Assembly: GCF_014200755.1 (NCBI RefSeq)
Contig: NZ_JACHCM010000001.1
Location: 414,218 to 478,217, forward strand
Length of the DNA stretch: 64,000 nt
From: Rhodanobacter sp. ANJX3
Lineage (GTDB): Bacteria; Pseudomonadota; Gammaproteobacteria; Xanthomonadales; Rhodanobacteraceae
Direction: 5' to 3'
Part shown: positions 1-64,000 of the stretch, piece by piece
Position numbering within the stretch: position 1 is the stretch's first letter
Layout of the letters: the number at the start of each line of letters is the position of its first letter
Position numbers and translations under genes: made by a program
Notes under the pieces: model-generated
Seen by the model: the letters and a program-made list of their open reading frames with translations, nothing else
What the model was told of the DNA's origin: nothing
Databases searched by the model: none

Positions 1-90
1 AGGCGCAGCGGCTATCCGTCGCCGATCGTGGATCTGGCGAAATCCCGCGAGAACGCTTTGGCAGCCTATCAGTCCGGGAAAGATCACTGA
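1..90 (+). CDS. phrB: Deoxyribodipyrimidine photolyase, C-terminal end (partial)
   Basis: Only the last 29 codons are present; the gene starts upstream of the window. The tail reads GYPSPIVDLAKSRENALAAY followed by a short polar end. This matches the usual C-terminus of class I CPD photolyases (pattern YPxPIVdhxxaRxxaLaAY), which repair cyclobutane pyrimidine dimers using FAD and blue light. Its position directly before a lipid-modification cluster fits the known linkage of phr genes to such clusters in photo-oxidative stress regulons. The call rests on a short motif, and a cryptochrome-like paralogue cannot be excluded. Confidence 0.75.
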   Translation, partial: RRSGYPSPIVDLAKSRENALAAYQSGKDH

Positions 91-278
91 TAGTTCGCGC
101 GCATCCTGCGACGATGTAGTCTCGGTCGGGACGACAGCATCCCGCATCTCCACCCGCACCGCGGCGTGGACAAGGCCGGTCGTCGGGGGCAACACGACAG
201 CGATTGCGCAGATTTGCCATGCATCCGAGTGGCATGCCGGTTCGTACGTATAGCCACAGGTAAGACAGGCAGAATTTC

Positions 279-1283
279 ATGGCATTTTCCAAATCCGTTT
301 CGATGCCCTGCCCCGACGGCGTGGACTCCAAGTCGCTGGGTAGGCCGATGCCAACGGAAAAACGCTCCTGGGTCGTCCGGCAGCTGCGTGCGTGGTTCGA
401 TACCTCGGCTATCGTGAGCGTGGACGACGAGCGGGCCGACCGCATCGACTGGCTGCGCGCCACGCCGTTCATCGCGATGCATCTGGCCTGCATCGCAGTG
501 ATCTGGGTCGGCGTTTCGCCGGTAGCATTGATCGTGGCGGCAGCGCTCTACGCCGTACGTATGTTCGCGATCACCGGCTTCTACCATCGCTATTTTTCCC
601 ACCGCACGTTCCGCACGTCACGAGCAGTCCAGTTCATTTTTGCGCTGATCGGCGCCTCCTGCGTGCAGCGCGGGCCGCTGTGGTGGGCGGCGCATCATCG
701 CCATCATCATCGCCATGCCGATACCGAGCTCGATCCGCACTCGCCGAACGTCTACGGCTTTATCTGGAGCCACGTGGGCTGGTTTCTGACCCCGCGCAAC
801 TTCCAGACCGATATCTCGCGCGTGCCGGACCTGGCGAAGTTTCCCGAGCTGCGCGTGCTCGACCGCTACGACACGCTGGTGCCGGTGCTACTGGCGGTGT
901 CGATGTATTTCCTCGGCGTGCTGTTGCATCACGTGGCGCCGCAGCTGGGCACCAGCGGCGGGCAGATGCTGATCTGGGGCTTCTTCGTTTCCACCGTGGT
1001 GCTGTTCCATGCCACCGTCACCATCAACTCGCTGGCGCACCGCTTCGGTTCGCGTCGCTTCGAAACCAAGGACAGCAGCCGCAACAATCTCTGGCTGGCG
1101 CTGATCACCTTCGGCGAAGGCTGGCATAACAACCATCACTACTTTCCCGGCTCCAGCCGCCAGGGCTTTCGCTGGTGGGAAATCGATATCACCTGGTACG
1201 GCCTAAAGCTGATGTCGGCACTCGGACTGGTGCATGGGCTGAAGCCGGTGCCGGCGTGGGTTCATGCCAAGGCGCGGGGCTAG
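279..1283 (+). CDS. Acyl-CoA/phospholipid fatty acid desaturase (membrane di-iron)
   Basis: 334 aa. The three histidine boxes of membrane di-iron desaturases are visible: HRYFSH near residue 103, HHRHHH near 139 and HNNHHY near 283. Hydrophobic segments lie around residues 63-100, 118-130 and 205-250. The family introduces a cis double bond (usually delta-9) into acyl chains at the cytoplasmic membrane using O2 and electron donors. The ATG at 279 is chosen; a second in-frame ATG at 348 would drop a polar leader and is also possible. It ends 3 nt before the next gene, so it probably heads the lipid operon. Exact substrate and regiospecificity cannot be read from sequence. Confidence 0.9.
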   Translation: MAFSKSVSMPCPDGVDSKSLGRPMPTEKRSWVVRQLRAWFDTSAIVSVDDERADRIDWLRATPFIAMHLACIAVIWVGVSPVALIVAAALYAVRMFAITGFYHRYFSHRTFRTSRAVQFIFALIGASCVQRGPLWWAAHHRHHHRHADTELDPHSPNVYGFIWSHVGWFLTPRNFQTDISRVPDLAKFPELRVLDRYDTLVPVLLAVSMYFLGVLLHHVAPQLGTSGGQMLIWGFFVSTVVLFHATVTINSLAHRFGSRRFETKDSSRNNLWLALITFGEGWHNNHHYFPGSSRQGFRWWEIDITWYGLKLMSALGLVHGLKPVPAWVHAKARG

Positions 1284-1286
1284 ACC

Positions 1287-2585
1287 ATGCGTATCGCCGT
1301 GGTGGGATCGGGCATTGCCGGGCTGGCCTCGGCGTGGCTGTTGTCGCGCAAGCATGACGTCACCCTGTTTGAGGCCAGCGACTATCTGGGCGGCCATACG
1401 CATACGCACGACATCACCCTGCACGGGCGCAATTACCGGGTCGATACCGGCTTCATCGTGCATAACCCGCTGCACTATCCGCTGCTGACGCGATTGTTTG
1501 ACGAATTGGGCGTGGCCTGGCAGCCCACGACGATGAGCTTTTCGCTGCACAACGAGTCGAGCGGGCTGGAGTACAACGCCGCCACGCTGGATACGCTGTT
1601 CTGCCAGCGCAAAAATATCGTGTCGCCGCGCTTTATCGGCATGGTGCGCGACCTGATGCGTTTTTATCGCGAGGCGCCTGCCCTGCTCTTGCAGCAGGAC
1701 AACACCATGACGCTCGGCGACTATCTCGAGCAGAACCGCTACGGCGATGCCTTCCGCGACGAACATCTGGTGCCGATGGCGTCTGCACTGTGGTCCTCGC
1801 CGCCGACGCAGATCCTGGGTTTCCCCGCCCGCTATCTTGTGCAGTTCATGGCCAATCATCAAATGCTGCAGGTCAGCGATCGCCCGCAGTGGCGCGTGGT
1901 CAAGGGCGGCTCATCGACCTACGTCAAGGCGCTGCGCGCCGTATGGTCCGTGCATGAGCGGCTGAAATGTCCGGTGTATTCGATCAAGCGACACGTCGAC
2001 GGCGTCGAAGTGGAAAGCGCCGTGGGCGTCGAACATTTCGATCAGGTGGTGCTGGCCTCCCACAGCGACCAGGCCTTGGCGATGCTGGCCGACGCCGACG
2101 AACGCGAACGCTCGGTTCTCGGCGCCATGCCTTACCAGACAAACGACACCGTGCTGCACACCGACGCCAGCATTTTGCCGGTACGGCGCAAGGCATGGGC
2201 GGCGTGGAACGCATGGCTGCCGCGCGATCCGACCGAAGCATGCACGGTCAGCTATTGCATGAACCTGCTGCAGGGCATCGACTCACCCGAACCGTTCGTC
2301 GTAACCTTGAACCGCACGCATGCGATCAACCCCGACAAGGTGCTGCGTCGCATGAGCTACGACCATCCGGTTTACAGCACGGCGTCGGTCGCTGCGCAAG
2401 CACGCAAGCCCGAGATCCAGGGCAAGCGGCGTACCTGGTTCGCCGGCGCGTACTGGGGCTGGGGCTTTCATGAAGACGGCATGCGTAGTGCGGTGGAAGT
2501 GGCCGAATCCCTTGGCGTGCGCTGGTCCGATACGACTGTCCATTCGCATGCTATCGAACGAAATGAAGAGGCCCTGCCCGCGTGA
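1287..2585 (+). CDS. FAD-dependent amine-oxidase-type oxidoreductase (COG2907 family)
   Basis: 432 aa. The N-terminus has a Rossmann dinucleotide motif (VVGSGIAGLASAWLL, residues 5-19) followed by an acidic strand end (TLFEASDYLGGHTHT), typical of FAD amine-oxidase/phytoene-desaturase folds. Near the C-terminus WFAGAYWGWGFHEDGMRSA matches the second FAD-contact region of the family. These proteins are nearly always next to DUF1365 and CFA-synthase genes. In Rhodobacter, members of the equivalent gene set are needed for furan fatty acid formation; here that role is inferred from context. The stop overlaps the GTG start of the next gene (GTGA), indicating translational coupling. Confidence 0.88.
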   Translation: MRIAVVGSGIAGLASAWLLSRKHDVTLFEASDYLGGHTHTHDITLHGRNYRVDTGFIVHNPLHYPLLTRLFDELGVAWQPTTMSFSLHNESSGLEYNAATLDTLFCQRKNIVSPRFIGMVRDLMRFYREAPALLLQQDNTMTLGDYLEQNRYGDAFRDEHLVPMASALWSSPPTQILGFPARYLVQFMANHQMLQVSDRPQWRVVKGGSSTYVKALRAVWSVHERLKCPVYSIKRHVDGVEVESAVGVEHFDQVVLASHSDQALAMLADADERERSVLGAMPYQTNDTVLHTDASILPVRRKAWAAWNAWLPRDPTEACTVSYCMNLLQGIDSPEPFVVTLNRTHAINPDKVLRRMSYDHPVYSTASVAAQARKPEIQGKRRTWFAGAYWGWGFHEDGMRSAVEVAESLGVRWSDTTVHSHAIERNEEALPA

Positions 2586-3379
2586 CAGCCAAGCCCGCCA
2601 GCATGCGCTTGCAGGAGACGGCGCCGTTCGCGAGCGCCATCTACGAGGGCACGGTGCGTCATCGTCGGATGGCACCGCACACGCACAGCTTCGATTACAA
2701 GATGGCGCAGCTGTATCTTGACCTGGACGAGGTCGATCGCGTTTTCGAGCAGCGCTGGCTGTGGTCGAACGAAAAATCCAACGTGGCGCAGTTTCGCCGC
2801 CAGGATTATCTCGGCCCCACCGAGCTGTCGCTATCCGACGCCGTGCGCCAGCGCGTGGAACATGCCACCGGCGAACGTCCGACCGGTCCGATTCGCCTGC
2901 TGACGCATCTGCGCTACTTCGGCTACACGTTCAACCCGGTGAGCTTTTACTACTGCTTTGCCGAGGACGGTGTGACCCTGGTGTGCATCGTCGCCGAAAT
3001 CACCAATATGCCCTGGCGCGAGCGGCACGCGTATGTGCTGCCGATCGATAGCGCGCAAGCGCACGGGCGCGCGCTGGGCTGGATGTTCCCCAAGGTTTTC
3101 CATGTGTCGCCGTTCATGCCGATGGCGCGCGACTATGCCTGGCGATTCACCGCGCCGGGTGAAGATCTCCGCGTGCACATGGACGTACTGCGCGACGGTG
3201 TGCGCGAGTTCGACGCCACCTTGACCCTGCACCGGCGCCCCTTGACCGGTGCGTCGCTGGCGCGCGTGCTCTGGCGCTATCCGCTGATGACCGCACGAGT
3301 CGTCAGCGCCATCCACTGGCAGGCCCTTCGTTTGTGGCTGAAACGCAATCCCGTCTACGACCATCCGAAATCGCTTTGA
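2582..3379 (+). CDS. DUF1365 family protein
   Basis: 265 aa with a GTG start overlapping the previous stop. The family signature LTHLRYFGYTFNPVSFYYCF lies around residues 103-122, with a later WMFPKVFHVSPFMP segment. No catalytic chemistry is proven for most members, but the family co-occurs with the flavin oxidoreductase and CFA-type methyltransferases on either side, as here. A role in processing phospholipid acyl chains is inferred from that association. No signal peptide is visible; the C-terminus is basic and amphipathic, compatible with membrane association. Confidence 0.88.
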   Translation: MTAKPASMRLQETAPFASAIYEGTVRHRRMAPHTHSFDYKMAQLYLDLDEVDRVFEQRWLWSNEKSNVAQFRRQDYLGPTELSLSDAVRQRVEHATGERPTGPIRLLTHLRYFGYTFNPVSFYYCFAEDGVTLVCIVAEITNMPWRERHAYVLPIDSAQAHGRALGWMFPKVFHVSPFMPMARDYAWRFTAPGEDLRVHMDVLRDGVREFDATLTLHRRPLTGASLARVLWRYPLMTARVVSAIHWQALRLWLKRNPVYDHPKSL

Positions 3380-3386
3380 GGTCCGC

Positions 3387-4706
3387 ATGAACGCTGTCGC
3401 CAAATCCACTGTCGTCCCTTCCACTGTCGCCGCGCGCACCGATGCGTCGACCGTATCGGCCGGCGCGCGTTTTCTGCGCCAGCGCCTGCTCGCACAGATG
3501 GCCGGCCTCAAGCGCGGACGTCTGGTTCTCACCGACGCCTTGGGCAAGGTGGAACTGGGTACGCCTGCACACGAGCCGACCGATCTGGTGGTGCATCTGG
3601 ACGTGCTGGACACCGGTTTCTATCGCGCGGTGGCGGCCAACGGCAGCGTCGGCGCCGGCGAGGCCTATATGGACGGCCTGTGGTGCTGCGACAACCTCGT
3701 CGGGTTGATCCAGCTGCTGGTGCGCAACCGCGATCTGCTCGACGGCATGGAAACCGGCATGGCGCGCCTAGGCGGCATGGCCATGCGCGCGTGGCATGCA
3801 CTGCAGCGCAATACGCGCAGCGGCAGCCGCCGCAATATCGCGGCGCATTACGACCTGGGCAACGATTTCTTCGAGCTGTTTCTGTCGCCGGACCTGATGT
3901 ACTCCTCGGCGATCTGGGACGGTGCGGACGATACGCTGGAGGCGGCGTCGCAGCGCAAGCTGGAACGGATCTGCCGCAAGCTCGATCTTCAGCCGACCGA
4001 TCGCGTGATCGAGATCGGTACCGGCTGGGGCGGCTTTGCGCTGTACGCCGCGCGGCACTATGGCTGCCACGTCACCACCACCACGATCTCCAAAGAGCAG
4101 CACGACCTGGCCAAAGCGCGTATCGAAGCTGCCGGCCTGAACGCGCACGTCACGCTGCTGCTGGAGGACTACCGCGACCTTATCGGCACCTACGACAAGC
4201 TCGTCTCGATCGAGATGGTCGAAGCGATCGGCGCGCCGTACATCGACACCTATTTCGCCAAGCTCGGCTCGCTGCTGAAACCCGACGGCCTGGCGCTGCT
4301 GCAGGCCATCACCATCGAAGACCACCGTTACGCCAAGGCGGTCAACGAAGTGGACTTCATCAAACGCCACGTGTTCCCCGGCAGCTTCATTCCGTCGATC
4401 AGCGCCATGCTCGATGCCAAGACGCGCACCACCGATCTGGCGCTGGTGCAGATGGAAGATTTCGGACTTTCCTACGCACGCACGCTGGAGGCCTGGCGCC
4501 AACGCTTCATGGCGCAACTCGCACAGGTTCGCGCGCAGGGCTTCGACGATCGTTTTATTCGCATGTGGGAGTTTTACCTCGCCTACTGCGAAGGCGGTTT
4601 CCGCGAACGCTCGATCGGCGTCTCGCATCTGCTGCTGGCTAAACCGGACAATCGGCGCCCGTCCCTGTTGCCGCCGCTGGATACGGCTCTCAAGGCAAAC
4701 GGATGA
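3387..4706 (+). CDS. Cyclopropane-fatty-acyl-phospholipid synthase family methyltransferase (copy 1)
   Basis: 439 aa, full length for a CFA synthase with an N-terminal lipid-binding region and a C-terminal SAM domain. SAM motif I (VIEIGTGWGGFALYAA) is near residue 208. The family segments SIEMVEAIGAPYIDTYF, LQAITIEDHRYA and FIKRHVFPGSFIPS follow. Such enzymes methylate unsaturated acyl chains of membrane phospholipids, giving cyclopropane or methyl-branched products. A GAGG ribosome site lies about 6 nt before the ATG. The stop overlaps the next start (ATGA). Whether it is a true CFA synthase or a UfaM-like methylase of furan fatty acid synthesis cannot be decided here. Confidence 0.9.
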   Translation: MNAVAKSTVVPSTVAARTDASTVSAGARFLRQRLLAQMAGLKRGRLVLTDALGKVELGTPAHEPTDLVVHLDVLDTGFYRAVAANGSVGAGEAYMDGLWCCDNLVGLIQLLVRNRDLLDGMETGMARLGGMAMRAWHALQRNTRSGSRRNIAAHYDLGNDFFELFLSPDLMYSSAIWDGADDTLEAASQRKLERICRKLDLQPTDRVIEIGTGWGGFALYAARHYGCHVTTTTISKEQHDLAKARIEAAGLNAHVTLLLEDYRDLIGTYDKLVSIEMVEAIGAPYIDTYFAKLGSLLKPDGLALLQAITIEDHRYAKAVNEVDFIKRHVFPGSFIPSISAMLDAKTRTTDLALVQMEDFGLSYARTLEAWRQRFMAQLAQVRAQGFDDRFIRMWEFYLAYCEGGFRERSIGVSHLLLAKPDNRRPSLLPPLDTALKANG

Positions 4707-5257
4707 AATTCTGGGCCTGTTTGATCGGTTACCAGATGGTCTGGTTCGCCGCGGTCATAGGCGCGGAGCACGGGCTGCCGTGGCCCGGACTGGTCGGCAT
4801 GCTGATCTACGCATCGATCCAGCTGAGCCTCACCGGCCACGTAAAAACCCATCTTTCCCTGATGGCCGCCGCCATAGTGATGGGCTGCATGGTCGACGGT
4901 GGCCTGGCCTACAGTGGTCTGGCGCACTACGGCGCACCGTGGCCCTCACCCTCGTTCGCGCCGCTGTGGATCGTTTCACTGTGGGCTACGTTTTCGCTCA
5001 CTTTCATCATCTCCCTGGCTTATCTGCAGAAGCGTCTGTGGGTTGCCGTGCTGTTCGGCGCCATCGGTGGTCCGGTGGCCTATATGAGCGCCAGCCACGG
5101 TTTTCACGTAGTGACGTTTACCGATCCCAGCTGGCGCGGGCTGTTCTTTCTGGGGGCCGGCTGGGCGATCGCCACGCCGATTCTGGCCTGGCTGTCCGGT
5201 CGTACGCCCGCCGCTGCACCGACGTCGACCGCGCGGCTGCAGGGGCATGCGTCATGA
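4703..5257 (+). CDS. DUF2878 integral membrane protein
   Basis: 184 aa and strongly hydrophobic, with about five to six predicted membrane segments (for example LPWPGLVGMLIYASIQLSL, MAAAIVMGCMVDGGLAYS and LWATFSLTFIISLAYL). Length, hydropathy and position between a CFA-type methyltransferase and a DUF1295 protein fit DUF2878, a family of unknown function that recurs in this gene set. Start and stop both overlap neighbours by 4 nt (ATGA), so it is expressed as part of the operon. A scaffold or lipid-access role is only a guess. Confidence 0.75.
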   Translation: MKFWACLIGYQMVWFAAVIGAEHGLPWPGLVGMLIYASIQLSLTGHVKTHLSLMAAAIVMGCMVDGGLAYSGLAHYGAPWPSPSFAPLWIVSLWATFSLTFIISLAYLQKRLWVAVLFGAIGGPVAYMSASHGFHVVTFTDPSWRGLFFLGAGWAIATPILAWLSGRTPAAAPTSTARLQGHAS

Positions 5258-6036
5258 ATCCCTGGATCCAGCTGCTGTGCCTGTGGGTACTGGCCGCACT
5301 GATGATGACGCTGGGTTGGATGTGGCAGCGTCCCCGTTCGAACGCCGGCATTGTCGATGTGCTGTGGTCGTGCGGCGTGGGCGGCAGCGCCGTGCTGTTC
5401 GCGATGTTGGGCGACGGCGCCGCGTGGCCGCGGGTCGTCATGGCCGTGCTCGGCGGCTTGTGGGGCATGCGTTTGGCAGCCCATTTGTGGAAGCGCGTCA
5501 GCGGCGAGCCGGAAGACGGCCGCTATCGCCATCTGCGCGAACACTGGAACGGCAACCAGCTGTACTTTTTCCTGTTCTTTCAGTTTCAGGCGTACCTGAT
5601 CGTGCTGTTTTCGCTGCCGTTTCTGTCGGTGGCGCACAATCCGGAAACGTTCGGCGGCTGGATCGCGGCCGGTCTTATCGTGTGGCTGATCAGCGTGATC
5701 GGCGAAGCGATCGCCGACGCGCAGCTGGCCAGGTTTCGCAGCGATGAGGCGAACCGCGGCCGCACTTGCCGTGCTGGGCTCTGGCGCTATTCGCGCCACC
5801 CGAATTATTTCTTCGAATGGATCCACTGGTTCGCCTACGTCTGCCTGGCGGTGGGTTCGACACGCTTCTGGCTGGCGTGGTCCGGGCCGCTGGTGATGTA
5901 CATCTTTCTGCGCTGGATCAGCGGCATTCCCTATACCGAAACGCACGCCTTGCGCAGTCGCGGTGAGGATTACCGCGACTACCAGCGCACCACGCCCATG
6001 CTGTTTCCCTGGTTTCCTAAGAGGACCGAACGATGA
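5254..6036 (+). CDS. DUF1295 membrane protein (steroid-reductase / ICMT-like fold)
   Basis: 260 aa from the ATG at 5254, which overlaps the upstream TGA. Several membrane spans are present. The hallmark is GLWRYSRHPNYFFEWIHW around residues 175-192, the RHPNYxxE motif shared by DUF1295 proteins, isoprenylcysteine methyltransferases and steroid reductases; in relatives it forms part of a cofactor site. The open frame extends upstream to 4414 inside other genes, but the coupled start is the credible one. Probably a membrane enzyme reducing or methylating a lipid; substrate unknown. Confidence 0.85.
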   Translation: MNPWIQLLCLWVLAALMMTLGWMWQRPRSNAGIVDVLWSCGVGGSAVLFAMLGDGAAWPRVVMAVLGGLWGMRLAAHLWKRVSGEPEDGRYRHLREHWNGNQLYFFLFFQFQAYLIVLFSLPFLSVAHNPETFGGWIAAGLIVWLISVIGEAIADAQLARFRSDEANRGRTCRAGLWRYSRHPNYFFEWIHWFAYVCLAVGSTRFWLAWSGPLVMYIFLRWISGIPYTETHALRSRGEDYRDYQRTTPMLFPWFPKRTER

Positions 6037-7109
6037 GTCAATCCGCCGCCGCCGAACTGCCGCAGGAAAAGCCTGCCCCCGGACTGTTGGGCCTGGCCGA
6101 ACGCGGCCATCTTCCCGATGCGCTGCTGCGCCAGGGCATCCGCCGCATGTGCGCACAGCGGTTGCGCGAGGAGCTGACCGGTGGACTCGATGCGCAGGCT
6201 GCTCGCTACGCCGAGCGCATCGACATGCTGCGTCAGAGCTCGGTAGCCATCCACACCGATGCCGCCAACGCACAGCACTACGAGCTGCCGCCCGCGTTCT
6301 TCGAGCAGTGCCTGGGCAAGCGCCTGAAGTACTCGGGCTGCTATTACCCGCGTGGCGATGAAACGCTGGAGCAGGCCGAGGACGCCATGCTGACGCTGTA
6401 CGGTCAGCGTGCCGAGCTGGCCGATGGCCAGACGATTCTCGAGCTCGGCTGCGGCTGGGGATCGCTCACGCTGTGGATGGCAGAAAAATATCCGAACGCG
6501 CGGATCACCGCCGTCTCCAACTCCACTCCGCAGCGCAAGCACATCGAAGCGCAGTGTGCGAAGCGGGGCTTGTCCAACGTGCGGGTGATCACGCAGGACG
6601 TGAATCAGCTCGAGCTCGAAGCCGCGCAGTTCGACCGCTGCGTATCGATCGAGATGTTCGAGCACATGCGCAACTACGAAACCCTGCTCGGCCGCGTATC
6701 CAGCTGGCTCAAACCCGGCGGCAAGCTGTTCGTGCATATCTTTGCGCACAAGACGCTGATGTATCCGTTCGAGACCGAAGGTGACGACAACTGGATGGGC
6801 CGGCACTTCTTCACCGGCGGCCTGATGCCCGCCTCGGATACCTTGCTGTGGTTCCAGCGCGATCTGAAGATCGAGCAGCGCTGGCACGTCGACGGCACAC
6901 ACTACCAGCGCACGGCCAATCACTGGCTGGCCAACCAGGATGCGCGCAAGGAGTCGGTGATGGCGACGCTGACCGAAGCGTACGGCGCCAAGGCGGCTGC
7001 ACTGTGGTTTCAGCGCTGGCGGATGTTCTGGATGTCGTGCGCCGAACTCTTCGGCTACGACAACGGCCAGGAATGGCTGGTTGCCCACTATCGGTTCGTC
7101 CGTCCCTGA
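6033..7109 (+). CDS. CFA synthase-like SAM-dependent methyltransferase (copy 2)
   Basis: 358 aa. SAM motif I is ILELGCGWGSLTLWMAEKYP near residue 135, followed by CVSIEMFEHMRNYETLL and LKPGGKLFVHIFAHK. It is shorter than copy 1 and clearly divergent from it, so this is not a recent duplication. The ATGA overlap couples it to DUF1295. A second methylase in the same operon would suit a pathway adding two methyl groups, as in dimethylated furan fatty acids (where a second methylase, FufM, is known in Rhodopseudomonas); that assignment is inference. Confidence 0.88.
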   Translation: MSQSAAAELPQEKPAPGLLGLAERGHLPDALLRQGIRRMCAQRLREELTGGLDAQAARYAERIDMLRQSSVAIHTDAANAQHYELPPAFFEQCLGKRLKYSGCYYPRGDETLEQAEDAMLTLYGQRAELADGQTILELGCGWGSLTLWMAEKYPNARITAVSNSTPQRKHIEAQCAKRGLSNVRVITQDVNQLELEAAQFDRCVSIEMFEHMRNYETLLGRVSSWLKPGGKLFVHIFAHKTLMYPFETEGDDNWMGRHFFTGGLMPASDTLLWFQRDLKIEQRWHVDGTHYQRTANHWLANQDARKESVMATLTEAYGAKAAALWFQRWRMFWMSCAELFGYDNGQEWLVAHYRFVRP

Positions 7110-7163
7110 TACGCGTGCGATCCGCGCTGGATCGCCGCTGCCAAACCCACTGCGGAGTACTAC

Positions 7164-7730
7164 ATGCGTTTTTCCAGCACACTTTTGTTCAGCTGCGTGC
7201 TTGCGCTGACGTCCGTCACCGCTATGGCCGCCGACATGGCGCCGATCAAACCGGTCGACAAGGTCGACCTTCAGCGCTTCATGGGGCCGTGGTACGTGAT
7301 CGCGTCGATCCCTTCGACGCTAGAGAAAAAGGCCTTCAACGCCGTCGAAACCTACACGCTGGCGCCGAACGGCCACATCGATACGGTGTTCCGCTATCGC
7401 AATAGCGCATTCACCAACCCGATAAAGACGATCAAGTCCACCGGCTTCGTGACGCCCAACACCCACAACGCCGTATGGGGCGTGCAGATCGTCTGGCCGA
7501 TCAAGGCGCAGTACGTCATTGCGTACCTCGACGACAATTACAGCGAGACGATCATCGCGCGCGACAAGCGCGACTATGTGTGGATCATGGCGCGCACGCC
7601 GACCATCCCGCAGGCGGACTACGATGCGATGGTGGCCCGCGTGACCGCGATGGGTTACAAGGTTTCCGATATCCGCAAGGTGCCGCAGCAGTGGCCCGAA
7701 GTGGTCGGCAGCGACGCCGGAGGTCACTGA
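7164..7730 (+). CDS. blc: Bacterial lipocalin (Blc family)
   Basis: 188 aa with a Sec signal peptide (roughly residues 1-22, ending VTAMA-AD). The mature protein opens with the lipocalin GxW motif in LQRFMGPWYVIASIP and the family segment KKAFNAVETYTL. Bacterial lipocalins bind fatty acids or lysophospholipids in the envelope and are induced by membrane stress. Unlike E. coli Blc, no lipobox cysteine is evident, so the protein is probably periplasmic rather than anchored. It follows the lipid cluster by 54 bp and probably belongs to the same regulon. Confidence 0.88.
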   Translation: MRFSSTLLFSCVLALTSVTAMAADMAPIKPVDKVDLQRFMGPWYVIASIPSTLEKKAFNAVETYTLAPNGHIDTVFRYRNSAFTNPIKTIKSTGFVTPNTHNAVWGVQIVWPIKAQYVIAYLDDNYSETIIARDKRDYVWIMARTPTIPQADYDAMVARVTAMGYKVSDIRKVPQQWPEVVGSDAGGH

Positions 7731-7794
7731 ATCCTCGCTGCGTTCGTCTTAATATCGCAACGAGTCGGCCATCCATATCACCGGAGTATGCGCA

Positions 7795-8634
7795 TTGCTC
7801 GGCACGGCTTCATTACATAACCATCCGGCAGTCAACACGCCACTGGCCGACTTTATCGGCACGCATGAACGGTTGTTTGTGCTGACAGGCGCCGGCTGCA
7901 GCACGGACTCGGGCATCCCCGACTATCGAGACGCCAACGGCGAATGGAAACGCACGCCACCGGTAACGTATCAAGCGTTCGTCGGCAGCTACGCAACGCG
8001 GCAACGCTACTGGGCGCGCAACCTGGTCGGCTGGCGACGCTTCGGCACGGCGAATCCGAACGATACGCATCGCGCGCTCGCCACGCTCGAGCAGCAAGGC
8101 AAGCTGGTTTTGCTATTGACCCAGAACGTGGACCGGCTGCACCAGGCCGCCGGCAGCCGCGAGGTGATCGACCTGCACGGACGCATGGACGTGATCCGTT
8201 GCCTCCGCTGCGAACGACGCGAGCCCCGCGGTGGCGAATTCCAGACCGAACTGCTGCGGCTCAATCCCGACTGGGCCCATATCGATGCGTTGGATGCGCC
8301 CGACGGCGACGCGGACGTGCCGATGCAGGATTTTTCCGGTTTCAACGTGCCCGATTGCCTTCACTGCGGCGGTATGTTGAAGCCTGATGTGGTGTTCTTC
8401 GGCGAAAACGTACCGCGCGATCGCGTCGACTTGGCCATGCAAGCCTTGGACAGGGCGGACGCCATGCTGATCGTCGGCTCGTCGCTGATGGTGTATTCGG
8501 GCTATCGTTTCGCGCATGCTGCGGCGAAGGCTGGCAAGCCCATCGCTGCCGTCAATCAGGGCCGCACGCGGGCCGATTCCTTGCTCACCCTGAAGGTCGA
8601 TGCATCCTGCGCGCAGGCGCTGTCGTTTCTTTAG
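7795..8634 (+). CDS. SIR2-family NAD-dependent protein deacetylase
   Basis: 279 aa. The sirtuin core is complete: GAGCSTDSGIPDYR (about 32-45) for NAD binding, TQNVDRLH (about 108-115) with catalytic H in DLHGRMD, and two Cys pairs CLRC and CLHC for structural zinc. The enzyme removes acyl groups from lysines using NAD. No ATG is available at the N-terminus; a TTG at 7795 is 8 nt after a GGAG, which supports it as the start. An ATG at 7788 is in another frame and closes at once. Monocistronic, facing tadA tail to tail. Confidence 0.88.
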   Translation: MLGTASLHNHPAVNTPLADFIGTHERLFVLTGAGCSTDSGIPDYRDANGEWKRTPPVTYQAFVGSYATRQRYWARNLVGWRRFGTANPNDTHRALATLEQQGKLVLLLTQNVDRLHQAAGSREVIDLHGRMDVIRCLRCERREPRGGEFQTELLRLNPDWAHIDALDAPDGDADVPMQDFSGFNVPDCLHCGGMLKPDVVFFGENVPRDRVDLAMQALDRADAMLIVGSSLMVYSGYRFAHAAAKAGKPIAAVNQGRTRADSLLTLKVDASCAQALSFL

Positions 8635-8640
8635 TCGAGC

Positions 8641-9183
<543 letters not shown>

Positions 9184-9447
9184 TTACACTGACACGTTGA
9201 AGTGCGGGATATCTCCAGACGCCTTGACGATTTTCGCCAACCGCCGCCGGAAAGGCGAAGTCCCCGTCCGTACCCGTTGTCCAAGATCGTTAGCCAGCAG
9301 TTTACCGTGACTCTCACTCGCAAAGGAGCCTCCTCCGCCGGCCAGTCCACGCGGCGCGACGATGGCGATCGGATTTCCATCGGCATCGACGAATGTCAGC
9401 CTGCCGATGTTTGTATGGGCGGCCCGAAACGGTGAAAGCACGCCCAT
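9184..9447 (-). CDS. Small hypothetical protein or gene remnant
   Basis: 87 codons with an ATG start between the chemoreceptor and tadA. The translation (LTFVDADGNPIAIVAPRGLA core, basic C-terminus) looks protein-like in composition but I do not recognise it. Another minus-strand frame just upstream (from about 9560 to 9396) also has plausible protein-like sequence (TIEDIADAVRNGGYPSGIRG), which suggests one decayed gene split by a frameshift near 9400-9450. No ribosome site stands out. Could be spurious. Confidence 0.25.
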   Translation of the reverse strand: MGVLSPFRAAHTNIGRLTFVDADGNPIAIVAPRGLAGGGGSFASESHGKLLANDLGQRVRTGTSPFRRRLAKIVKASGDIPHFNVSV

Positions 9448-9570
9448 ACGACGTCGATTGCAATCCCGCGTATACCGCTAGGATAGCCGCCGTTCCGGAC
9501 GGCGTCCGCAATGTCCTCGATGGTGCCATTCCTGACCGAGGCGGCGAGCGACCGCCTCGAACAGGTCACC

Positions 9571-11213
9571 TCACGCCGGCAATGCAACAGGGCTGACGCT
9601 GAGCCTGCCAGTGGCGATCTTTTCGCGAACGCGAGTGCCCTCGACCTGACCGACCTCGACCTGAAAGATTCCAATGGCGTCCCTCAGACTCCTCGCCTGC
9701 CCGGCCATCGACTGCGCCGCGGCGGCGCTCTCTTCGACAAGCGCCGCGTTCCGCTGGGTGACCGCATCCATCTGACTCACCGCCACGTTGACCTGTTCGA
9801 TGCCGGCGCCTTGTTCTCTGGATGCCGCTGCGACTTCGCCGATGAGGCTCGTTAGATGCTTGACGGCCCCGACGATCTCATCCATGGTCGCGCCGGCCAG
9901 GGAGACTTGCTCCGAACCGTGCGCCACGCGTTCGACGGATTGGCTCACCAGCTCTTTGATTTCTCGGGCGGCAGTAGCGCTGCGCTGCGCGAGCGAACGG
10001 ACTTCAGTGGCCACGACCGCAAATCCGCGCCCCTGTTCACCCGCCCGGGCGGCCTCCACCGCGGCGTTCAACGCAAGAATGTTGGTCTGGAATGAAATGC
10101 CTTCGATCTCACCGATGATTTCGGCGACCTTGTCCGAGCTCTGCGAGATCTCCTGCATGGTGGCCGTGACCTGACCCATGACCTGACCGCCGCGGGCTGC
10201 CACATCGCAGGCGCTGACCGCCAGCGAATTGGCCTGGCTCGCATTTCCCGTATTCTGCCGCACGGTTGCGCTCAGTTCCTCCATGCTGGCCGCCGTTTCC
10301 TCCAGCGATGCCGCCTGCTCTTCGGTGCGTTGCGAGAGATCGGTGTTTCCCTGGGCAATCTGTCCCGCCGTCACGGTGATCGCTTCGCTGGAAAACTGGA
10401 TTTCACGCACGATCGTGTTCAGTTGAATACGCATTGCCTCGAGCGATGCCATCAGGCTGGTGGCGTTGCCGCGCGTCAGCGGTATGGCGGCGACCAGGTT
10501 GCCACTGGCAATTTCGCTTGCCGCCGCAGCGGCCACATCCGGTTCACCGCCGAGCGCGCGCACGATCGAGCGGGTGATCCAGGTGCCCAGTCCTGCCGAC
10601 AAAAGGACGGTCATCAACGCAGCCAACGACAGGCACCACTTGGTCGAAGTGCTTAACTCTACGACCAGATCCGAGCGACTTGCCAACAGGGTTTCTTCTG
10701 CGTTGTTGAACTCCGTCGCCAGCGCCCGGTAGGCATCCATGGCCTGCTTGTCGTGACCTTCCTTGAAATAATCGATCAGGCTTTGAGTAGTGGTTGAGCC
10801 CGTCGACACACCTTTGCGCATGTCGATCAGCTTCTGATCCACTTGCTCGATTGCAGTGTGAAACTCCCTGAGTTTCGCAAGACGTTGCTGTTGCGCCACA
10901 TTGTCGGCGGTAAGCGCCTTGACGTCGTCGAAGGAAATATCGAACTGGCGTTTGCCGGCATTGTAGGGTTCGAGAAAACGCTCTTCGCCCGAGGCGACAT
11001 AGTCGCGAATGCCCGTCTCCATGTTGACCATCTGGGTCAGCATGTTGTCGCTGTGCCTGAGTACCTTGTAGCTGTGTACATTCCAGTCGTTGGCCTGGTT
11101 CAACTTGGCAAAGTTGACTACCGATATCCCGCCTCCCACCAAGGCCACGATAACCACCATGCCGAAGGCTCCAGCAAGCCGCGCTGGGCTACCGTGAATT
11201 TTGCGGATTTCAT
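9571..11213 (-). CDS. Methyl-accepting chemotaxis protein, with an apparent N-terminal frameshift
   Basis: The uninterrupted part (11160 to 9571) gives 529 aa: a sensory region with DMx[12 protein letters not shown], a membrane segment (about 178-200), a HAMP linker and a signalling domain with the hairpin tip [20 protein letters not shown]. It transmits ligand signals to CheA/CheW. The normal start is not the ATG at 11160: at 11213 an ATG with an AGGGGA site 7 nt upstream opens [14 protein letters not shown], the usual beginning of this receptor type. That frame leaves the receptor frame near 11172, where CTGGAGCC stands where CTGGGAGCC would join them. One missing G therefore separates the first 14 codons and half of TM1. 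It may be a sequencing error or a genuine mutation. Confidence 0.85.
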
Positions 11214-11853
11214 CAATTTCCCCTGTATTAGGTAACTTGTCTGAGACGCGATATCGCCCCCGCCGGCGACCATCTGCATCAACAGGTATCGCATCGACAA
11301 TGAGGCTTCGGTCGGCCTGGTTGAACGCGTCCGTTCATGCTGCCTCCATCGTTGCTTTGGGCTGAGCGAAAGACGCATGTGCGCCACTTTCCCAGTGAAT
11401 CCCGAGATCATCGCCTGCTAGGGAAATATTGGTTGAAGTACCTGTTTCAGGCAAAGAGCCGCTCCAACCTATCGACGACCACAGCGCCAGGTGAGCTCGA
11501 GTCTAGCTCTCTGTAGACCGCCTATCCGTGCTGCGCTCAACCATGCTTTCGGCAGGCTCATTCAAAACTTGAGCGAGTATTTCCCCGCTACCCTCAAGCA
11601 ACCGATGGATACGCGATGCCTGGTCGCAGGCGAGTGCCGAGCTCGTAAACGGCCAACGACTTTCGCTGCTACATGGCGCCCTTGTGCATGCGCGTGCAAA
11701 TCAGCTCGGTCGCCTTCGCCTATCGAGAAATGTGATTATTCATCGAACCCAGAAGCATAAGTCCGATAAAACTCGTCGTGAAAAGCGCTTTTAAGCGAGA
11801 GGAAACAATCTCATTTCGCAGCCTTCTGACTCATTCAACGAATGCTGCGGCAT
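11214..11853. other. Intergenic stretch without a convincing gene
   Basis: About 640 bp between the start of the chemoreceptor gene and the end of the EAL-HDOD gene. The longest open frame (11491-11760, plus) has a Cys/Arg-rich, low-complexity translation unlike a protein. The chemoreceptor promoter presumably lies near 11220-11300. No repeat or RNA was recognised. Confidence 0.5.
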
Positions 11854-13032
11854 TCATAGTTCAGCTTGAACCGGGCTGGCATAGTGGGACAAATCGCCAT
11901 GTTCGCAGCGGCGAACGAACATGAGCGCGTCCCCAATAGGGCCGCGCTCCGCAAGGACGGCGTCACGGATTTCCTGGTCGAGCCACAGCCCCCGCCAAAA
12001 CATTTCCGCCTCGCATTGATACGCCACATGCAGCAATGAGAGGGCTCCCGCCAAGTGGGCTCTACGTTGAAGACGTGGATTTTTTGGATGATGAAAAACG
12101 ATGTACCTCTCCATGATGATGGCGCGCTGAGTCGCCATGTGAGCCAACGGATCATCGCCATCGGGAAGATGGCTCAAATAAAGCAGAAGAGCACACCACT
12201 GCATCAGTCGATCGTTTCCCACGAGCAGCAATGCATCGTCGACCGATTCGAATCGCGAAGTCCGCCTTGACGGAGTGGCCCCGCTGGCAGCGAGCCGCAG
12301 CAGTTGCGCCAATAACGCCGGGATGCGCAGCAGCGCAGCGGCGACATGCCGGTATGGCGCATCCTCCAACAGCATCTGCATAATCTCGAGTACGGCGCCC
12401 ACGGTAGGAGGGATCGCTTTCGAACTAAGCACCTCCGGACGACTGAAGTAATAACCTTGGAACAGCGAAGCCCCGGCATCCAAGGCAAGATGGAAGTCCT
12501 GCCAAACCTCTACCTTTTCAGCGAGAACGAGCACCCCAGCTTGTTTGAACACGCGACACAATGCGGCCCGCTCGCTCGGAACCGTGTACTTCCAGTCGAC
12601 TTTGACAATGTCGACAGCCGAAAGCATTCGCTCCACGTCCGGGGTATAGGCGGTTACGTCGTCCAACGCGATCCTGAAACCCTCCTCACGCAGACGATTG
12701 CATACGCAATGGAGTTCGGGGCCAAGCGCACTTGTTTCCATCACCTCAAGCACAAAGCGCTCCGGCGGAAGTAATTTCAAAGCTGGCGAGTAAAAAAATT
12801 CATCCGGGCAATTGAGAAAACAATCTTTCCCGTTTAGCACATCGCCAAGACCCAACTCGCCGAGCGACGCCCCAATGACGGCCATCGTGCTTATGACACC
12901 GTCCGTGATACGAGCATCGTTCTGAGAGCTGTTACGAAAAAGAAGCTCATAGGCCACCAGCCGACCACCGGCATCCAGAATCGGCTGTCTACCGACGTAC
13001 TGCTCGGGACAGCCTGACTTTTCTATCTGCAT
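11854..13032 (-). CDS. EAL-like / HDOD domain signal transduction protein (YuxH type)
   Basis: 392 aa from the ATG at 13032, which has GAGAAG 5 nt upstream; an open extension to 13191 has no support. Residues 10-210 resemble an EAL phosphodiesterase domain, but the motif is ELLFR (29-33) and later metal residues are poorly kept (LEVMETSALG, ALDDVTAY), so c-di-GMP hydrolysis is unlikely. Residues 210-390 are an HDOD domain (modified HD-GYP, no HD pair). Such proteins act as scaffolds in motility and biofilm control. It is divergent from an HTH-GAF regulator across about 300 bp of AT-rich DNA, suggesting shared control. Confidence 0.85.
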   Translation of the reverse strand: MQIEKSGCPEQYVGRQPILDAGGRLVAYELLFRNSSQNDARITDGVISTMAVIGASLGELGLGDVLNGKDCFLNCPDEFFYSPALKLLPPERFVLEVMETSALGPELHCVCNRLREEGFRIALDDVTAYTPDVERMLSAVDIVKVDWKYTVPSERAALCRVFKQAGVLVLAEKVEVWQDFHLALDAGASLFQGYYFSRPEVLSSKAIPPTVGAVLEIMQMLLEDAPYRHVAAALLRIPALLAQLLRLAASGATPSRRTSRFESVDDALLLVGNDRLMQWCALLLYLSHLPDGDDPLAHMATQRAIIMERYIVFHHPKNPRLQRRAHLAGALSLLHVAYQCEAEMFWRGLWLDQEIRDAVLAERGPIGDALMFVRRCEHGDLSHYASPVQAEL

Positions 13033-13338
13033 GTTTCTTCTCGCATGCCGGTGCATGGTGCATGGGCTCTGGACATCTTCAATTGCCGCGCTGATGCCTA
13101 TGTCGGCAGAGCAAGCACGAACTTTAATTTTTGCCAGATAGAAACCCTGGCACGATCTAGCCAAGTCGATACCATCGCGCCAATGAAACATATGCCTATG
13201 AAATACAATAGGTTATTCATTTACACGACGACAGACTGCCTCTTTCGAATTTCGAATTTTCCATCTTTATCTGAAAATTCTACATATTTACCGAATTCAG
13301 ACGTACGATCTGCCGACCTCCGCCAACCGAGATGCCTT
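13033..13338. promoter_or_regulatory. Divergent AT-rich intergenic region
   Basis: About 306 bp between two divergent signalling genes. The stretch 13195-13310 is much more AT-rich than its surroundings (runs such as TTTCGAATTTCGAATTTTCC near 13244), as expected for promoters. I could not define a -35/-10 pair with confidence. Confidence 0.4.
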
Positions 13339-14397
13339 ATGGACGATCCCATCCTCACCACCGGTGAAGCGGCGCTTTTACTGGGCGTTTCGATTCGTAC
13401 AGTCCAAACCTGGATCGAGCAGGACGTTATCGACTCGTGGAAGACACCAGGCGGACACCGACGAGTGAGGCGAAGTGCGGTGCTTGCCTTGCGCGAGCGA
13501 TTGATCGCACGCAACGACGAAGCCGTCATCCCGCTACTCGTCCTGACGGATGGAGAATCGGGATTGCAGCCCATGGAATTATTGAGGCTTGTTCCAAATG
13601 CCCGTATTACGACATGCGGCGATGCGCTGTCGTTTCTTATCGAAGCGGGTCATCAAAAGCCGGACGTTCTCATCATTGAAATCGCGCACTCTGATTGGGG
13701 TCGCCTGGCCATGCTCAGGCGGATACTCCAATCGCGCCCACTCGCGCATGCGCGGATCGTCCTTATAACGACTATGCACCTGGAACAAATCAAGATCGAC
13801 GTGGGAGACCATCCTCGAATGCAAGTCCTGCCCCCTACTCACAGCCAGGAACAACTACTGGAGGCGATATCGTTGCCGCCACAAAGGCAAGAAACAGGAT
13901 TGCTCACGTACCCTGTTCCTACTAATGAGGAGAGCCGTCTGCGCGCATTGGAAAAGTCTCACGTCTTGACCCGCGGTGAGCAGCATGAACTCAATGACAT
14001 TGTCATTGCCGCCGCCGAATTACTTCAGATGCCGATCGCTCTTGTCACCATTCTCTCATCCGATCGGCAGTGGTTCAAAGCACGTCACGGCCTGACTGTC
14101 ACTGACACACCGAGAGCTTGGGCATTTTGCAATTACACGATCATGCAAAATGGCATCTTCGTTCTCGAAGATGCCATTTTGGATCAACGCTTCAGCAGCA
14201 ATCCGCTGGTCACGGAAGAACCTTCGATACGTTTTTATGCGGGGATTGCCATACGCGACGCCGATGGATATCCGCTAGGGGCGCTTTGCGTTCTCGACCG
14301 ACATCCGCGTTCGATAGCCTCCGAACAGCAAGACAAGCTCGTCGCACTTGCCAGACTCGCATCGGAAAAGATCGACCAATACGCATACCAATCATAA
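13339..14397 (+). CDS. Excisionase-type HTH, pseudo-receiver and GAF domain regulator
   Basis: 352 aa from the ATG at 13339 (LMDDPILTTGEAALLLGVS). Residues 1-55 form a MerR/excisionase helix-turn-helix (TVQTWIEQDVIDSWKTPGGH then RRVRRS). Residues 60-170 look like a response-regulator fold with a conserved-looking LVLTDGE strand but no clear phospho-acceptor set. Residues 190-350 form a GAF domain with the FKARHGL, FYAGIAIRD and GALCVLDR signatures. It probably couples small-molecule or redox sensing to DNA binding. The open frame begins at 13045 in AT-rich DNA, but its first 98 codons are not protein-like. A perfect 16-bp hairpin lies inside the GAF region. Confidence 0.82.
   Translation: MDDPILTTGEAALLLGVSIRTVQTWIEQDVIDSWKTPGGHRRVRRSAVLALRERLIARNDEAVIPLLVLTDGESGLQPMELLRLVPNARITTCGDALSFLIEAGHQKPDVLIIEIAHSDWGRLAMLRRILQSRPLAHARIVLITTMHLEQIKIDVGDHPRMQVLPPTHSQEQLLEAISLPPQRQETGLLTYPVPTNEESRLRALEKSHVLTRGEQHELNDIVIAAAELLQMPIALVTILSSDRQWFKARHGLTVTDTPRAWAFCNYTIMQNGIFVLEDAILDQRFSSNPLVTEEPSIRFYAGIAIRDADGYPLGALCVLDRHPRSIASEQQDKLVALARLASEKIDQYAYQS
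14146..14181 (+). repeat. Perfect intragenic hairpin (16-bp arms, 4-nt loop)
   Basis: Within the GAF-coding region, CAAAATGGCATCTTCG (14146-14161) and its exact reverse complement (14166-14181) flank the loop TTCT. A-rich and T-rich outer ends make it resemble a bidirectional terminator, although it lies inside a reading frame. Confidence 0.8.
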
Positions 14398-14870
14398 CGA
14401 CACAAATATCGAAAAAAATGCTACCCATCGCCTAAGCTGACCAGAGCCATCCATCCGATGGATAACGCGCCGAAAAATCTTATTTGTTCAGGGTCCATAT
14501 CCACGCTATTCGTGCCAGCTCACACCACATGACTTGATCATCCCAATATGTTCCGCGGCACGATCCAGCCGCGCTATCGCCTGAAAGCGGATACGCATAT
14601 TCGACAACTCGCGACGCTTTTCGCTCGTATAGTTCTACAAAGCCCATCGGGTGAGCTGTTATCGGATCGCCGGCCAATGCTCCCACACGACGAGAAGCAT
14701 ACTTACCCAAAGAGGCCTCAGCGACCCCGCAGCCTCTGCACCGGCCGCCCGAATGGCAGCGCAAGCTTGCGGCCTATCATCGCCATTCGTTCCTATCGAA
14801 CGAACCATCGCCTCCACTTAAACTCAAGCGCTTCAACCAGTGCTGGCGAGAGGCTTATCCGCTTCGTTCT
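14398..14870. other. Intergenic stretch without a convincing gene
   Basis: About 470 bp between the HTH-GAF gene and the xylanase gene. Open frames on both strands (14548-14874 plus, 14480-14764 minus) lack protein-like composition. It should contain the xylanase promoter; nothing more specific can be supported. Confidence 0.5.
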
Positions 14871-14873
14871 GTG

Positions 14874-16004
14874 ATGAGGGCTCAACTTATGGACTCAGCA
14901 AGCCGTCGCCGTTTCATGGCGACAACCCTTCGTGCGCTAGCGTGCATCCCAGTCGCAGGCATTCGCCTGTCGGTTGCTGGCGCGCCCTTCGTGCCGCTGC
15001 GCCAGCTGGCCGCCAAAAAAGGCATCCAGTTCGGCTTTGCGCTCGACCCGGCAAAGCTGAATACCGACGCGACCTATCGCGATGTCGTCGCTCGTCAGGC
15101 AGGTATCGTGGTGCCCGAGAACGCGCTGAAGTGGCAGTCGGTCCACCCCGAGCCGGAACGCTACGACTTTGCGCCGGCCGATGCCATTGCCGACTTTGCG
15201 CAGGCCCACGGTCAGCGCATGCGTGGACATACGTTTTGCTGGCATCGGGCGTTGCCCGACTGGGTTTACCGGACTGTCACGCCGGCCAATGCCGAAGCGG
15301 TGCTGACCGCCCACATTCGCACAGTCGCCGGTCGTTACCGAGGCCGGGTCAGCTCATGGGATGTCGTCAACGAAGCCATTCAGCTGAAGGACGGTCAACC
15401 CGATGGCCTGCGTAATGCGTTCTGGTATCAGATGCTCGGACCACGCTATCTCGACACGGCATTCCGAGCCGCACACCAGGCCGATCCCGACGCGATGCTT
15501 TGCTATAACGATTACGGCCTGGAAAACGACACGCCCGACGGGGAAAGCAAGCGTGCTGCCGTACTCACGATGTTGGCGGGATTCAAGAAACGCGGTGTGC
15601 CCGTGCACGCGCTAGGTATCCAGTCCCATCTGCGCGCTGGCGAGACACACAGCTTCGGACCCGGGCTTTCGCGCTTCATCTGGGCCATACGGGATCTCGG
15701 GCTGTCCGTTTATGTGACGGAGTTGGACGTTGACGACAGTCGTCTCTCCGGCTCGACGGCCGCTCGCGATGCGATCGTCGCCGAGACCTACAAACGTTAC
15801 CTCGACCTGATTCTTGCCACGCGTTCCGTGTCGACGATTATCACCTTGGGGGTTTTGGATACGCCACACCGCACTGGTGCTACGGCCACCAGCGGCCCTC
15901 TCGCGGAACGACCGCTCACGTTCGGCCCCGACGGCGAGATAAAACCGGCAAGCTGGGTCGTCGAACACTGTTTTGAGCGGGCACCTGCGCATGGCGGCAA
16001 TTGA
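14874..16004 (+). CDS. Endo-1,4-beta-xylanase, glycoside hydrolase family 10
   Basis: 376 aa from the ATG at 14874 (a GTG at 14871 and an ATG at 14889 are alternatives). The N-terminus carries SRRRFM followed by a hydrophobic stretch, which looks like a twin-arginine export signal. GH10 hallmarks: WDVVNEAI near 162 (acid/base Glu), VYVTELDV near 280 (nucleophile Glu), with HTFCWH and NDYGLEN between. It cleaves internal beta-1,4 bonds of xylan outside the cytoplasm. It stands alone, with no sugar transporter or other xylanolytic gene beside it. Confidence 0.92.
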   Translation: MRAQLMDSASRRRFMATTLRALACIPVAGIRLSVAGAPFVPLRQLAAKKGIQFGFALDPAKLNTDATYRDVVARQAGIVVPENALKWQSVHPEPERYDFAPADAIADFAQAHGQRMRGHTFCWHRALPDWVYRTVTPANAEAVLTAHIRTVAGRYRGRVSSWDVVNEAIQLKDGQPDGLRNAFWYQMLGPRYLDTAFRAAHQADPDAMLCYNDYGLENDTPDGESKRAAVLTMLAGFKKRGVPVHALGIQSHLRAGETHSFGPGLSRFIWAIRDLGLSVYVTELDVDDSRLSGSTAARDAIVAETYKRYLDLILATRSVSTIITLGVLDTPHRTGATATSGPLAERPLTFGPDGEIKPASWVVEHCFERAPAHGGN

Positions 16005-16037
16005 CTGCCGAACAGCGGCCGGCATACCGAAGAACTA

Positions 16038-16126
16038 AAAGCCTGTTCACGATCTCCTCGTGCCGCGTGCCGCGTGCCTCGCGCCGCGCCGGGAGCGGTT
16101 GGCGCGCAGGCCAAGGAAGAACGACG
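16038..16126 (+). repeat. MITE-like interspersed repeat, truncated copy A
   Basis: Begins with the family end AAAGCCTGTTCACGATCTCC and continues through the GCGCCGGGAGCGG and GGCGCGCAGGCCAAGGAAGA core, then stops. Matches the left 90 bp of the copy at 23057. Located between the xylanase and diguanylate cyclase genes. Confidence 0.8.
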
Positions 16127-16251
16127 ATGCACCGCATCGATCGACATTAATCCTCGGGGAACCCGATGTCGCTACTCGCATGCATCGTGCTCTCGGCGCG
16201 TTTGGCTGCGGCCGCCGCGAAATTCAATGACGCATCCAACGCCGATGCCAT

Positions 16252-17439
16252 TCAACCGATCGCGCTGGCCATTCCCCCTCCACTTCGCTTGATACGATAA
16301 GAAGCTTCGTCTGCTGAACGCAGTAAGTCGTCGAGATTCTTTCCAGCTGTCGGCAGGCTGTAGCCAAGACTGGCACCGATTTCCACGATTTGTTCCGAGA
16401 GCGCGAAGGGTTCGGAGAGAGTCGATATGATCCGGCGCGCCAGGGCGTTTGCTTCGCTTTCATGACGCACATCGCATTGGAGTACGACGAACTCATCGCC
16501 GCCCACTCTGGCCACCGTGGCATTTTCCGGAGCGATCGCAAGAAGGCGTTGAGCGACGCAAATCAAGATACCGTCGCCCCCGGCGTGCCCGTAGCGATCG
16601 TTGACGGCCTTGAAGCCGTCCAGATCCAGGCAATGAACGGCAACGTTTCCTCGATGAAAAGCGGCGTCACGAAACGCCTCCCGCAAGCCGAGTCGATTGG
16701 CCAAGCCAGTCAACGGGTCATTATGAGCGAGCGCGGCCATGTCCAGCCGGGTAGTGATATGCCGCACGGCAGTGCGATGGACATGCCTTACGGTTTCAAA
16801 GCCGCCGAGTAAGAAGATAGTGAATATCACCGCGATAATTTTGTGCGGCAAATCGTTCCACGATGCGGCAGCGACAATGCCCGGACCGGCCGCGAGAATC
16901 AATGCGAGGATAGCCATCCGAGGACGGATGGCTATCCGTGCGACGATGCCCGCGCAATAACCGAAAAGTAGTCCCGTCGCCAACAAGTGCAACTGGACGT
17001 CAGACCGGCGAAAAATCACAAACGTAGCCATGCCGACCGATAACGCGACCAAGGTGGTCGCTGCGTAATGCGAGGCTTCCCAACGCCGCGCTTCGCGAAT
17101 ACACATGTCATCACGAACGCCACGCCGCAATTGCACGAGTATCAACAGAATCTTGGCGACCGAGGCCAATCCGCCGATGCTAGCTGCAAGCAAGAGCATG
17201 GAACTTTTGCTCGATAGCCACGCGAACAAATCCACACCGATCGTGGTCACTCCCATGATGGTGGTCGGGACAAGAGTCTGCGATAAATCGGCAACCAGTG
17301 TCTTGTAGACATCTTCCGGTTCACGCCGGAACAATGTCTCAGCGCGCCAGGTCACTGCGACTCCCTTTAGCCTGCGCGACAAGGAATCGAAAAACCGATC
17401 GTGCCTATCGGCCATAAAGCCTTCCAAACGTTTCGTCAA
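16252..17439 (-). CDS. Membrane-bound diguanylate cyclase (GGDEF)
   Basis: 395 aa. The N-terminal half has several membrane spans (about 55-215). The C-terminal GGDEF domain is complete, with NDPLTGLANRLGLREAF, DLDGFKAVND and RVGGDEFVVLQ (GGDEF near 313-317), so it should make c-di-GMP from two GTP. The RxxD inhibitory site expected 5 residues before GGDEF is absent (PENA there), implying no product inhibition through that site. An alternative start MADRHDRFF lies 8 codons downstream. The 3' end lies close to a repeat copy. Confidence 0.9.
   Translation of the reverse strand: MTKRLEGFMADRHDRFFDSLSRRLKGVAVTWRAETLFRREPEDVYKTLVADLSQTLVPTTIMGVTTIGVDLFAWLSSKSSMLLLAASIGGLASVAKILLILVQLRRGVRDDMCIREARRWEASHYAATTLVALSVGMATFVIFRRSDVQLHLLATGLLFGYCAGIVARIAIRPRMAILALILAAGPGIVAAASWNDLPHKIIAVIFTIFLLGGFETVRHVHRTAVRHITTRLDMAALAHNDPLTGLANRLGLREAFRDAAFHRGNVAVHCLDLDGFKAVNDRYGHAGGDGILICVAQRLLAIAPENATVARVGGDEFVVLQCDVRHESEANALARRIISTLSEPFALSEQIVEIGASLGYSLPTAGKNLDDLLRSADEASYRIKRSGGGMASAIG
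16908..16937 (-). repeat. Perfect intragenic hairpin (13-bp arms, 4-nt loop)
   Basis: GGATAGCCATCCG (16908-16920) and its exact reverse complement (16925-16937) flank AGGA inside the membrane region of the diguanylate cyclase gene. It encodes RIAIRPRMAI, so the palindrome is also coding. Confidence 0.8.
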
Positions 17440-17989
17440 CTGTGGCTATTGCCTGGAGGCGCCGCACGCCATATAGGCGGCCGATAAAAAGCAGGGGAAG
17501 TTACCTTCCACGCCATCTTCGACGGCAGACGGCGGGCACCCGCAAGAGATGGTTCAGATCGTTACCGCCGCAGTATAAATGCCGATCGACGCGACATGCT
17601 TATCGGACATCGCTTGATGACCATCCTCGCCTGCGAGGGTATGCAGAATCATCAGGCCACCACACTGCGCACGAAAAATGCGGGCAGCAGGGCTGCCTGC
17701 CCGTCGAGTGCGGGAGAGCTGGACATCAAGCCTCTGCATAACGCTAGATATCCAGCTCACAAACGCGTGCGGCAACGATCGAGCGATGCCGACATTACGG
17801 CTTCTTATCGTCGGCAAGACGACTGCATGTATCGGACTTCGTTTGTTTCGAAATCCCGCGCATTGATCGATTTCAGCGTCATGCAGTTCGCCATGCCGAC
17901 CTGTCCTGGCTGCCGCACGATGTTTCAGTCCTACTCGAACAGCCGCACGGGCACCCCGGAATATGGGCAAATCCGGCGGTTCATTTGTC
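17440..17989. other. Intergenic stretch without a convincing gene
   Basis: About 550 bp between the diguanylate cyclase start and the 3' end of the dead histidine kinase gene. Overlapping open frames on both strands (17554-18021 minus, 17596-18009 plus) have unlikely compositions. One short plus-strand piece (about 17890-17960) reads PTCPGCRTMFQ, zinc-ribbon-like, but no gene could be supported. Confidence 0.45.
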
Positions 17990-19974
17990 TTATCCGAGCA
18001 CGCGGTTGACGTTTTCAGCATCGGCAGACCTCAACATCTGCCGGATCTTGTCGGCAAGCTGTTCCCTGCTGTAAGGCTTGCTCAGCAGTTCCACGCCCGG
18101 ATCCAGACGGCCGCCGTGAGCGATCACGTCGCGCGTGTAGCCGGACGTAAAGAGCACCTTCAGGCGCGGCAGGATAGTGACCGACTGCGCGACCGTATCG
18201 GGACTGCGAAGTGGGCCCGGCATGACGACATCCGTCAGTAGAAGATCGACGTGGATGCCGCTTCGAACGAGCTCCAGTGCCTGTGCGGCGCTATCTGCCT
18301 TCAATACCTTGTAGCCAAGGCTCGACAAGGTATCGACGACGGTCGACTGCACCTTCAGGTCGTCTTCCACGACGAGAACGGTTTCCATCCCGCCGAGCGA
18401 TCTGACACTGGCTTCCACTGCATCCGGAGGCATGGCGACGACGGGTTCAGTGAAGCGCGGGAGATAGATCCTGACGGTCGTGCCGTCACCCGGCTCGCTG
18501 GAGACACGGATGTGTCCCCCGCTCTGCTTCACGAAAACGTACGCCATTCTCAAACCCAGCCCGTGCCCGCGCCTTCCGGCTTCGTCGTGAAAAACGGTTC
18601 GAATACGCGCTCGGCCACTTCGGGTGGCATGCCGGTGCCCGTGTCGGTCATGGCCAGCATGACGTATTGCCCTGCGGGTACGTCGGGCATACCGGTCACA
18701 TGGCGATCATCGAGCACCGCGTTCGCCAGCTCCAGGGTCAGCCTTCCGCCGAACGGCATCGCGTCGCGCGCGTTGATCGCCGGATTCAGGACGAAGTTCG
18801 CGAATTGGTCGACATCGACGCATGTGCTCCACAGCTTTTCCGCCACGACGGTTTGTATCTCGACGGCTTTCCCCCAGCGCGCGCCGAAGAATATCTTCCA
18901 TGCCTGCAATAGCGGGGACCAGATCGATCACGACCGGTCGCAACGGCTGTCGGCGCCCAAACGCGAGGAGCTGCGCAGCGAGCTTTGCCCCACGCTCCAC
19001 CGCATCCATGGCCCTACCGAGCCGCTCACGGGTCCAAACGTCGCCAGAGTGACGGTTTTCGAGCAGCTCCAGGTTTCCGCGCAACATCGGTAGAAGAATG
19101 TTGAAGTCATGGGCGACACCGCCGGTCAGTTTGCCGATGGCCTCCATCTTTTACGACTGAACCAAGGCCGTTCTCGTTTCTTCCAGAAGGCGGTTCGACT
19201 CCCTGCGCTCGGTGATGTCCCGCGTGATCTTGGCAAAGTCCACAATCGTACCGTCGTCGCCACGTATCGCATTGATGACGACCTGCGCCCAGAAGTGCGT
19301 ACCGTCTTTTCTGACGCGCCATCCCTCGGCGTCGAAGCGCCCATCGCGCGCTGCTGCTTCCAAAGCGCGCTGAGGCAACCCGGCAGCGACATCCTCGGGC
19401 GTGTAAAAGCGCGAAAAATGCGAACCGATGATTTCCTGCGCCGCGTAGCCCTTGATCCGCTGGGCACCCAAATTCCAGTTCGTGACCGCCTCGTCCGGCG
19501 AGAGCATGAAAATCGCATAGTCGGTCACGCCATCGACCAGCATGCGGAATCTGCGCTCGCTTTCAAGCACCGCATCGTGCGCGCGCTTGCTGTCGATCAT
19601 GTCCCGCACAATCCTCGCGAAGCCGTCGATCTGGCCGTCTTGCGCATACAAAGCGGTAAGAAGTTCGCTGGCCCAAAACACCGTGCCGTCCTTGCGCACC
19701 CGCCACCCTTCCGTATCGTGGCGGCCGACCTGCCTAGCCCGCTCCAGTCCTGTCGCGGGTAAGCCTCTGTGTCGGTCACCTTCCGTGTAGAAGTCCCCTA
19801 TCGGTTGTCCGATGACTTCGTCGGGTCGGTATCCGTGGATAACTTCTCCCCCGGATTCCACGTAAGCACCCGGCCCTCCAACGAGATGGCGCTGATCGAA
19901 TAGTCGGTGATCGATGCCGCCCACTTGCCCAACCAATCCGTGGGCGGGATGGCCGAGGAATGTTCTTGGCGCAT
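17990..19974 (-). pseudogene. Hybrid sensor histidine kinase pseudogene (PAS-PAS-HisKA-HATPase-REC)
   Basis: Pieces of one gene lie in order in shifting frames. From the ATG at 19974: a PAS domain beginning SITDYSISAISLEGRVLTWN, a frameshift near 19850, the rest of PAS1 and a PAS2 (to 19151). Then comes TCG TAA AAG ATG where relatives have Q before KMEAIGKLTGGVAHDFN, a nonsense change. HisKA follows, a second frameshift occurs near 18870, the ATPase segment DTGTGMPPEVAERVFEPFFT reads on, and a third frameshift occurs near 18550 (one C missing in GGCCTGGG). The receiver domain (VVEDDLKVQ, LLLTDVVMPG, KPYS) is intact to 17990. At least three frameshifts plus one stop make function impossible without repair. 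Confidence 0.88.
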
Positions 19975-20039
19975 GTCGTGATTTTCCGTATGTCGATCCT
20001 CGGATTGTCTTGATCGGGATGGTACAACGACGCTATTCG

Positions 20040-20199
20040 CAGGGCGTTTTTGCCCGCATCCCGGCGTCATCGCTCGGTAGTGGACCGACGTCCACTCCTC
20101 GCTCCTCAAAGCCGGCGCCAGCCATGGCAATTCCCCGAGTACCCTCGCGCGCGCAAATCGCTCCCAGCGTGGGGCACGGGGAGATCGTCAACAGGCTCT
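20040..20199 (-). repeat. MITE-like interspersed repeat, copy B (inverted)
   Basis: Read on the minus strand it starts AGAGCCTGTTGACGATCTCC, passes GAGTGGACGTCGGTCCAC and GATGACGCCGGGATG, and ends near 20040. This is the left half of the copy at 23057 in opposite orientation. Located upstream of the dead kinase gene. Confidence 0.8.
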
Positions 20200-20440
20200 G
20201 AGGCTGCATCGGCTTATGCCGCCGCCATATGACGGCAGCCCAAGCGCGCTAAATTCTTTGCCGTGTTGCTAGCCGACGGGTCAGCCGTTTTGCCTGGCCG
20301 CTGAGGCTGGATGACAGCTGCCGCGGCAGGAAGCTCCATGGAACAACAGCCGGCTCAATGGCTGACTTTGGCAGCACCGCGTTTTCCGACGCGGCATGAG
20401 CTTTTCACATCCACGAGCCTCACCGGCGCTCGCGGATGGA

Positions 20441-20974
20441 TCAATTGGACTGACCACCGGCGCATGGCGGACAAACCACGGACGTTGCCGGTTTTGCTGG
20501 CGGTGCCGCGCTGGAGGGTGTTGTTGTCGCCGACGCTTTCTTGGCGGTAGCCGTCCATACGGTACTGCCGTCGCTCTGGTATCGGGCCGTCAGCTGCACC
20601 TCATTGTCCTGGTAGACGATGATGGCTGGCGAGGTGCTATCAAGAGCCGCCGCAAGCGGCTGTGTCGGTGTCGACACGCGTCGCGCATCGGCACCCAACG
20701 GCAGTACCAGAAAATGACCATTCGCCGTGGCCACCGTTGCGCGTACGGTGCCGACCAGATCGTTGACCTGGATGTATTTGACCTTGTCCTGTACGAACAC
20801 GTAGACGCGCCAGCCGGGCGCTGCACTGACATTCGTCATCTGCGGCCATGACTGGCCCAGGCTTGGCTGTGGCTGACTGGCTCCAGCCTGCCGCTGTGCT
20901 ATGGCAGGCAGCGCCGCGATGCTGGCGATCAAACCCACCAGCAATGATGCACGCCGTGCATTGTGTCGAATCAT
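20441..20974 (-). CDS. Secreted hypothetical protein
   Basis: 177 aa. A strong GAGGTG ribosome site lies 5 nt before the ATG at 20974. Residues 1-26 form a Sec signal peptide (SLLVGLIASIAALPAIAQ). The mature part contains a small beta-rich domain (WRVYVFVQDKVKYIQVND, HFLVLPLG, IIVYQDN) and ends in a Ala/Pro/Thr-rich tail with CPPC. I do not recognise the family. The CPPC could be a redox or metal pair. Confident as a gene because of signal peptide and ribosome site; function unknown. Confidence 0.75.
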   Translation of the reverse strand: MIRHNARRASLLVGLIASIAALPAIAQRQAGASQPQPSLGQSWPQMTNVSAAPGWRVYVFVQDKVKYIQVNDLVGTVRATVATANGHFLVLPLGADARRVSTPTQPLAAALDSTSPAIIVYQDNEVQLTARYQSDGSTVWTATAKKASATTTPSSAAPPAKPATSVVCPPCAGGQSN

Positions 20975-21073
20975 GGTGTCACCTCTATCGGGTCATTCGC
21001 ATACAAGCGTTTAGGTATCGAGGAATTCTAACCAGCTGCCGTAAAGCGTGCCGTGTCTTTTTCCGTTTTGGAA

Positions 21074-21226
21074 GCCGGTCACGATCTCACCGTGCCGCGC
21101 GCCGGGACGCGAGCCAACCGCCACGCCCCGCAAGCGCGCAAGCCACGCAAGCCGGCGCCAAGCACAACCGCCTGACGACCGCTCGATAAAAACGCGAGAT
21201 ACGGAGAGATCATAAACAGGTTCTTA
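21074..21226 (+). repeat. MITE-like interspersed repeat, copy C (internally deleted)
   Basis: Has both family ends: GCCGGTCACGATCTCACCGT on the left and a right end GAGATCATAAACAGGTTCTTA, with CAAGCCGGCGCC and GACCGCTCGAT between. It lacks about half of the copy at 23057. Its right end supplies the TAA stop of the adjacent MASE1 gene. Confidence 0.8.
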
Positions 21227-22927
21227 CGCCGCACAAACAGCGCGTCGGCCTTTATGCGCGGCGTAGCCGGCATCGAGCTTGACGTCCGGCGCATCCAGCA
21301 ACGACACGCTAAGGCGCTGCCACCGCTTGTTGGAGCGCAACCTGCCCTGGTGAAGGCTGGCACGATCCCGCATGCCGGCGAGGTCCAGGCCCAGGGCGCC
21401 GAGTCGGGATAACAGCAGATGGCTGCTTTGGGGTAACGCGATCAGCAGGGGCGGCGCCGTGGGCGGCTCGGGTTCGCCGACCACGACCAGCACGGCCCAA
21501 GGTATATCGCGCATCGGCCCCACCAGGGCCACCCGAACGTAGAGACGGATACATGGTGTAGCGGGCGATTGCATCAGGGTATAGGCCACTGCCTCGCAGG
21601 CCAGCCGATAGAGTGTCCACTGCGCCCCCGGCGCCAGCAGTGCAACCCGTTCCGAAACATGGTCATCGAAGGTGATGCCGCATTCTTCGAGGGTGTCGGC
21701 GATCGCGCCGCCCCGAAGCGCCGTCAGCAAGCCTAGGCGCGGCCACTTCCATGGCGCAGGAAGAAAACTGCCTTGCACCGAGGACGTGAAGCGCCGGACC
21801 AGAACCAGCAGCGTGCGAAAGTAATGCAGCTCTTTTTCGGGCAGCATGTCGCCGACACGCTCCAGCAGCCGTCCGTAACCCTCCTGCATATACTCGTGGG
21901 CCTGCCCCTGCATTTCCATACCGCGGCGCAAGCGCAGTTCGCCCTGGTGGATTTCGCGCTGCGCCGCCTGCCGAACTTGCACCTGGTCGGTCGCCAGCTG
22001 CCGCTCTTGTTCATTGAGCCAGTTCAGTCTCGCACCGAGCGGCAGCAACACCGTGAGAAAAATGGCCATGAAATTCTGGGCGTTGATGACCCCGGGATCG
22101 TACTGGGCAGGCATGCTGAGCATGATGCCTATGCTGGCCGCGGTACCGCCGACGGCCGCACCTTGCCAGCCGTAGCGCACGGCCATCCACGCCACCGGCA
22201 AAAACAGGGCCATGCGTGCGGCTTGGCGCCAGAGGTCCCCGGCGACACCCGCCCCCATCGCGGTCAGTACGCCGACGCAAGCCAGGCCGAGAACCACACC
22301 CTCGAGCAGCAAACGGCTGCGACCCATCTGCCGAAGCAAGCCACTCCATGAGTCCGCCCGGCGAACGGCTCCGACGACGGCCAACGCCAGCGGCACCGCC
22401 GTGAGAGAACCGAAATAGGTTCCCAACAGGTAGCGCGGCGCCCACAGCCGGACCCAAGCGGGACCGTTATCCCCCGGCTGAAACTGCAGAACAAGCTGCA
22501 AGGTGCTATCCGCGGCGCAAAGCAGAGCGAAGGCAAACGTGCAGCCGACCAGCGCCACCATCTGCTTGGCCGTGACCGATTCGAGGATCCGCTTGCCGGA
22601 CACGGTGCCCGGGAGATGCGCCCGCAGCGGCCATGCGACACCCATGGCAAAAGCCGATATCGGAACCAGATGCAATAACGACCCACCCCAACCGTATTGA
22701 TCGAAGCACGCATAAGCGACGGGTGCGTATGCCACCACGTTCGCCATCAACAAGGTCGGCCAGAAACGGCGCGGCAAGAGCAGCACACCCGCTAGCCAGA
22801 TGCCGTTCTGAGGCATCCAGTAAGCAAAATAGGCCATGGACAGGCCGCGCACCAGCAGGTACGTCCCGCAGAACAGCGCGGCGACGAGCAAGTGCTGCTG
22901 CCATCGCGTCCTCAACCCCTTAAGCAT
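21224..22927 (-). CDS. MASE1-domain membrane sensor with degenerate kinase-like C-terminus
   Basis: 567 aa. Residues 1-300 are a MASE1-type integral membrane sensor with about eight spans, beginning with a YWMPQNGIWLAGVLLL segment. The C-terminal region (about 310-550) contains coiled-coil and helical segments like a histidine-kinase dimerisation and ATPase region, but no H-box histidine, N-box or G-box motif was found. It probably cannot autophosphorylate. The last residues before the stop (HKGRRAVCAA) and the stop itself fall at the edge of repeat copy C, so the original C-terminus may have been replaced. Confidence 0.8.
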   Translation of the reverse strand: MLKGLRTRWQQHLLVAALFCGTYLLVRGLSMAYFAYWMPQNGIWLAGVLLLPRRFWPTLLMANVVAYAPVAYACFDQYGWGGSLLHLVPISAFAMGVAWPLRAHLPGTVSGKRILESVTAKQMVALVGCTFAFALLCAADSTLQLVLQFQPGDNGPAWVRLWAPRYLLGTYFGSLTAVPLALAVVGAVRRADSWSGLLRQMGRSRLLLEGVVLGLACVGVLTAMGAGVAGDLWRQAARMALFLPVAWMAVRYGWQGAAVGGTAASIGIMLSMPAQYDPGVINAQNFMAIFLTVLLPLGARLNWLNEQERQLATDQVQVRQAAQREIHQGELRLRRGMEMQGQAHEYMQEGYGRLLERVGDMLPEKELHYFRTLLVLVRRFTSSVQGSFLPAPWKWPRLGLLTALRGGAIADTLEECGITFDDHVSERVALLAPGAQWTLYRLACEAVAYTLMQSPATPCIRLYVRVALVGPMRDIPWAVLVVVGEPEPPTAPPLLIALPQSSHLLLSRLGALGLDLAGMRDRASLHQGRLRSNKRWQRLSVSLLDAPDVKLDAGYAAHKGRRAVCAA

Positions 22928-23826
22928 GCCGGTTTCCCTCTGCGAAATGAACGGGTTGCCGCTTTATCACCGGACTCTGAAAGTCGGTAAATATCGTCAT
23001 TCCCTTCGGGCTTCTATTAGCCTGCCGACTTTCATCGTGTCAATGCGAAATAGTCTTAAGGGCCGGTTTACGATCTTCCCGTGCCCCGCGCCGGGAGCTG
23101 TTTGCGCGCAGGCCAAGGAAGAACGAGGGGAGTGGACGTCGGTCCACGACGGAGTGATTCGGTCCACGACGGAGTGATGACGCCGGGATGGGGGCAGGCA
23201 GCCCCTGCCCGCAGGGTTGCCACCGAGCGGCCGCCAGGCGGCAGGGTGCGGTTTGACTCGCCAGCCAGGCAAGCCGGCGCCACGCCCTACCACCTGACGG
23301 CCGCTCGATGACAACGCAAGGTACGGGGAAACCGGGAACAGGCTCTTAGGGCTCCATGAAGAGCGACGAGGCTCGCGGCATGGCGGCGGCACCTGCCGCG
23401 TCTTGCCAATCGACGGCTTCAAAGGTCGATGCCCCGGCGTCCGGCTTGCAAAGTCCCGCTGGCTCGATCGGTTATCGCTTCGCTGTTCAACCGCGGATGC
23501 ACGGTGCTGCCGTCGGCCCGCTCACGCTTTGCGGCCAACACGTCAAGCTCGTTGATCGAGCGCTGTCAAAGCGCCGCGACTCCATCGTGTGCGCGACCCA
23601 GGCATGCGCGTTCCGCCCAGGTATTTACCGTCCTGCCCGCCTCGCGCGACCACACGTCGGTCACGGTCGATCCAAAAGAACGGGATACCGGCAGAAGAGC
23701 ATTTGCAGGGGCCACGAGCTCTTCTGCCGCCGGCTCAATCTCGCCGACACATCCCGCTCCGCGGAATGCGGAAAACAGGCCAACACGGTCCGCTGACTCC
23801 GGGCATGCACGCGAATGTATGCGAGA
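22928..23826. other. Intergenic region: repeat copy D and an unassigned stretch
   Basis: About 900 bp. The left part holds repeat copy D (23057-23348). From 23356 to 23826 several open frames overlap. One plus-strand segment reads GPLTLCGQHVKLV, vaguely like the start of a GNAT acetyltransferase, but the match does not continue. No gene is supported. Confidence 0.45.
23057..23348 (+). repeat. MITE-like interspersed repeat, longest copy D
   Basis: About 292 bp with imperfect terminal inverted repeats: left TAAGGGCCGGTTTACGATCT, right ends ACAGGCTCTTA (reverse complement TAAGAGCCTGT). Internal landmarks: GCGCCGGGAGCTG, a tandem GGTCCACGACGGAGTGAT pair, GATGACGCCGGGATG, and CAAGCCGGCGCCACGCC. 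No coding potential. The other three copies in the window are subsets of this sequence. Confidence 0.8.
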
Positions 23827-24258
23827 TTACGATCCGTTGGTTTGGCTAGGACGTTGTTCGGCCAGAGCGAAAATCTTCATGCCAACGAGCATGGCGACGA
23901 CGAACAGCATCGCTCCAAACTCACCGCTGCCGACGCACACGAGCGCAGGTCCAGGGCAGAAACCTGCCAGACCCCAGCCGGCACCGAACATGGCGCTGCC
24001 AGCAAGCACGCGGCGGTCAATGCGGCTTGCGGTCGGCAGCAACATGGCGGCGTCAAACAGACTGTATTTGCGCCTGCGCGCCATCGCGAAGCCGACGCTG
24101 CCGATGGCGATGGCGCCGGCCATGACAAACGCCAGTGACGGATCCCAGTTGCCGGCGATATCGAGAAAGCCCAGCACTTTCGCCGGGTTGGCCATGCCGG
24201 AAACGAGCAGTCCTGCGCCGAATATCAGCCCAGCCAACAGCGCATTGAGAATCGGCAT
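23827..24258 (-). CDS. YeeE/YedE family sulfur transporter subunit (PmpB-like)
   Basis: 143 aa with four hydrophobic segments. Family motifs are GLLVSGMANPAKVLGFLD near residue 16 and GWGLAGFCPGPALV near 94, containing the conserved Cys of YeeE/YedE half-transporters. With its partner it forms a split pore for thiosulfate or other sulfur species. It starts one base after the stop of the partner gene. Located with a BigR-type repressor and a persulfide-dioxygenase-like enzyme, indicating sulfide/persulfide handling. Confidence 0.88.
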   Translation of the reverse strand: MPILNALLAGLIFGAGLLVSGMANPAKVLGFLDIAGNWDPSLAFVMAGAIAIGSVGFAMARRRKYSLFDAAMLLPTASRIDRRVLAGSAMFGAGWGLAGFCPGPALVCVGSGEFGAMLFVVAMLVGMKIFALAEQRPSQTNGS

Positions 24259-24259
24259 G

Positions 24260-24694
24260 TCAAAACCCCAGCAGATGGCGGGTAACGAAAACGGCGAAAA
24301 AGCCCATCGCCATGAACGTCACGGTGGCGGCAAGAGACCGGGCCGAACCTCGTGAGAGGCCGCACACACCGTGACCGCTGGTGCAACCAGACGCATAACG
24401 GGTGCCGATGCCGACGAGCAGGCCGGCCACCACAAGCACAGGGGGCGATGACGCAATCGTGACTGGCGGCAGTGCCGTGAACAGCTTGAATATCCAGGGC
24501 GCGGCGAAAAGTCCGAGCACGAATGCGGCGCGCCAAGCACGATCGCTGGATGTCGTGTCGAGCAGGCTACCGATAATCCCACTGATGCCGGCGATGCGGC
24601 CGTTCCCGAGCACGAGCAGCGCTGCCGCGAAGCCGATCAATAAGCCGCCGACGAGCGCGGAAAACGGCGAGAAGTGGACCAGGTCGACACTCAT
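24260..24694 (-). CDS. YeeE/YedE family sulfur transporter subunit (PmpA-like)
   Basis: 144 aa from the ATG at 24694, which overlaps the repressor's stop codon. It has four hydrophobic segments, with ALVLGNGRIAGISGIIG-type and RYASGCTSGHGVCGLSRGS motifs; the latter carries the conserved Cys residues of the family. It is the first half of a split YedE transporter. Open reading continues far upstream, but the coupled start is the sensible one. Confidence 0.88.
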   Translation of the reverse strand: MSVDLVHFSPFSALVGGLLIGFAAALLVLGNGRIAGISGIIGSLLDTTSSDRAWRAAFVLGLFAAPWIFKLFTALPPVTIASSPPVLVVAGLLVGIGTRYASGCTSGHGVCGLSRGSARSLAATVTFMAMGFFAVFVTRHLLGF

Positions 24695-25026
24695 TTCAGG
24701 CGCCCTTTGACCTTGCCGCAATAGAGCTTCGACAACGTCTGCATGATGCTCAAGACTTCGACGCTCGCGAGGTTGTAGTACATGTACTTTCCCTCGCGCC
24801 GCGCACTGACGAGTCCCTCCTCGCGCAACACGCCAAGATGCTGCGAAAGGCTCGGTTGATGAAGTCCGACCGCCGCTTCCAGCTCTCCAACGTTGTGTTC
24901 GCCTTCGATCAACTGGCACAGCAGCAGCAGACGGTCCTCCTGCGCCATGGCTTTGAGAAGGGCGCAGCATTTCGTCGCGGATTGCCGCAGCACGTCGAGC
25001 GCGGCGGGCGATAACGGTGTGCTCAT
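24691..25026 (-). CDS. bigR: ArsR-family persulfide-responsive repressor (BigR/SqrR-like)
   Basis: 111 aa from the ATG at 25026. A winged helix is evident (VGELEAAVGLHQPSLSQHLG then VSARREGKYMYYNL). Two cysteines sit where BigR/SqrR proteins have their redox pair: LLLLCQL near 42 and LSKLYCG near 105. Two more (KCC near 19-21) precede them. In relatives, persulfide links the pair and releases the operator. It heads a three-gene unit with the YedE halves and is divergent from the persulfide-dioxygenase-like gene across an AT-rich palindrome. Specificity for sulfur rather than metal is inferred from cysteines and neighbours. Confidence 0.88.
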   Translation of the reverse strand: MSTPLSPAALDVLRQSATKCCALLKAMAQEDRLLLLCQLIEGEHNVGELEAAVGLHQPSLSQHLGVLREEGLVSARREGKYMYYNLASVEVLSIMQTLSKLYCGKVKGRLK

Positions 25027-25063
25027 GAATCGGCGTCCTTCTACCTGACAATCATCTTGACCT

Positions 25064-25087
25064 ACAATATATGAAAATATATATTGT
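25064..25087. promoter_or_regulatory. Palindromic operator of the BigR-type regulon
   Basis: Perfect 9-bp arms ACAATATAT (25064-25072) and ATATATTGT (25079-25087), six bases apart, in the 88-bp gap between divergent genes. BigR operators are AT-rich palindromes of this kind overlapping the promoter. It is placed to control both directions. Confidence 0.82.
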
Positions 25088-25114
25088 TTTTCAATGTATT
25101 GATTGGAGCATGCG

Positions 25115-25975
25115 ATGAAGCCACTGGTAGAAGCGTTCTTTGATCGGACCACCTGCACCGTTACCTATGTCGTCCACGCTGGCGATGGCTCTGCGTGCGC
25201 CGTGATCGATTCGGTGCTTGACTACGATCCGAAGTCCGGCCGTACTTCGACGCAATCGGCCGACAAAGTCGTGGCATTTGTGCAGGCACGCGGGCTGAAA
25301 GTTGAATGGCTGCTGGAAACGCACGCCCACGCGGACCATCTGTCGGCCGCGCAATATCTGAAGGCACGACTGGGAGGAAGGATCGCCATCGGCGATGGCA
25401 TTCGCACAGTGCAGGATGTATTCAAGCGTGTCTTTAACCTGGGGGCGGACGTGCCGGCCGACGGTCAGCCGTTCGATCATTTGTTCGCTGCCGGCGAGAC
25501 GTTCCAGATCGGCGAGCTGAGTGCACAAGCCATGCACGTGCCCGGACATACGCCGGCTGACGTGGCGTACCAGATCGGCGATGCCGTGTTTGTCGGCGAC
25601 ACGATGTTCATGCCGGACGTAGGTAGCGCACGCTGCGATTTTCCGGGCGGCGACGCGCATGCGCTTTATCGCTCAGCACGCAAACTGCTGTCGCTGCCTG
25701 ACGAGACCCGGCTTTATACATGTCACGACTACCCGCCGCAGTCGCGTCAACCGCAATGGCAAACCACAGTGGCAGAGCAGCGCAAGAGCAATATTCATCT
25801 GCATGACGATAGCTCGGAAGATACGTTCGTCGCGATGCGCATGGCCCGCGATCAGACGCTTGATATGCCTGCGCTTATTCTTCCGGCCGTCCAGATCAAC
25901 ATTCGTGCCGGCTCATTGCCTGAGCCGGAACACAACGGCACGCGTTATCTGAAAATCCCACTCGACGCGTTGTAG
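25115..25975 (+). CDS. blh: MBL-fold persulfide dioxygenase-like hydrolase (BLH)
   Basis: 286 aa from the ATG at 25115, 6 nt after GGAG; a TTG at 25103 is possible but weaker. The metal motif HAHADH is near residues 70-75, with GHTPADVAYQIG and a later TCHDYPP histidine, as in the ETHE1/BLH group of metallo-beta-lactamase-fold enzymes. These oxidise glutathione persulfide to sulfite with O2 and iron. Divergent from the BigR-like repressor, the classical arrangement for detoxifying H2S-derived persulfides. Confidence 0.88.
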   Translation: MKPLVEAFFDRTTCTVTYVVHAGDGSACAVIDSVLDYDPKSGRTSTQSADKVVAFVQARGLKVEWLLETHAHADHLSAAQYLKARLGGRIAIGDGIRTVQDVFKRVFNLGADVPADGQPFDHLFAAGETFQIGELSAQAMHVPGHTPADVAYQIGDAVFVGDTMFMPDVGSARCDFPGGDAHALYRSARKLLSLPDETRLYTCHDYPPQSRQPQWQTTVAEQRKSNIHLHDDSSEDTFVAMRMARDQTLDMPALILPAVQINIRAGSLPEPEHNGTRYLKIPLDAL

Positions 25976-26351
25976 AGCACGCATTCACGCCGAAAAAGCT
26001 GCTGTCCACTCAAGAGGCCATGGCCAGAGGAAATCGAAGTTTGCACGGCCCATTTTTCTGGCCGGCTGGAGACGTTCACCGCCTCGCCCGGGAAGGGTCG
26101 ACTCAGGGGCGATGGGCCGATCGCTCTGTGTCGCTGTTCGGCCATCTGCGGACAATCGCCCTTTCAGCTGGATCGCAGCAAAGCGATCGGTCACGGACGC
26201 CGCCTCCGGTTCGAAAGCGCACTGGCTTCGATACGCCAACTTCGTGAACACCACGCGTCCCCTTCATGGCCCGTAAAACAGCCCCAGTTCGCGTTTGCTT
26301 GAGGTTAGTTGGCTTCGGCGAAGCCGATCAGCAGCGACCGCCGTGCGTGAT
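25976..26351. other. Intergenic stretch without a convincing gene
   Basis: About 375 bp between convergent genes. Short overlapping open frames only; no hairpin terminator with a T-run and no repeat was recognised. Confidence 0.5.
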
Positions 26352-27779
26352 TCATCCGAACGAAAGCGCTCCGATCTTTCCCGCCTTATCCAGTGCGATA
26401 CCGAACTTGAGCTGACTGCCCGGCCCGAAATGGATCACGTAATCTTGAAACGTCACGCCGGCATCGGTGTGCGTGCCCTTGAACACCAAGGCTGTGGGCT
26501 TTCCGTAGCCATTGAACTCATCACCTAGACGCTTGGCCAAGCCCGTCCTCATTTTTTTCGCGAGTTTGTCTGCGAGATAGGGAGAGTCCGCATCACCGGC
26601 CTGCAATTGCACGAAGTAAGCATTGACCTTTGCCGTGACCAACGGATTCTCGCCCTGAGCCGGTCGCATCGCATCTGCGGCGATAGTGGGATTCATATCC
26701 TCGAAGATCGCCGTCGTAATCATTTCGCCGGGTTCCGGGTGGTCCACGAAGTTGGTGAAGGCGATTGCCTGCATGTCCTGACGCGGGAAGTACTCGTTCG
26801 CAGTGGTGAACCCCAGCGAGCCGCCTGTGTGACCCACGCGAGGCTGGCCGTCAATGTTGTCGACAAACAGACCTAGGCCGTAGCCAGCGTCACCTTGTTT
26901 CGTCTTGACCGAGCTGCACATCAGTGTGAAATCGACCGGCGTCACGATCCTTCCACCGCGTAGAGCGAGGTTCCATTTCTGGAGATCATCGACGGTCGAG
27001 ACCAGGAACCCCGCGGCCCAACCCACCGAGGCGGCGATGGTACGCGCACGCGTGATCTGTCCCTTCTCGCGGTCGTAACCGATCGCCATACCGGGCAACT
27101 TGCCCTCTTCCGCCACGGTGGAGGTGTGCGTCATGCCCGCGCGATCGAGCAGATGAGTCTGGAGGTAGTGCCCATATGTCTCGTGCGACACCACCTCAAT
27201 GACTCGACCGGCCAGGATGTAGCCCGTGTTGGAGTACGACCAATGGGTGCCGGGTGGGAAGTCCAGTGGTTTGTCGGCGACGTACTTCATCAGTTCGTTG
27301 AAGGTCGCCGGCTTATCGATCGCCTTGGCTGTATCGACCGCATCGATGTATTCCGGCAAGCCGCTGGTGTGCGAGAGCAGTTGTCGCAATGTGACTTCGT
27401 CGGCGTGCGGGGCGTTTGGCAGGTAGACGGAGAGTTTGTCGTCGAGATGCAGCTTGCCGGCCTCTTGCAATAGCAGGATCGCCGCAGCGGTGAACTGCTT
27501 GGTAATCGAGCCGATCTCGTATTCGGTAAGCACCGTGGCTGGTTTATGGTTCTCGCGATCGGTCAAGCCGTATGCGTGGCGATAGACGACGTGGCCGCGC
27601 TCGGCGACAAGGATCGTCACACCGGGCGTACCCGTACGCTGCATGATGGTTTGCACGTCGGCATCGATGCGATTAGCCAGTTGTGCGTCGAATGGCCGTG
27701 CTTTGACCGGAACGGGGGCCGCGGCGGCAGCGGTCAACGACAGGCAAAGTAAAGGCAGTGTGGCGATAGACCTCAGCAT
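26352..27779 (-). CDS. Serine hydrolase, class C beta-lactamase / penicillin-binding-protein-like
   Basis: 475 aa with a Sec signal peptide (about 1-21, LPLLCLSLTAAAAA). Active-site set: SITK (91-94, nucleophile Ser and Lys), YSN (182-184) and HTG (316-318), the beta-lactamase family trio. The region after about 370 is an extra beta domain. Members include D-aminopeptidases, esterases and PBP4*-type enzymes, so antibiotic hydrolysis should not be assumed. Monocistronic, acting in the periplasm. Confidence 0.88.
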   Translation of the reverse strand: MLRSIATLPLLCLSLTAAAAAPVPVKARPFDAQLANRIDADVQTIMQRTGTPGVTILVAERGHVVYRHAYGLTDRENHKPATVLTEYEIGSITKQFTAAAILLLQEAGKLHLDDKLSVYLPNAPHADEVTLRQLLSHTSGLPEYIDAVDTAKAIDKPATFNELMKYVADKPLDFPPGTHWSYSNTGYILAGRVIEVVSHETYGHYLQTHLLDRAGMTHTSTVAEEGKLPGMAIGYDREKGQITRARTIAASVGWAAGFLVSTVDDLQKWNLALRGGRIVTPVDFTLMCSSVKTKQGDAGYGLGLFVDNIDGQPRVGHTGGSLGFTTANEYFPRQDMQAIAFTNFVDHPEPGEMITTAIFEDMNPTIAADAMRPAQGENPLVTAKVNAYFVQLQAGDADSPYLADKLAKKMRTGLAKRLGDEFNGYGKPTALVFKGTHTDAGVTFQDYVIHFGPGSQLKFGIALDKAGKIGALSFG

Positions 27780-28268
27780 CGGATGGACTCCTGATTAACA
27801 CTCGTGGGCAGCGACGTAAGACTTGGAAATCGACTGTTCGGAGCGAATACCGTGCCAATCGCACGAATATGAATTCCGATGACGTTTCAATGCATTACCG
27901 CTCACCGCAGCCTGCGGGCGTTGTCCGCGGACACTATTGGAAGCTTGGCGGACACTCATTTATGCGTTAGTGATCACCCTCCACCGCCATCTACACCAGC
28001 CACGGCCCTACCTTCCGGCGAGCCCCGCCTTGAAGGTTAGTCTTCAGGAGCTGCTGATAGAGTTCGGCTTTGTCAGGGCGAAAACTGATGTTGATTTGCG
28101 TCGCTGTCCTTCCCGAAAACGGCCGTCCGCAACAGGCGGTTTCGGATCGACTGCGGTCTGACGCGAATCGGTTTCTGGCAAGCAACGTATGTAACCATCG
28201 ACCACTCTGAGACATTCCCGATTGGCGACAATCACCGACTGCAGATCGACATCGGAAAGACAGATCTG
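27780..28268. other. Intergenic stretch, possibly with the old N-terminus of the next gene
   Basis: About 490 bp. From 28095 to 28268 a stop-free frame in phase with the following kinase gene reads protein-like sequence (IDCGLTRIGFWQATYVT, then FPIGDNHRLQ) but has no ATG or GTG. It may be a lost 5' end of that gene. The first 300 bp show nothing recognisable. Confidence 0.4.
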
Positions 28269-28787
28269 ATGCATCTCAACCCAGACCATTATTTGCAGAC
28301 TGCCGCCGGTCGAGTCTTTACGGCAGACCGCCATGCCGCCGCATGGGAACGGTTGTATACGGACTTATCTGCGGCGCTCCTGGCGCGCCCACGACGGATA
28401 ATCATGGTCATCGGTGTGCAAGGCGCGGGCAAATCTACCTGGACGAGGAAATGGGCAGCGCAGTCGAACGACGCCATTTACGTCGATTCAACGTTCGCCA
28501 CCGCGAATCGCCGTGCACGGGTAATCGAAATTGCCAAAGCCGCTGGAGTCCCGATCCGTGCGGTATGGGTGAAGGTTGACTTGGAGACCGCGCTCCGCCG
28601 CAACAAGAGCCGAGCGGCCGACGAAACAGTTCCCGATGAGGCCGTCGAAAACGTCTTCAGAATCTTCGAACCGCCAACGTGTGGCGAGGGTTTCTGTGAG
28701 GTAGTGATTCTTGGCGATGAGGTCGACTTTGTTCAGCAGGTCGGAATCACCTCAACGGCCGCTAAAAGTCCTATTGAAAAGACATGA
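28269..28787 (+). CDS. P-loop ATPase / small-molecule or nucleic-acid kinase-like protein
   Basis: 172 aa. Walker A is VIGVQGAGKSTWTR (near 48-61), preceded by basic PRRII and followed by DAIYVDSTFATANRR and an Arg-rich LRRNKSRAADETVPDE segment resembling the lid of zeta-toxin or polynucleotide-kinase-type proteins. The ATG at 28269 has GGAAAG 9 nt upstream. The same frame is open 174 nt further upstream with protein-like sequence, so the protein may once have been longer. Substrate unknown. Confidence 0.65.
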   Translation: MHLNPDHYLQTAAGRVFTADRHAAAWERLYTDLSAALLARPRRIIMVIGVQGAGKSTWTRKWAAQSNDAIYVDSTFATANRRARVIEIAKAAGVPIRAVWVKVDLETALRRNKSRAADETVPDEAVENVFRIFEPPTCGEGFCEVVILGDEVDFVQQVGITSTAAKSPIEKT

Positions 28788-28915
28788 TTGCAACTTAACC
28801 ACTCGGATTGCTGACAATCTCACTTGGTCCAGCATCTAATCAGACGATCATCGGGAGCTTAAGTTTTTGCTACACCGCGCCGTCATAACAGTTGCCAGAT
28901 AGTGGGAAGAGAAAG

Positions 28916-29848
28916 ATGGGCATCAACATCAATCCGACAAACGCGACGGCGTTAGCCGCAACGCCAGGACTCAGCTACGTAGCGCTTGCTCCATTCGAGG
29001 GCGGCGCCACGAACCCTTCGACTGCGGCGGCGACCGCTGTGACGCCCGTCGACACAGCGGCCAACGAAGCGTTCATGAACAAGTGGAGCGGCGTCGAGGC
29101 TATGATGGCGGCCAACGGTCTCGAGCCCGCCGCACTGCAGAATCAGACCTCGCTGAGCGCCGCTGCAACGACACTTGCGAAGTACCAACAGGCACTCGAC
29201 AGCAATGCCCGTACGGGTCAGGATGCCCAAGCGGTGGCAACGGCACTCGTTTCGTCGATGCAACAACTCATTCTCCAGCGGCCCGATCTCGCCAATGCGA
29301 AGTTTGACTTCCAGTCGGACAACGGCGCGATTAAGGTAACGTCCGGCACGCTTAGCGATAGTGACCGAGCGTGGCTGCAGAACCTGCTGAACAGTAACGG
29401 CTCCCTGGTTCACGCCGTCCAGTCATTTCACAACGACCTCGTGGGCGGATATTTGGCCTGGGCAAATGCCGACGGCAATCCGCTGACCGACGCTCAGTCC
29501 AACGCGATCAGCAAGCAGGCAGACGACCTCGTCAGCTTCATGAGCCTGTTCAGGCAAATGGGAGCCAGCAGCAAGGTACCCAACGCGGACGATAAAGACA
29601 TTTATGCCCTCAACGGGGCGAAGATCGATCTAACGCAGGATCCAGGCAATGCCGTGGGTTTTCTGAGCTTCATGCAAAGTGCGCAGGCCGTCGCGAATGG
29701 AGCCGACGTTGCAAAAACACCCGTGGGCAATTTTTATAAGGCCGAAAAATTCAACATTTTCGAGCAAAACCTGAACAATTCCTGGGCGATACGAATCCCG
29801 TTCTTCCCTTCTGACGCGACATCGCTTGGCATGCATGAGACTGCGTGA
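28916..29848 (+). CDS. Unrecognised protein, secreted-effector-like composition
   Basis: 310 aa from the ATG at 28916, preceded by GGGAAGAGAAAG; a TTG at 28892 is less likely. The first 50 residues are Ala/Thr/Pro/Asn-rich without a Sec signal (NPTNATALAATPG). The rest is mostly helical with Asn, Gln and Ser enriched (WLQNLLNSNGSLVHAVQSF, DDLVSFMSLFRQMGASSK). No enzyme motif was seen. The low-complexity N-terminus and lack of membrane segments resemble type III or type VI cargo proteins, but no secretion genes are nearby. Genuine gene by codon use and ribosome site; function unknown. Confidence 0.7.
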   Translation: MGININPTNATALAATPGLSYVALAPFEGGATNPSTAAATAVTPVDTAANEAFMNKWSGVEAMMAANGLEPAALQNQTSLSAAATTLAKYQQALDSNARTGQDAQAVATALVSSMQQLILQRPDLANAKFDFQSDNGAIKVTSGTLSDSDRAWLQNLLNSNGSLVHAVQSFHNDLVGGYLAWANADGNPLTDAQSNAISKQADDLVSFMSLFRQMGASSKVPNADDKDIYALNGAKIDLTQDPGNAVGFLSFMQSAQAVANGADVAKTPVGNFYKAEKFNIFEQNLNNSWAIRIPFFPSDATSLGMHETA

Positions 29849-30185
29849 TCCGGCCAACGGCTCCTAAAGGTCGGTTTCTCCTCGATGTTGAGTGCAGATA
29901 TCGCATCAGCGTTTGCCGCGCCCATGTTGCCTGTCCATGAGTGACCGTCTCTAGGCGGATCGATTGACTCTTCGGGGGGCGATCAGCGGCTGTAGTGAAC
30001 AACCGAGTCCTCTCGGGAAGTGTTAGCCGCCGGATGTTGCACGAACGGCGCCATCACCCTCGAAAGTCACATCAGCCCGCGCCGGTCAAGATTCAGCCCC
30101 CAGAGTTATACCCTCATGAGCTCGGTCCGCTATCCCCTCAATGCATGCCCATCGCGCGAGGGCTAAAAATATTGCAATCTTCAGG
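29849..30185. other. Intergenic stretch before the hip locus
   Basis: About 340 bp with no supported gene. It is the probable left boundary of the accessory island, but no integrase, tRNA or direct repeat is visible. Confidence 0.45.
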
Positions 30186-30208
30186 CTACATATTTCGTCA
30201 ATATGTAG
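30186..30208. promoter_or_regulatory. Perfect palindrome, probable HipB operator
   Basis: Arms CTACATATT (30186-30194) and AATATGTAG (30200-30208) are exact reverse complements with a 5-nt spacer, ending 14 nt before the hipB ATG. Position and symmetry fit an autoregulatory operator. Confidence 0.75.
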
Positions 30209-30222
30209 TTCGAAGGTTACAA

Positions 30223-30558
30223 ATGCCTACACCACATAACCCTCCCGCCGCTGTGCGGCGCGTCCTGCGCAAGCACGGTGCAGACATCAACGATGCCCGT
30301 CGGCGGCGGCGGCTGCCAATGGCTATCGTCGCAGAACGTGCCTTCACATCCCGCTCGACCCTGCAAAAAGTCGAGGCTGGGAACACCAATGTCAGCATCG
30401 GCATTTATGCTAGCGTCCTTCAGGCGCTCAGCCTGCTCGACGGTTTGGGCCAGATCGCCGACTTCGGCAACGACCCGGTTGGCCAAGCGCTGGCCAGCGC
30501 GGAACTGCCCAAGCACGCGCATCTCAAGCGAACAGCCGGATCATCTCGCGATGGCTGA
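30223..30558 (+). CDS. hipB: HipB-like HTH antitoxin / transcriptional repressor
   Basis: 111 aa from the ATG at 30223. A Cro/CI-type helix-turn-helix is clear (MAIVAERAFTSRSTLQKVEA then GNTNVSIGIYASVL, about residues 33-66). It directly precedes and overlaps a hipA frame, the classical hipBA order. HipB neutralises HipA kinase and represses the operon. Here HipA is destroyed, so HipB would be an orphan repressor acting on the palindrome just upstream. Confidence 0.82.
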   Translation: MPTPHNPPAAVRRVLRKHGADINDARRRRRLPMAIVAERAFTSRSTLQKVEAGNTNVSIGIYASVLQALSLLDGLGQIADFGNDPVGQALASAELPKHAHLKRTAGSSRDG

Positions 30559-31685
30559 CTTCGAGGTACATATCGACCTGAACGGCCGCACGCGCCCTAT
30601 CGGCCTGGCGAGGAGCAATCGCGTTCGAGGCACGGAAACTATCCTCTTCGAATATGATGGCGCGTGGCTCGCCGATCCAGACCGGTTCTCACTTGAGCCT
30701 GCCCTTGCCCTGACCCGCGGTTCCTTCGCCCCTCCGCCCGGACGGGTGACCTTCGGCTCCGTATGAGACTCAGCGCCCGACACATAGGGGCGCCGTCTTA
30801 TGCAAAGGGCGCCGTCTTGCCGAACGCGAAGGCCGCGCTGTTCGCACCCTTGCGGAAAGCGATTACCTGCTCGGCGTCGCCGACGAGACCCGCCTGGGTG
30901 CCCTCAGATTCCGCTGGGCAGGCGAAGAAACGTTCCAAGCGCCTATCCGCGTCGGCGTCCCAGCCCTGATCGAACTCGGGCGGCTGCTCCAGATCACCGA
31001 TCCATCGCCAAGTTTCCGAAGGAGACCGACGACTACAGCATAGAAACATGGGAAGAGATCGCACTGCGGCTGGCCGAGCAGTCCGGTATTACCACGCCGC
31101 ACCATGAGCTGATCGAAGTCGCAAGCAAGGCTGTGATGCTGTCCCGACGCTTCGATCGTTCCGGCTCGATCCGCGATCCGCATTCCTTTCCTGTCAGCGA
31201 TGGCGATGATGCATGCCAAGGACGGTGAGCGCGGCAGCTATCCGGAGATCGTCGACGCTCTTACGCAACATGGCGCGCAGGGGAAGACCGACGCTCATGC
31301 CCTCTATCGGCGGATCGTCTTTAACGTGCTAATTTCCAATGTCGACGACCACCTGCGCAACCATGGCTTCCTTTGGCTCGGCAAGACGGGGTGGTCTCTT
31401 TCTCCCGCCTATGACCTCAATCCTGCGCCCACCGACCTCAAGGTACGCGTGCTGACGACGAACATCGACCTCGACGAGGGCACCTGCTCGCTTGACCTGC
31501 TTGAGTCGGCTTCGGAGTTCTTCGGCCTCACACTGCCGCAGGCACGCACAATCATCAAAGAGGTCGCGACCGTGACCGCGACGTGGCGTGCAACCGCCAA
31601 GGCCGCCGGTGCGCGCTCCGCCGAAATTGACCGGATGGCCAGCGCCTTCAAGCAAGATGATCTAAAACGGGCGTTAGCGCTATGA
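30551..31685 (+). pseudogene. hipA: hipA toxin kinase pseudogene
   Basis: The ATG at 30551 overlaps the hipB stop. The N-terminus (FEVHIDLNGRTRPIGLA to FAPPPGRVTFGS) is followed by TGA at 30764 (GGA in relatives) and TAG (TGG) within DSAPDTWGRR. A frameshift follows near 30800, then LAESDYLLGVADETRLGALR-like sequence to about 31000. There it joins SIAKFPKETDDYS directly, skipping roughly 40-50 codons that normally hold the nucleotide-binding loop. A further frameshift at about 31190 precedes MAMMHAKDGERGSYPEI. The catalytic SNVDDHLRNHGF survives. Two stops, two or more shifts and a deletion mean no kinase is made. Confidence 0.88.
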
Positions 31686-31933
31686 TGCAGACCATCGACT
31701 GCAGCTGCCCCCCGATCAATCGACTTGTTTCTCGGTGCAGTAATCATCGCTACTCCAGCACGGGCACAAGGTGCCAAGGCGCACTGAGTTCGCCGTACGC
31801 CTGAGGGCTTCGATTGCGGTTAGCAAAACCTTTCCGATCAGACGCTCAGCGACATCAACCGCATCGGGCTATGTAAACGCAAAGGCATGGAAGAAACCGG
31901 TGCAATACTTAGCAATGCGTCTGGGGTCGTAAA
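31686..31933. promoter_or_regulatory. Gap upstream of the hsdM operon
   Basis: About 250 bp between the hipA remnant and hsdM. It should hold the operon promoter; no clear -10/-35 pair or palindrome was found. Confidence 0.35.
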
Positions 31934-33346
31934 GTGCAACAAGAAAATATCGTGCAAAAAATATGGAACTTATGCCACATCCTTCGGGGTGATGGGGTGA
32001 GCTATCATGAATATATATCCGAGCTTACGTACCTCTTATTCCTTAGAATAGCCGCCGAGAACGAGACTGAAAAGCTTATCCCTGATGGATATCGCTGGGA
32101 TGATATCGTGGGATACACCGGCGGCGATCTTCTTACACATTATCGAGACGTCCTGACGTTCCTCGGAGGGCATGCAAATGACGATCGGGTCCGAAAGATC
32201 TACGCTTTCCCGACGACGGTGTTCTCCCATAGTGAGAACCTCCGAGCAGTTATAGACGGAATCGACAGGCTCGATTGGGGCTCCATCTCAACAGACGCGA
32301 TGGGTGGCATTTACGAAGGTCTCATTGCGAAAAATTCACAGGATGCGCGCTCGGGAGCCGGGCAGTACTTCACGCCTCGAGCACTCATCGATTCTATCGT
32401 TCGCCTAGTCCAGCCGAGGGGTGGCGAACTGATCCAAGATCCAGCCGCAGGCAGTGGCGGCTTTCTCGTATCTGCCAACGACTTCGTTCTCGGACGAACA
32501 CAATCGAAAACTGCTAAGCGAAGCTTGCCTCGTTTCGAGGGGATGGAAATTGAGAAGGGCACCTACCGAATTTGTCTAATGAACGCATTTTTGCACGGGT
32601 TGGATCTACGGCTTATCCTGGGTGATGCGCTCACCGTCGACTCTGCGAATTTGACGGATCCGGACGTCATCTTAGCCAACCCTCCGTTCGGCGCTCGTGC
32701 TGGTGGTGCCCGTCGGCAGCGGCGCGACATTCCCTTTCCTACTGCCAACAAGCAACTCGCGTTTCTCCAGCACATCTATCTTGCTCTGAAACCTGGTGGC
32801 CGGGCTGCGGTGGTGCTGCCGGACAACGTGCTGTTTGAAGATGGTGTAGGGAGAAAGGTTCGTCAGGACATCCTCGAGAAATGCAATCTGCATACCATCA
32901 TTAGGCTTCCGACGGGCATCTTCTACGCCCAGGGAGTGATGACCAACGTGTTATTTTTTTCTCGGGGCGAAAAGCCTCGGGGAAATACCAAGGAAACATG
33001 GATCTACGACATGCGCACGGGCATGCCAGCGTTTGGTAAGAAGCAACCGCTCGCAACGGCACACTTCGAAGAGTTTGAGGCTTGTTTCGGTCCCGATCCG
33101 CTCGGGACAAGTCCTCGTCAGGACCTCGGCGAGCAGGGTCGTTTCCGGCGCTTCACGCGTAAACAAATCGCGGCGCGCAATGAGAACCTCGATATCGATT
33201 GGCTACGCGCAGATCAGGACAACGCTGGCACGAATGCGGAGCCCGAAGAGCTCGCTGCCCGGATTTCACAGCTCCTTCGCGCCGCCATCGAACAGATTGA
33301 CCTGCTAAGCGATGAGCTGAGCGCAGAAGGAAATGATGCGCGATGA
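31934..33346 (+). CDS. hsdM: Type I restriction-modification DNA methyltransferase subunit
   Basis: 470 aa with GTG start (MQQENIVQKIWNLC). N-terminal helical HsdM domain about 1-125. SAM motif I is DPAAGSGGF (169-177) and catalytic motif IV is NPPF (249-252), defining an N6-adenine methyltransferase. QYFTPRALIDSIV is the family's conserved lead-in. It modifies host DNA at the site chosen by HsdS. The stop overlaps hsdS by 4 nt. Base composition is visibly lower in GC than in flanking housekeeping genes, suggesting transfer. Confidence 0.95.
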   Translation: MQQENIVQKIWNLCHILRGDGVSYHEYISELTYLLFLRIAAENETEKLIPDGYRWDDIVGYTGGDLLTHYRDVLTFLGGHANDDRVRKIYAFPTTVFSHSENLRAVIDGIDRLDWGSISTDAMGGIYEGLIAKNSQDARSGAGQYFTPRALIDSIVRLVQPRGGELIQDPAAGSGGFLVSANDFVLGRTQSKTAKRSLPRFEGMEIEKGTYRICLMNAFLHGLDLRLILGDALTVDSANLTDPDVILANPPFGARAGGARRQRRDIPFPTANKQLAFLQHIYLALKPGGRAAVVLPDNVLFEDGVGRKVRQDILEKCNLHTIIRLPTGIFYAQGVMTNVLFFSRGEKPRGNTKETWIYDMRTGMPAFGKKQPLATAHFEEFEACFGPDPLGTSPRQDLGEQGRFRRFTRKQIAARNENLDIDWLRADQDNAGTNAEPEELAARISQLLRAAIEQIDLLSDELSAEGNDAR

Positions 33347-34908
33347 CGTCGCTGCCGCAACATTGGGTTACTGTTCCCATCGGCGACATTTGTGACCTCG
33401 TGAATGGGCGCGCGTTCAAGCCTTCAGAGTGGTCGGAAACGGGCCACCCAATCGTCCGGATTCAAAATCTCAATAGACCGACGGCCTCATTCAATCATTT
33501 CGAAGGGCCGATCGATGACCGCTTTGCCGTCGATGACGGAGACCTGCTGTTTGCATGGTCAGGTACCCCGGGCACATCGTTCGGAGCGCACTTGTGGGAA
33601 GGCGGCCCCGCCGTATTGAACCAGCACATTTACCGAGTAGACTTCGACCGAGAGCTTATAGACCCTGTATTTTTCAAGTTTGCAATCAATGAAACTCTCG
33701 ACGAGCTCATCGGCCAAGCCCACGGCGGCGTCGGACTTCGGCACGTCACCAAAGGTACGTTTCAGAAGACGAGGATCAGCCTTCCTCCCACCAATGAACA
33801 GCGCCGCATCGCTGCAGCGATTGCAGCTTACAGCGATAGGATCGACGTAACCTACGCTGGCGTTCAAACCGCGCTTTCCGCGAGCGAGGAATACAAAGAA
33901 GCCGTTCTAAGAAAAGCGTTCGAGGAGAACCCCGGCTACAAGGGGAAACGCCCGGACTACCTGCCCCTAGTCGAATTGGTTGATGAAGGACCCGCGAACG
34001 GCTGGTCTCCAAAAACTGGCCCGGATGCCACCGGCCCGCTAGCACTACGACTTACCGCAACGACATCAGGATACCTGCGGCTCGACGAGGCTGCGGTGAA
34101 GCGCGTTTACGAGCGACCGCAAGACGATTCGAAGTATTGGCTGAAGTCAGGCGATCTGCTGGTTCAGCGAGCTAATGCGCTTGAGCATCTTGGTGCGACG
34201 GCAATTTTCGACGGGCCTGAGAAGACCTACATCTATCCTGATTTGATGATGCGTTTACGGGTGGGCGACGAGAGTCGGCGTCGCTATCTATGGCGCTATC
34301 TGAATTCCGCTAACGCCCGCCGCTATCTTCGCGAACATGCCACCGGCACTGCGGGGAATATGCCGAAGATAAGCGGTGCGACCCTTAGAGGCTTGCCAAT
34401 CCCCATTCCTCCAGGCGGAAATTTCCTCGAAGCCGCAGATTTTATTGATCGTGAATTCGCAACGATTGAGATTATGCGGCAAACAGCAGCCGACACACTG
34501 GAGACACTACGGCATCTTCAAAAGGCAATATTGAGCAGGGCATTTCGTGGCGAACTGGTGCAGCCTGCACCGAGCGACGAACCCGCGGACCTTCTCTTTG
34601 AGCGGATAAAGCGAACCAAGAACGCTCAACCTCCCCGCCGACGTCAACGCATTGTGCAGCCGAAGCGCAAAACGCACACTATCAAAAGAGGAGCCCTCAT
34701 GTCGCAAAAGAGGAGAGCCGACGTCACGTCTGACTATCTCAAATTGACGCTAGTGGACATGGGAGGGATCGCTTCTGCCAAGGAGCTTTGGCGGAGAAGC
34801 GAGATGATCATCGATGAATTCTACAAGCAACTTCGGCAGGAAATAGACCGGGGCGACGTAGCGATCGGCAGCACCAATGACGAACTGGTGGTCCGACATG
34901 CGGCTTGA
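33343..34908 (+). CDS. hsdS: Type I restriction-modification specificity subunit with C-terminal extension
   Basis: 521 aa. Two target-recognition domains (about 1-150 and 205-385) are each followed by a conserved helix: EEYKEAVLRKAFEENPG and ETLRHLQKAILSRAFRGELV. After the usual end (near 430) comes a basic linker (RRRQRIVQPKRKTHTIKRG) and an extra domain of about 70 residues (SDYLKLTLVDMGGIASAKEL then DEFYKQLRQEIDRG), probably a small winged-helix-like module. It overlaps hsdM by 4 nt and the downstream ATPase by 11 nt. The extension may link the recognition subunit to the ATPase/nuclease partners. Confidence 0.92.
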   Translation: MTSLPQHWVTVPIGDICDLVNGRAFKPSEWSETGHPIVRIQNLNRPTASFNHFEGPIDDRFAVDDGDLLFAWSGTPGTSFGAHLWEGGPAVLNQHIYRVDFDRELIDPVFFKFAINETLDELIGQAHGGVGLRHVTKGTFQKTRISLPPTNEQRRIAAAIAAYSDRIDVTYAGVQTALSASEEYKEAVLRKAFEENPGYKGKRPDYLPLVELVDEGPANGWSPKTGPDATGPLALRLTATTSGYLRLDEAAVKRVYERPQDDSKYWLKSGDLLVQRANALEHLGATAIFDGPEKTYIYPDLMMRLRVGDESRRRYLWRYLNSANARRYLREHATGTAGNMPKISGATLRGLPIPIPPGGNFLEAADFIDREFATIEIMRQTAADTLETLRHLQKAILSRAFRGELVQPAPSDEPADLLFERIKRTKNAQPPRRRQRIVQPKRKTHTIKRGALMSQKRRADVTSDYLKLTLVDMGGIASAKELWRRSEMIIDEFYKQLRQEIDRGDVAIGSTNDELVVRHAA

Positions 34909-36475
34909 TTGGTTAAAGATCGGTCAGTTCAAGAATCTCGTTGATGTCCAAATCGACTTCGACGAAGGCGAGCTTTCCACCGTACTTGTTGGGGAGAACG
35001 GAACCGGAAAATCGAACGTGATCGAGGCATTAGTCACCATTTTTCGTGACTTGGATTTTGGGGAGCAAACATCCTTTTCCTACGCTATTGCGTATAACTG
35101 TCATGGGCATCGGATCGAAATTGAGAACTCGGCTGAGGATGGCGCGTTTTCCGTGAAAGTTGACGGTAAGGCGAAAACCCGATCCGCGTTCAATGCTCAC
35201 AGATCTACTTATCTACCAGCCAACATCTTTGGTTACTATTCGGGCTCTAGTAGGCGATTGGAGCAGTTGTTCGATAGACACCAGCTTCGATATTATAAAA
35301 GGGTGATCTCTCCCGGTTCTTCGGCGGCAGACATTCAGAATCTAGATCTTCGCCGACTGTTCTATTGTCGACCGGCCTATGGCCAGTTAGCACTATTGAG
35401 CTACTTCGCTTTCGGATCCGACTCCGCAAAAACGTTTCTGAAAAAGCATATGGGCATCACTGGTTTTGACAGCGCCCTTCTCGTCCTCAGGAAGCCCCGC
35501 TGGGCTGATGGCCGCTCTTCGGCAGCCAATGTAAAGGCAAGCGATCAAACGTTCTGGAACTCGTCAGGGCTGGTTCGAACGCTCCTCGACAAGCTGTGGA
35601 ATCAAGCATTAGCGCCGATCGCCGACCGCGCTCGGGAGCAAGACGACTACCGTGCAAAACCCACCAATGAAGAGCAAGTATATATATTTTTGAAAGACTT
35701 GGCTGCGCTGAACGATATAGCGCGTTCATTTGAAGACGAGCGAACATTTTTCGCACTCCTTGAATCACTCGACATTTCCGACTTGATTCGTGAGGTGCGC
35801 ATCTGGGTCGATAAGGATGACATTGAAGGGGAAATTCCCTTTCACGAAATCAGCGACGGTGAAAAGCAGCTTCTGAGTGTGCTTGGCCTGATGCGCTTCA
35901 CGAGTCAAGATGAAAGTCTCTTCCTACTAGATGAGCCGGACACTCATCTGAATCCAAATTGGAAATGGGACTATTTGCATTTAGTGAAGGACGTGGCGCA
36001 ACGCGGCGAGAGCCACATCATCCTCACCACTCATGACCCTTTGACAATCGGAAGCCTCAAAGCGTCTCAAGTCCAGGTGATGGCACGATCTAAGGATGGC
36101 AGTGTCTCTATAAGGCCGCCAGAGGTTGATCCCCGTGGACTTGGTTTCACTAGCATCCTGACACAGATATTCGGTCTTCCTACCACCCTTGACCCAGATA
36201 CTCAGCAAGAACTCGACGAGCGCAACCAGCTCCTGCGAGTGGATCCACGCAACACTCTCCAGGAACATAGACTGCTGGAATTAACCGAGCGGCTTAGGAG
36301 ACTAGGTTTCGTTCTCGAAGACCGAGAGCCAGAGTACGAGTTGTTCCTGCGCGCTCTCACAGACCTCAAGCATGAAGGGCGGAAGGCACTATCGCCGGAA
36401 ACGATCGCACAACGTAATCATGTAGCGAAACTGCTGCTGACCGAGATCATGGCCCCTAAGGGCGATCGCCCATGA
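34898..36475 (+). CDS. ABC/SMC-type AAA ATPase (PtuA-like) of the hsd operon
   Basis: 525 aa from the ATG at 34898 inside the end of hsdS. Walker A GENGTGKS (32-39) sits after a RecF-like start (LKIGQFKNLVDVQIDF). The ABC signature is ISDGEKQ near 318, Walker B LFLLDEPDTHLNP near 342-354, and the switch histidine is in LTTHDP near 377. No TOPRIM or REase motif follows, so it is not an OLD nuclease. Such ATPases partner HNH nucleases in Septu (PtuAB) and retron Ec78 defence systems. The next gene, overlapping by 4 nt, is an HNH protein. Confidence 0.88.
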   Translation: MRLDWLKIGQFKNLVDVQIDFDEGELSTVLVGENGTGKSNVIEALVTIFRDLDFGEQTSFSYAIAYNCHGHRIEIENSAEDGAFSVKVDGKAKTRSAFNAHRSTYLPANIFGYYSGSSRRLEQLFDRHQLRYYKRVISPGSSAADIQNLDLRRLFYCRPAYGQLALLSYFAFGSDSAKTFLKKHMGITGFDSALLVLRKPRWADGRSSAANVKASDQTFWNSSGLVRTLLDKLWNQALAPIADRAREQDDYRAKPTNEEQVYIFLKDLAALNDIARSFEDERTFFALLESLDISDLIREVRIWVDKDDIEGEIPFHEISDGEKQLLSVLGLMRFTSQDESLFLLDEPDTHLNPNWKWDYLHLVKDVAQRGESHIILTTHDPLTIGSLKASQVQVMARSKDGSVSIRPPEVDPRGLGFTSILTQIFGLPTTLDPDTQQELDERNQLLRVDPRNTLQEHRLLELTERLRRLGFVLEDREPEYELFLRALTDLKHEGRKALSPETIAQRNHVAKLLLTEIMAPKGDRP

Positions 36476-37317
36476 TCTACGTCTTTCAAGATGAAACGAA
36501 AATCCCGGCAGCTTGGCTGGCAAAAGTTGCTGCCCTGCAGATAGCTCTTGATCAGCTCGATACGAAGGCCAAGAGAAAGGCCTACATTGACAGTAAGATG
36601 GGAATTTGGGGAGAGGTTAAAGACCTTCTTCTTCAAATGTCTCACAACAAATGTTGGTATTCTGAGGCTCCGGATGCCGTTTCGGATTGGCACGTCGATC
36701 ACTTTCGGCCGAAACTAAGAGCCTTGGATGAAGATAGAACCGCCCACGATGGTTATCCGTGGCTGGCTTTCGACTGGAAGAACTACCGGATCGCCGGCAG
36801 CTATCCAAACTCGCCGCACACTGATGGCCAAGGCGCTACAAGAGGAAAATGGGATTACTTCCCATTATCGAATGGCTCGGTAAGAGCAACCTGGGACCAG
36901 AGAAGTACGGCAAGCGAAACGGTCCTTCTCCTCGATCCAGCCAGTAAGACGGATCCGAAGTTGATGACATTCGACGAGGAGGGTGTGCCAATCCCTGTCG
37001 ATCCGGCCAATGCCATTGTGAAGAAGCGGGTCGAGACAACAGTACATTTTCTTTATCTGGACAGTCCTCGTTTGGTGTCTGCTAGAAAAAAGAAATGGCG
37101 AGAAATTTCCGATTTGATCGAGGAGTACCGCCTTGCATGTCCTGATACATATGAAGCTTGTACGCTCCAGGATCATCAACGAGTAGAGCGGTTGATAGAA
37201 AAGTTGAGCGCTGCCGCCGGTCCAAAAGCCGCTTACGCGGCAACAGCTCGCGCCTGTCTTCGCGCGAACGGCCTTGCTCTCTTCATTGAGGCGGTCGAAG
37301 AAGCAGCCGCCGCCTAA
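36472..37317 (+). CDS. HNH endonuclease (PtuB-like) of the hsd operon
   Basis: 281 aa, ATGA-coupled to the ATPase gene. The nuclease core is NKCWYSEAP (59-67) and WHVDHFRPK (73-81), with the later NYRIAGSYPNSP supplying the N half, followed by GKWDYFPL. DHFRPK is the hallmark of PtuB/TIGR02646-type HNH proteins. The usual CxxC zinc knuckle partner is Cys-Trp-Tyr-Ser here, a variant. Probably the DNA- or RNA-cleaving effector, gated by the ATPase. The stop codon lies directly against the end of an IS3 element, so anything that followed in the operon has been displaced. Confidence 0.85.
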   Translation: MIYVFQDETKIPAAWLAKVAALQIALDQLDTKAKRKAYIDSKMGIWGEVKDLLLQMSHNKCWYSEAPDAVSDWHVDHFRPKLRALDEDRTAHDGYPWLAFDWKNYRIAGSYPNSPHTDGQGATRGKWDYFPLSNGSVRATWDQRSTASETVLLLDPASKTDPKLMTFDEEGVPIPVDPANAIVKKRVETTVHFLYLDSPRLVSARKKKWREISDLIEEYRLACPDTYEACTLQDHQRVERLIEKLSAAAGPKAAYAATARACLRANGLALFIEAVEEAAAA

Positions 37318-37322
37318 GGGTT

Positions 37323-38183
37323 CTACCCCGAAATCACGGACGGTTGTGAAAGGGTGGAAAACTTCAATTCCTGCCTGGCGGTCCTTCGCCGCATTCTTGG
37401 GTTATGGAAGCGCTCGATGTATTCGAACACATCCGCTCTTGGGGTATCGAGTGTTGGATAGGTCATGCGATAAATCCGTTCGCGCTGGAGCAGGCCGAAG
37501 AAGCCCTCGCAAGCAGCGTTATCGCCGCAGTGGCCAACCGCGCTCATCGAGCACACCAGCGCGTTGGCCAGCAATTACTTCCGATAATCACCGCTTCTGA
37601 ACTGACTACTTCTATCCGAATGCAGGATCACCGGTTCGTTGTGTTGTCGCTGCCATACAGCCGTCTGTACGGCCCGGATCACCATCTGCCGATCTTGCCG
37701 ATGGTGCATCGACCAACCCACCACCCGATGGTCGAACAGGTCCAAGACGACGCATAGATAAAGCTTGCCTTCCCCGGTTTTAATCTCGGTGATGTCCGTG
37801 ACCCATTTGGTTTCCGGCTCCAGTGCGGTGAAGTCCCGTTCCAGCCGGTTGCGTACGCCTAGCGGTGTGAGTGCCGGCCGTGCTCGCATCCGCTGACGCT
37901 TCGGGCGCGGCCAACCCTGCAAGCCATCAGCGGCCATCAACCGAGCCACGCGGTTCAGGCCGACCCGCTGACCTTCATCGGCTAGGTCTTCCTGCATCCG
38001 GCCGGCACCCAGCGTGCCTCGGCTGTCTTCGTGCAGCTCACGCATACGCCTCAGCAAACGTACATTGTCGAGCTGGCCGGCGCTAGGCAGACGCCGGCTC
38101 CAGTCGTAATAACCGCTGGCCGATACCCGCAGGCAACGGCACATCAGGCGGATCGGGAACTCATCGCGGTAACGTTCGATCAC
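37323..38183 (-). pseudogene. IS3 transposase OrfB (DDE integrase), interrupted
   Basis: The frame runs [20 protein letters not shown] through [20 protein letters not shown] (first catalytic Asp) and [17 protein letters not shown] (second Asp), then meets TAA at 37575. The same frame continues LLANALVCSMSAVGHCGDN to ACEGFFG (catalytic Glu) and FEYIERFHNPRM, ending at 37323. CAA to TAA explains the stop. DRGSQ has also become DRSSQ. Full-length product is not made. Confidence 0.88.
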
Positions 38184-38191
38184 CTGATACC

Positions 38192-38479
38192 TCAGGATGA
38201 TCCCTTGGCAAAGAACGTCGCCGTTTCGCGCAAAAAATCCCGTTCCTTCTTCACCCGCGCCAGTTCGCGCTTCAAACGCGCCAGCTCCTCATCCCGTGGC
38301 GTGCCCGTACCGGCAAAGGCGCTATTGCCTTGACTCCCGGCCTCACGCCTCTAGCGCGTCAACAGGTTGTCCCGGATCCCCAGCTCACGAGCAACCTGGG
38401 CACAACTGACGTCCGGTTGCCTCGCTTGCTCAAGCGCACCACGCTTGAACTGCACACTGAACTTTCTTCGCTTCGACAT
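38192..38479 (-). pseudogene. IS3 transposase OrfA (HTH), interrupted
   Basis: The ATG at 38479 opens SKRRKFSVQFKRGALEQARQ with a helix-turn-helix (CAQVARELGIRDNLLTR), then TAG at about codon 45 where TGG (Trp) is usual. It resumes as RREAGSQGNSAFAG with the leucine-zipper region ([18 protein letters not shown]) to the TGA at 38192. One nonsense change disables it. OrfB would be reached by programmed frameshifting downstream. Confidence 0.85.
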
Positions 38480-38603
38480 GAACACTCCTATCGGCCTTCA
38501 TCGGCCTTCTCGTAAGTGTCAGTGAAATCGGGGGGTGAACCCATAGTTCAACGATTTATGGCGTACGTGGGCGTACAAATTGATACTGCCGGAGGGGTTA
38601 AAA

Positions 38604-40184
38604 TCACTCCCACTCGATCGTGGCAGGCGGCTTACCGCTGATGTCGTAGACCACGCGGGAAACGCCGCGCAGTTCGTTGATGATGCGATTCGATACCCGG
38701 CCCAGAAACTCGTACGGCAGGTGCGCCCAGTGCGCGGTCATGAAGTCGATGGTTTCCACCGCGCGCAGCGCGATGACCCATTCGTAGGCGCGCGCATCGC
38801 CGACCACGCCGACCGACTTCACCGGCAGAAACACGGCAAACGCCTGGCTGGTCTTGTCGTACAAGTCGGCCTTGCGCAGTTCGTCGATAAAGATCGCGTC
38901 GGCCTGCGCCAGCAGATCGGCGTACTCGCGCTTTACCTCGCCCAGAATGCGCACGCCCAGGCCGGGACCCGGGAACGGATGGCGATACACCATCTCACGC
39001 GGCAGCCCCAGCTCCACGCCGATGCGGCGCACCTCGTCCTTGAACAGCTCGCGCAGTGGCTCGACCAGCTTGAGCTTCATGTGCGCCGGCAAGCCGCCGA
39101 CGTTGTGGTGGCTCTTGATCACGTGCGCCTTGCCGGTCTTGCTGCCGGCGGACTCGATCACGTCGGGGTAGATCGTGCCCTGCGCCAGCCATTTCACCGC
39201 GCCCGCGCCGTCGGCGGTGAGCTTGGAGGATTCCTCGTCGAAAATCTCGATGAACAAACCGCCGATGATCTTGCGCTTGGCTTCCGGGTCACTGATGCCA
39301 GCGAGCGCGTCGAAGTAGCGGTTCTGCGCATCGACGCGGATCACCTTGACGCCCATGTGCTCGGCCATGGTCGCCATCACCTGATCGCCTTCCTTCCAGC
39401 GCAGCAGGCCGGTGTCGACGAACACGCAGGTGAGTTTGTCGCCGATGGCCCGATGCAACAGCGCCGCGACCACGGATGAATCCACACCACCGGAAAGCCC
39501 GAGCAGCACGTGGTCATCGCCGACCTGCTCGCGCACGCGGGCAATCTGATCGTCGATGATGTTGGCTGCCGTCCACAGCGTTTGGCAGCCGCAGATCTCG
39601 GTGATGAAGCGCTTCAGCAGCGCGCCACCCTGCTTGGTATGCGTGACTTCAGGATGGAACTGCACGCCGTACCAGCGCTTTTCCTCGTTCTCCATCACCG
39701 CAACCGGAATGCGGTCCGTGGTGCCGGTGATGACGAAACCCGGCGGCGCCTTGGCGACGTGGTCACCGTGGCTCATCCACACGTCCAGGCGATGACTGCT
39801 GGAGTGATCGGTGAGGTTTTTGAATAGACGGCTATCCGCAACGATATCCACTTCGGCACGGCCGAATTCCCGAGCGTCGGCCGCTTCGGTGGCGCCGCCC
39901 AGCTGCGCGGCCATCGTCTGCATGCCGTAGCAGATCCCGAGAATCGGCAAACCCGCATCGAACGCCTGCTGCGGCGCCTTCGGCGCATCGGCCAAGGTGG
40001 TGGACTCGGGCCCCCCCGAAAAAATGATGCCCTTCGCCCCGAAAGCAGCGATCTCTGCCGGGTCGTGATCCCAGGCCCAGATTTCGCAATACACGCCGAT
40101 CTCGCGGATGCGCCGGGCGATCAGCTGCGTGTACTGCGCGCCAAAATCGAGAATGAGGATCTTGTCGCTATGGATGTTGGTCAT
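38604..40184 (-). CDS. guaA: GMP synthase (glutamine-hydrolysing)
   Basis: 526 aa from the ATG at 40184 ([20 protein letters not shown]); longer readings upstream are not supported. The class I glutamine amidotransferase domain has GICYGMQT with the nucleophile Cys. The ATP-pyrophosphatase domain has LSGGVDSS, and the dimerisation domain ends KPPATIEWE. It converts XMP to GMP with glutamine and ATP, following guaB upstream. The 3' end of guaA is a well-known integration hot spot for genomic islands, and here the accessory island begins 61 bp past the stop with the IS end. Confidence 0.97.
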
Positions 40185-40256
40185 GGGTTGGCGGCTTGGG
40201 GATACGGGCGAATGGAAATTGCGGTTCAGTGCGCTTGGCTGGATTTGCAATAAGCG

Positions 40257-40404
40257 AGGGATTAGGGGTGAGTAGCGAGGGCTCGGCAACCGATCCCTAA
40301 GGAACGTCGATAAAGAGCACGTCAACATGCGCCCACTGACTAACAGTTCAAACAAGTAGCGAAGGACGCCGCTTATCGCGCCCTCGCTACTCGCCCCTCA
40401 TCCC
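40257..40404. repeat. Inverted repeat in the guaB-guaA gap
   Basis: AGGGATTAGGGGTGAGTAGC(GAGGGC) at 40257-40282 and its near-exact reverse complement at 40379-40404 (24 of 26 match) enclose about 95 bp. A single related arm (GCCCTCGCTACTCGTCCCTC) occurs at 42952-42971 upstream of folD. It looks like a small extragenic palindromic repeat family. It may affect guaA expression or mRNA stability. Confidence 0.7.
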
Positions 40405-40411
40405 TGCCCCA

Positions 40412-41926
<1,515 letters not shown>

Positions 41927-41949
41927 TCAGCGACTGAACATTGCCGTAC

Positions 41950-42822
41950 TTAGTTGCAATCGACTCCGTGGGAAGCGTGCGCCTCGGCGGCTTCCAGGGT
42001 GTTCTGGATCAGTGTGGCGACGGTCATCGGACCCACGCCACCGGGCACCGGGGTGATCCAGCTGGCGTTTTCCGAGGCCGCCTGAAAATCCACGTCGCCG
42101 ACCAGCCGGCCGTCCTCCAGTCGGTTGATGCCGACATCGATCACCACCGCGCCGGGCTTGATCCATTCGCCTTTGACCAGCCCCGGCTTGCCGACCGCCA
42201 CGATCAGAATATCGGCCTGGCGTACGAAACTTTCCAGATCGCGGGTGAAGCGATGACAGGACGTCGTGGTGCAGCCGGCGATCATCAGCTCCAGCACCAG
42301 CGGGCGACCGACGTGGTTGGATACCCCCACGACCACCGCGTGCTGGCCGCGCACAGGGCGATCGGTATGGCCAAGCAGGGTCATCACACCGCGCGGCGTG
42401 CACGGCCGCAAGCCGAAGCGGCGCAGCGCCAATCGACCTACGTTGATGGCTTGAAAACCGTCCACGTCCTTGGCCGGGTCGATGCGGTCGACCAGCGCGT
42501 CCTCGTCGATATGCTCCGGCAGCGGCGACTGCACCAGGATGCCGTGCACGTCCGGATCGGCATTGAGGTTGTCGATCAGCGCGAAGACCTCTTCCTGACT
42601 GGTATCCGCCGGCAGGTCGTGATCGAACGACCGAAAGCCGACCTGATGACAGGCCTTGCGCTTGTTACGTACGTAGACCGACGACGCGGCGTTGTCGCCG
42701 ATCAGAATGACCGCCAGACCGGGCGCGGGAAGCCCCTGCGCCAGGCGTTCGGTGACGCGACGCCCCACGCGCTCCAGCAGTTCCTGCGCGATGCGTTTGC
42801 CGTCGAGGATGCGTGCGCTCAT
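41950..42822 (-). CDS. folD: Bifunctional methylenetetrahydrofolate dehydrogenase / cyclohydrolase
   Basis: 290 aa. Conserved blocks include [15 protein letters not shown] (catalytic Lys region), [30 protein letters not shown] and [19 protein letters not shown]. The enzyme interconverts 5,10-methylene- and 10-formyl-tetrahydrofolate with NADP, supplying one-carbon units for purines, which fits its place beside guaB. Slightly longer than E. coli FolD, at the C-terminus. Confidence 0.96.
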
Positions 42823-43075
42823 GGATATGCCCGGCCGTAAAGTCCGCCATTATCCCGGCTGGACGACGCGCTTACAAACCGGCCGTGGTCTGTAGCGACT
42901 CCAACGGCATTACGTAGGTTGGCGGTGCGGGTCTGTCTCGTGAGCATGCGCCCTCGCTACTCGTCCCTCGCACCTTTCCCTTCATGCTAGCCGGAGCCTG
43001 ACAATGCCAACCGACTACCTCGAACTGACTCTGCGCAGCAGTCGTATCGACATGCGCTCGGGGTAGATGCCGCGC
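42823..43075. other. Gap between folD and the moeB-like gene
   Basis: About 250 bp including one arm of the GCCCTCGCTACTCG repeat at 42952-42971. No gene supported. Confidence 0.5.
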
Positions 43076-44248
43076 TCAGCCTCCGACGGCGGCACACTGG
43101 CGTGCAATATTTTCGTAGCCGCCGAACGTGGCATCGGCTCCGCAGCCGGGACAACGTGGATCGCGCGCCAGCTGCAGCTCGCTGAAGCGCATATCCAGCG
43201 CATCGAAGCAGAGCAGACGTCCGACCAGTGAGTCGCCGATACCGAGGATCAGCTTCAGCGCCTCGGTCGCCTGCAGCAGCCCGATCATTCCCGGCAGCAC
43301 GCCGAGTACCCCGGCCTCGCTGCAATTGGGTGCGTCGGCAACGGACAGCGGTTCGGGGAACAGGCAGCGGTAGCAGGGAGAATTGTCTCGACGCGGATCG
43401 AACACGCTCACCTGCCCGCTGAAACGCTCCACGGCGCCATAGACCATCGGCAACTTGACCCGCAAGGACGCGGCGGTCAGCAGATAGCGCGCAGCGAAAT
43501 TGTCCGCGCCGTCGATCAGCACATCGTGGCCGGCCAGCAGACGCTCGACGTTGTCCGCCTGCAGGCGCTCCTCATGCGTCACGATGCGCACGCGCGGATT
43601 GAGCGCCTGCAGCGCCATGCGCGCCGACTCGGTTTTTTTCATGCCGACGCGCGCATCGGCATGGATGATCTGGCGATGCAGGTTGGACCGTTCGACCACG
43701 TCGTCGTCGATCAGAGTCAGCTGACCGACGCCGGCCGCGGCCAGGTACAGCGCTGCCGGCGAACCCAGGCCGCCTGCGCCCAGCAGCACCACTTTGGCGT
43801 TTTGCAGCTTCGCCTGTCCGGCCTCGCCGACTTGGGCCAGACGCAGCTGGCGGGCATACCGTTCGCTCGCATCCGCGTCGAGACCACTGCGGGAAATCGG
43901 CAAGCCCTCGCTTTTCCAGCGGCCAAAGCCGCCGGCCACCGAGCTCACTCGCCGATAGCCCATGCGCCGCAGCGATTCGGCGGCCAACAGCGAGCGCTGC
44001 CCGCTGCCGCAGATCAAGGCGATCGCCCGATCGCGATCGGGCTCGGCCTGTTCGATGCGCAGCTCGAGAAACCCGCGCGACAGGCCCAGCGCGTTGGCGG
44101 GCATGCCCGAGGCACGCTCCGCATCCTCACGCACATCGATCAGCAGGCCGCCTTGTGCCTGCGTGGTCAGCGCCAGGGTAGGCGTGATCTCAGGGATGGT
44201 TTCGCGTAGCGCATCGAGCCAGCCGTCGCGATTCAGGGGTTCGTTCAT
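43076..44248 (-). CDS. moeB: Rhodanese-MoeB/ThiF fusion, sulfur-carrier adenylyltransferase
   Basis: 390 aa. Residues 1-115 form a rhodanese domain with the active loop ICGSGQRS carrying the persulfide Cys. Residues 130-390 are a ThiF/MoeB adenylyltransferase with LGAGGLGSPAALYLAAAGVG (nucleotide binding), NLHRQIIH, and zinc pairs CYRC and CPGC. It would adenylate the C-terminal glycine of MoaD or ThiS and transfer sulfur. In most such fusions the rhodanese is C-terminal; here it is N-terminal. No molybdopterin or thiamine gene is adjacent. It follows der by 44 bp. Confidence 0.9.
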   Translation of the reverse strand: MNEPLNRDGWLDALRETIPEITPTLALTTQAQGGLLIDVREDAERASGMPANALGLSRGFLELRIEQAEPDRDRAIALICGSGQRSLLAAESLRRMGYRRVSSVAGGFGRWKSEGLPISRSGLDADASERYARQLRLAQVGEAGQAKLQNAKVVLLGAGGLGSPAALYLAAAGVGQLTLIDDDVVERSNLHRQIIHADARVGMKKTESARMALQALNPRVRIVTHEERLQADNVERLLAGHDVLIDGADNFAARYLLTAASLRVKLPMVYGAVERFSGQVSVFDPRRDNSPCYRCLFPEPLSVADAPNCSEAGVLGVLPGMIGLLQATEALKLILGIGDSLVGRLLCFDALDMRFSELQLARDPRCPGCGADATFGGYENIARQCAAVGG

Positions 44249-44292
44249 GCCGCCAGTCTACGAGATGTCGACCAGCGCGCAATCAAGTCCGC

Positions 44293-45696
44293 TCAGCGCG
44301 TGCGCTTGATCAGGTCGCTGACCCGGCGGCGAGCCTTCTGCTGCTGCTCCTTGGTCAGCACTTTCTTGCGCCCCGCATACGGGTTTTCGCCTTCGCGGAA
44401 CGCGATGCGTACCGGCGTGCCTTCCAGCTTAAAACGCTTGCGGAAGAAGTTTTCCAGATAGCGCTGATAGGCCGGCGCGATGTGCTTCGTGCGGGTGCCG
44501 TGGATCACGATGGTCGGCGGATTGGTGCCGCCCGGATGCGCAAAGCGCAGCTTGGGCGCATGACCGTTGACCAGCGGCGGCTGGTAGCTCTCGTAGGCTT
44601 TTTCCAGCGTCTTGGTCAGCTCGGACGAACCCATCTCCTTGGTCGCCGAGAAATGAGCGCGTACCACGGCGCGCATCAGCTCGCGTAGACCGGAGCCGTG
44701 CAGCGCCGAGATATGCACCTGCTTGGCCCAGTCGACGAACACCAGTCGACGATCGAGCGCACGGATGCATTCGTCGCGCTGGTACTTGTCCATGTCGTCC
44801 CACTTGTTCACGGCGATGACGATGGCCCTGCCCTCGTCCATCGCATAGCCGATCAGGGTGAGATCCTGATCGGCGAGATTCTCGCGCGCGTCGATCATCA
44901 CCACGACCACCTGCGCCGCAGCGATCGACTGCAGCGTCTTGATCACGCTGAATTTCTCCAGCGCTTCTTCGACCCGCGCCTTGCGGCGTATGCCGGCGGT
45001 GTCGATCAGCGTATAGCGCTTGCCGTCGCGCTCCAGCGGCACGCGGATCGGATCGCGCGTGGTGCCTGCCACGTCGGAAACGATCAGCCGTTCTTCGCCG
45101 AGCAGGCGGTTGATCAGCGTGGATTTACCGGCGTTGGGGCGACCCACGATGGCCACGCGGATACTGCCGCTCTCGCCGTCGCCTTCGACCGCACTTTCTT
45201 CGTCGACCGGCAGCAGCGGCAGGATCAGATCGATGAGATCTTCGGTGCCGCGGTTGTGCGCCGCCGACAGCGGCACGGTGAAGTTGATGCCGAACCCGGC
45301 GAACTCGGCCAGGGCGTTCTGCTCGTCCAGGCCGTCGGTCTTGTTGACCGCGGCGATGATCTTTTTGCCGGTGCGGCGCAGCTCGTTGAGGATCACATGA
45401 TCCTGCGGCAGCAGGCCGTCGCGCGCATCGACCACGAACACCAACACATTGGCTTCTTCGATCGCCAGACGCACCTGCTTGGCAGTCAACACATCCATGG
45501 CTTCATCGACACCGGACAGACCGCCGGTGTCCACCACCACGAACGACCTTTCCCCGGTACGGCAAACGCCGTAGTGGCGATCGCGGGTGACGCCCGGCAT
45601 ATCGGCCACCAGGGCGTCACGACTGCGCGTCAATACATTGAAGAGGGTCGATTTACCGACATTGGGGCGACCAACTAGAGCGACGACGGGCAGCAT
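44293..45696 (-). CDS. der: Ribosome biogenesis GTPase Der (EngA)
   Basis: 467 aa with two GTPase domains: GRPNVGKSTLFN near 8 and GRPNAGKSTLIN near 185, each with its DTGG/DTAG and NKTD/NKWD motifs. A C-terminal KH-like domain ends in a basic tail (QKARRRVSDLIKRTR). Essential for 50S ribosomal subunit maturation. It lies downstream of bamB in the conserved yfgM-bamB-der order. Confidence 0.97.
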   Translation of the reverse strand: MLPVVALVGRPNVGKSTLFNVLTRSRDALVADMPGVTRDRHYGVCRTGERSFVVVDTGGLSGVDEAMDVLTAKQVRLAIEEANVLVFVVDARDGLLPQDHVILNELRRTGKKIIAAVNKTDGLDEQNALAEFAGFGINFTVPLSAAHNRGTEDLIDLILPLLPVDEESAVEGDGESGSIRVAIVGRPNAGKSTLINRLLGEERLIVSDVAGTTRDPIRVPLERDGKRYTLIDTAGIRRKARVEEALEKFSVIKTLQSIAAAQVVVVMIDARENLADQDLTLIGYAMDEGRAIVIAVNKWDDMDKYQRDECIRALDRRLVFVDWAKQVHISALHGSGLRELMRAVVRAHFSATKEMGSSELTKTLEKAYESYQPPLVNGHAPKLRFAHPGGTNPPTIVIHGTRTKHIAPAYQRYLENFFRKRFKLEGTPVRIAFREGENPYAGRKKVLTKEQQQKARRRVSDLIKRTR

Positions 45697-45718
45697 GGTG
45701 TGTACATGGTCTCCGCGA

Positions 45719-46924
45719 TCAATGCGCGGATAGACGATAAGCGCCGATATGGCCCTTTACATCTTCAACGTAAACAGTATCGCCAACCACCAGCGGCTGG
45801 GCGCGGATGGCCTTTTTCTTGGACAGACGCTCGCGCGCCGCCAGGGCGCCGTCGCCGATCTGCAGCCAATGGATGTAGCCTTCCATATCGCCGACCACGA
45901 CATAGTTGCCCTGCACGGCAGGACCGGTCAGCCAGCGATACTTCAGCGCGTCGCTCTTCCAGATATCGGCACCGCCGGTCTTGTCGAAAGCCCAGACCTG
46001 GGAATCCTCGTTGACGCCATAAAGCGAATTGCCGCCCAGCGCCAGCGAGACGAAGGTGGAGAAGGGATGGGTCCAGATTGGACGGCCGCTGGGGCCATCC
46101 ACGGCCAGCAGGTTGCCGTGATAAGCGGCACCATAGAGCACCGCGCCGTCGAGCAGGATCGAGCCGTCGGCATCGTCGAGGCGGTCGATTTCGGTACGTC
46201 CCTCGCCGCTGGCGAGCCTCTGCTCCCACAGCTTGGAGCCGTTGTCCAGACGCAGGGCGACCAGGCGACCGTCGTCGCTGCCATAGAAGATCACGCCGTT
46301 GGCCGCCAGCAGCGAGCCGTTGCCGCGCAGGCTGAGCAGCGGGACGGTGTCCTGGTCGTAAACCCAGCGGCGCTTGCCGGTGGCCGATTCCAGCCCGTAG
46401 ATGCGGCCGTCCTGCGTACGTGCGATCACCAGATCGCCCACGATCACCGGCGAAGCCAGCACTTCGGAGGACAACTCGGCTTCCCAGCGCGGGCTGCCGT
46501 CTTTGGCGTTTACTGCGTAGACGTGACCATCGAGCGTGCCGACGGCGAGCAGGTCGCCGACAACGGCCGGGCCACCAGCGTAAAGCGCATCTTTGCGCTT
46601 CTTGTCACCCCAGCCGAACCAGCCCTTGGTGCGCGTGCTCTTGGTCCAGATCGTCTTACCGGTGGCCGCATCGATAGCGGCCAGCTTGCCGTCGGTGCTG
46701 TCGGCGTAAAGCACGCCATCGACGACCGACGGACGCAGGCGTGCGCCGGTCTCGCCGGCACCACCGCCGACGCGCGTTTCCCAAACCCGGGTAACCTGCA
46801 CGGTGGGCTTGAAATCCTTGGCCAGCGGCGTCGGCGGCTGGACATTTTCCTTCTTGAACGAATGGCAACCGGCAAGTCCCACCAGCGAAATCAGCAAGAC
46901 GCGTTTCATTATTTCAGCTTTCAT
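45719..46924 (-). CDS. bamB: Outer membrane protein assembly factor BamB
   Basis: 401 aa if the ATG at 46924 (overlapping the yfgM stop) is used, 396 if the ATG at 46909 (MKRVLLISLVGLAGC) is used; the latter places the lipobox LAGC correctly as a signal sequence. The mature protein is a PQQ-type beta propeller with repeated blades such as GKLAAIDAATGKTIWT, GHVYAVNAKDGSPRWE and GRIYGLESATGKRRW. This lipoprotein of the BAM complex delivers outer-membrane beta-barrels. Start choice remains open. Confidence 0.95.
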   Translation of the reverse strand: MKAEIMKRVLLISLVGLAGCHSFKKENVQPPTPLAKDFKPTVQVTRVWETRVGGGAGETGARLRPSVVDGVLYADSTDGKLAAIDAATGKTIWTKSTRTKGWFGWGDKKRKDALYAGGPAVVGDLLAVGTLDGHVYAVNAKDGSPRWEAELSSEVLASPVIVGDLVIARTQDGRIYGLESATGKRRWVYDQDTVPLLSLRGNGSLLAANGVIFYGSDDGRLVALRLDNGSKLWEQRLASGEGRTEIDRLDDADGSILLDGAVLYGAAYHGNLLAVDGPSGRPIWTHPFSTFVSLALGGNSLYGVNEDSQVWAFDKTGGADIWKSDALKYRWLTGPAVQGNYVVVGDMEGYIHWLQIGDGALAARERLSKKKAIRAQPLVVGDTVYVEDVKGHIGAYRLSAH

Positions 46925-47571
46925 GCACCCTGCTTCCCGGCCACGGCCAAATCATCGAGTTTCATCTGCAGCGCACCGCGTTGCGGCGCCTGCTCTTTCA
47001 GCGCCGACAGCGCGGCCTGATAAGCCTTGCGCGCATCGTCTGCGCGCCCAAGCTTGACCAGCACATCACCACGGAGTTCCTGGGCCAGGCCCTGATAGCT
47101 ATTGGCCGGTATCGCATCGAGCGTCGCCAGCGCGGCCGTGCCGTCATTGCGCGCCAGCTCAACCTGCGCCTTGCGCAGCTGGGTCAGCGACTTCAGTACC
47201 GGGTCCGTGGCATGGGCGACTGCCCAATCCAATGACGCCTCGGCCTTGTCCAGCTGTTTGGCCTGCACCTGCTGCTTGGCCCGATCGCTGACGGCAAAAA
47301 CCGCGTACGGCGATTTTTCGTAGTCTTTCATCAGCTGATCGACGATGGCGTTGGCGGCCTCCGGCTTGTTGGCAGCTACCGATACCTGGGCGAGCTTATA
47401 CAACTGGGCCGCATTGGCCTCGTTGCGCGCCTGATGGTTACGCCACTGCTGCCAGCCAAAAATGCCAACCAGGCCGATGGCGATGCCCACGACAATCGAC
47501 AGCCCGTTCTCGCGCAGCCACTTTTGAACGAGTTCGCTTTGTTCGTATTTGTCGTATTCGTCAAATGCCAT
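46921..47571 (-). CDS. yfgM: YfgM-like membrane-anchored TPR protein (SecYEG ancillary)
   Basis: 216 aa. The N-terminus (FDEYDKYEQSELVQKWLREN) leads to one membrane span (LSIVVGIAIGLVGIFGW, about 21-38). A periplasmic tetratricopeptide-like region follows (AEASLDWAVAHATDP, LRGDVLVKLGRADDARKAYQ). YfgM associates with SecYEG and PpiD and assists export of envelope proteins, consistent with adjacent bamB. Confidence 0.93.
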   Translation of the reverse strand: MAFDEYDKYEQSELVQKWLRENGLSIVVGIAIGLVGIFGWQQWRNHQARNEANAAQLYKLAQVSVAANKPEAANAIVDQLMKDYEKSPYAVFAVSDRAKQQVQAKQLDKAEASLDWAVAHATDPVLKSLTQLRKAQVELARNDGTAALATLDAIPANSYQGLAQELRGDVLVKLGRADDARKAYQAALSALKEQAPQRGALQMKLDDLAVAGKQGA

Positions 47572-47686
47572 GAATCATCCTTCAAAGTCACTCGATCACC
47601 GGCCCGTGCTCAGGCCGCGCGAGGGATGGAAGTAAAAGCCGCTCGTCTCCGCCGTGAGGCGAACACACGGTGCGCAAGCATAACCG

Positions 47687-47709
47687 AAAAGGGCCGCTCG
47701 AAGCGGCCC
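47687..47709 (-). terminator. Intrinsic terminator downstream of rodZ
   Basis: GGGCCGCT and AGCGGCCC (47691-47709) form a perfect 8-bp stem with a 3-nt loop. On the minus strand it is followed by TTTT (47687-47690). It closes the rlmN-pilW-rodZ run before yfgM. Confidence 0.82.
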
Positions 47710-47718
47710 CGGTATGGA

Positions 47719-48735
47719 TCAGAGGCTGGCCGCGGAGGCCTTGCCGTCCTGCACCTGTACGCGAAAATGCGCTACGTTGGCATGCCGGAAATCATCCAGC
47801 CCGACAGGCTGGCCATCGATGCTGATCTGCGCGCCATTGGCATTGCCGATGCGCACATCCAGCGGCTGATCGCTGTGATACGTCTTGCTGCTTCCGGCCG
47901 GCAGCAGGCCGTATTCGAGCCGCTTGCCGTCCTTGCCGATCACTTCGACCCAGCTGGCGGCGTCAACCGTGACGCCGAGGCTGTGACTGCCGGTGCCCGT
48001 ATCCACGGCGACCGGAGCAGCCGACTTGGCCGGCTGCAGGTTACCGCTGTCCATGCTGGGAAAAGGCGCCATCGACGCCATCAGCGGCTGATCCTGGGGA
48101 GCCGCTGCCACAACACTCGGCGGCGGTGCCGGAATCTGCGCCACAGCGCTGCTGCCGGCGGACGCATTCGCCGCGTTTGCAGTACTGCTGACTGCAGCAG
48201 GAGCGTCCTGCTGCGCCACCGGGGCCGCATCGAGCGGCGCCAAGTGGGTCAGGCTGCGATCCATCGTGCCGCGCACGCCCAGCCAGATCATGGGCACCAC
48301 GATCACAGCGGTCAGCACCACGTAGGTCGCTGCCGTGGCGTAGCGATCCAGCAAAAAGCGCGAGTGCGAGATGCCGCCGGTAGCCACCAGCGGCGGCTCG
48401 ACCTGCTTGATGCGATCGAGCTCGACCTGGATCGAGGCGTCGTTGATGCCCAGAAACTGGCCATATTTGGTGATGTAGCTGCCCAGATAAATCTTCGAGT
48501 CGATACCCTCGTGCATATCCTGTTCAAGCTCGCGCAGCACGCGCACAGGCAGTCGCAGCGAACTGGCGCACGTCTCGATACTCAAGCCTCGCGCCTCGCG
48601 TGCCGCCTTCAGTCGGCTGCCAAAACTGATGGCCTGCGTCGCTGCTGAAGTCGCGTCCATATCGAGCAGGTTGACCCCGAAAAGATCGGGCGTGCTCTTG
48701 CCGGGTTCGGTCGGATCAGGCTGCATGGAAGTCAT
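47719..48735 (-). CDS. rodZ: RodZ-like cytoskeletal / HTH membrane protein
   Basis: 338 aa. The N-terminal HTH_25 domain (FGSRLKAAREARGLSIETCA to YGQFLGIND, about 35-105) is followed by a single membrane span (TYVVLTAVIVVPMIWLGV). An Ala/Pro/Ser-rich periplasmic linker leads to a C-terminal DUF4115 beta domain (ASWVEVIGKDGKRLEYGLLP). RodZ links MreB to the elongasome. It overlaps the pilW stop by 4 nt and ends at a terminator. Confidence 0.92.
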   Translation of the reverse strand: MTSMQPDPTEPGKSTPDLFGVNLLDMDATSAATQAISFGSRLKAAREARGLSIETCASSLRLPVRVLRELEQDMHEGIDSKIYLGSYITKYGQFLGINDASIQVELDRIKQVEPPLVATGGISHSRFLLDRYATAATYVVLTAVIVVPMIWLGVRGTMDRSLTHLAPLDAAPVAQQDAPAAVSSTANAANASAGSSAVAQIPAPPPSVVAAAPQDQPLMASMAPFPSMDSGNLQPAKSAAPVAVDTGTGSHSLGVTVDAASWVEVIGKDGKRLEYGLLPAGSSKTYHSDQPLDVRIGNANGAQISIDGQPVGLDDFRHANVAHFRVQVQDGKASAASL

Positions 48736-49520
48736 TGGCTGACAGTGGTATTGAGGGCGCGCGCCTGTTCCGAATCCGGGAACTGGGTTTGCAGCCGAGT
48801 GCGATAAGTAAGGGCGCCATCCTGGTTGCCCAGATGAGATTCGATATCGTAACCGAGCTTCAATGCCGCCGCCGTTGGCGTCCCCAGCGCATCGAAGCGC
48901 TGAATGAAAGCCCGCGCCCGGAACGCATCGTTATTCAGATAGAGCGCTTTGGCAAGCTGAAATAGTGCTTCGCCGTTATTGGCGTTGCGCGCAATGGCAT
49001 CGCGAAAGCTCGATTCCGCGGCTGCCACTTCGTGGTTGCGCAGTTGGCAGATGCCTTCGTTGGTCAAAGCAATATCAGGCGTCTGGTAAAACGGATCGGC
49101 GATCGCCTTCTGAAAATAACCGTAGGACTCGGCATAGCGACCGGTCGAGCAAAGAAATAAGCCCAGGTTGTTGTTCGCATCGCCCTTGGTTGGCTCCAGT
49201 GCGACGGCCTTGCGATAGTGGATCTCGGCCTGGGCCGGCTGATTGATGCGTTCATAGACAACAGCAATCACCGTATGCGCGGGGGCGTAGTTCGGATCGA
49301 ACTGCAGGGCTGTCGTCAATTTGGCCAAGGCTTTCTGCAGATCACCGCTGGCCAGATAGCGCTGCCCCAGCTCGGTATGCACGCGGGCGGCTTCCACCGC
49401 CTGGTCCGCCTTGCTCGTTTGCGGCATGTTCTTGCCGATGGGGTTGCTGTCGGTATGCGTGGTCACGCAACCGGCCAGCGGCAGCAGCAGGCTAAGCATC
49501 AGCGCGCGATTAATGCGCAT
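48732..49520 (-). CDS. pilW: Type IV pilus biogenesis/stability lipoprotein PilW (PilF)
   Basis: 262 aa. Lipoprotein signal LLLPLAGC near residues 12-19. TPR repeats follow ([57 protein letters not shown]). The protein pilots the PilQ secretin to the outer membrane. It lies between rlmN and rodZ with overlaps at both ends, the standard order in Xanthomonadales and Pseudomonas. Confidence 0.93.
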
Positions 49521-50655
49521 GTACGCTTTCCTCGTCCTGTTTCTTGCGGATATCGGCGCTGCGTCGCGTGCGGTCGGTGACCTGCCCCGCCAGCTGGCCG
49601 CAGGCGGCGTCGATATCGTCGCCGCGAGTGCGACGCAACATGGTCAGCACGCCCGCATTGAGCAGCAGCGTCTGGAAATCCCGGATATCGGTGGCGCCTG
49701 AGCGCTCGAACCGGGTGCCCGGGAACGGGTTGAACGGAATCAGGTTGACTTTGCAGGTCGGCAGCTTGCGCATCAGCTTGATCAGCTGTCGGGCATGCTC
49801 GGGCTGATCGTTGACGCCCTTCATTAAGGTGTATTCGAAGGTGATCGAAGTGCGCGGCTTACGCGCGACCCAGCGCTGGCAGGCGGCGATCAGATCCGCA
49901 ATCGGATAGCGTTTGTTGAGCGGCACCAGTTCGGTGCGCAGCTCGTCGTTGGCCGCATGGAGTGAAACCGCCAGCGAGACGTCGATGGCGTCGGAAAGTT
50001 GGTCGATCTGCGGCACCATGCCGGCGGTCGACAGCGTCACGCGCTTGGCAGCGAGGCCAAAGCCCAGATCGTCGCGCATCAGGCTCATGGCTTTGACCAC
50101 CGCGTCGAAATTGGCCAGCGGCTCGCCCATGCCCATCATCACTACATTGGTGATGCGGCGATTCTGATGGGTGATATTGCCCAGATATTTCGCCGCCACC
50201 CACACCTGCCCGATGATTTCGGCGGTCGACAGGTTACGGTTGAAACCCTGCGCGCCGGTCGAGCAGAACTGGCAGTTGAGCGCACAGCCGATCTGCGAAG
50301 AAACACACAGCGTTCCGCGCGTGGGCTCGGGTATGTACACGGTCTCTACCGCGTTGCCCTTGTCCATGCCCAGTAACCACTTGTGCGTGCCGTCGGTGGC
50401 GGCCTTGTCGAGCATGGTCTTGGGTGGACCGATGTAGCACGAGTCGTTGAGCTTGGCGCGAAGCGCCTTGCCCACGTCGGTCATGTTCTCGAAGTTATCT
50501 TCCAGGTCGTGATAGATCCACTTCATCACCTGCTCGGCGCGGTAAGGCTTCTCGCCGATCTGCGTAAAAAAGTCGCGCAGACCCTGCCGATCGAAATCGA
50601 GCAGATTGACCTTCGCGATCTTTGCGTCAGATGAAGTGGTGGCTACCTGGTTCAT
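49510..50655 (-). CDS. rlmN: Dual-specificity 23S rRNA / tRNA adenine-C2 methyltransferase RlmN
   Basis: 381 aa. Radical-SAM cluster motif CALNCQFC near 125, MGMGEPLAN glycine-rich motif, and the C-terminal mechanistic cysteine in [11 protein letters not shown]. It methylates A2503 of 23S rRNA and A37 of some tRNAs. Followed by pilW with an 11-bp overlap. Confidence 0.97.
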
Positions 50656-50723
50656 GTTTCTTCGAGAGCGCGGCCAGTGAAGGCCGCTTTCGTTTCCCTG
50701 AAATCCAATGATGGAACGACGAA

Positions 50724-51149
50724 TTACCTGGACAGCACGTCGGTCGAAGCGAAGAAATAGGCGATTTCGACCTTGGCGGTATCGACGGCATCCGAACCAT
50801 GCACGGCATTGGCATCGATGGAGTCGGCGAAATCGGCGCGAATGGTGCCTGCGGCGGCTTCCTTGGGATTGGTGGCGCCCATCAGATCGCGATGCTTGAG
50901 CACGGCATTCTCGCCTTCCAGCGCCTGGATCATCACCGGACCGGAAATCATGAAATCCACCAGTGCCTTGAAGAACGGACGCTCGCGATGCACGGCGTAG
51001 AAACCCTCGGCCTCCTGACGCGACAGCTGCTCCATCTTGGCGGCAACGATCTTGAGACCGGCCTTCTCGAAACGCGCATAGATTTCACCGATGACGTTCT
51101 TGGCGACGGCGTCGGGCTTGATGATGGAAAGAGTGCGCTCGAGCGCCAT
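50724..51149 (-). CDS. ndk: Nucleoside diphosphate kinase
   Basis: 141 aa, full length. Starts [17 protein letters not shown]; the active-site histidine is in [12 protein letters not shown] near 118. It transfers phosphate between nucleoside di- and triphosphates. It lies upstream of rlmN in the same direction. Confidence 0.97.
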
Positions 51150-51345
51150 GGGATCTGCTCCGAAAGGATTTCAAAAAGGCTGTCATGGCCAACAAGGGCC
51201 GACAAAAAAGGCTAAACCTTACGTGGAATATGGGTTTAGTACAGGAAAGTTTGACAGATTCTACCGGATACGCAAATCACCTGTCCTTAACAAGGATCAC
51301 GAATCCAGAGGGATGTTTGACGATGACAAACCGCTCCGCGTATCC

Positions 51346-51361
51346 TCAAACGATCGTTTGA
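51346..51361. promoter_or_regulatory. Perfect 16-bp palindrome, probable PsrA-type operator
   Basis: TCAAACGATCGTTTGA lies 20 bp before the ATG of the TetR gene. It matches the PsrA/FadR-like pattern of CAAAC facing GTTTG with a four-base centre. A looser GTTTG-7-CAAAC pair sits 15-30 bp upstream (51315-51331). Autoregulation is the natural reading. Confidence 0.72.
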
Positions 51362-51380
51362 ACCGACCCTCTGCCGCAGG

Positions 51381-52007
51381 ATGATTGTGCAAGTGAACCC
51401 GTCCGGCTCCACCAAGGAACGCATATTGGGCGCGGCCGAGTCCCTTTTTGCGCAGCGCGGCTTCGATGGCGCCTCGCTGAGGCAGCTGACATCGGCCGCC
51501 GGCGTGAATCTGGCCGCGGTCAATTATCACTTCGGCTCGAAGGAAAAACTGGTCGAACAGATTTTCCGACGCCGGCTCGATGCCTTGAACAACAGCCGCC
51601 TGCAGGCCTTGTCGCTGGTCGAGGGGGCCGAAACGACCACACTGGAAGATGTGCTGTCCGCCTTTATCCGACCCGCGCTGGACCTGTCGCACGACGAGTC
51701 GGGTTCGTTGTTCATGCGCGTGCTGGCTCGCGCCTTCGCCGAGCACGACGACACGCTGCGGCAGTTCCTTTCCGACAACTACGGCCACGTGATGCGCCAG
51801 TTCACTGCGGAATTTGCCCGCCTGCTGCCGCAGCTGACGAAGCAGGAGCTGTATTGGCGCATCGACCTGGTCAGCGGCGCGCTGACGCACGCCATGTCGG
51901 GCTTCGGCATGATCCAGCGCAAAAGCGGGGTCAGCGAGATCGAGCACCGCGAAGAGACCGCGCAGCACCTCATCCGTTTCGCCGTGGCCGGACTCAGTCA
52001 CCCCTAG
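51381..52007 (+). CDS. psrA: TetR-family regulator, PsrA-like fatty-acid sensor
   Basis: 208 aa. N-terminal TetR helix-turn-helix: ILGAAESLFAQRGFDGASLR then LTSAAGVNLAAVNYHFGSK. The C-terminal half is a PsrA/DUF1956-type ligand domain. PsrA proteins respond to long-chain acyl-CoA or fatty acids and repress beta-oxidation genes. The next gene downstream encodes a FadN-type beta-oxidation enzyme, supporting that role. A perfect palindrome sits at its promoter. Confidence 0.8.
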   Translation: MIVQVNPSGSTKERILGAAESLFAQRGFDGASLRQLTSAAGVNLAAVNYHFGSKEKLVEQIFRRRLDALNNSRLQALSLVEGAETTTLEDVLSAFIRPALDLSHDESGSLFMRVLARAFAEHDDTLRQFLSDNYGHVMRQFTAEFARLLPQLTKQELYWRIDLVSGALTHAMSGFGMIQRKSGVSEIEHREETAQHLIRFAVAGLSHP

Positions 52008-52110
52008 ACCTCAGCCAAGTCCGTCCTCACACCGACATCGTTTCGTACAACGGCCGGCAACGGCCGCACTTTCCCACCCAAGCTTTGCGTTCGTTCTACT
52101 GGAGAAGCCA

Positions 52111-54498
52111 ATGACCGCTGCATCCGAGTCACATCCACCCCTGCGCATCCGGAAGGCCGCCGTGCTGGGCGCCGGCGTCATGGGCGCGCAGATCGCCGCG
52201 CACCTGACCAACGCGGGCGTCGAAACCGTGCTGTTCGACCTACCCGCCAAAGAAGGTCCGAAGAGCGGCATCGCGCTGAAAGCCATCGCCAACCTGGCCA
52301 AGCTGTCGCCGGCACCGCTGGCCGACAAAAACTTTGCGGCCGCCATCATCCCGGCCAACTACGACGAACATCTGGATCATTTGAAGGATGTCGACCTGGT
52401 GATCGAAGCCATTGCCGAGCGCATGGACTGGAAGCTCGATCTGTACAAGAAGATCGCGCCGCACGTTTCCGCCACGGCGGTGCTCGCCAGCAACACCTCG
52501 GGCCTGTCGATCAACGGCCTGGCCGAAGCGCTGCCGGAGCAGCTGCGCCACCGCTTTACCGGCGTGCATTTCTTCAATCCGCCGCGCTATATGCATCTGG
52601 TCGAGGTGATTCCGACCCGCCTGACCGACCCGGCCATCGTCGATGGTCTCGAAGCCTTCCTGACCACCACCCTGGGCAAGGGCGTGGTCATCGCCAAGGA
52701 CACCCCGAACTTCATCGGCAACCGCATCGGCGTGTTCTCGATGCTGGCCGCGATGCACCACACCGAGCAGTTCAAGCTGGGTTTCGATACTGTTGACGCC
52801 CTCACCGGTCCGGCGCTCGGTCGTCCGAAGAGCGCGACGTATCGCACCGCCGACGTCGTCGGCCTGGACACCATGGCCCATGTCATCAAGACCATGGCCG
52901 ACACCCTGCCCGACGATCCGTGGCTGAAATACTTCAAGGCACCCGCCGTGCTGCAGGGCCTGATCGACAAGGGCGCGCTGGGCTCGAAGACCGGCGCCGG
53001 CTTCTACAAGAAGGCTGGCAAGGACATCGTGGTGATCGACGTTGCCAAGCAGGATTACGTGCCGTCCGAGCAAAAGCCGTCGGACGAAGTTGCGGCCATC
53101 CTCGCGATCAAGGATCCATCGGAGAAGTTCGGCAAGCTGCGCGCTTCCAGCGATCCGCAGGCGCAGTTCCTCTGGGCCAGCTTCCGCGACCTGTTTCATT
53201 ATTCCGCCTTCCATCTGGCCGATATCGCCGACACCGCGCGCGACGTCGACTTCGCGATCCGCTGGGGCTACGGCTGGAAGCTCGGTCCGTTCGAAACCTG
53301 GCAGGCCGCCGGCTGGCAGCAGGTCGCCGAGTGGATCGACGAGGACATCAAGGCCGGCAAGGCGATGAGCGATGCGCCGCTGCCGGCTTGGGTCACGGAC
53401 GGCCGTAAAGGCGTCCATTCGAAAGAAGGCTCGTGGTCGGCTGGCGACAGCACCTACAAGCCGCGCTCGCAGCATCCGGTGTACGCGCGTCAGCTGTTCC
53501 CCGATCCGATCCTCGGCGAGAAGTTCGACCAGGGCGTCACCGTGTGGGAGAACGACGGCGTGCGTCTGTGGACGCTGGGCGACGATGAGGTCGGCATCCT
53601 CTCGTTCAAGACCAAGATGAATACCGTCAACGACCAGGTGCTCGACGGCGTGCAGCATGCGATCAAGCTGGCCGAAGAAAAGCTCAAGGCCGTCGTCATC
53701 TGGCAGACCGGCGAGCCGTTCTCGGCCGGCGCCGATCTGAAGGGCGCGCTCGGCCTGCTGAAGGAAGGCAAGTTCGACGACTTCGACGCCATGGTCGCCA
53801 ACTTCCAGCGCACCAGCATGACCATCAAAGAATCACTGGTGCCGGTCGTCTCGGCCGTGCGTGGCATGGCCTTCGGCGGCGGCTGCGAATTCCAGATGCA
53901 TTCGGCCCGTACCGTGGCCGCGCTGGAAAGCTATATCGGTCTGGTCGAGGCCGGCGTCGGCCTGCTTCCGGCCGGCGGTGGTTTACATGAGCTGGCCGTG
54001 CGCGCGGCCAAGGCCAATCCGGACGACCCGTTCGAATCGCTGAAAAAGGTTTTCGAAACCATCGCCATGGCCAAGGTCTCGGCCAGCGCGTTCGAGGCCA
54101 AGCAGCTCGGCCTGCTGCGCGACAGCGACATCATCATCTTCAACGCCTACGAATTGCTTTACGTGGCCAAGAAAGTGGCGCTGTCGCTGGCCGAGAGCGG
54201 CTACCGTCCGCCGATGCCGGCGCGCGCCATTCCTGTCGCCGGCGATACGGGCACCGCCACCTTCCAGGCCTCGCTGGCCAATCTGAAGGAAGGCTACTTC
54301 GCCTCGCCGCACGATATCGATATCGCCACGCGCATTGCAGACACCCTGTGCGGCGGCAAGATCGAGCGCGGCTCGCTGGTCGACGAAGAGTGGCTGCTGA
54401 CGCTGGAGCGCAAGCACTTCGTCGAACTGGCGAAGACCGAAAAGACCCAGGCGCGCATCGCCCACACCATGACCACCGGCAAGCCGCTGCGGAACTGA
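52111..54498 (+). CDS. 3-hydroxyacyl-CoA dehydrogenase / enoyl-CoA hydratase (FadN type)
   Basis: 795 aa. The order is NAD-binding dehydrogenase first (VLGAGVMGAQIAAHLTNAGV near 15; ANTSGLSI-like SNTSGLSING), then a C-terminal crotonase domain (TGEPFSAGADLKGALGLL, VRGMAFGGGCEFQMHSA). This is the B. subtilis FadN order, the reverse of E. coli FadB. It catalyses hydration and oxidation of acyl-CoA intermediates. It is followed by a thiolase gene after 103 bp, giving a complete late beta-oxidation module under a PsrA-like regulator. Confidence 0.93.
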   Translation: MTAASESHPPLRIRKAAVLGAGVMGAQIAAHLTNAGVETVLFDLPAKEGPKSGIALKAIANLAKLSPAPLADKNFAAAIIPANYDEHLDHLKDVDLVIEAIAERMDWKLDLYKKIAPHVSATAVLASNTSGLSINGLAEALPEQLRHRFTGVHFFNPPRYMHLVEVIPTRLTDPAIVDGLEAFLTTTLGKGVVIAKDTPNFIGNRIGVFSMLAAMHHTEQFKLGFDTVDALTGPALGRPKSATYRTADVVGLDTMAHVIKTMADTLPDDPWLKYFKAPAVLQGLIDKGALGSKTGAGFYKKAGKDIVVIDVAKQDYVPSEQKPSDEVAAILAIKDPSEKFGKLRASSDPQAQFLWASFRDLFHYSAFHLADIADTARDVDFAIRWGYGWKLGPFETWQAAGWQQVAEWIDEDIKAGKAMSDAPLPAWVTDGRKGVHSKEGSWSAGDSTYKPRSQHPVYARQLFPDPILGEKFDQGVTVWENDGVRLWTLGDDEVGILSFKTKMNTVNDQVLDGVQHAIKLAEEKLKAVVIWQTGEPFSAGADLKGALGLLKEGKFDDFDAMVANFQRTSMTIKESLVPVVSAVRGMAFGGGCEFQMHSARTVAALESYIGLVEAGVGLLPAGGGLHELAVRAAKANPDDPFESLKKVFETIAMAKVSASAFEAKQLGLLRDSDIIIFNAYELLYVAKKVALSLAESGYRPPMPARAIPVAGDTGTATFQASLANLKEGYFASPHDIDIATRIADTLCGGKIERGSLVDEEWLLTLERKHFVELAKTEKTQARIAHTMTTGKPLRN

Positions 54499-54601
54499 CT
54501 CTCCGCCGCAAAGGAAACCGTCGTCCCGTCGACTGCCGGGATGACGATCAAAAAATCAACGCACGTCGCCGCGAACCGCGCGACGCAACGGAGCAAAACT
54601 C

Positions 54602-55810
54602 ATGAGCAAGCAAGTGCAAGACGCCTATATCGTCGCCGCCACCCGCACCCCGGTGGGCAAGGCGCCGCGCGGCGTATTCCGCAACACCCGTCCCGACGAT
54701 TTGCTGGCACACGTCATCCGCGCCGTCGTGGCGCAGAGCCCGGGCATCGATCCGCATCGCATTGCCGACACCATCATCGGCTGTGCCATGCCCGAAGCCG
54801 AGCAAGGCATGAACGTGGCGCGCATCGGCGTGCTGCTGGCCGGCCTGCCAAATACCGTGCCCGGCGTGACTGTCAACCGCTTCTGCGCGTCCGGCCTGCA
54901 GGCCGTGGCCCAGGCAGCCGACCGCATCCGGCTCGGCGATGCCGACCTGATGATCGGCGGCGGCACCGAAAGCATGACTATGATCCCAATGATGGGCCAC
55001 AAGATTGCGATGAACCCGGCCATCTTCGCTAAGAGCGAGGATTACGCCATCGCTTTCGGCATGGGCATCACCGCCGAAAAGGTCGCCGAAAAGTGGAAGG
55101 TCACGCGCGAACAGCAGGACGCCTTCGGCGTGGAAAGCCACCGCCGTGCGCTCGCCGCTCAGGCCGCCGGTGAATTCAAGGACGAGATCACGCCGTTCCA
55201 GTTGGACGATCATTACCCCGATCTGATCACCCGCGACATCACCACAGACAGCCGTCTGATCGACGCCGATGAAGGCCCGCGCGCCGGCACCACCATGGAA
55301 GTGCTGGGCAAGCTGCGCACGGTGTTTCGCAACGCGCAGTACGGCGGCACGGTGACCGCCGGCACGTCCTCGCAGATGTCCGATGGTGCCGGCGCCGTGA
55401 TGCTGGCCAGCGAACAGGCGGTCAAGGATTACAACCTCAAGCCGCTGGCGCGCTTCGTCGGCTTTTCGGTCGCCGGCGTGCCGCCGGAAATCATGGGTAT
55501 CGGCCCGAAGGAAGCCATTCCCAAGGTGCTCAAGCAGACCGGCCTCACTCTCGATCAGATGGACTGGATCGAACTCAACGAAGCCTTCGCCGCGCAGGCA
55601 CTTGCCGTCATCGGCGACCTCGGCCTCGACCCGAGCAAGGTCAACCCGCTGGGCGGCGCCATCGCCTTGGGTCATCCGCTCGGCGCCACCGGCGCGATCC
55701 GCATCGCCACGCTGGTGCACGGCATGCGCAGGCGCAAGCAGAAATACGGCATGGTCACCATGTGCATCGGCACCGGCATGGGCGCGGCGGGTATTTTCGA
55801 AGCGCTCTGA
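54602..55810 (+). CDS. fadA: Acetyl-CoA C-acyltransferase (3-ketoacyl-CoA thiolase)
   Basis: 402 aa. The nucleophile is in [10 protein letters not shown] (near 97), with the catalytic GHPLGATGA histidine (near 358) and [10 protein letters not shown] cysteine (near 389). It cleaves 3-ketoacyl-CoA with CoA to acetyl-CoA, the last step of beta-oxidation. It pairs with the FadN-type enzyme and ends at a strong terminator. Confidence 0.95.
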
Positions 55811-55839
55811 TCGATTACTGCTGGCCGCAAACCAAAAAG

Positions 55840-55865
55840 GCGCCGTACAACTACGGCGCTTTTTT
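55840..55865. terminator. Bidirectional intrinsic terminator
   Basis: GCGCCGTA and TACGGCGC (55840-55859) with a CAAC loop form a perfect 8-bp stem. T-run 55860-55865 on the plus strand and AAAAAG on the other side serve both fadA and the convergent panE. Confidence 0.88.
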
Positions 55866-55903
55866 ATTGCCCAATGTCAGTGCTTATACGCGCTGCCGTG
55901 CGC

Positions 55904-56833
55904 TCAGCTATTGCGCTGCGCCGTATACGCCTGCAGGTGGCTCCAGGCCACGCTGAGCAGCGGCACGTCGATACCGAAGGCGCGTGCGCGCGCCAGCATG
56001 TCGCCCACGATATGCCCGCCCTCGATCGGCTGGCCGAACTCCAGATCGCGCAGCATCGAGGCGGTGACGGGCGAGCCATCCTGCGTCAGATTCCTGATCG
56101 CCAGCTCCTGCGCGGTAGCCGGTATCGGCAAGCCGCTGGCAGCTGCCACTTCGATACATTCGGCATAAAGCCGCTGCATGAAGTCACGACCATCGTCGGT
56201 GGCAACGATCACGCCGACGCTCGCGCGCATCAGGCAGGTGGCGGCAGCCAGCGCGGTCAGAAAGCTGTACTTGATCCAGATGTCCTGAACGATCGTCAGC
56301 GAATGCTTGTGTTCAACCTTCGCCTGCGAAAACGCGGCGGCGATGGCGGCGCAGCGCTCGCTGTACGGCTGGCCAGTGCGCTCGCCAAAGGTCACCGAGG
56401 CGGGCTTACCGAGATGAAGCACCTCGCCGCTGGCCGGCTTGGTCACGCTGATAAAGCACAGCCCGCCGAGCACGCGCGCCGTACCGAAGCGTCGATCCAG
56501 CGTCTCGTAGTGACGCAATCCATTGAGAATCGGCAACAAGGTAGTGTGCTCGCCCATCGCTGGCGCCACCGCGTCGAGCGAACTTTCCAGGTCGTACGCC
56601 TTGCAGCTGAGCAGAATCACGTCGAATGGCGCCGCGGCCGCCAGCTGTTCGGCCGTCAGATGGCGCACCGTCAGCTGTGCATCGCCCAGCGGACTGCGGA
56701 TGATCAAACCGTTGGCATCGAGTTGCGCGGCGCGCGCTGGCCGCACCAAAAAAGTCACATCGACGCCAGCCTGCGCCAGCCGGCCGCCGAAATAGCCGCC
56801 GGTACCGCCTGCCCCGAGAACCAGAATGCGCAT
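55904..56833 (-). CDS. panE: 2-dehydropantoate 2-reductase
   Basis: 309 aa from the ATG at 56833 (MRILVLGAGGTGGYFGGRLA); earlier in-frame starts lie in non-conserved sequence. The Rossmann GxGxxG is at residues 8-13. The catalytic-Lys region is QDIWIKYSFLTALAAATCLM near 180. It reduces ketopantoate to pantoate with NADPH for CoA synthesis. Convergent with the thiolase gene across a terminator. Confidence 0.93.
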   Translation of the reverse strand: MRILVLGAGGTGGYFGGRLAQAGVDVTFLVRPARAAQLDANGLIIRSPLGDAQLTVRHLTAEQLAAAAPFDVILLSCKAYDLESSLDAVAPAMGEHTTLLPILNGLRHYETLDRRFGTARVLGGLCFISVTKPASGEVLHLGKPASVTFGERTGQPYSERCAAIAAAFSQAKVEHKHSLTIVQDIWIKYSFLTALAAATCLMRASVGVIVATDDGRDFMQRLYAECIEVAAASGLPIPATAQELAIRNLTQDGSPVTASMLRDLEFGQPIEGGHIVGDMLARARAFGIDVPLLSVAWSHLQAYTAQRNS

Positions 56834-56850
56834 AAGAATTTGTCCTCGAC

Positions 56851-57519
56851 TCAGGCCACGACGCGCAGGTGCACGCCGTCGGCATCGACACCGACAAAAC
56901 GCAGTGCCGACATATCGGGAATCCACTCCACTCCCTCAGGGATCTCACCGGGATGGCCGGTCGCCAGCGCAATCACGCGCGCGCCCGCGGCCTGACCGGC
57001 GCGGATGCCGGCGACGGCATCCTCGAATACCAGGGTCTTTTCCGGCGCGCATCCCAGCCGTCGCGCGCCTTCCAGATAACCCGCCGGATGCGGCTTGCCC
57101 TCTTTCACATCGTCGCCGCCAACCATCTTCGGCGGCGGCACGATGCCGGTAACCGCCAGCCGCGCGCGCGCCAGTTCCTGATCGGCCGAAGTCACGATGG
57201 TCCAGCGATCCTCGGGCAGGGTGGCCAGCAGTTCGAGCGCGCCCTTGATCGGCACGATGCCATCGGTACTGCGCAGCTCGATGTCGTACATCGTGCGGAT
57301 TTCCAGCTCCACGTCATAACCGGCGGGCGTGAAATGACGGACGGAATCGGCGAGACGAACGCCGTGCAACTGCGGCAGCACCCAGTCGAAATCCACGCCG
57401 TGCGCGTCGCACCAGTCCTTCCACAAGGTCTCGACCATGACGCGAGAATCGATCAGCGTACCGTCCATATCAAACAACAAAGCCTGGGCAACCAGTTCCG
57501 TACCAACAGCCAAACGCAT
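56851..57519 (-). CDS. HAD-superfamily sugar phosphatase
   Basis: 222 aa. HAD motif I is FDMDGTLIDS near 17 (nucleophile Asp), motif II WTIVTSAD near 108, and motif IV EDAVAGIRAG near 170. The overall pattern matches beta-phosphoglucomutase/DOG-type small phosphatases such as YfbT. It probably hydrolyses a hexose or glycerol phosphate; the substrate is not defined by sequence. Lies 17 bp upstream of panE and is probably co-transcribed. Confidence 0.88.
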   Translation of the reverse strand: MRLAVGTELVAQALLFDMDGTLIDSRVMVETLWKDWCDAHGVDFDWVLPQLHGVRLADSVRHFTPAGYDVELEIRTMYDIELRSTDGIVPIKGALELLATLPEDRWTIVTSADQELARARLAVTGIVPPPKMVGGDDVKEGKPHPAGYLEGARRLGCAPEKTLVFEDAVAGIRAGQAAGARVIALATGHPGEIPEGVEWIPDMSALRFVGVDADGVHLRVVA

Positions 57520-57654
57520 GGGGTTTCCTTGAAAGCGAAGCAGGCCTGGCTAAGCCAAGCGAAATGTAAGAATGATGTTTTGCCACGCGAACTACCGTGA
57601 AGAGCCGCCGAGGCGTCTCGATAGCGAAGCGATACTTAAGATTCTACCGCGCCG

Positions 57655-58749
57655 CTAAATTTTCACCGCCGTGGCGTACCCGACCAATTCGAGATAGCCC
57701 TTTCCACCGTCGGTCTTCACCGCGCCTTCCCAGTACACCGGGCCGCCGGTCGCGCGGCTATCGAGCTCCTGATCGTCGAACAGCGGCGTGAGGATGAACT
57801 GCCTTGACCCCGATGGCAGTTTGATCGTAAGCGTCTGCACCACCGGATAATGGATGCCGGTGCGCGGCGATAGCCAGCTGCGCTTCGTGGAAAACTGCAC
57901 GTCGTCGCGTCGAAGCACGACGGTAGCGCCGCTCGCATCACGGAAGCTTCCGCCAGCCCAGACCGGCTGACCGGCGGCATCACGAACCTGGAATGCGGTC
58001 AGCGAGCCGCCGTCATCAAGGTTCAATCCGGTCCAGTCCCAGCCGGCCGAACGCGCTGCCAGAAAACTGGACGACCACTCATGATCGAGCCACGCATCGC
58101 CGCTCACCTCGACCGTGCGGCCACCCTGACGAAGCGTACCGGCAACCGAAAGATGCGGCGCACTGTAGTAGTAGCTTGCCTCGCCGGCCGACGCGCCTTT
58201 GCTGCTGTATCCGCGGTCGCCCTGAATCAGCAACGCCTGCGTCGGCCGCAAATGCAGGTTTAGGCCGAACGCTTCGGTGCCGGCCCTGGCGGTGTAGACA
58301 TCGTCGGCACCGCGCACCAGGCTCCAGTCGTCGAGCACCACCGCCGTATCGCCCGTGGCGGCGTTTGCCAGACCAAATCCCTGGCGGGCAATACGCTGGT
58401 CATCGATCAGTTTGCCCAGCTTCGGATCCGACAGGGCAACGTGAGCAAGGATGATTTGTTTGGGCGAAAACGCGCTGGGATTGTTCTGATCGACATCCGG
58501 TCGCGAGCGAAAGAACGTGATTTGAAAGCCTCTTGGACCGTCGGGCGTGTGCAGCCAGCCGGTGACGTACCACCACTCGGTCCGAAAGTCCGGATGGGCG
58601 CCGTAGTCGGCGGGAAAGGTCAGCGAATGACCCGGCAACACATCGGCATAGACCGGACCTTCTGCGCGCGCCGGTGCCTGTGCGAAGCCGCACGAAACTA
58701 GCCAGATTACCAGCAGGATCCATCGCGTCATGCGCCGCCGGATCATCAC
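57655..58749 (-). CDS. AttH-like secreted lipocalin-domain protein
   Basis: 364 aa with a signal peptide (about 1-29). The family pattern GAHPDFRTEWWYVTGWL near 50 and WLDHEWSSSFLA near 220 is that of AttH / carotenoid hydratase-type paired lipocalin domains. Annotations as hydroxyneurosporene synthase are usual but unlikely here, as no carotenoid genes are near. The ATG overlaps the stop of the FtsX permease gene, so it is the last gene of an ATPase-permease-AttH operon and is likely a periplasmic partner of that transporter. Confidence 0.88.
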   Translation of the reverse strand: MMIRRRMTRWILLVIWLVSCGFAQAPARAEGPVYADVLPGHSLTFPADYGAHPDFRTEWWYVTGWLHTPDGPRGFQITFFRSRPDVDQNNPSAFSPKQIILAHVALSDPKLGKLIDDQRIARQGFGLANAATGDTAVVLDDWSLVRGADDVYTARAGTEAFGLNLHLRPTQALLIQGDRGYSSKGASAGEASYYYSAPHLSVAGTLRQGGRTVEVSGDAWLDHEWSSSFLAARSAGWDWTGLNLDDGGSLTAFQVRDAAGQPVWAGGSFRDASGATVVLRRDDVQFSTKRSWLSPRTGIHYPVVQTLTIKLPSGSRQFILTPLFDDQELDSRATGGPVYWEGAVKTDGGKGYLELVGYATAVKI

Positions 58750-61286
58750 CAGTCCTCCCGCACCGCAGTCACCGCCGCGGTCGACAGCGCACGCCGTCCG
58801 GCGAACAGCGCCGTGCCGCCGGCGGCAACGATCAGCGCAACGATCACGATGATAAAAAGCAGCCAGGGAATGCGTGTATCCATGGTCCAGTGAAACGACT
58901 GCGGATTGACCACGCGGATCAGGATCTGGCTCATGGCCAGCCCAAGGCCGATGCCGGCGATCCCGCCGATCGCTCCCAGCAGCGCGCCCTCGGCGATCAG
59001 CATCGCCACGATCTGAAGACGCAACACGCCGATGTGCCGCAGCATGCCGAACTCCTTGATTCGGGCCAGCGTCTGCGCGGAGACGGTCGCGGCCACGCCG
59101 ATAAGACCGACCAGAATCGGAATCGCTTCGAGCAGATAGGTGATGGCGAAGCTGCGATCGAACGCGGCAATGCCCTTGCTGCGAATCTCCTGCGATCGGC
59201 TCACGCTCAGATGATCTGCCACCCCGGCGGGCAGCACCGCGCGCAGACGGGCGATCACCGCATCGGCCAACGCGCCTTTCTTCAAGGCAACCGACGCGAT
59301 GCTGCGACGAGCATCACCGGTCAGGCGCGTGTAGGTATCGCTATCGATCACGATGGAACCCTGCTGACGCCCGTAGTCGCGCCAGATTCCCGCGACAAAA
59401 ACGCGCGGCGTGACCCCGGCGATGGGCAGCACCAAATGGTCGCCCGGATGGATGCCGTAAATGCCCGCGGCCGGTTCCGAAACCCATACCGGAATGTCGT
59501 TGGGCGGCACGGCGAGGCCAGGGCTCAGCAGCGGCAGACCGCCGGCGGGGCCGTCGACGGTGCGCGCAATAAGCCATACGTCGGGTTTGTCCGGCGCGAG
59601 CCGCAGCGGCGTCTCTTTCATAAAACCCATCCAGGCCACGCCCTCCACGTGACGCATGTTGTTTTGCGTCACCGCATCGAACCCGCCGCCGACGCCGCTG
59701 TCGTCTAGCGCCAGGTAGAGATCGGCCGGCAGCACCTGATACAGCCAGGCCTCCACGGAACCGCGAAAGCTCACCACCATGACGGCCATGGCAATCATCA
59801 GGCTGGTGGAAGCAACGATACCGCTCAGCGCCAGCGCCGCCTGCGACGGCGCGCCCCACAGTCGCTGTATCGCCAACGACAGTGATACGTTGCTTATCGG
59901 TCGCCGTAGAAAAATCCACAGCAGCGTTCTTGCCAACCAAGGCATCATGGCGATGCCGCCAGCTAGCAGCAGCGCCATCGACGCATAGCCAAAGATCGGC
60001 AGCCCGTTCACCGCCGGCGCCAGGCTTCCTGCCGCGCCCAGAACCACCAACAGCAAGGCGAGCCGGATGCGTGGATGGACGCGGGGATCGATTGCATCGC
60101 CGAGATTTTTCAGCGCCAGCGCCGGTTGGCTGCGCGCTGCGTCGCGCGCCGGCAGCAGGCCGCCCACCAGCGAAGCGGCCACACCAAGCGCGCCGAAAGC
60201 AATGGCAGCGCCCGGCGCAAAACTCAGATGCGGCACGCCGCCGCTGAAGTAGCCGCCGCCGAGATCGCTCCCCAACAGATGCAGCGCCGCCGCGGCCAAT
60301 CCGAGGCCTAGGAGCAGCCCGCCAAGTGCCCCCACAGCACCAACCACCAGCGCCTCCAGAAAAATCTGCGCCACCAGGCTACGGCGCTCCAGCCCCAGCA
60401 CCCGGATCAACGCGAACTGCGGGCGTCGGCGTGCCACCGAAAGCGATTGCGCCGAGTACACGAGAAATCCGCCGGTCAGCAGCGCCATCAGCGCCAGCAT
60501 GTCCAGGTTGACGCGATACGCGCGCGATAAGCTATCGCTGCGCGTCTCCTCGTTATGCCGGGTCACGATCTCCGCGCCAAGTGGCAAGCGCGATGCCAGT
60601 GCCGATGAAAGCTGCGCCCGATCCGCATCAGGCGCGAGGCGAAAGTCCAGCCGCTGCAGCTTGCCGAGCTGACCGAAACGCCACTGCGCCGCGGCAATAT
60701 CCATCACCCCGATGGCCTGACCCGCCGGGATACCCGGCAGGTCGCCGATGATGCGAAAACTGGCGCTGTGCCCCATCGACGTGATGTCGATCGACTGCCC
60801 CACGCGCCGGCCGCTGGCCTGCATGGCGGCCGCTGATAGAAAAATCGCGCTGTCGCTGAAAAAGTCGCTCGGATCATGCTGGCCGTCGCTGCGGCGTCCC
60901 AGCAATCGCGGTGTGACCACCGCCGCACTGAGAACGTCCAGGCCCAGGATCGTCAGCGCGGCATGACCCTGCGCCTGAGCATGCAGTTCGACCACCGGGC
61001 TGACCTTGGCGATGCCCGACACGTGCGCCATCTGCGGATAGAGCGCCTCGGAAAACCCGGCCGCGCTGGTGGCATGGACCTGCAAATCCGCATCGCCGCT
61101 GACGGTCTGAATGGCATGATCGAATTCGCTCAGCGCCGAACCGTTGATCAGATGTACGGCAAAGCCAAGCGCGACACCCAGCGCGATGGCCAACACCGCG
61201 ATCGCGATTCGCGAGGGATACGTTCGCCACTCGCTGACGATCATCCAGCGCATCGCGACCAGCGGCAGCGACCCGCGCTCACCCAT
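58746..61286 (-). CDS. FtsX-like ABC transporter permease (fused double unit)
   Basis: 846 aa from the ATG at 61286 ([20 protein letters not shown]), inside the end of the ATPase gene. Two FtsX permease domains are visible: one after a MacB-like periplasmic segment (LALMALLTGGFLVYSAQSLS ... RVLGLERRSLVAQIFLEALV), and a second at the C-terminus (VGVAATVSAQTLARIKEFGML-type and RVVNPQSFHW...LLFIIVIVALIV). AttEFGH systems usually have two separate permeases; here they look fused. Probably moves a lipid or peptide between inner membrane and periplasm. Confidence 0.88.
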   Translation of the reverse strand: MGERGSLPLVAMRWMIVSEWRTYPSRIAIAVLAIALGVALGFAVHLINGSALSEFDHAIQTVSGDADLQVHATSAAGFSEALYPQMAHVSGIAKVSPVVELHAQAQGHAALTILGLDVLSAAVVTPRLLGRRSDGQHDPSDFFSDSAIFLSAAAMQASGRRVGQSIDITSMGHSASFRIIGDLPGIPAGQAIGVMDIAAAQWRFGQLGKLQRLDFRLAPDADRAQLSSALASRLPLGAEIVTRHNEETRSDSLSRAYRVNLDMLALMALLTGGFLVYSAQSLSVARRRPQFALIRVLGLERRSLVAQIFLEALVVGAVGALGGLLLGLGLAAAALHLLGSDLGGGYFSGGVPHLSFAPGAAIAFGALGVAASLVGGLLPARDAARSQPALALKNLGDAIDPRVHPRIRLALLLVVLGAAGSLAPAVNGLPIFGYASMALLLAGGIAMMPWLARTLLWIFLRRPISNVSLSLAIQRLWGAPSQAALALSGIVASTSLMIAMAVMVVSFRGSVEAWLYQVLPADLYLALDDSGVGGGFDAVTQNNMRHVEGVAWMGFMKETPLRLAPDKPDVWLIARTVDGPAGGLPLLSPGLAVPPNDIPVWVSEPAAGIYGIHPGDHLVLPIAGVTPRVFVAGIWRDYGRQQGSIVIDSDTYTRLTGDARRSIASVALKKGALADAVIARLRAVLPAGVADHLSVSRSQEIRSKGIAAFDRSFAITYLLEAIPILVGLIGVAATVSAQTLARIKEFGMLRHIGVLRLQIVAMLIAEGALLGAIGGIAGIGLGLAMSQILIRVVNPQSFHWTMDTRIPWLLFIIVIVALIVAAGGTALFAGRRALSTAAVTAVREDW

Positions 61287-61941
61287 GCTCGACCAGCCCG
61301 TCGCGCGTGAGGTGCAGTACACGATCAGCCACCGCTGCCGAGGCCGGCGAGTGGGTGACCAGCACCACGGAGGCGCCAGCCTCGCGCACCTGATCGACAA
61401 ACAGCGCCATGACTTTCGCCGCCGTTTCCGGATCCAGATTGCCGGTCGGCTCGTCGGCGAGAATCAGGCCTGGACGATGGATCAAGGCGCGAGCGATAGC
61501 GATGCGCTGCAACTCGCCGCCGGAAAGTTGTCGCGGATAGTCCGCGCCCCTTCCGCCCAGGCCGATCGCCTCGAGCATGCCAGTCGCTCTCGCCAGCGCC
61601 TCGTGGGCGTCGACCTTTTGCAGCACCAGCGGCAGCGCCACGTTGTGCGCCAGGTCCAAATGCGGCAGCACGTGAAAGGCCTGAAAGACGAAACCGATTC
61701 GATCGCGTCGAAGCCGGGTCAGCTCATCGTCCTGCAGCAGCTCCAGCGCGGTGCCGTCGATCACCACCGATCCGGCATCTGCTCGGTCCAGCCCGGCCAG
61801 CAGGTTGAGCAGGGTCGATTTGCCTACGCCCGACTCGCCCGTAATGGCGACAAACTGTCCGTTGCGGACCGTCAGATTCAAGTCCTGGAAAAGAACCCTA
61901 CCGCCCGGCACGGCCTTGCGTAGCGATGTCACCGTCAGCAT
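61279..61941 (-). CDS. ABC transporter ATP-binding protein (LolD/MacB type)
   Basis: 220 aa. Walker [17 protein letters not shown] near 33, signature [16 protein letters not shown] near 138, Walker [13 protein letters not shown] near 158, and H-loop VTHSP. It powers the FtsX permease whose gene overlaps its 3' end. First gene of the ATPase-permease-AttH operon. Confidence 0.93.
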
Positions 61942-62329
61942 GGAATAGGTAACTCGGCGTGGAAGGCGATGGTTGGAGGCGAAAGGAATGCGCTGGCTCT
62001 GTTACCGGCACACGAAGAAAGTTTTTTGGACACGTCGTCAACCCGACGATCGGCGATCTTGTCTTACCTTCGGCATCTTACGTTACTGGCCCGCCGCGCT
62101 CGTGCCGGCTGCGTTACTTCGCCCCAGGCCGATGCGCTCGCGCGACGATAGCGTCAACGCCACTCAAGGCTATTCGCCGGCAGAGCAAGCGCCGCGCTTG
62201 TCCTGGCTCGCCCGCAGGCGAATAATTGGCGCGTTGCGACGCGCGAACCGGGCGTCGCTTTCTTGAGTGGTCTGGCTGGCTTCCCCTGGCTCGCCGTACT
62301 GGCCTGACTGCTCGCCCAAAGGATTTTCA
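61942..62329. other. Divergent intergenic stretch
   Basis: About 390 bp between the ABC operon and the MFS gene, which diverge. No gene is supported; open frames overlap and are not protein-like. Promoters in both directions are expected. Confidence 0.45.
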
Positions 62330-63790
62330 GTGGCAAGCCCCTCCCTTGAGGAAACCGTGGTGCCTGCTCCCTCGGCGCCGGTGTTTCCCGATTACCGCGT
62401 GACCTCGCTGATTGTCGCCTGCGCCATCTTCATGGAGCAGATGGACGCCACCGTGCTGGCCACCGCGCTGCCGACGATGGCGCACGATTTTGCCGTGACC
62501 GCGCCGGCGATGAGCATCGCGATTACCTCGTACCTGCTGATGCTGGCGATCTTCATTCCGGCCAGCGGCGCGATGGCCGACCGTTTTGGCGCGAGGCGCG
62601 TTTTCAGCGTGGCGATCGGCGTATTCGTCGCCGGTTCAATCGTCTGCTCATTGACGACCAGCCTGCCCGCGATGGTGGGTGCGCGACTGCTGCAGGGCGC
62701 CGGTGGCGCGATGATGGCGCCGATCGGGCGGCTGATCCTGCTGCGCACGGTGGAGCGGCGCAATCTCGTCTCGGCCATGTCGTGGACGCTGGTGCCGGCG
62801 TTTCTCGGGCCGCTGATTGGGCCGCCGCTGGGTGGCTTCATCGTCAGCTACCTCAGCTGGCGCTGGATCTTCTACATCAACGTGCCGATCGGCCTGCTCG
62901 GCTTCTGGCTGGTGCGCCGGTTTGTGCCGGAGATTCCCAGCGAATCGACGCCGTCGCGCTTCGATTTTCTCGGTTTTGCCCTGTGCGGTGTGGGCCTGGG
63001 CTGCCTGCTGTTCGGCTTCGAAACGATCGGGCAGAACGCCGACCTGCTGCGCGCCCTGCTCCTGCTCGCCATCGGCACGGCCGCCTGCGCGGCCTATGTC
63101 TGGCATGCGAAGCGGCGGCCCGATCCGCTGATGGATCTGTCGCTGCTGAAGATCGACTCCTTCCGCCTGTCGGTGATCTCCGGTTCGCTGATGCGCGTGA
63201 CCCAGGGCGCGCAGCCGTTTCTGCTGCCGCTGATGTTCCAGATCGGCTTCGGCCTGTCGGCGGTAAGAAGCGGCAAGCTGATTCTGGCCACCTCGCTCGG
63301 CGCGCTGGTGATGCGCAGCGTCACGCCGCGCCTGCTGCGAATGACAGGTTTTCGCCGCGGCATGATGGTCAACGGCATGCTTTCCAGCCTGGGCTACGCG
63401 GTCTGCGCGTTTTTCCGCCCGGGCTGGCCCGACTGGCTGATGTTCACCCTGCTGTTCTGCTGCGGCGCGTTCATGTCGTTTCAGTTTGCCGCCTACAACA
63501 CCGTCGCCTATGAGGCGGTACCCAACTCGCGCACCAGCGCGGCCAGCAGCCTGTACACCACGCTGCAGCAGCTGATGCTTTCCGTGGGCGTGTGCAGCGG
63601 CGCGCTTATCCTGAAGCTGACCATGGCCGTGGGCGACCACGCCGAACCGCATCTGATGGACTTCTCCATCGCCTTCGTCGTGGTGACGCTGATCTCGCTT
63701 AGTTCGATGCGCTGGCACGCCGGCTTTGCGCACGACGCCGGTGATGAATTGAGCGGTTATCGGCCGAAACAGCGGCTAGCGCCGAGATAG
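62330..63790 (+). CDS. MFS drug-efflux permease, DHA2 (EmrB/QacA) family
   Basis: 486 aa from a GTG at 62330, 6 nt after AAAGGA; upstream ATGs lack support. About 14 membrane spans. Motif A-like GAMADRFGARRVF near 80, motif C-like PAFLGPLIGPPLGGFIV near 160, and the TM1 acidic motif in FMEQMDATVLATALPTM, characteristic of DHA2 proton antiporters. A membrane-fusion partner is expected nearby; the truncated gene downstream could be it. Substrate unknown. Confidence 0.9.
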   Translation: MASPSLEETVVPAPSAPVFPDYRVTSLIVACAIFMEQMDATVLATALPTMAHDFAVTAPAMSIAITSYLLMLAIFIPASGAMADRFGARRVFSVAIGVFVAGSIVCSLTTSLPAMVGARLLQGAGGAMMAPIGRLILLRTVERRNLVSAMSWTLVPAFLGPLIGPPLGGFIVSYLSWRWIFYINVPIGLLGFWLVRRFVPEIPSESTPSRFDFLGFALCGVGLGCLLFGFETIGQNADLLRALLLLAIGTAACAAYVWHAKRRPDPLMDLSLLKIDSFRLSVISGSLMRVTQGAQPFLLPLMFQIGFGLSAVRSGKLILATSLGALVMRSVTPRLLRMTGFRRGMMVNGMLSSLGYAVCAFFRPGWPDWLMFTLLFCCGAFMSFQFAAYNTVAYEAVPNSRTSAASSLYTTLQQLMLSVGVCSGALILKLTMAVGDHAEPHLMDFSIAFVVVTLISLSSMRWHAGFAHDAGDELSGYRPKQRLAPR

Positions 63791-63889
63791 ATCCCTGCCC
63801 TCCCGCGCGTGGACGCTGCCGATACATCGCGCCATTCATCATGAGCGCCCTACGGCTCGATGGACGAAGCCCATCAATGGAGCCCGCGC

Positions 63890-64000
63890 GTGAAAGATCA
63901 GCCATCCCCTCAACACGGCAAAGCCGATAACGAGGACGCCGGTCCCAGCGACGGCTTCGCACTGTCCGGCAATGAGCAGGGCGACGTCGAGGAAAAGCGC
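63890..64000 (+). CDS. Start of a gene cut by the window edge
   Basis: The GTG at 63890 is 7 nt after GGAG; an in-frame ATG at 63860 lacks a ribosome site. The visible 37 codons (KDQPSPQHGKADNEDAGPSD then GFALSGNEQGDVEEKR) are polar and acidic. They could be the cytoplasmic leader of an EmrA/HlyD-type adaptor matching the upstream DHA2 permease, but too little is present to tell. Confidence 0.4.
   Translation, partial: MKDQPSPQHGKADNEDAGPSDGFALSGNEQGDVEEKR

Follow-up and report, generated by a model that had tools for sequence, protein, structure and literature searches.

A type I methyltransferase operon with a PtuA-PtuB pair and no hsdR in Rhodanobacter sp. ANJX3: a candidate self-contained defence unit

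The ABC-ATPase effector PrrC is reported to reside within a type IC operon, where the complex keeps it silent until Stp releases it (PMC2610378, PMC3874165, PMC12707154). For retron Eco7 and Septu EcB88 it is reported that the toxicity of the PtuA-PtuB pair (PtuAB) is restrained by a partner and that tRNA-Tyr is cleaved (PMC11555353, PMC13096335). An ABC ATPase and a nuclease located beside restriction-modification (R-M) genes have also been reported as a theme of RM-like systems (PMC12839542).

The window analysed here, a stretch of 64,000 nucleotides from Rhodanobacter sp. ANJX3, contains the four genes listed in Table 1. All four reading frames are open at these coordinates and overlap by 4 nt (hsdM/hsdS), 11 nt (hsdS/ptuA) and 4 nt (ptuA/ptuB), as a first-pass annotation had claimed; the 11-nt overlap assumes that ptuA begins with the ATG at 34898, which is aligned with the starts of eight relatives. 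Fragments of HipA lie upstream of the four genes, and a remnant of an IS3-family transposase is located downstream of ptuB, at 37575-38183.

Table 1. Genes and HsdS segments of the locus (positions in the window)
Feature	Position	Strand	Description
hsdM	31934..33346	+	type I methyltransferase (N6-adenine) starting with GTG; motifs DPAAGSG and NPPF; member of the hsdR-less HsdM clade
hsdS	33343..34908	+	specificity subunit with two target recognition domains (Pfam, PADLOC, fold)
HsdS basic linker, low confidence	34639..34725	+	aa 433-461, pLDDT under 50
HsdS winged-helix tail	34735..34899	+	aa 465-519, H-E-H-H-E-E
ptuA	34898..36475	+	ABC/SMC-type ATPase; longest ORF starts at 34877
ptuB	36472..37317	+	HNH nuclease, CWYSE and DHFRPK motifs

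Pfam recognised HsdM_N and N6_Mtase in HsdM, Methylase_S in two stretches of HsdS and AAA_21/AAA_15 in PtuA, and assigned no family to the HNH protein. The PADLOC matches were MTase_I (5e-182), Specificity_I (3e-59), PtuA (3e-190) and PtuB (2e-89). The motifs DPAAGSG, NPPF, GENGTGKS, SDGE, LFLLDEP, CWYSE and DHFRPK were found in the window proteins, and the pattern F.G.G, sought in the same check, had no match. The Walker A residue of PtuA is K38, and that of the HNH motif in PtuB is H77. HsdM scored 84 bits with the NCBIfam model TIGR00497 (hsdM), whose cut-off is 243. The predicted model of HsdS (521 aa, mean pLDDT 84.6) had type I S subunits as its best fold matches. The identity of the ATPase and the HNH protein as PtuA and PtuB, already suggested in the first-pass annotation, agrees with PADLOC and with the predicted model of PtuB (pLDDT 93.6), for which the ten best PDB fold matches were chains of Septu or type I-A retron PtuA-PtuB complexes (TM-score 0.44-0.53 by query length), although PtuA did not reach the NCBIfam threshold for Ec78 PtuA and PtuB was likewise below the NCBIfam cut-offs.

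The same annotation had noted the absence of HsdR from the window. This was borne out, and it extends to the entire genome, 23 contigs totalling 4.65 Mb at completeness 100, where no HSDR_N or EcoEI_R_C match was found. The HSDR_N search detected hsdR genes linked to relatives at two loci of G015 and also in the genomes that carry L053 and L056, and is therefore able to see an HsdR of this kind. Comparison of 36 HsdR proteins with the window revealed no hsdR relic: nothing scored below E = 0.009, and that best match was far away.

The hsdM-hsdS-ptuA-ptuB set is adjacent in widely different bacteria, and its tight spacing is retained across two gene orders. Searching with PtuA gave 36 loci in which all four genes scored at least 70 bits; L082 and L086 are not among them, their ptuB being under 70 bits. 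Of these, 32 complete loci were counted, leaving out L068, L071 and L076, which are at contig edges, and the divergent hsdR-less L083. Nine of them were without and 23 with hsdR (10 and 23 if L083 is included). In all 23 the hsdR gene is the first of the set. Loss of hsdR through arrival of the IS element, as suggested earlier, was rejected, since the IS3 remnant is downstream whereas hsdR comes first in the relatives, and no relic of it was found.

In the PtuA tree, built from 36 chosen rows, the hsdR-less loci were scattered (seven changes, at least five of them forced), and the nearest relatives of the window (L043, L053 and L054) carry hsdR. Taking into account that 23 of the 32 loci keep hsdR, this distribution indicates that PtuAB can also function, or be carried along, next to type I systems that are complete. 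A recent loss of hsdR in the window, assumed from the PtuA tree alone, was revised after the HsdM trees revealed an hsdR-less clade of six members (100/99) that includes the window; all six lack hsdR and have PtuAB. The finding named beforehand as adverse to an hsdR-less unit, hsdR right behind the HNH gene in close relatives, is thus only half borne out: the nearest PtuA relatives have hsdR, though upstream, but the nearest HsdM relatives lack it. The HsdM tree was built without the 590-aa HsdM family (L044, L058-L060, L063, L064, L067, L068, L072, L073, L079 and L195) and without L046, L069, L074, L076, L240, L243 and L245.

An HsdR supplied in trans from another locus would fit the HSDR_N matches that the Comamonas (one match) and Providencia (two matches) relatives have elsewhere in the genome; the clade members with such matches are L066 and L088. 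However, no HSDR_N was found in three genomes of the clade, namely the window genome, G966 and G709, which excludes an HsdR of the HSDR_N type there; an HsdR from a new family could exist, but we consider supply in trans extremely improbable. It is also very unlikely that the locus is a decayed type I system which lost hsdR and kept the Septu genes by chance. The disturbed surroundings, the nearest PtuA relatives with hsdR and the split ptuA of the clade member L196 would agree with decay, but all four window genes are open and have their motifs, no hsdR relic was found, and the six-member hsdR-less clade and the selection described below speak against decay. The window locus is probably more than a decayed copy.

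In E. coli, nine of 5426 genomes matched, and all nine loci, which occupy two chromosomal sites, had the hsdM-hsdS-ptuA-ptuB arrangement without hsdR within the stretch viewed. Environmental E. coli such as strain OW1E2 carry the set. Recurrence as an HsdM lineage and in E. coli is what the first-pass proposal, HsdMS with an alternative effector, predicts, and to this extent that interpretation is supported. Comparison of the hsdR-less loci L254 and L088 gave dN/dS values of 0.071/0.973 (hsdM), 0.105/1.176 (ptuA) and 0.072/0.982 (ptuB), with dS near 1 and hence close to saturation; judged from these sequences, HsdM, PtuA and PtuB of hsdR-less loci are under purifying selection. Among five hsdR-less HsdS proteins the mean pairwise identity by block was about 0.38-0.50 in the first recognition domain and 0.18-0.27 in the second, as opposed to 0.71 and 0.78 in the two main blocks of the C-terminal tail (0.42 in its last short block). 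Diverging recognition domains with a conserved tail are expected if site choice and contact with PtuA both matter.

The winged-helix tail is almost confined to HsdS proteins linked to PtuAB. It matched no Pfam family above cut-off, and its matches among PDB sequences were mostly designed repeats, which were taken as artefacts. Of the 33 complete PtuAB loci, the window among them, 28 had the tail, and in L041, L042, L072, L075 and L078 none was detectable. An HsdM-driven survey found it in 4/4 PtuAB loci compared with 0/41 other loci with HsdS in view. L195 is an hsdR-hsdM-hsdS locus with the tail and without PtuAB; therefore the tail does not strictly need PtuAB. In L110 a natural fusion of HsdS and a PtuA-like ATPase was found (1019 aa), a single metagenome-assembled case without the tail and without a recognised ptuB.

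Of 26 non-clade HsdM matches, 20 were retrieved, and the plasmid records examined outside the clade were seven of 2761. Absence of hsdR was associated with presence of PtuAB among 49 HsdM-driven loci, the window left out (Fisher p = 0.0098), a test that is crude because the loci are related. For the viral loci alone p was 0.14, and the four viral PtuAB cases amount to about three, as L293 and L294 resemble near copies; an independent-pairs test on the HsdM tree suffered from a shortage of pairs (median p 0.25). Searching the whole class with PDLC00293 proved too broad, matching 333 of 369 genomes with few true members by score.

These data bear on the possibility that the type I methyltransferase is an orphan and the Septu pair a second, independent defence, the two only sharing an operon. 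The tail of L195, the movement of PtuA proteins between systems with and without hsdR, and the exchange of PtuB between loci (30-35% identity beside PtuA at 74-82%) are compatible with this explanation, which we regard as improbable in view of the HsdS tail, the HsdS-PtuA fusion and the tight spacing in two gene orders.

The hsdM-hsdS-ptuA-ptuB set appears to be a genuine, self-contained unit of defence against viruses. The reading that we prefer, with a probability of roughly 0.45, is a four-gene unit without hsdR in which HsdMS marks self and recognises sites while PtuAB is the effector. HsdM and HsdS would form a type I methyltransferase marking a host-specific sequence, and PtuA and PtuB an ATPase-HNH effector restrained until needed, as in type I-A retrons. 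We infer that the HsdS tail docks PtuA, so that the methyltransferase would fill the role of RT-msDNA in retron Ec78 and PtuAB would replace HsdR. HsdMS meeting unmodified sites of incoming DNA may then license cutting by PtuAB; alternatively, PtuAB may be released when HsdMS is inhibited. The substrate could be DNA, reportedly cut by one Septu, or tRNA as in Septu EcB88 and retron Eco7. The most far-reaching form of this proposal, R-M logic without HsdR in which the methyltransferase judges self and non-self and PtuAB, docked through the new tail, is a dedicated effector that perhaps cuts tRNA and not DNA upon encountering unmodified DNA, is itself rather unlikely.

A quite possible, though not favoured, explanation is that HsdMS, with or without HsdR, silences PtuAB, and that the pair is freed when a phage anti-restriction protein, for example Ocr, binds to the core of the methyltransferase; PtuAB would then halt the infection. 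PrrC guards EcoprrI likewise, and complete hsdR-hsdM-hsdS-ptuA-ptuB operons, the majority of the complete loci, fit equally well. Ocr is reported to block the methyltransferase core, so this mechanism needs no HsdR. By itself, however, it leaves unexplained the divergence of recognition domains among hsdR-less systems and the stable hsdR-less HsdM clade.

If the four-gene reading is true, the type I methyltransferase would be a general self/non-self sensor accepting different killers, like RT-msDNA in retrons, and this could account for some orphan hsdMS pairs. The HsdS tail is a visible candidate contact, which makes testable how an hsd complex holds an ABC-ATPase effector, a question since PrrC, and the natural copies in E. 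coli are simple to test.

Compared with type I R-M systems, the locus shares HsdM and HsdS, both recognised with Pfam and PADLOC and HsdS also by fold, and differs by the absence of HsdR from the genome. MADS has a related methyltransferase, S subunit and ATPase (PADLOC mad2 7e-58, mad5 3e-23, mad3 3e-18), but the scores with the NCBIfam equivalogs were far below the cut-offs (MAD2 87.7/720, MAD3 31/420 and MAD5 47.5/400 bits). The restriction system-associated AAA ATPase model TIGR04435, which belongs with the ABC-ATPase RM-like systems, scored 143 against a cut-off of 300. With type I Septu it shares the ptuA-ptuB pair, predicted from motifs and models to be an ABC ATPase with intact motifs and an HNH nuclease; Septu EcB88 is reported to consist of ptuA and ptuB alone, whereas the window pair is fixed behind hsdS with its dedicated tail. 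Type I-A retrons (Ec78/Eco7, Septu type II) likewise have PtuA and PtuB as effectors beside a nucleic-acid-binding partner, which is RT-msDNA there and HsdMS here; no reverse transcriptase was found among the eight window proteins scanned. EcoprrI-PrrC, as reported, also has an ABC-ATPase effector within an hsd operon, but PrrC is a single protein with its own ACNase domain in a complete R-M system, while the window encodes two proteins, an HNH nuclease and no hsdR. PrrC, the type I-A retrons and the ABC-ATPase RM-like systems are thus known themes, and what is new here is this variant.

The four genes of the Rhodanobacter operon were upheld as placed in the first-pass annotation, with overlaps of 4, 11 and 4 nt, the start of ptuA being set by alignment (Table). 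PADLOC identified their products as HsdM, HsdS, PtuA and PtuB; Pfam also backed the first three and gave no support for PtuB. The window proteins matched the NCBIfam hsdM and Ec78 PtuA/PtuB models and TIGR04435, in all cases under the model cut-offs. The suggested likeness of the ATPase-HNH pair to PtuA/PtuB was borne out by family profiles, which hit the Septu and type I-A retron versions of PtuA and PtuB in the PDB. For the predicted structure of PtuB (mean pLDDT 93.6) all nine fold matches at E ≤0.001, as well as the tenth, were chains from PtuA-PtuB complexes, either Septu or retron I-A ones (TM-score by query length 0.44-0.53), and the HsdS model matched type I S subunits. HipA fragments in two frames with a weak HipB-like helix-turn-helix match were seen upstream of hsdM, and an IS3-family transposase remnant downstream of ptuB; by eye, this element may extend to about 38500.

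Coordinates of the operon, its surroundings and related loci
Feature	Locus	Position	Strand
hsdM	window	31934-33346	+
hsdS	window	33343-34908	+
ptuA	window	34898-36475	+
ptuB	window	36472-37317	+
HipA fragments, HipB-like match	window	29995-31685	
IS3-family transposase remnant	window	37575-38183	
hsdR-hsdM-(349-aa ORF)-hsdS	L195	11677-18843	
HsdS/PtuA-like ATPase fusion, 1019 aa	L110	8558-11617	
HSDR_N_2/methyltransferase fusion	L080	7146-9998	
HSDR_N_2/methyltransferase fusion	L093	6370-8631	

The absence of hsdR, previously noted for the window, extends to the whole genome, in which the HSDR_N profile had no match; the same search gave matches in each of eight further genomes, and in genome G015 it picked up the hsdRs linked to two loci. 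Neither EcoEI_R_C nor a relative's HsdR (a query without a positive control of its own) found a match in this genome. No hsdR relic was detected near hsdM by tblastn with 36 HsdRs, and a similar search with the other HsdRs recovered the hsdR of locus L062.

How hsdR is distributed among the relatives depends on the gene by which they are sampled. A PtuA-profile scan of one genome per species yielded at least 80 loci, and plasmid and order loci enlarged the set; in 32, ORF profile searches found all four genes, with hsdM not broken by a contig end. Nine of these (L037-L040, L057, L061, L066, L067, L088) lack hsdR and 23 have it, in every case as the first gene and on the same strand as the rest. 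Two gene orders recurred, (hsdR)-hsdM-hsdS-ptuA-ptuB and (hsdR)-hsdS-ptuA-ptuB-hsdM. A PtuA tree built from 36 chosen rows placed the window with three hsdR-bearing loci (support 100/99); on it, hsdR presence required seven changes, at least five of them forced by well-supported branches.

For hsdR in the window's nearest relatives the HsdM-based picture is the reverse. When ordinary systems were included in an HsdM tree of 50 rows, the window fell into a six-member clade (support 100/99; 93/99 in an earlier HsdM tree) with Comamonas composti L066, G966/L196, G709/L197, the Pseudoalteromonas plasmid locus L039 and Providencia rettgeri L088. All six lack hsdR and all six carry PtuAB, ptuA being split in L196. 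HSDR_N had no match in the G966 and G709 genomes, and matched elsewhere in those of L066 (one) and L088 (two). A phylum-wide HsdM search gave 29 matches in 28 of 398 genomes. Among the 23 neighbourhoods examined, the window, G966 and G709 had PtuAB and no hsdR; of the other 20, 16 had hsdR, two (L236, L240) showed none and two met a contig end, and PtuB was found in none. Outside the clade, each of seven plasmid loci had hsdR and no PtuB. Of 50 HsdM loci on viral contigs, a single one, L300, had both flanks present and no hsdR, and it has PtuAB; PtuAB and hsdR occurred together in three others.

A blastn search of 5426 complete E. coli genomes with the Providencia ptuA-ptuB stretch, which more distant copies escape, matched nine, with query coverage of at least 80% in six. 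All nine neighbourhoods read hsdM-hsdS-ptuA-ptuB, with no hsdR within the stretch viewed, and lay beside ygbA/hyp (six) or dinD/yicG (three). For four of the loci, comparison with L088 gave an HsdM identity of 85-87%. Between hsdR-less loci dN/dS is low (dN/dS values for E. coli L254 and L088: hsdM 0.071/0.973, ptuA 0.105/1.176, ptuB 0.072/0.982; for L256 and L257: ptuA 0.059/0.706, ptuB 0.027/0.433), dS near 1 being close to saturation. Between L254 and L256 PtuB was swapped wholesale (34% identity, versus 87.5% for HsdM and 74% for PtuA).

At its C-terminal end the HsdS model has a low-confidence linker (aa 433-461) followed by a domain folded as H-E-H-H-E-E (aa 465-519). No Pfam family exceeded its cut-off for this tail; partial fold matches (55 to about 100 columns, E 0.02 and up) to winged-helix proteins, among them AspA and repressors of the ArsR type, fit the modelled tail by topology and length. 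The tail was present in 28 of the 33 complete PtuAB loci, window counted, and in none of 30 Methylase_S loci. On viral contigs it occurred in 4/4 PtuAB loci versus 0/41 others with HsdS in view, five more showing no HsdS. In 398 genomes, 203 with Methylase_S matches, the tail profile matched 29 at 0.01 and gave four strong hits (E ≤1e-10): the window, two loci that lie next to ptuA, and G963, where a tailed hsdR-hsdM-hsdS locus lacks PtuAB. Locus L195, of this layout, has a PtuA-type tail and no ptuAB; its neighbours we take to resemble dnaN and gyrB. In L110, from a Chthoniobacteraceae assembly, HsdS and a PtuA-like ATPase form a single protein after hsdR-hsdM. In mostly Bacteroidota loci (L080 and L093, where the fusion was checked, and the similar-looking L087, L091, L095, L096, L105 and L115) the type I methyltransferase carries a fused HSDR_N_2 nuclease domain and is followed by a distant PtuA-like ATPase in an operon without separate hsdR.

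As published, Septu EcB88 cleaves the variable loop of tRNA-Tyr and requires both active sites (PMC13096335), PrrC is kept silent by its type IC complex until Stp frees it (PMC2610378, PMC3874165, PMC12707154), and Ocr binds the MTase core (PMC12707154). From this behaviour we infer that HsdMS may restrain PtuAB through the HsdS tail. In five hsdR-less HsdS proteins the mean pairwise block identity was 0.38-0.50 in the first and 0.18-0.27 in the second recognition domain, against 0.71 and 0.78 in the main tail blocks (0.42 in the last short block). Since the recognition domains thus diverge in systems without a linked HsdR, a site-dependent trigger, that is unmodified DNA, is favoured; release of PtuAB when a phage protein hits the methyltransferase comes close behind.

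In the open-licence literature (titles, and abstract openings among the matches listed) we found no report of HsdMS joined with PtuAB, and in the excerpted part of the paper by PADLOC's authors Septu pairs are noted with RT, not with hsd genes (PMC8565338). Other papers describe, as a theme, ABC ATPases paired with nucleases next to R-M genes (PMC12839542, citing Krishnan 2020) and Dnd modification modules decoupled from restriction modules (PMC10853773), and an NCBI model naming a restriction system-associated AAA ATPase already exists (TIGR04435). As these are known, what is new here is the hsdR-free lineage with its candidate contact domain.
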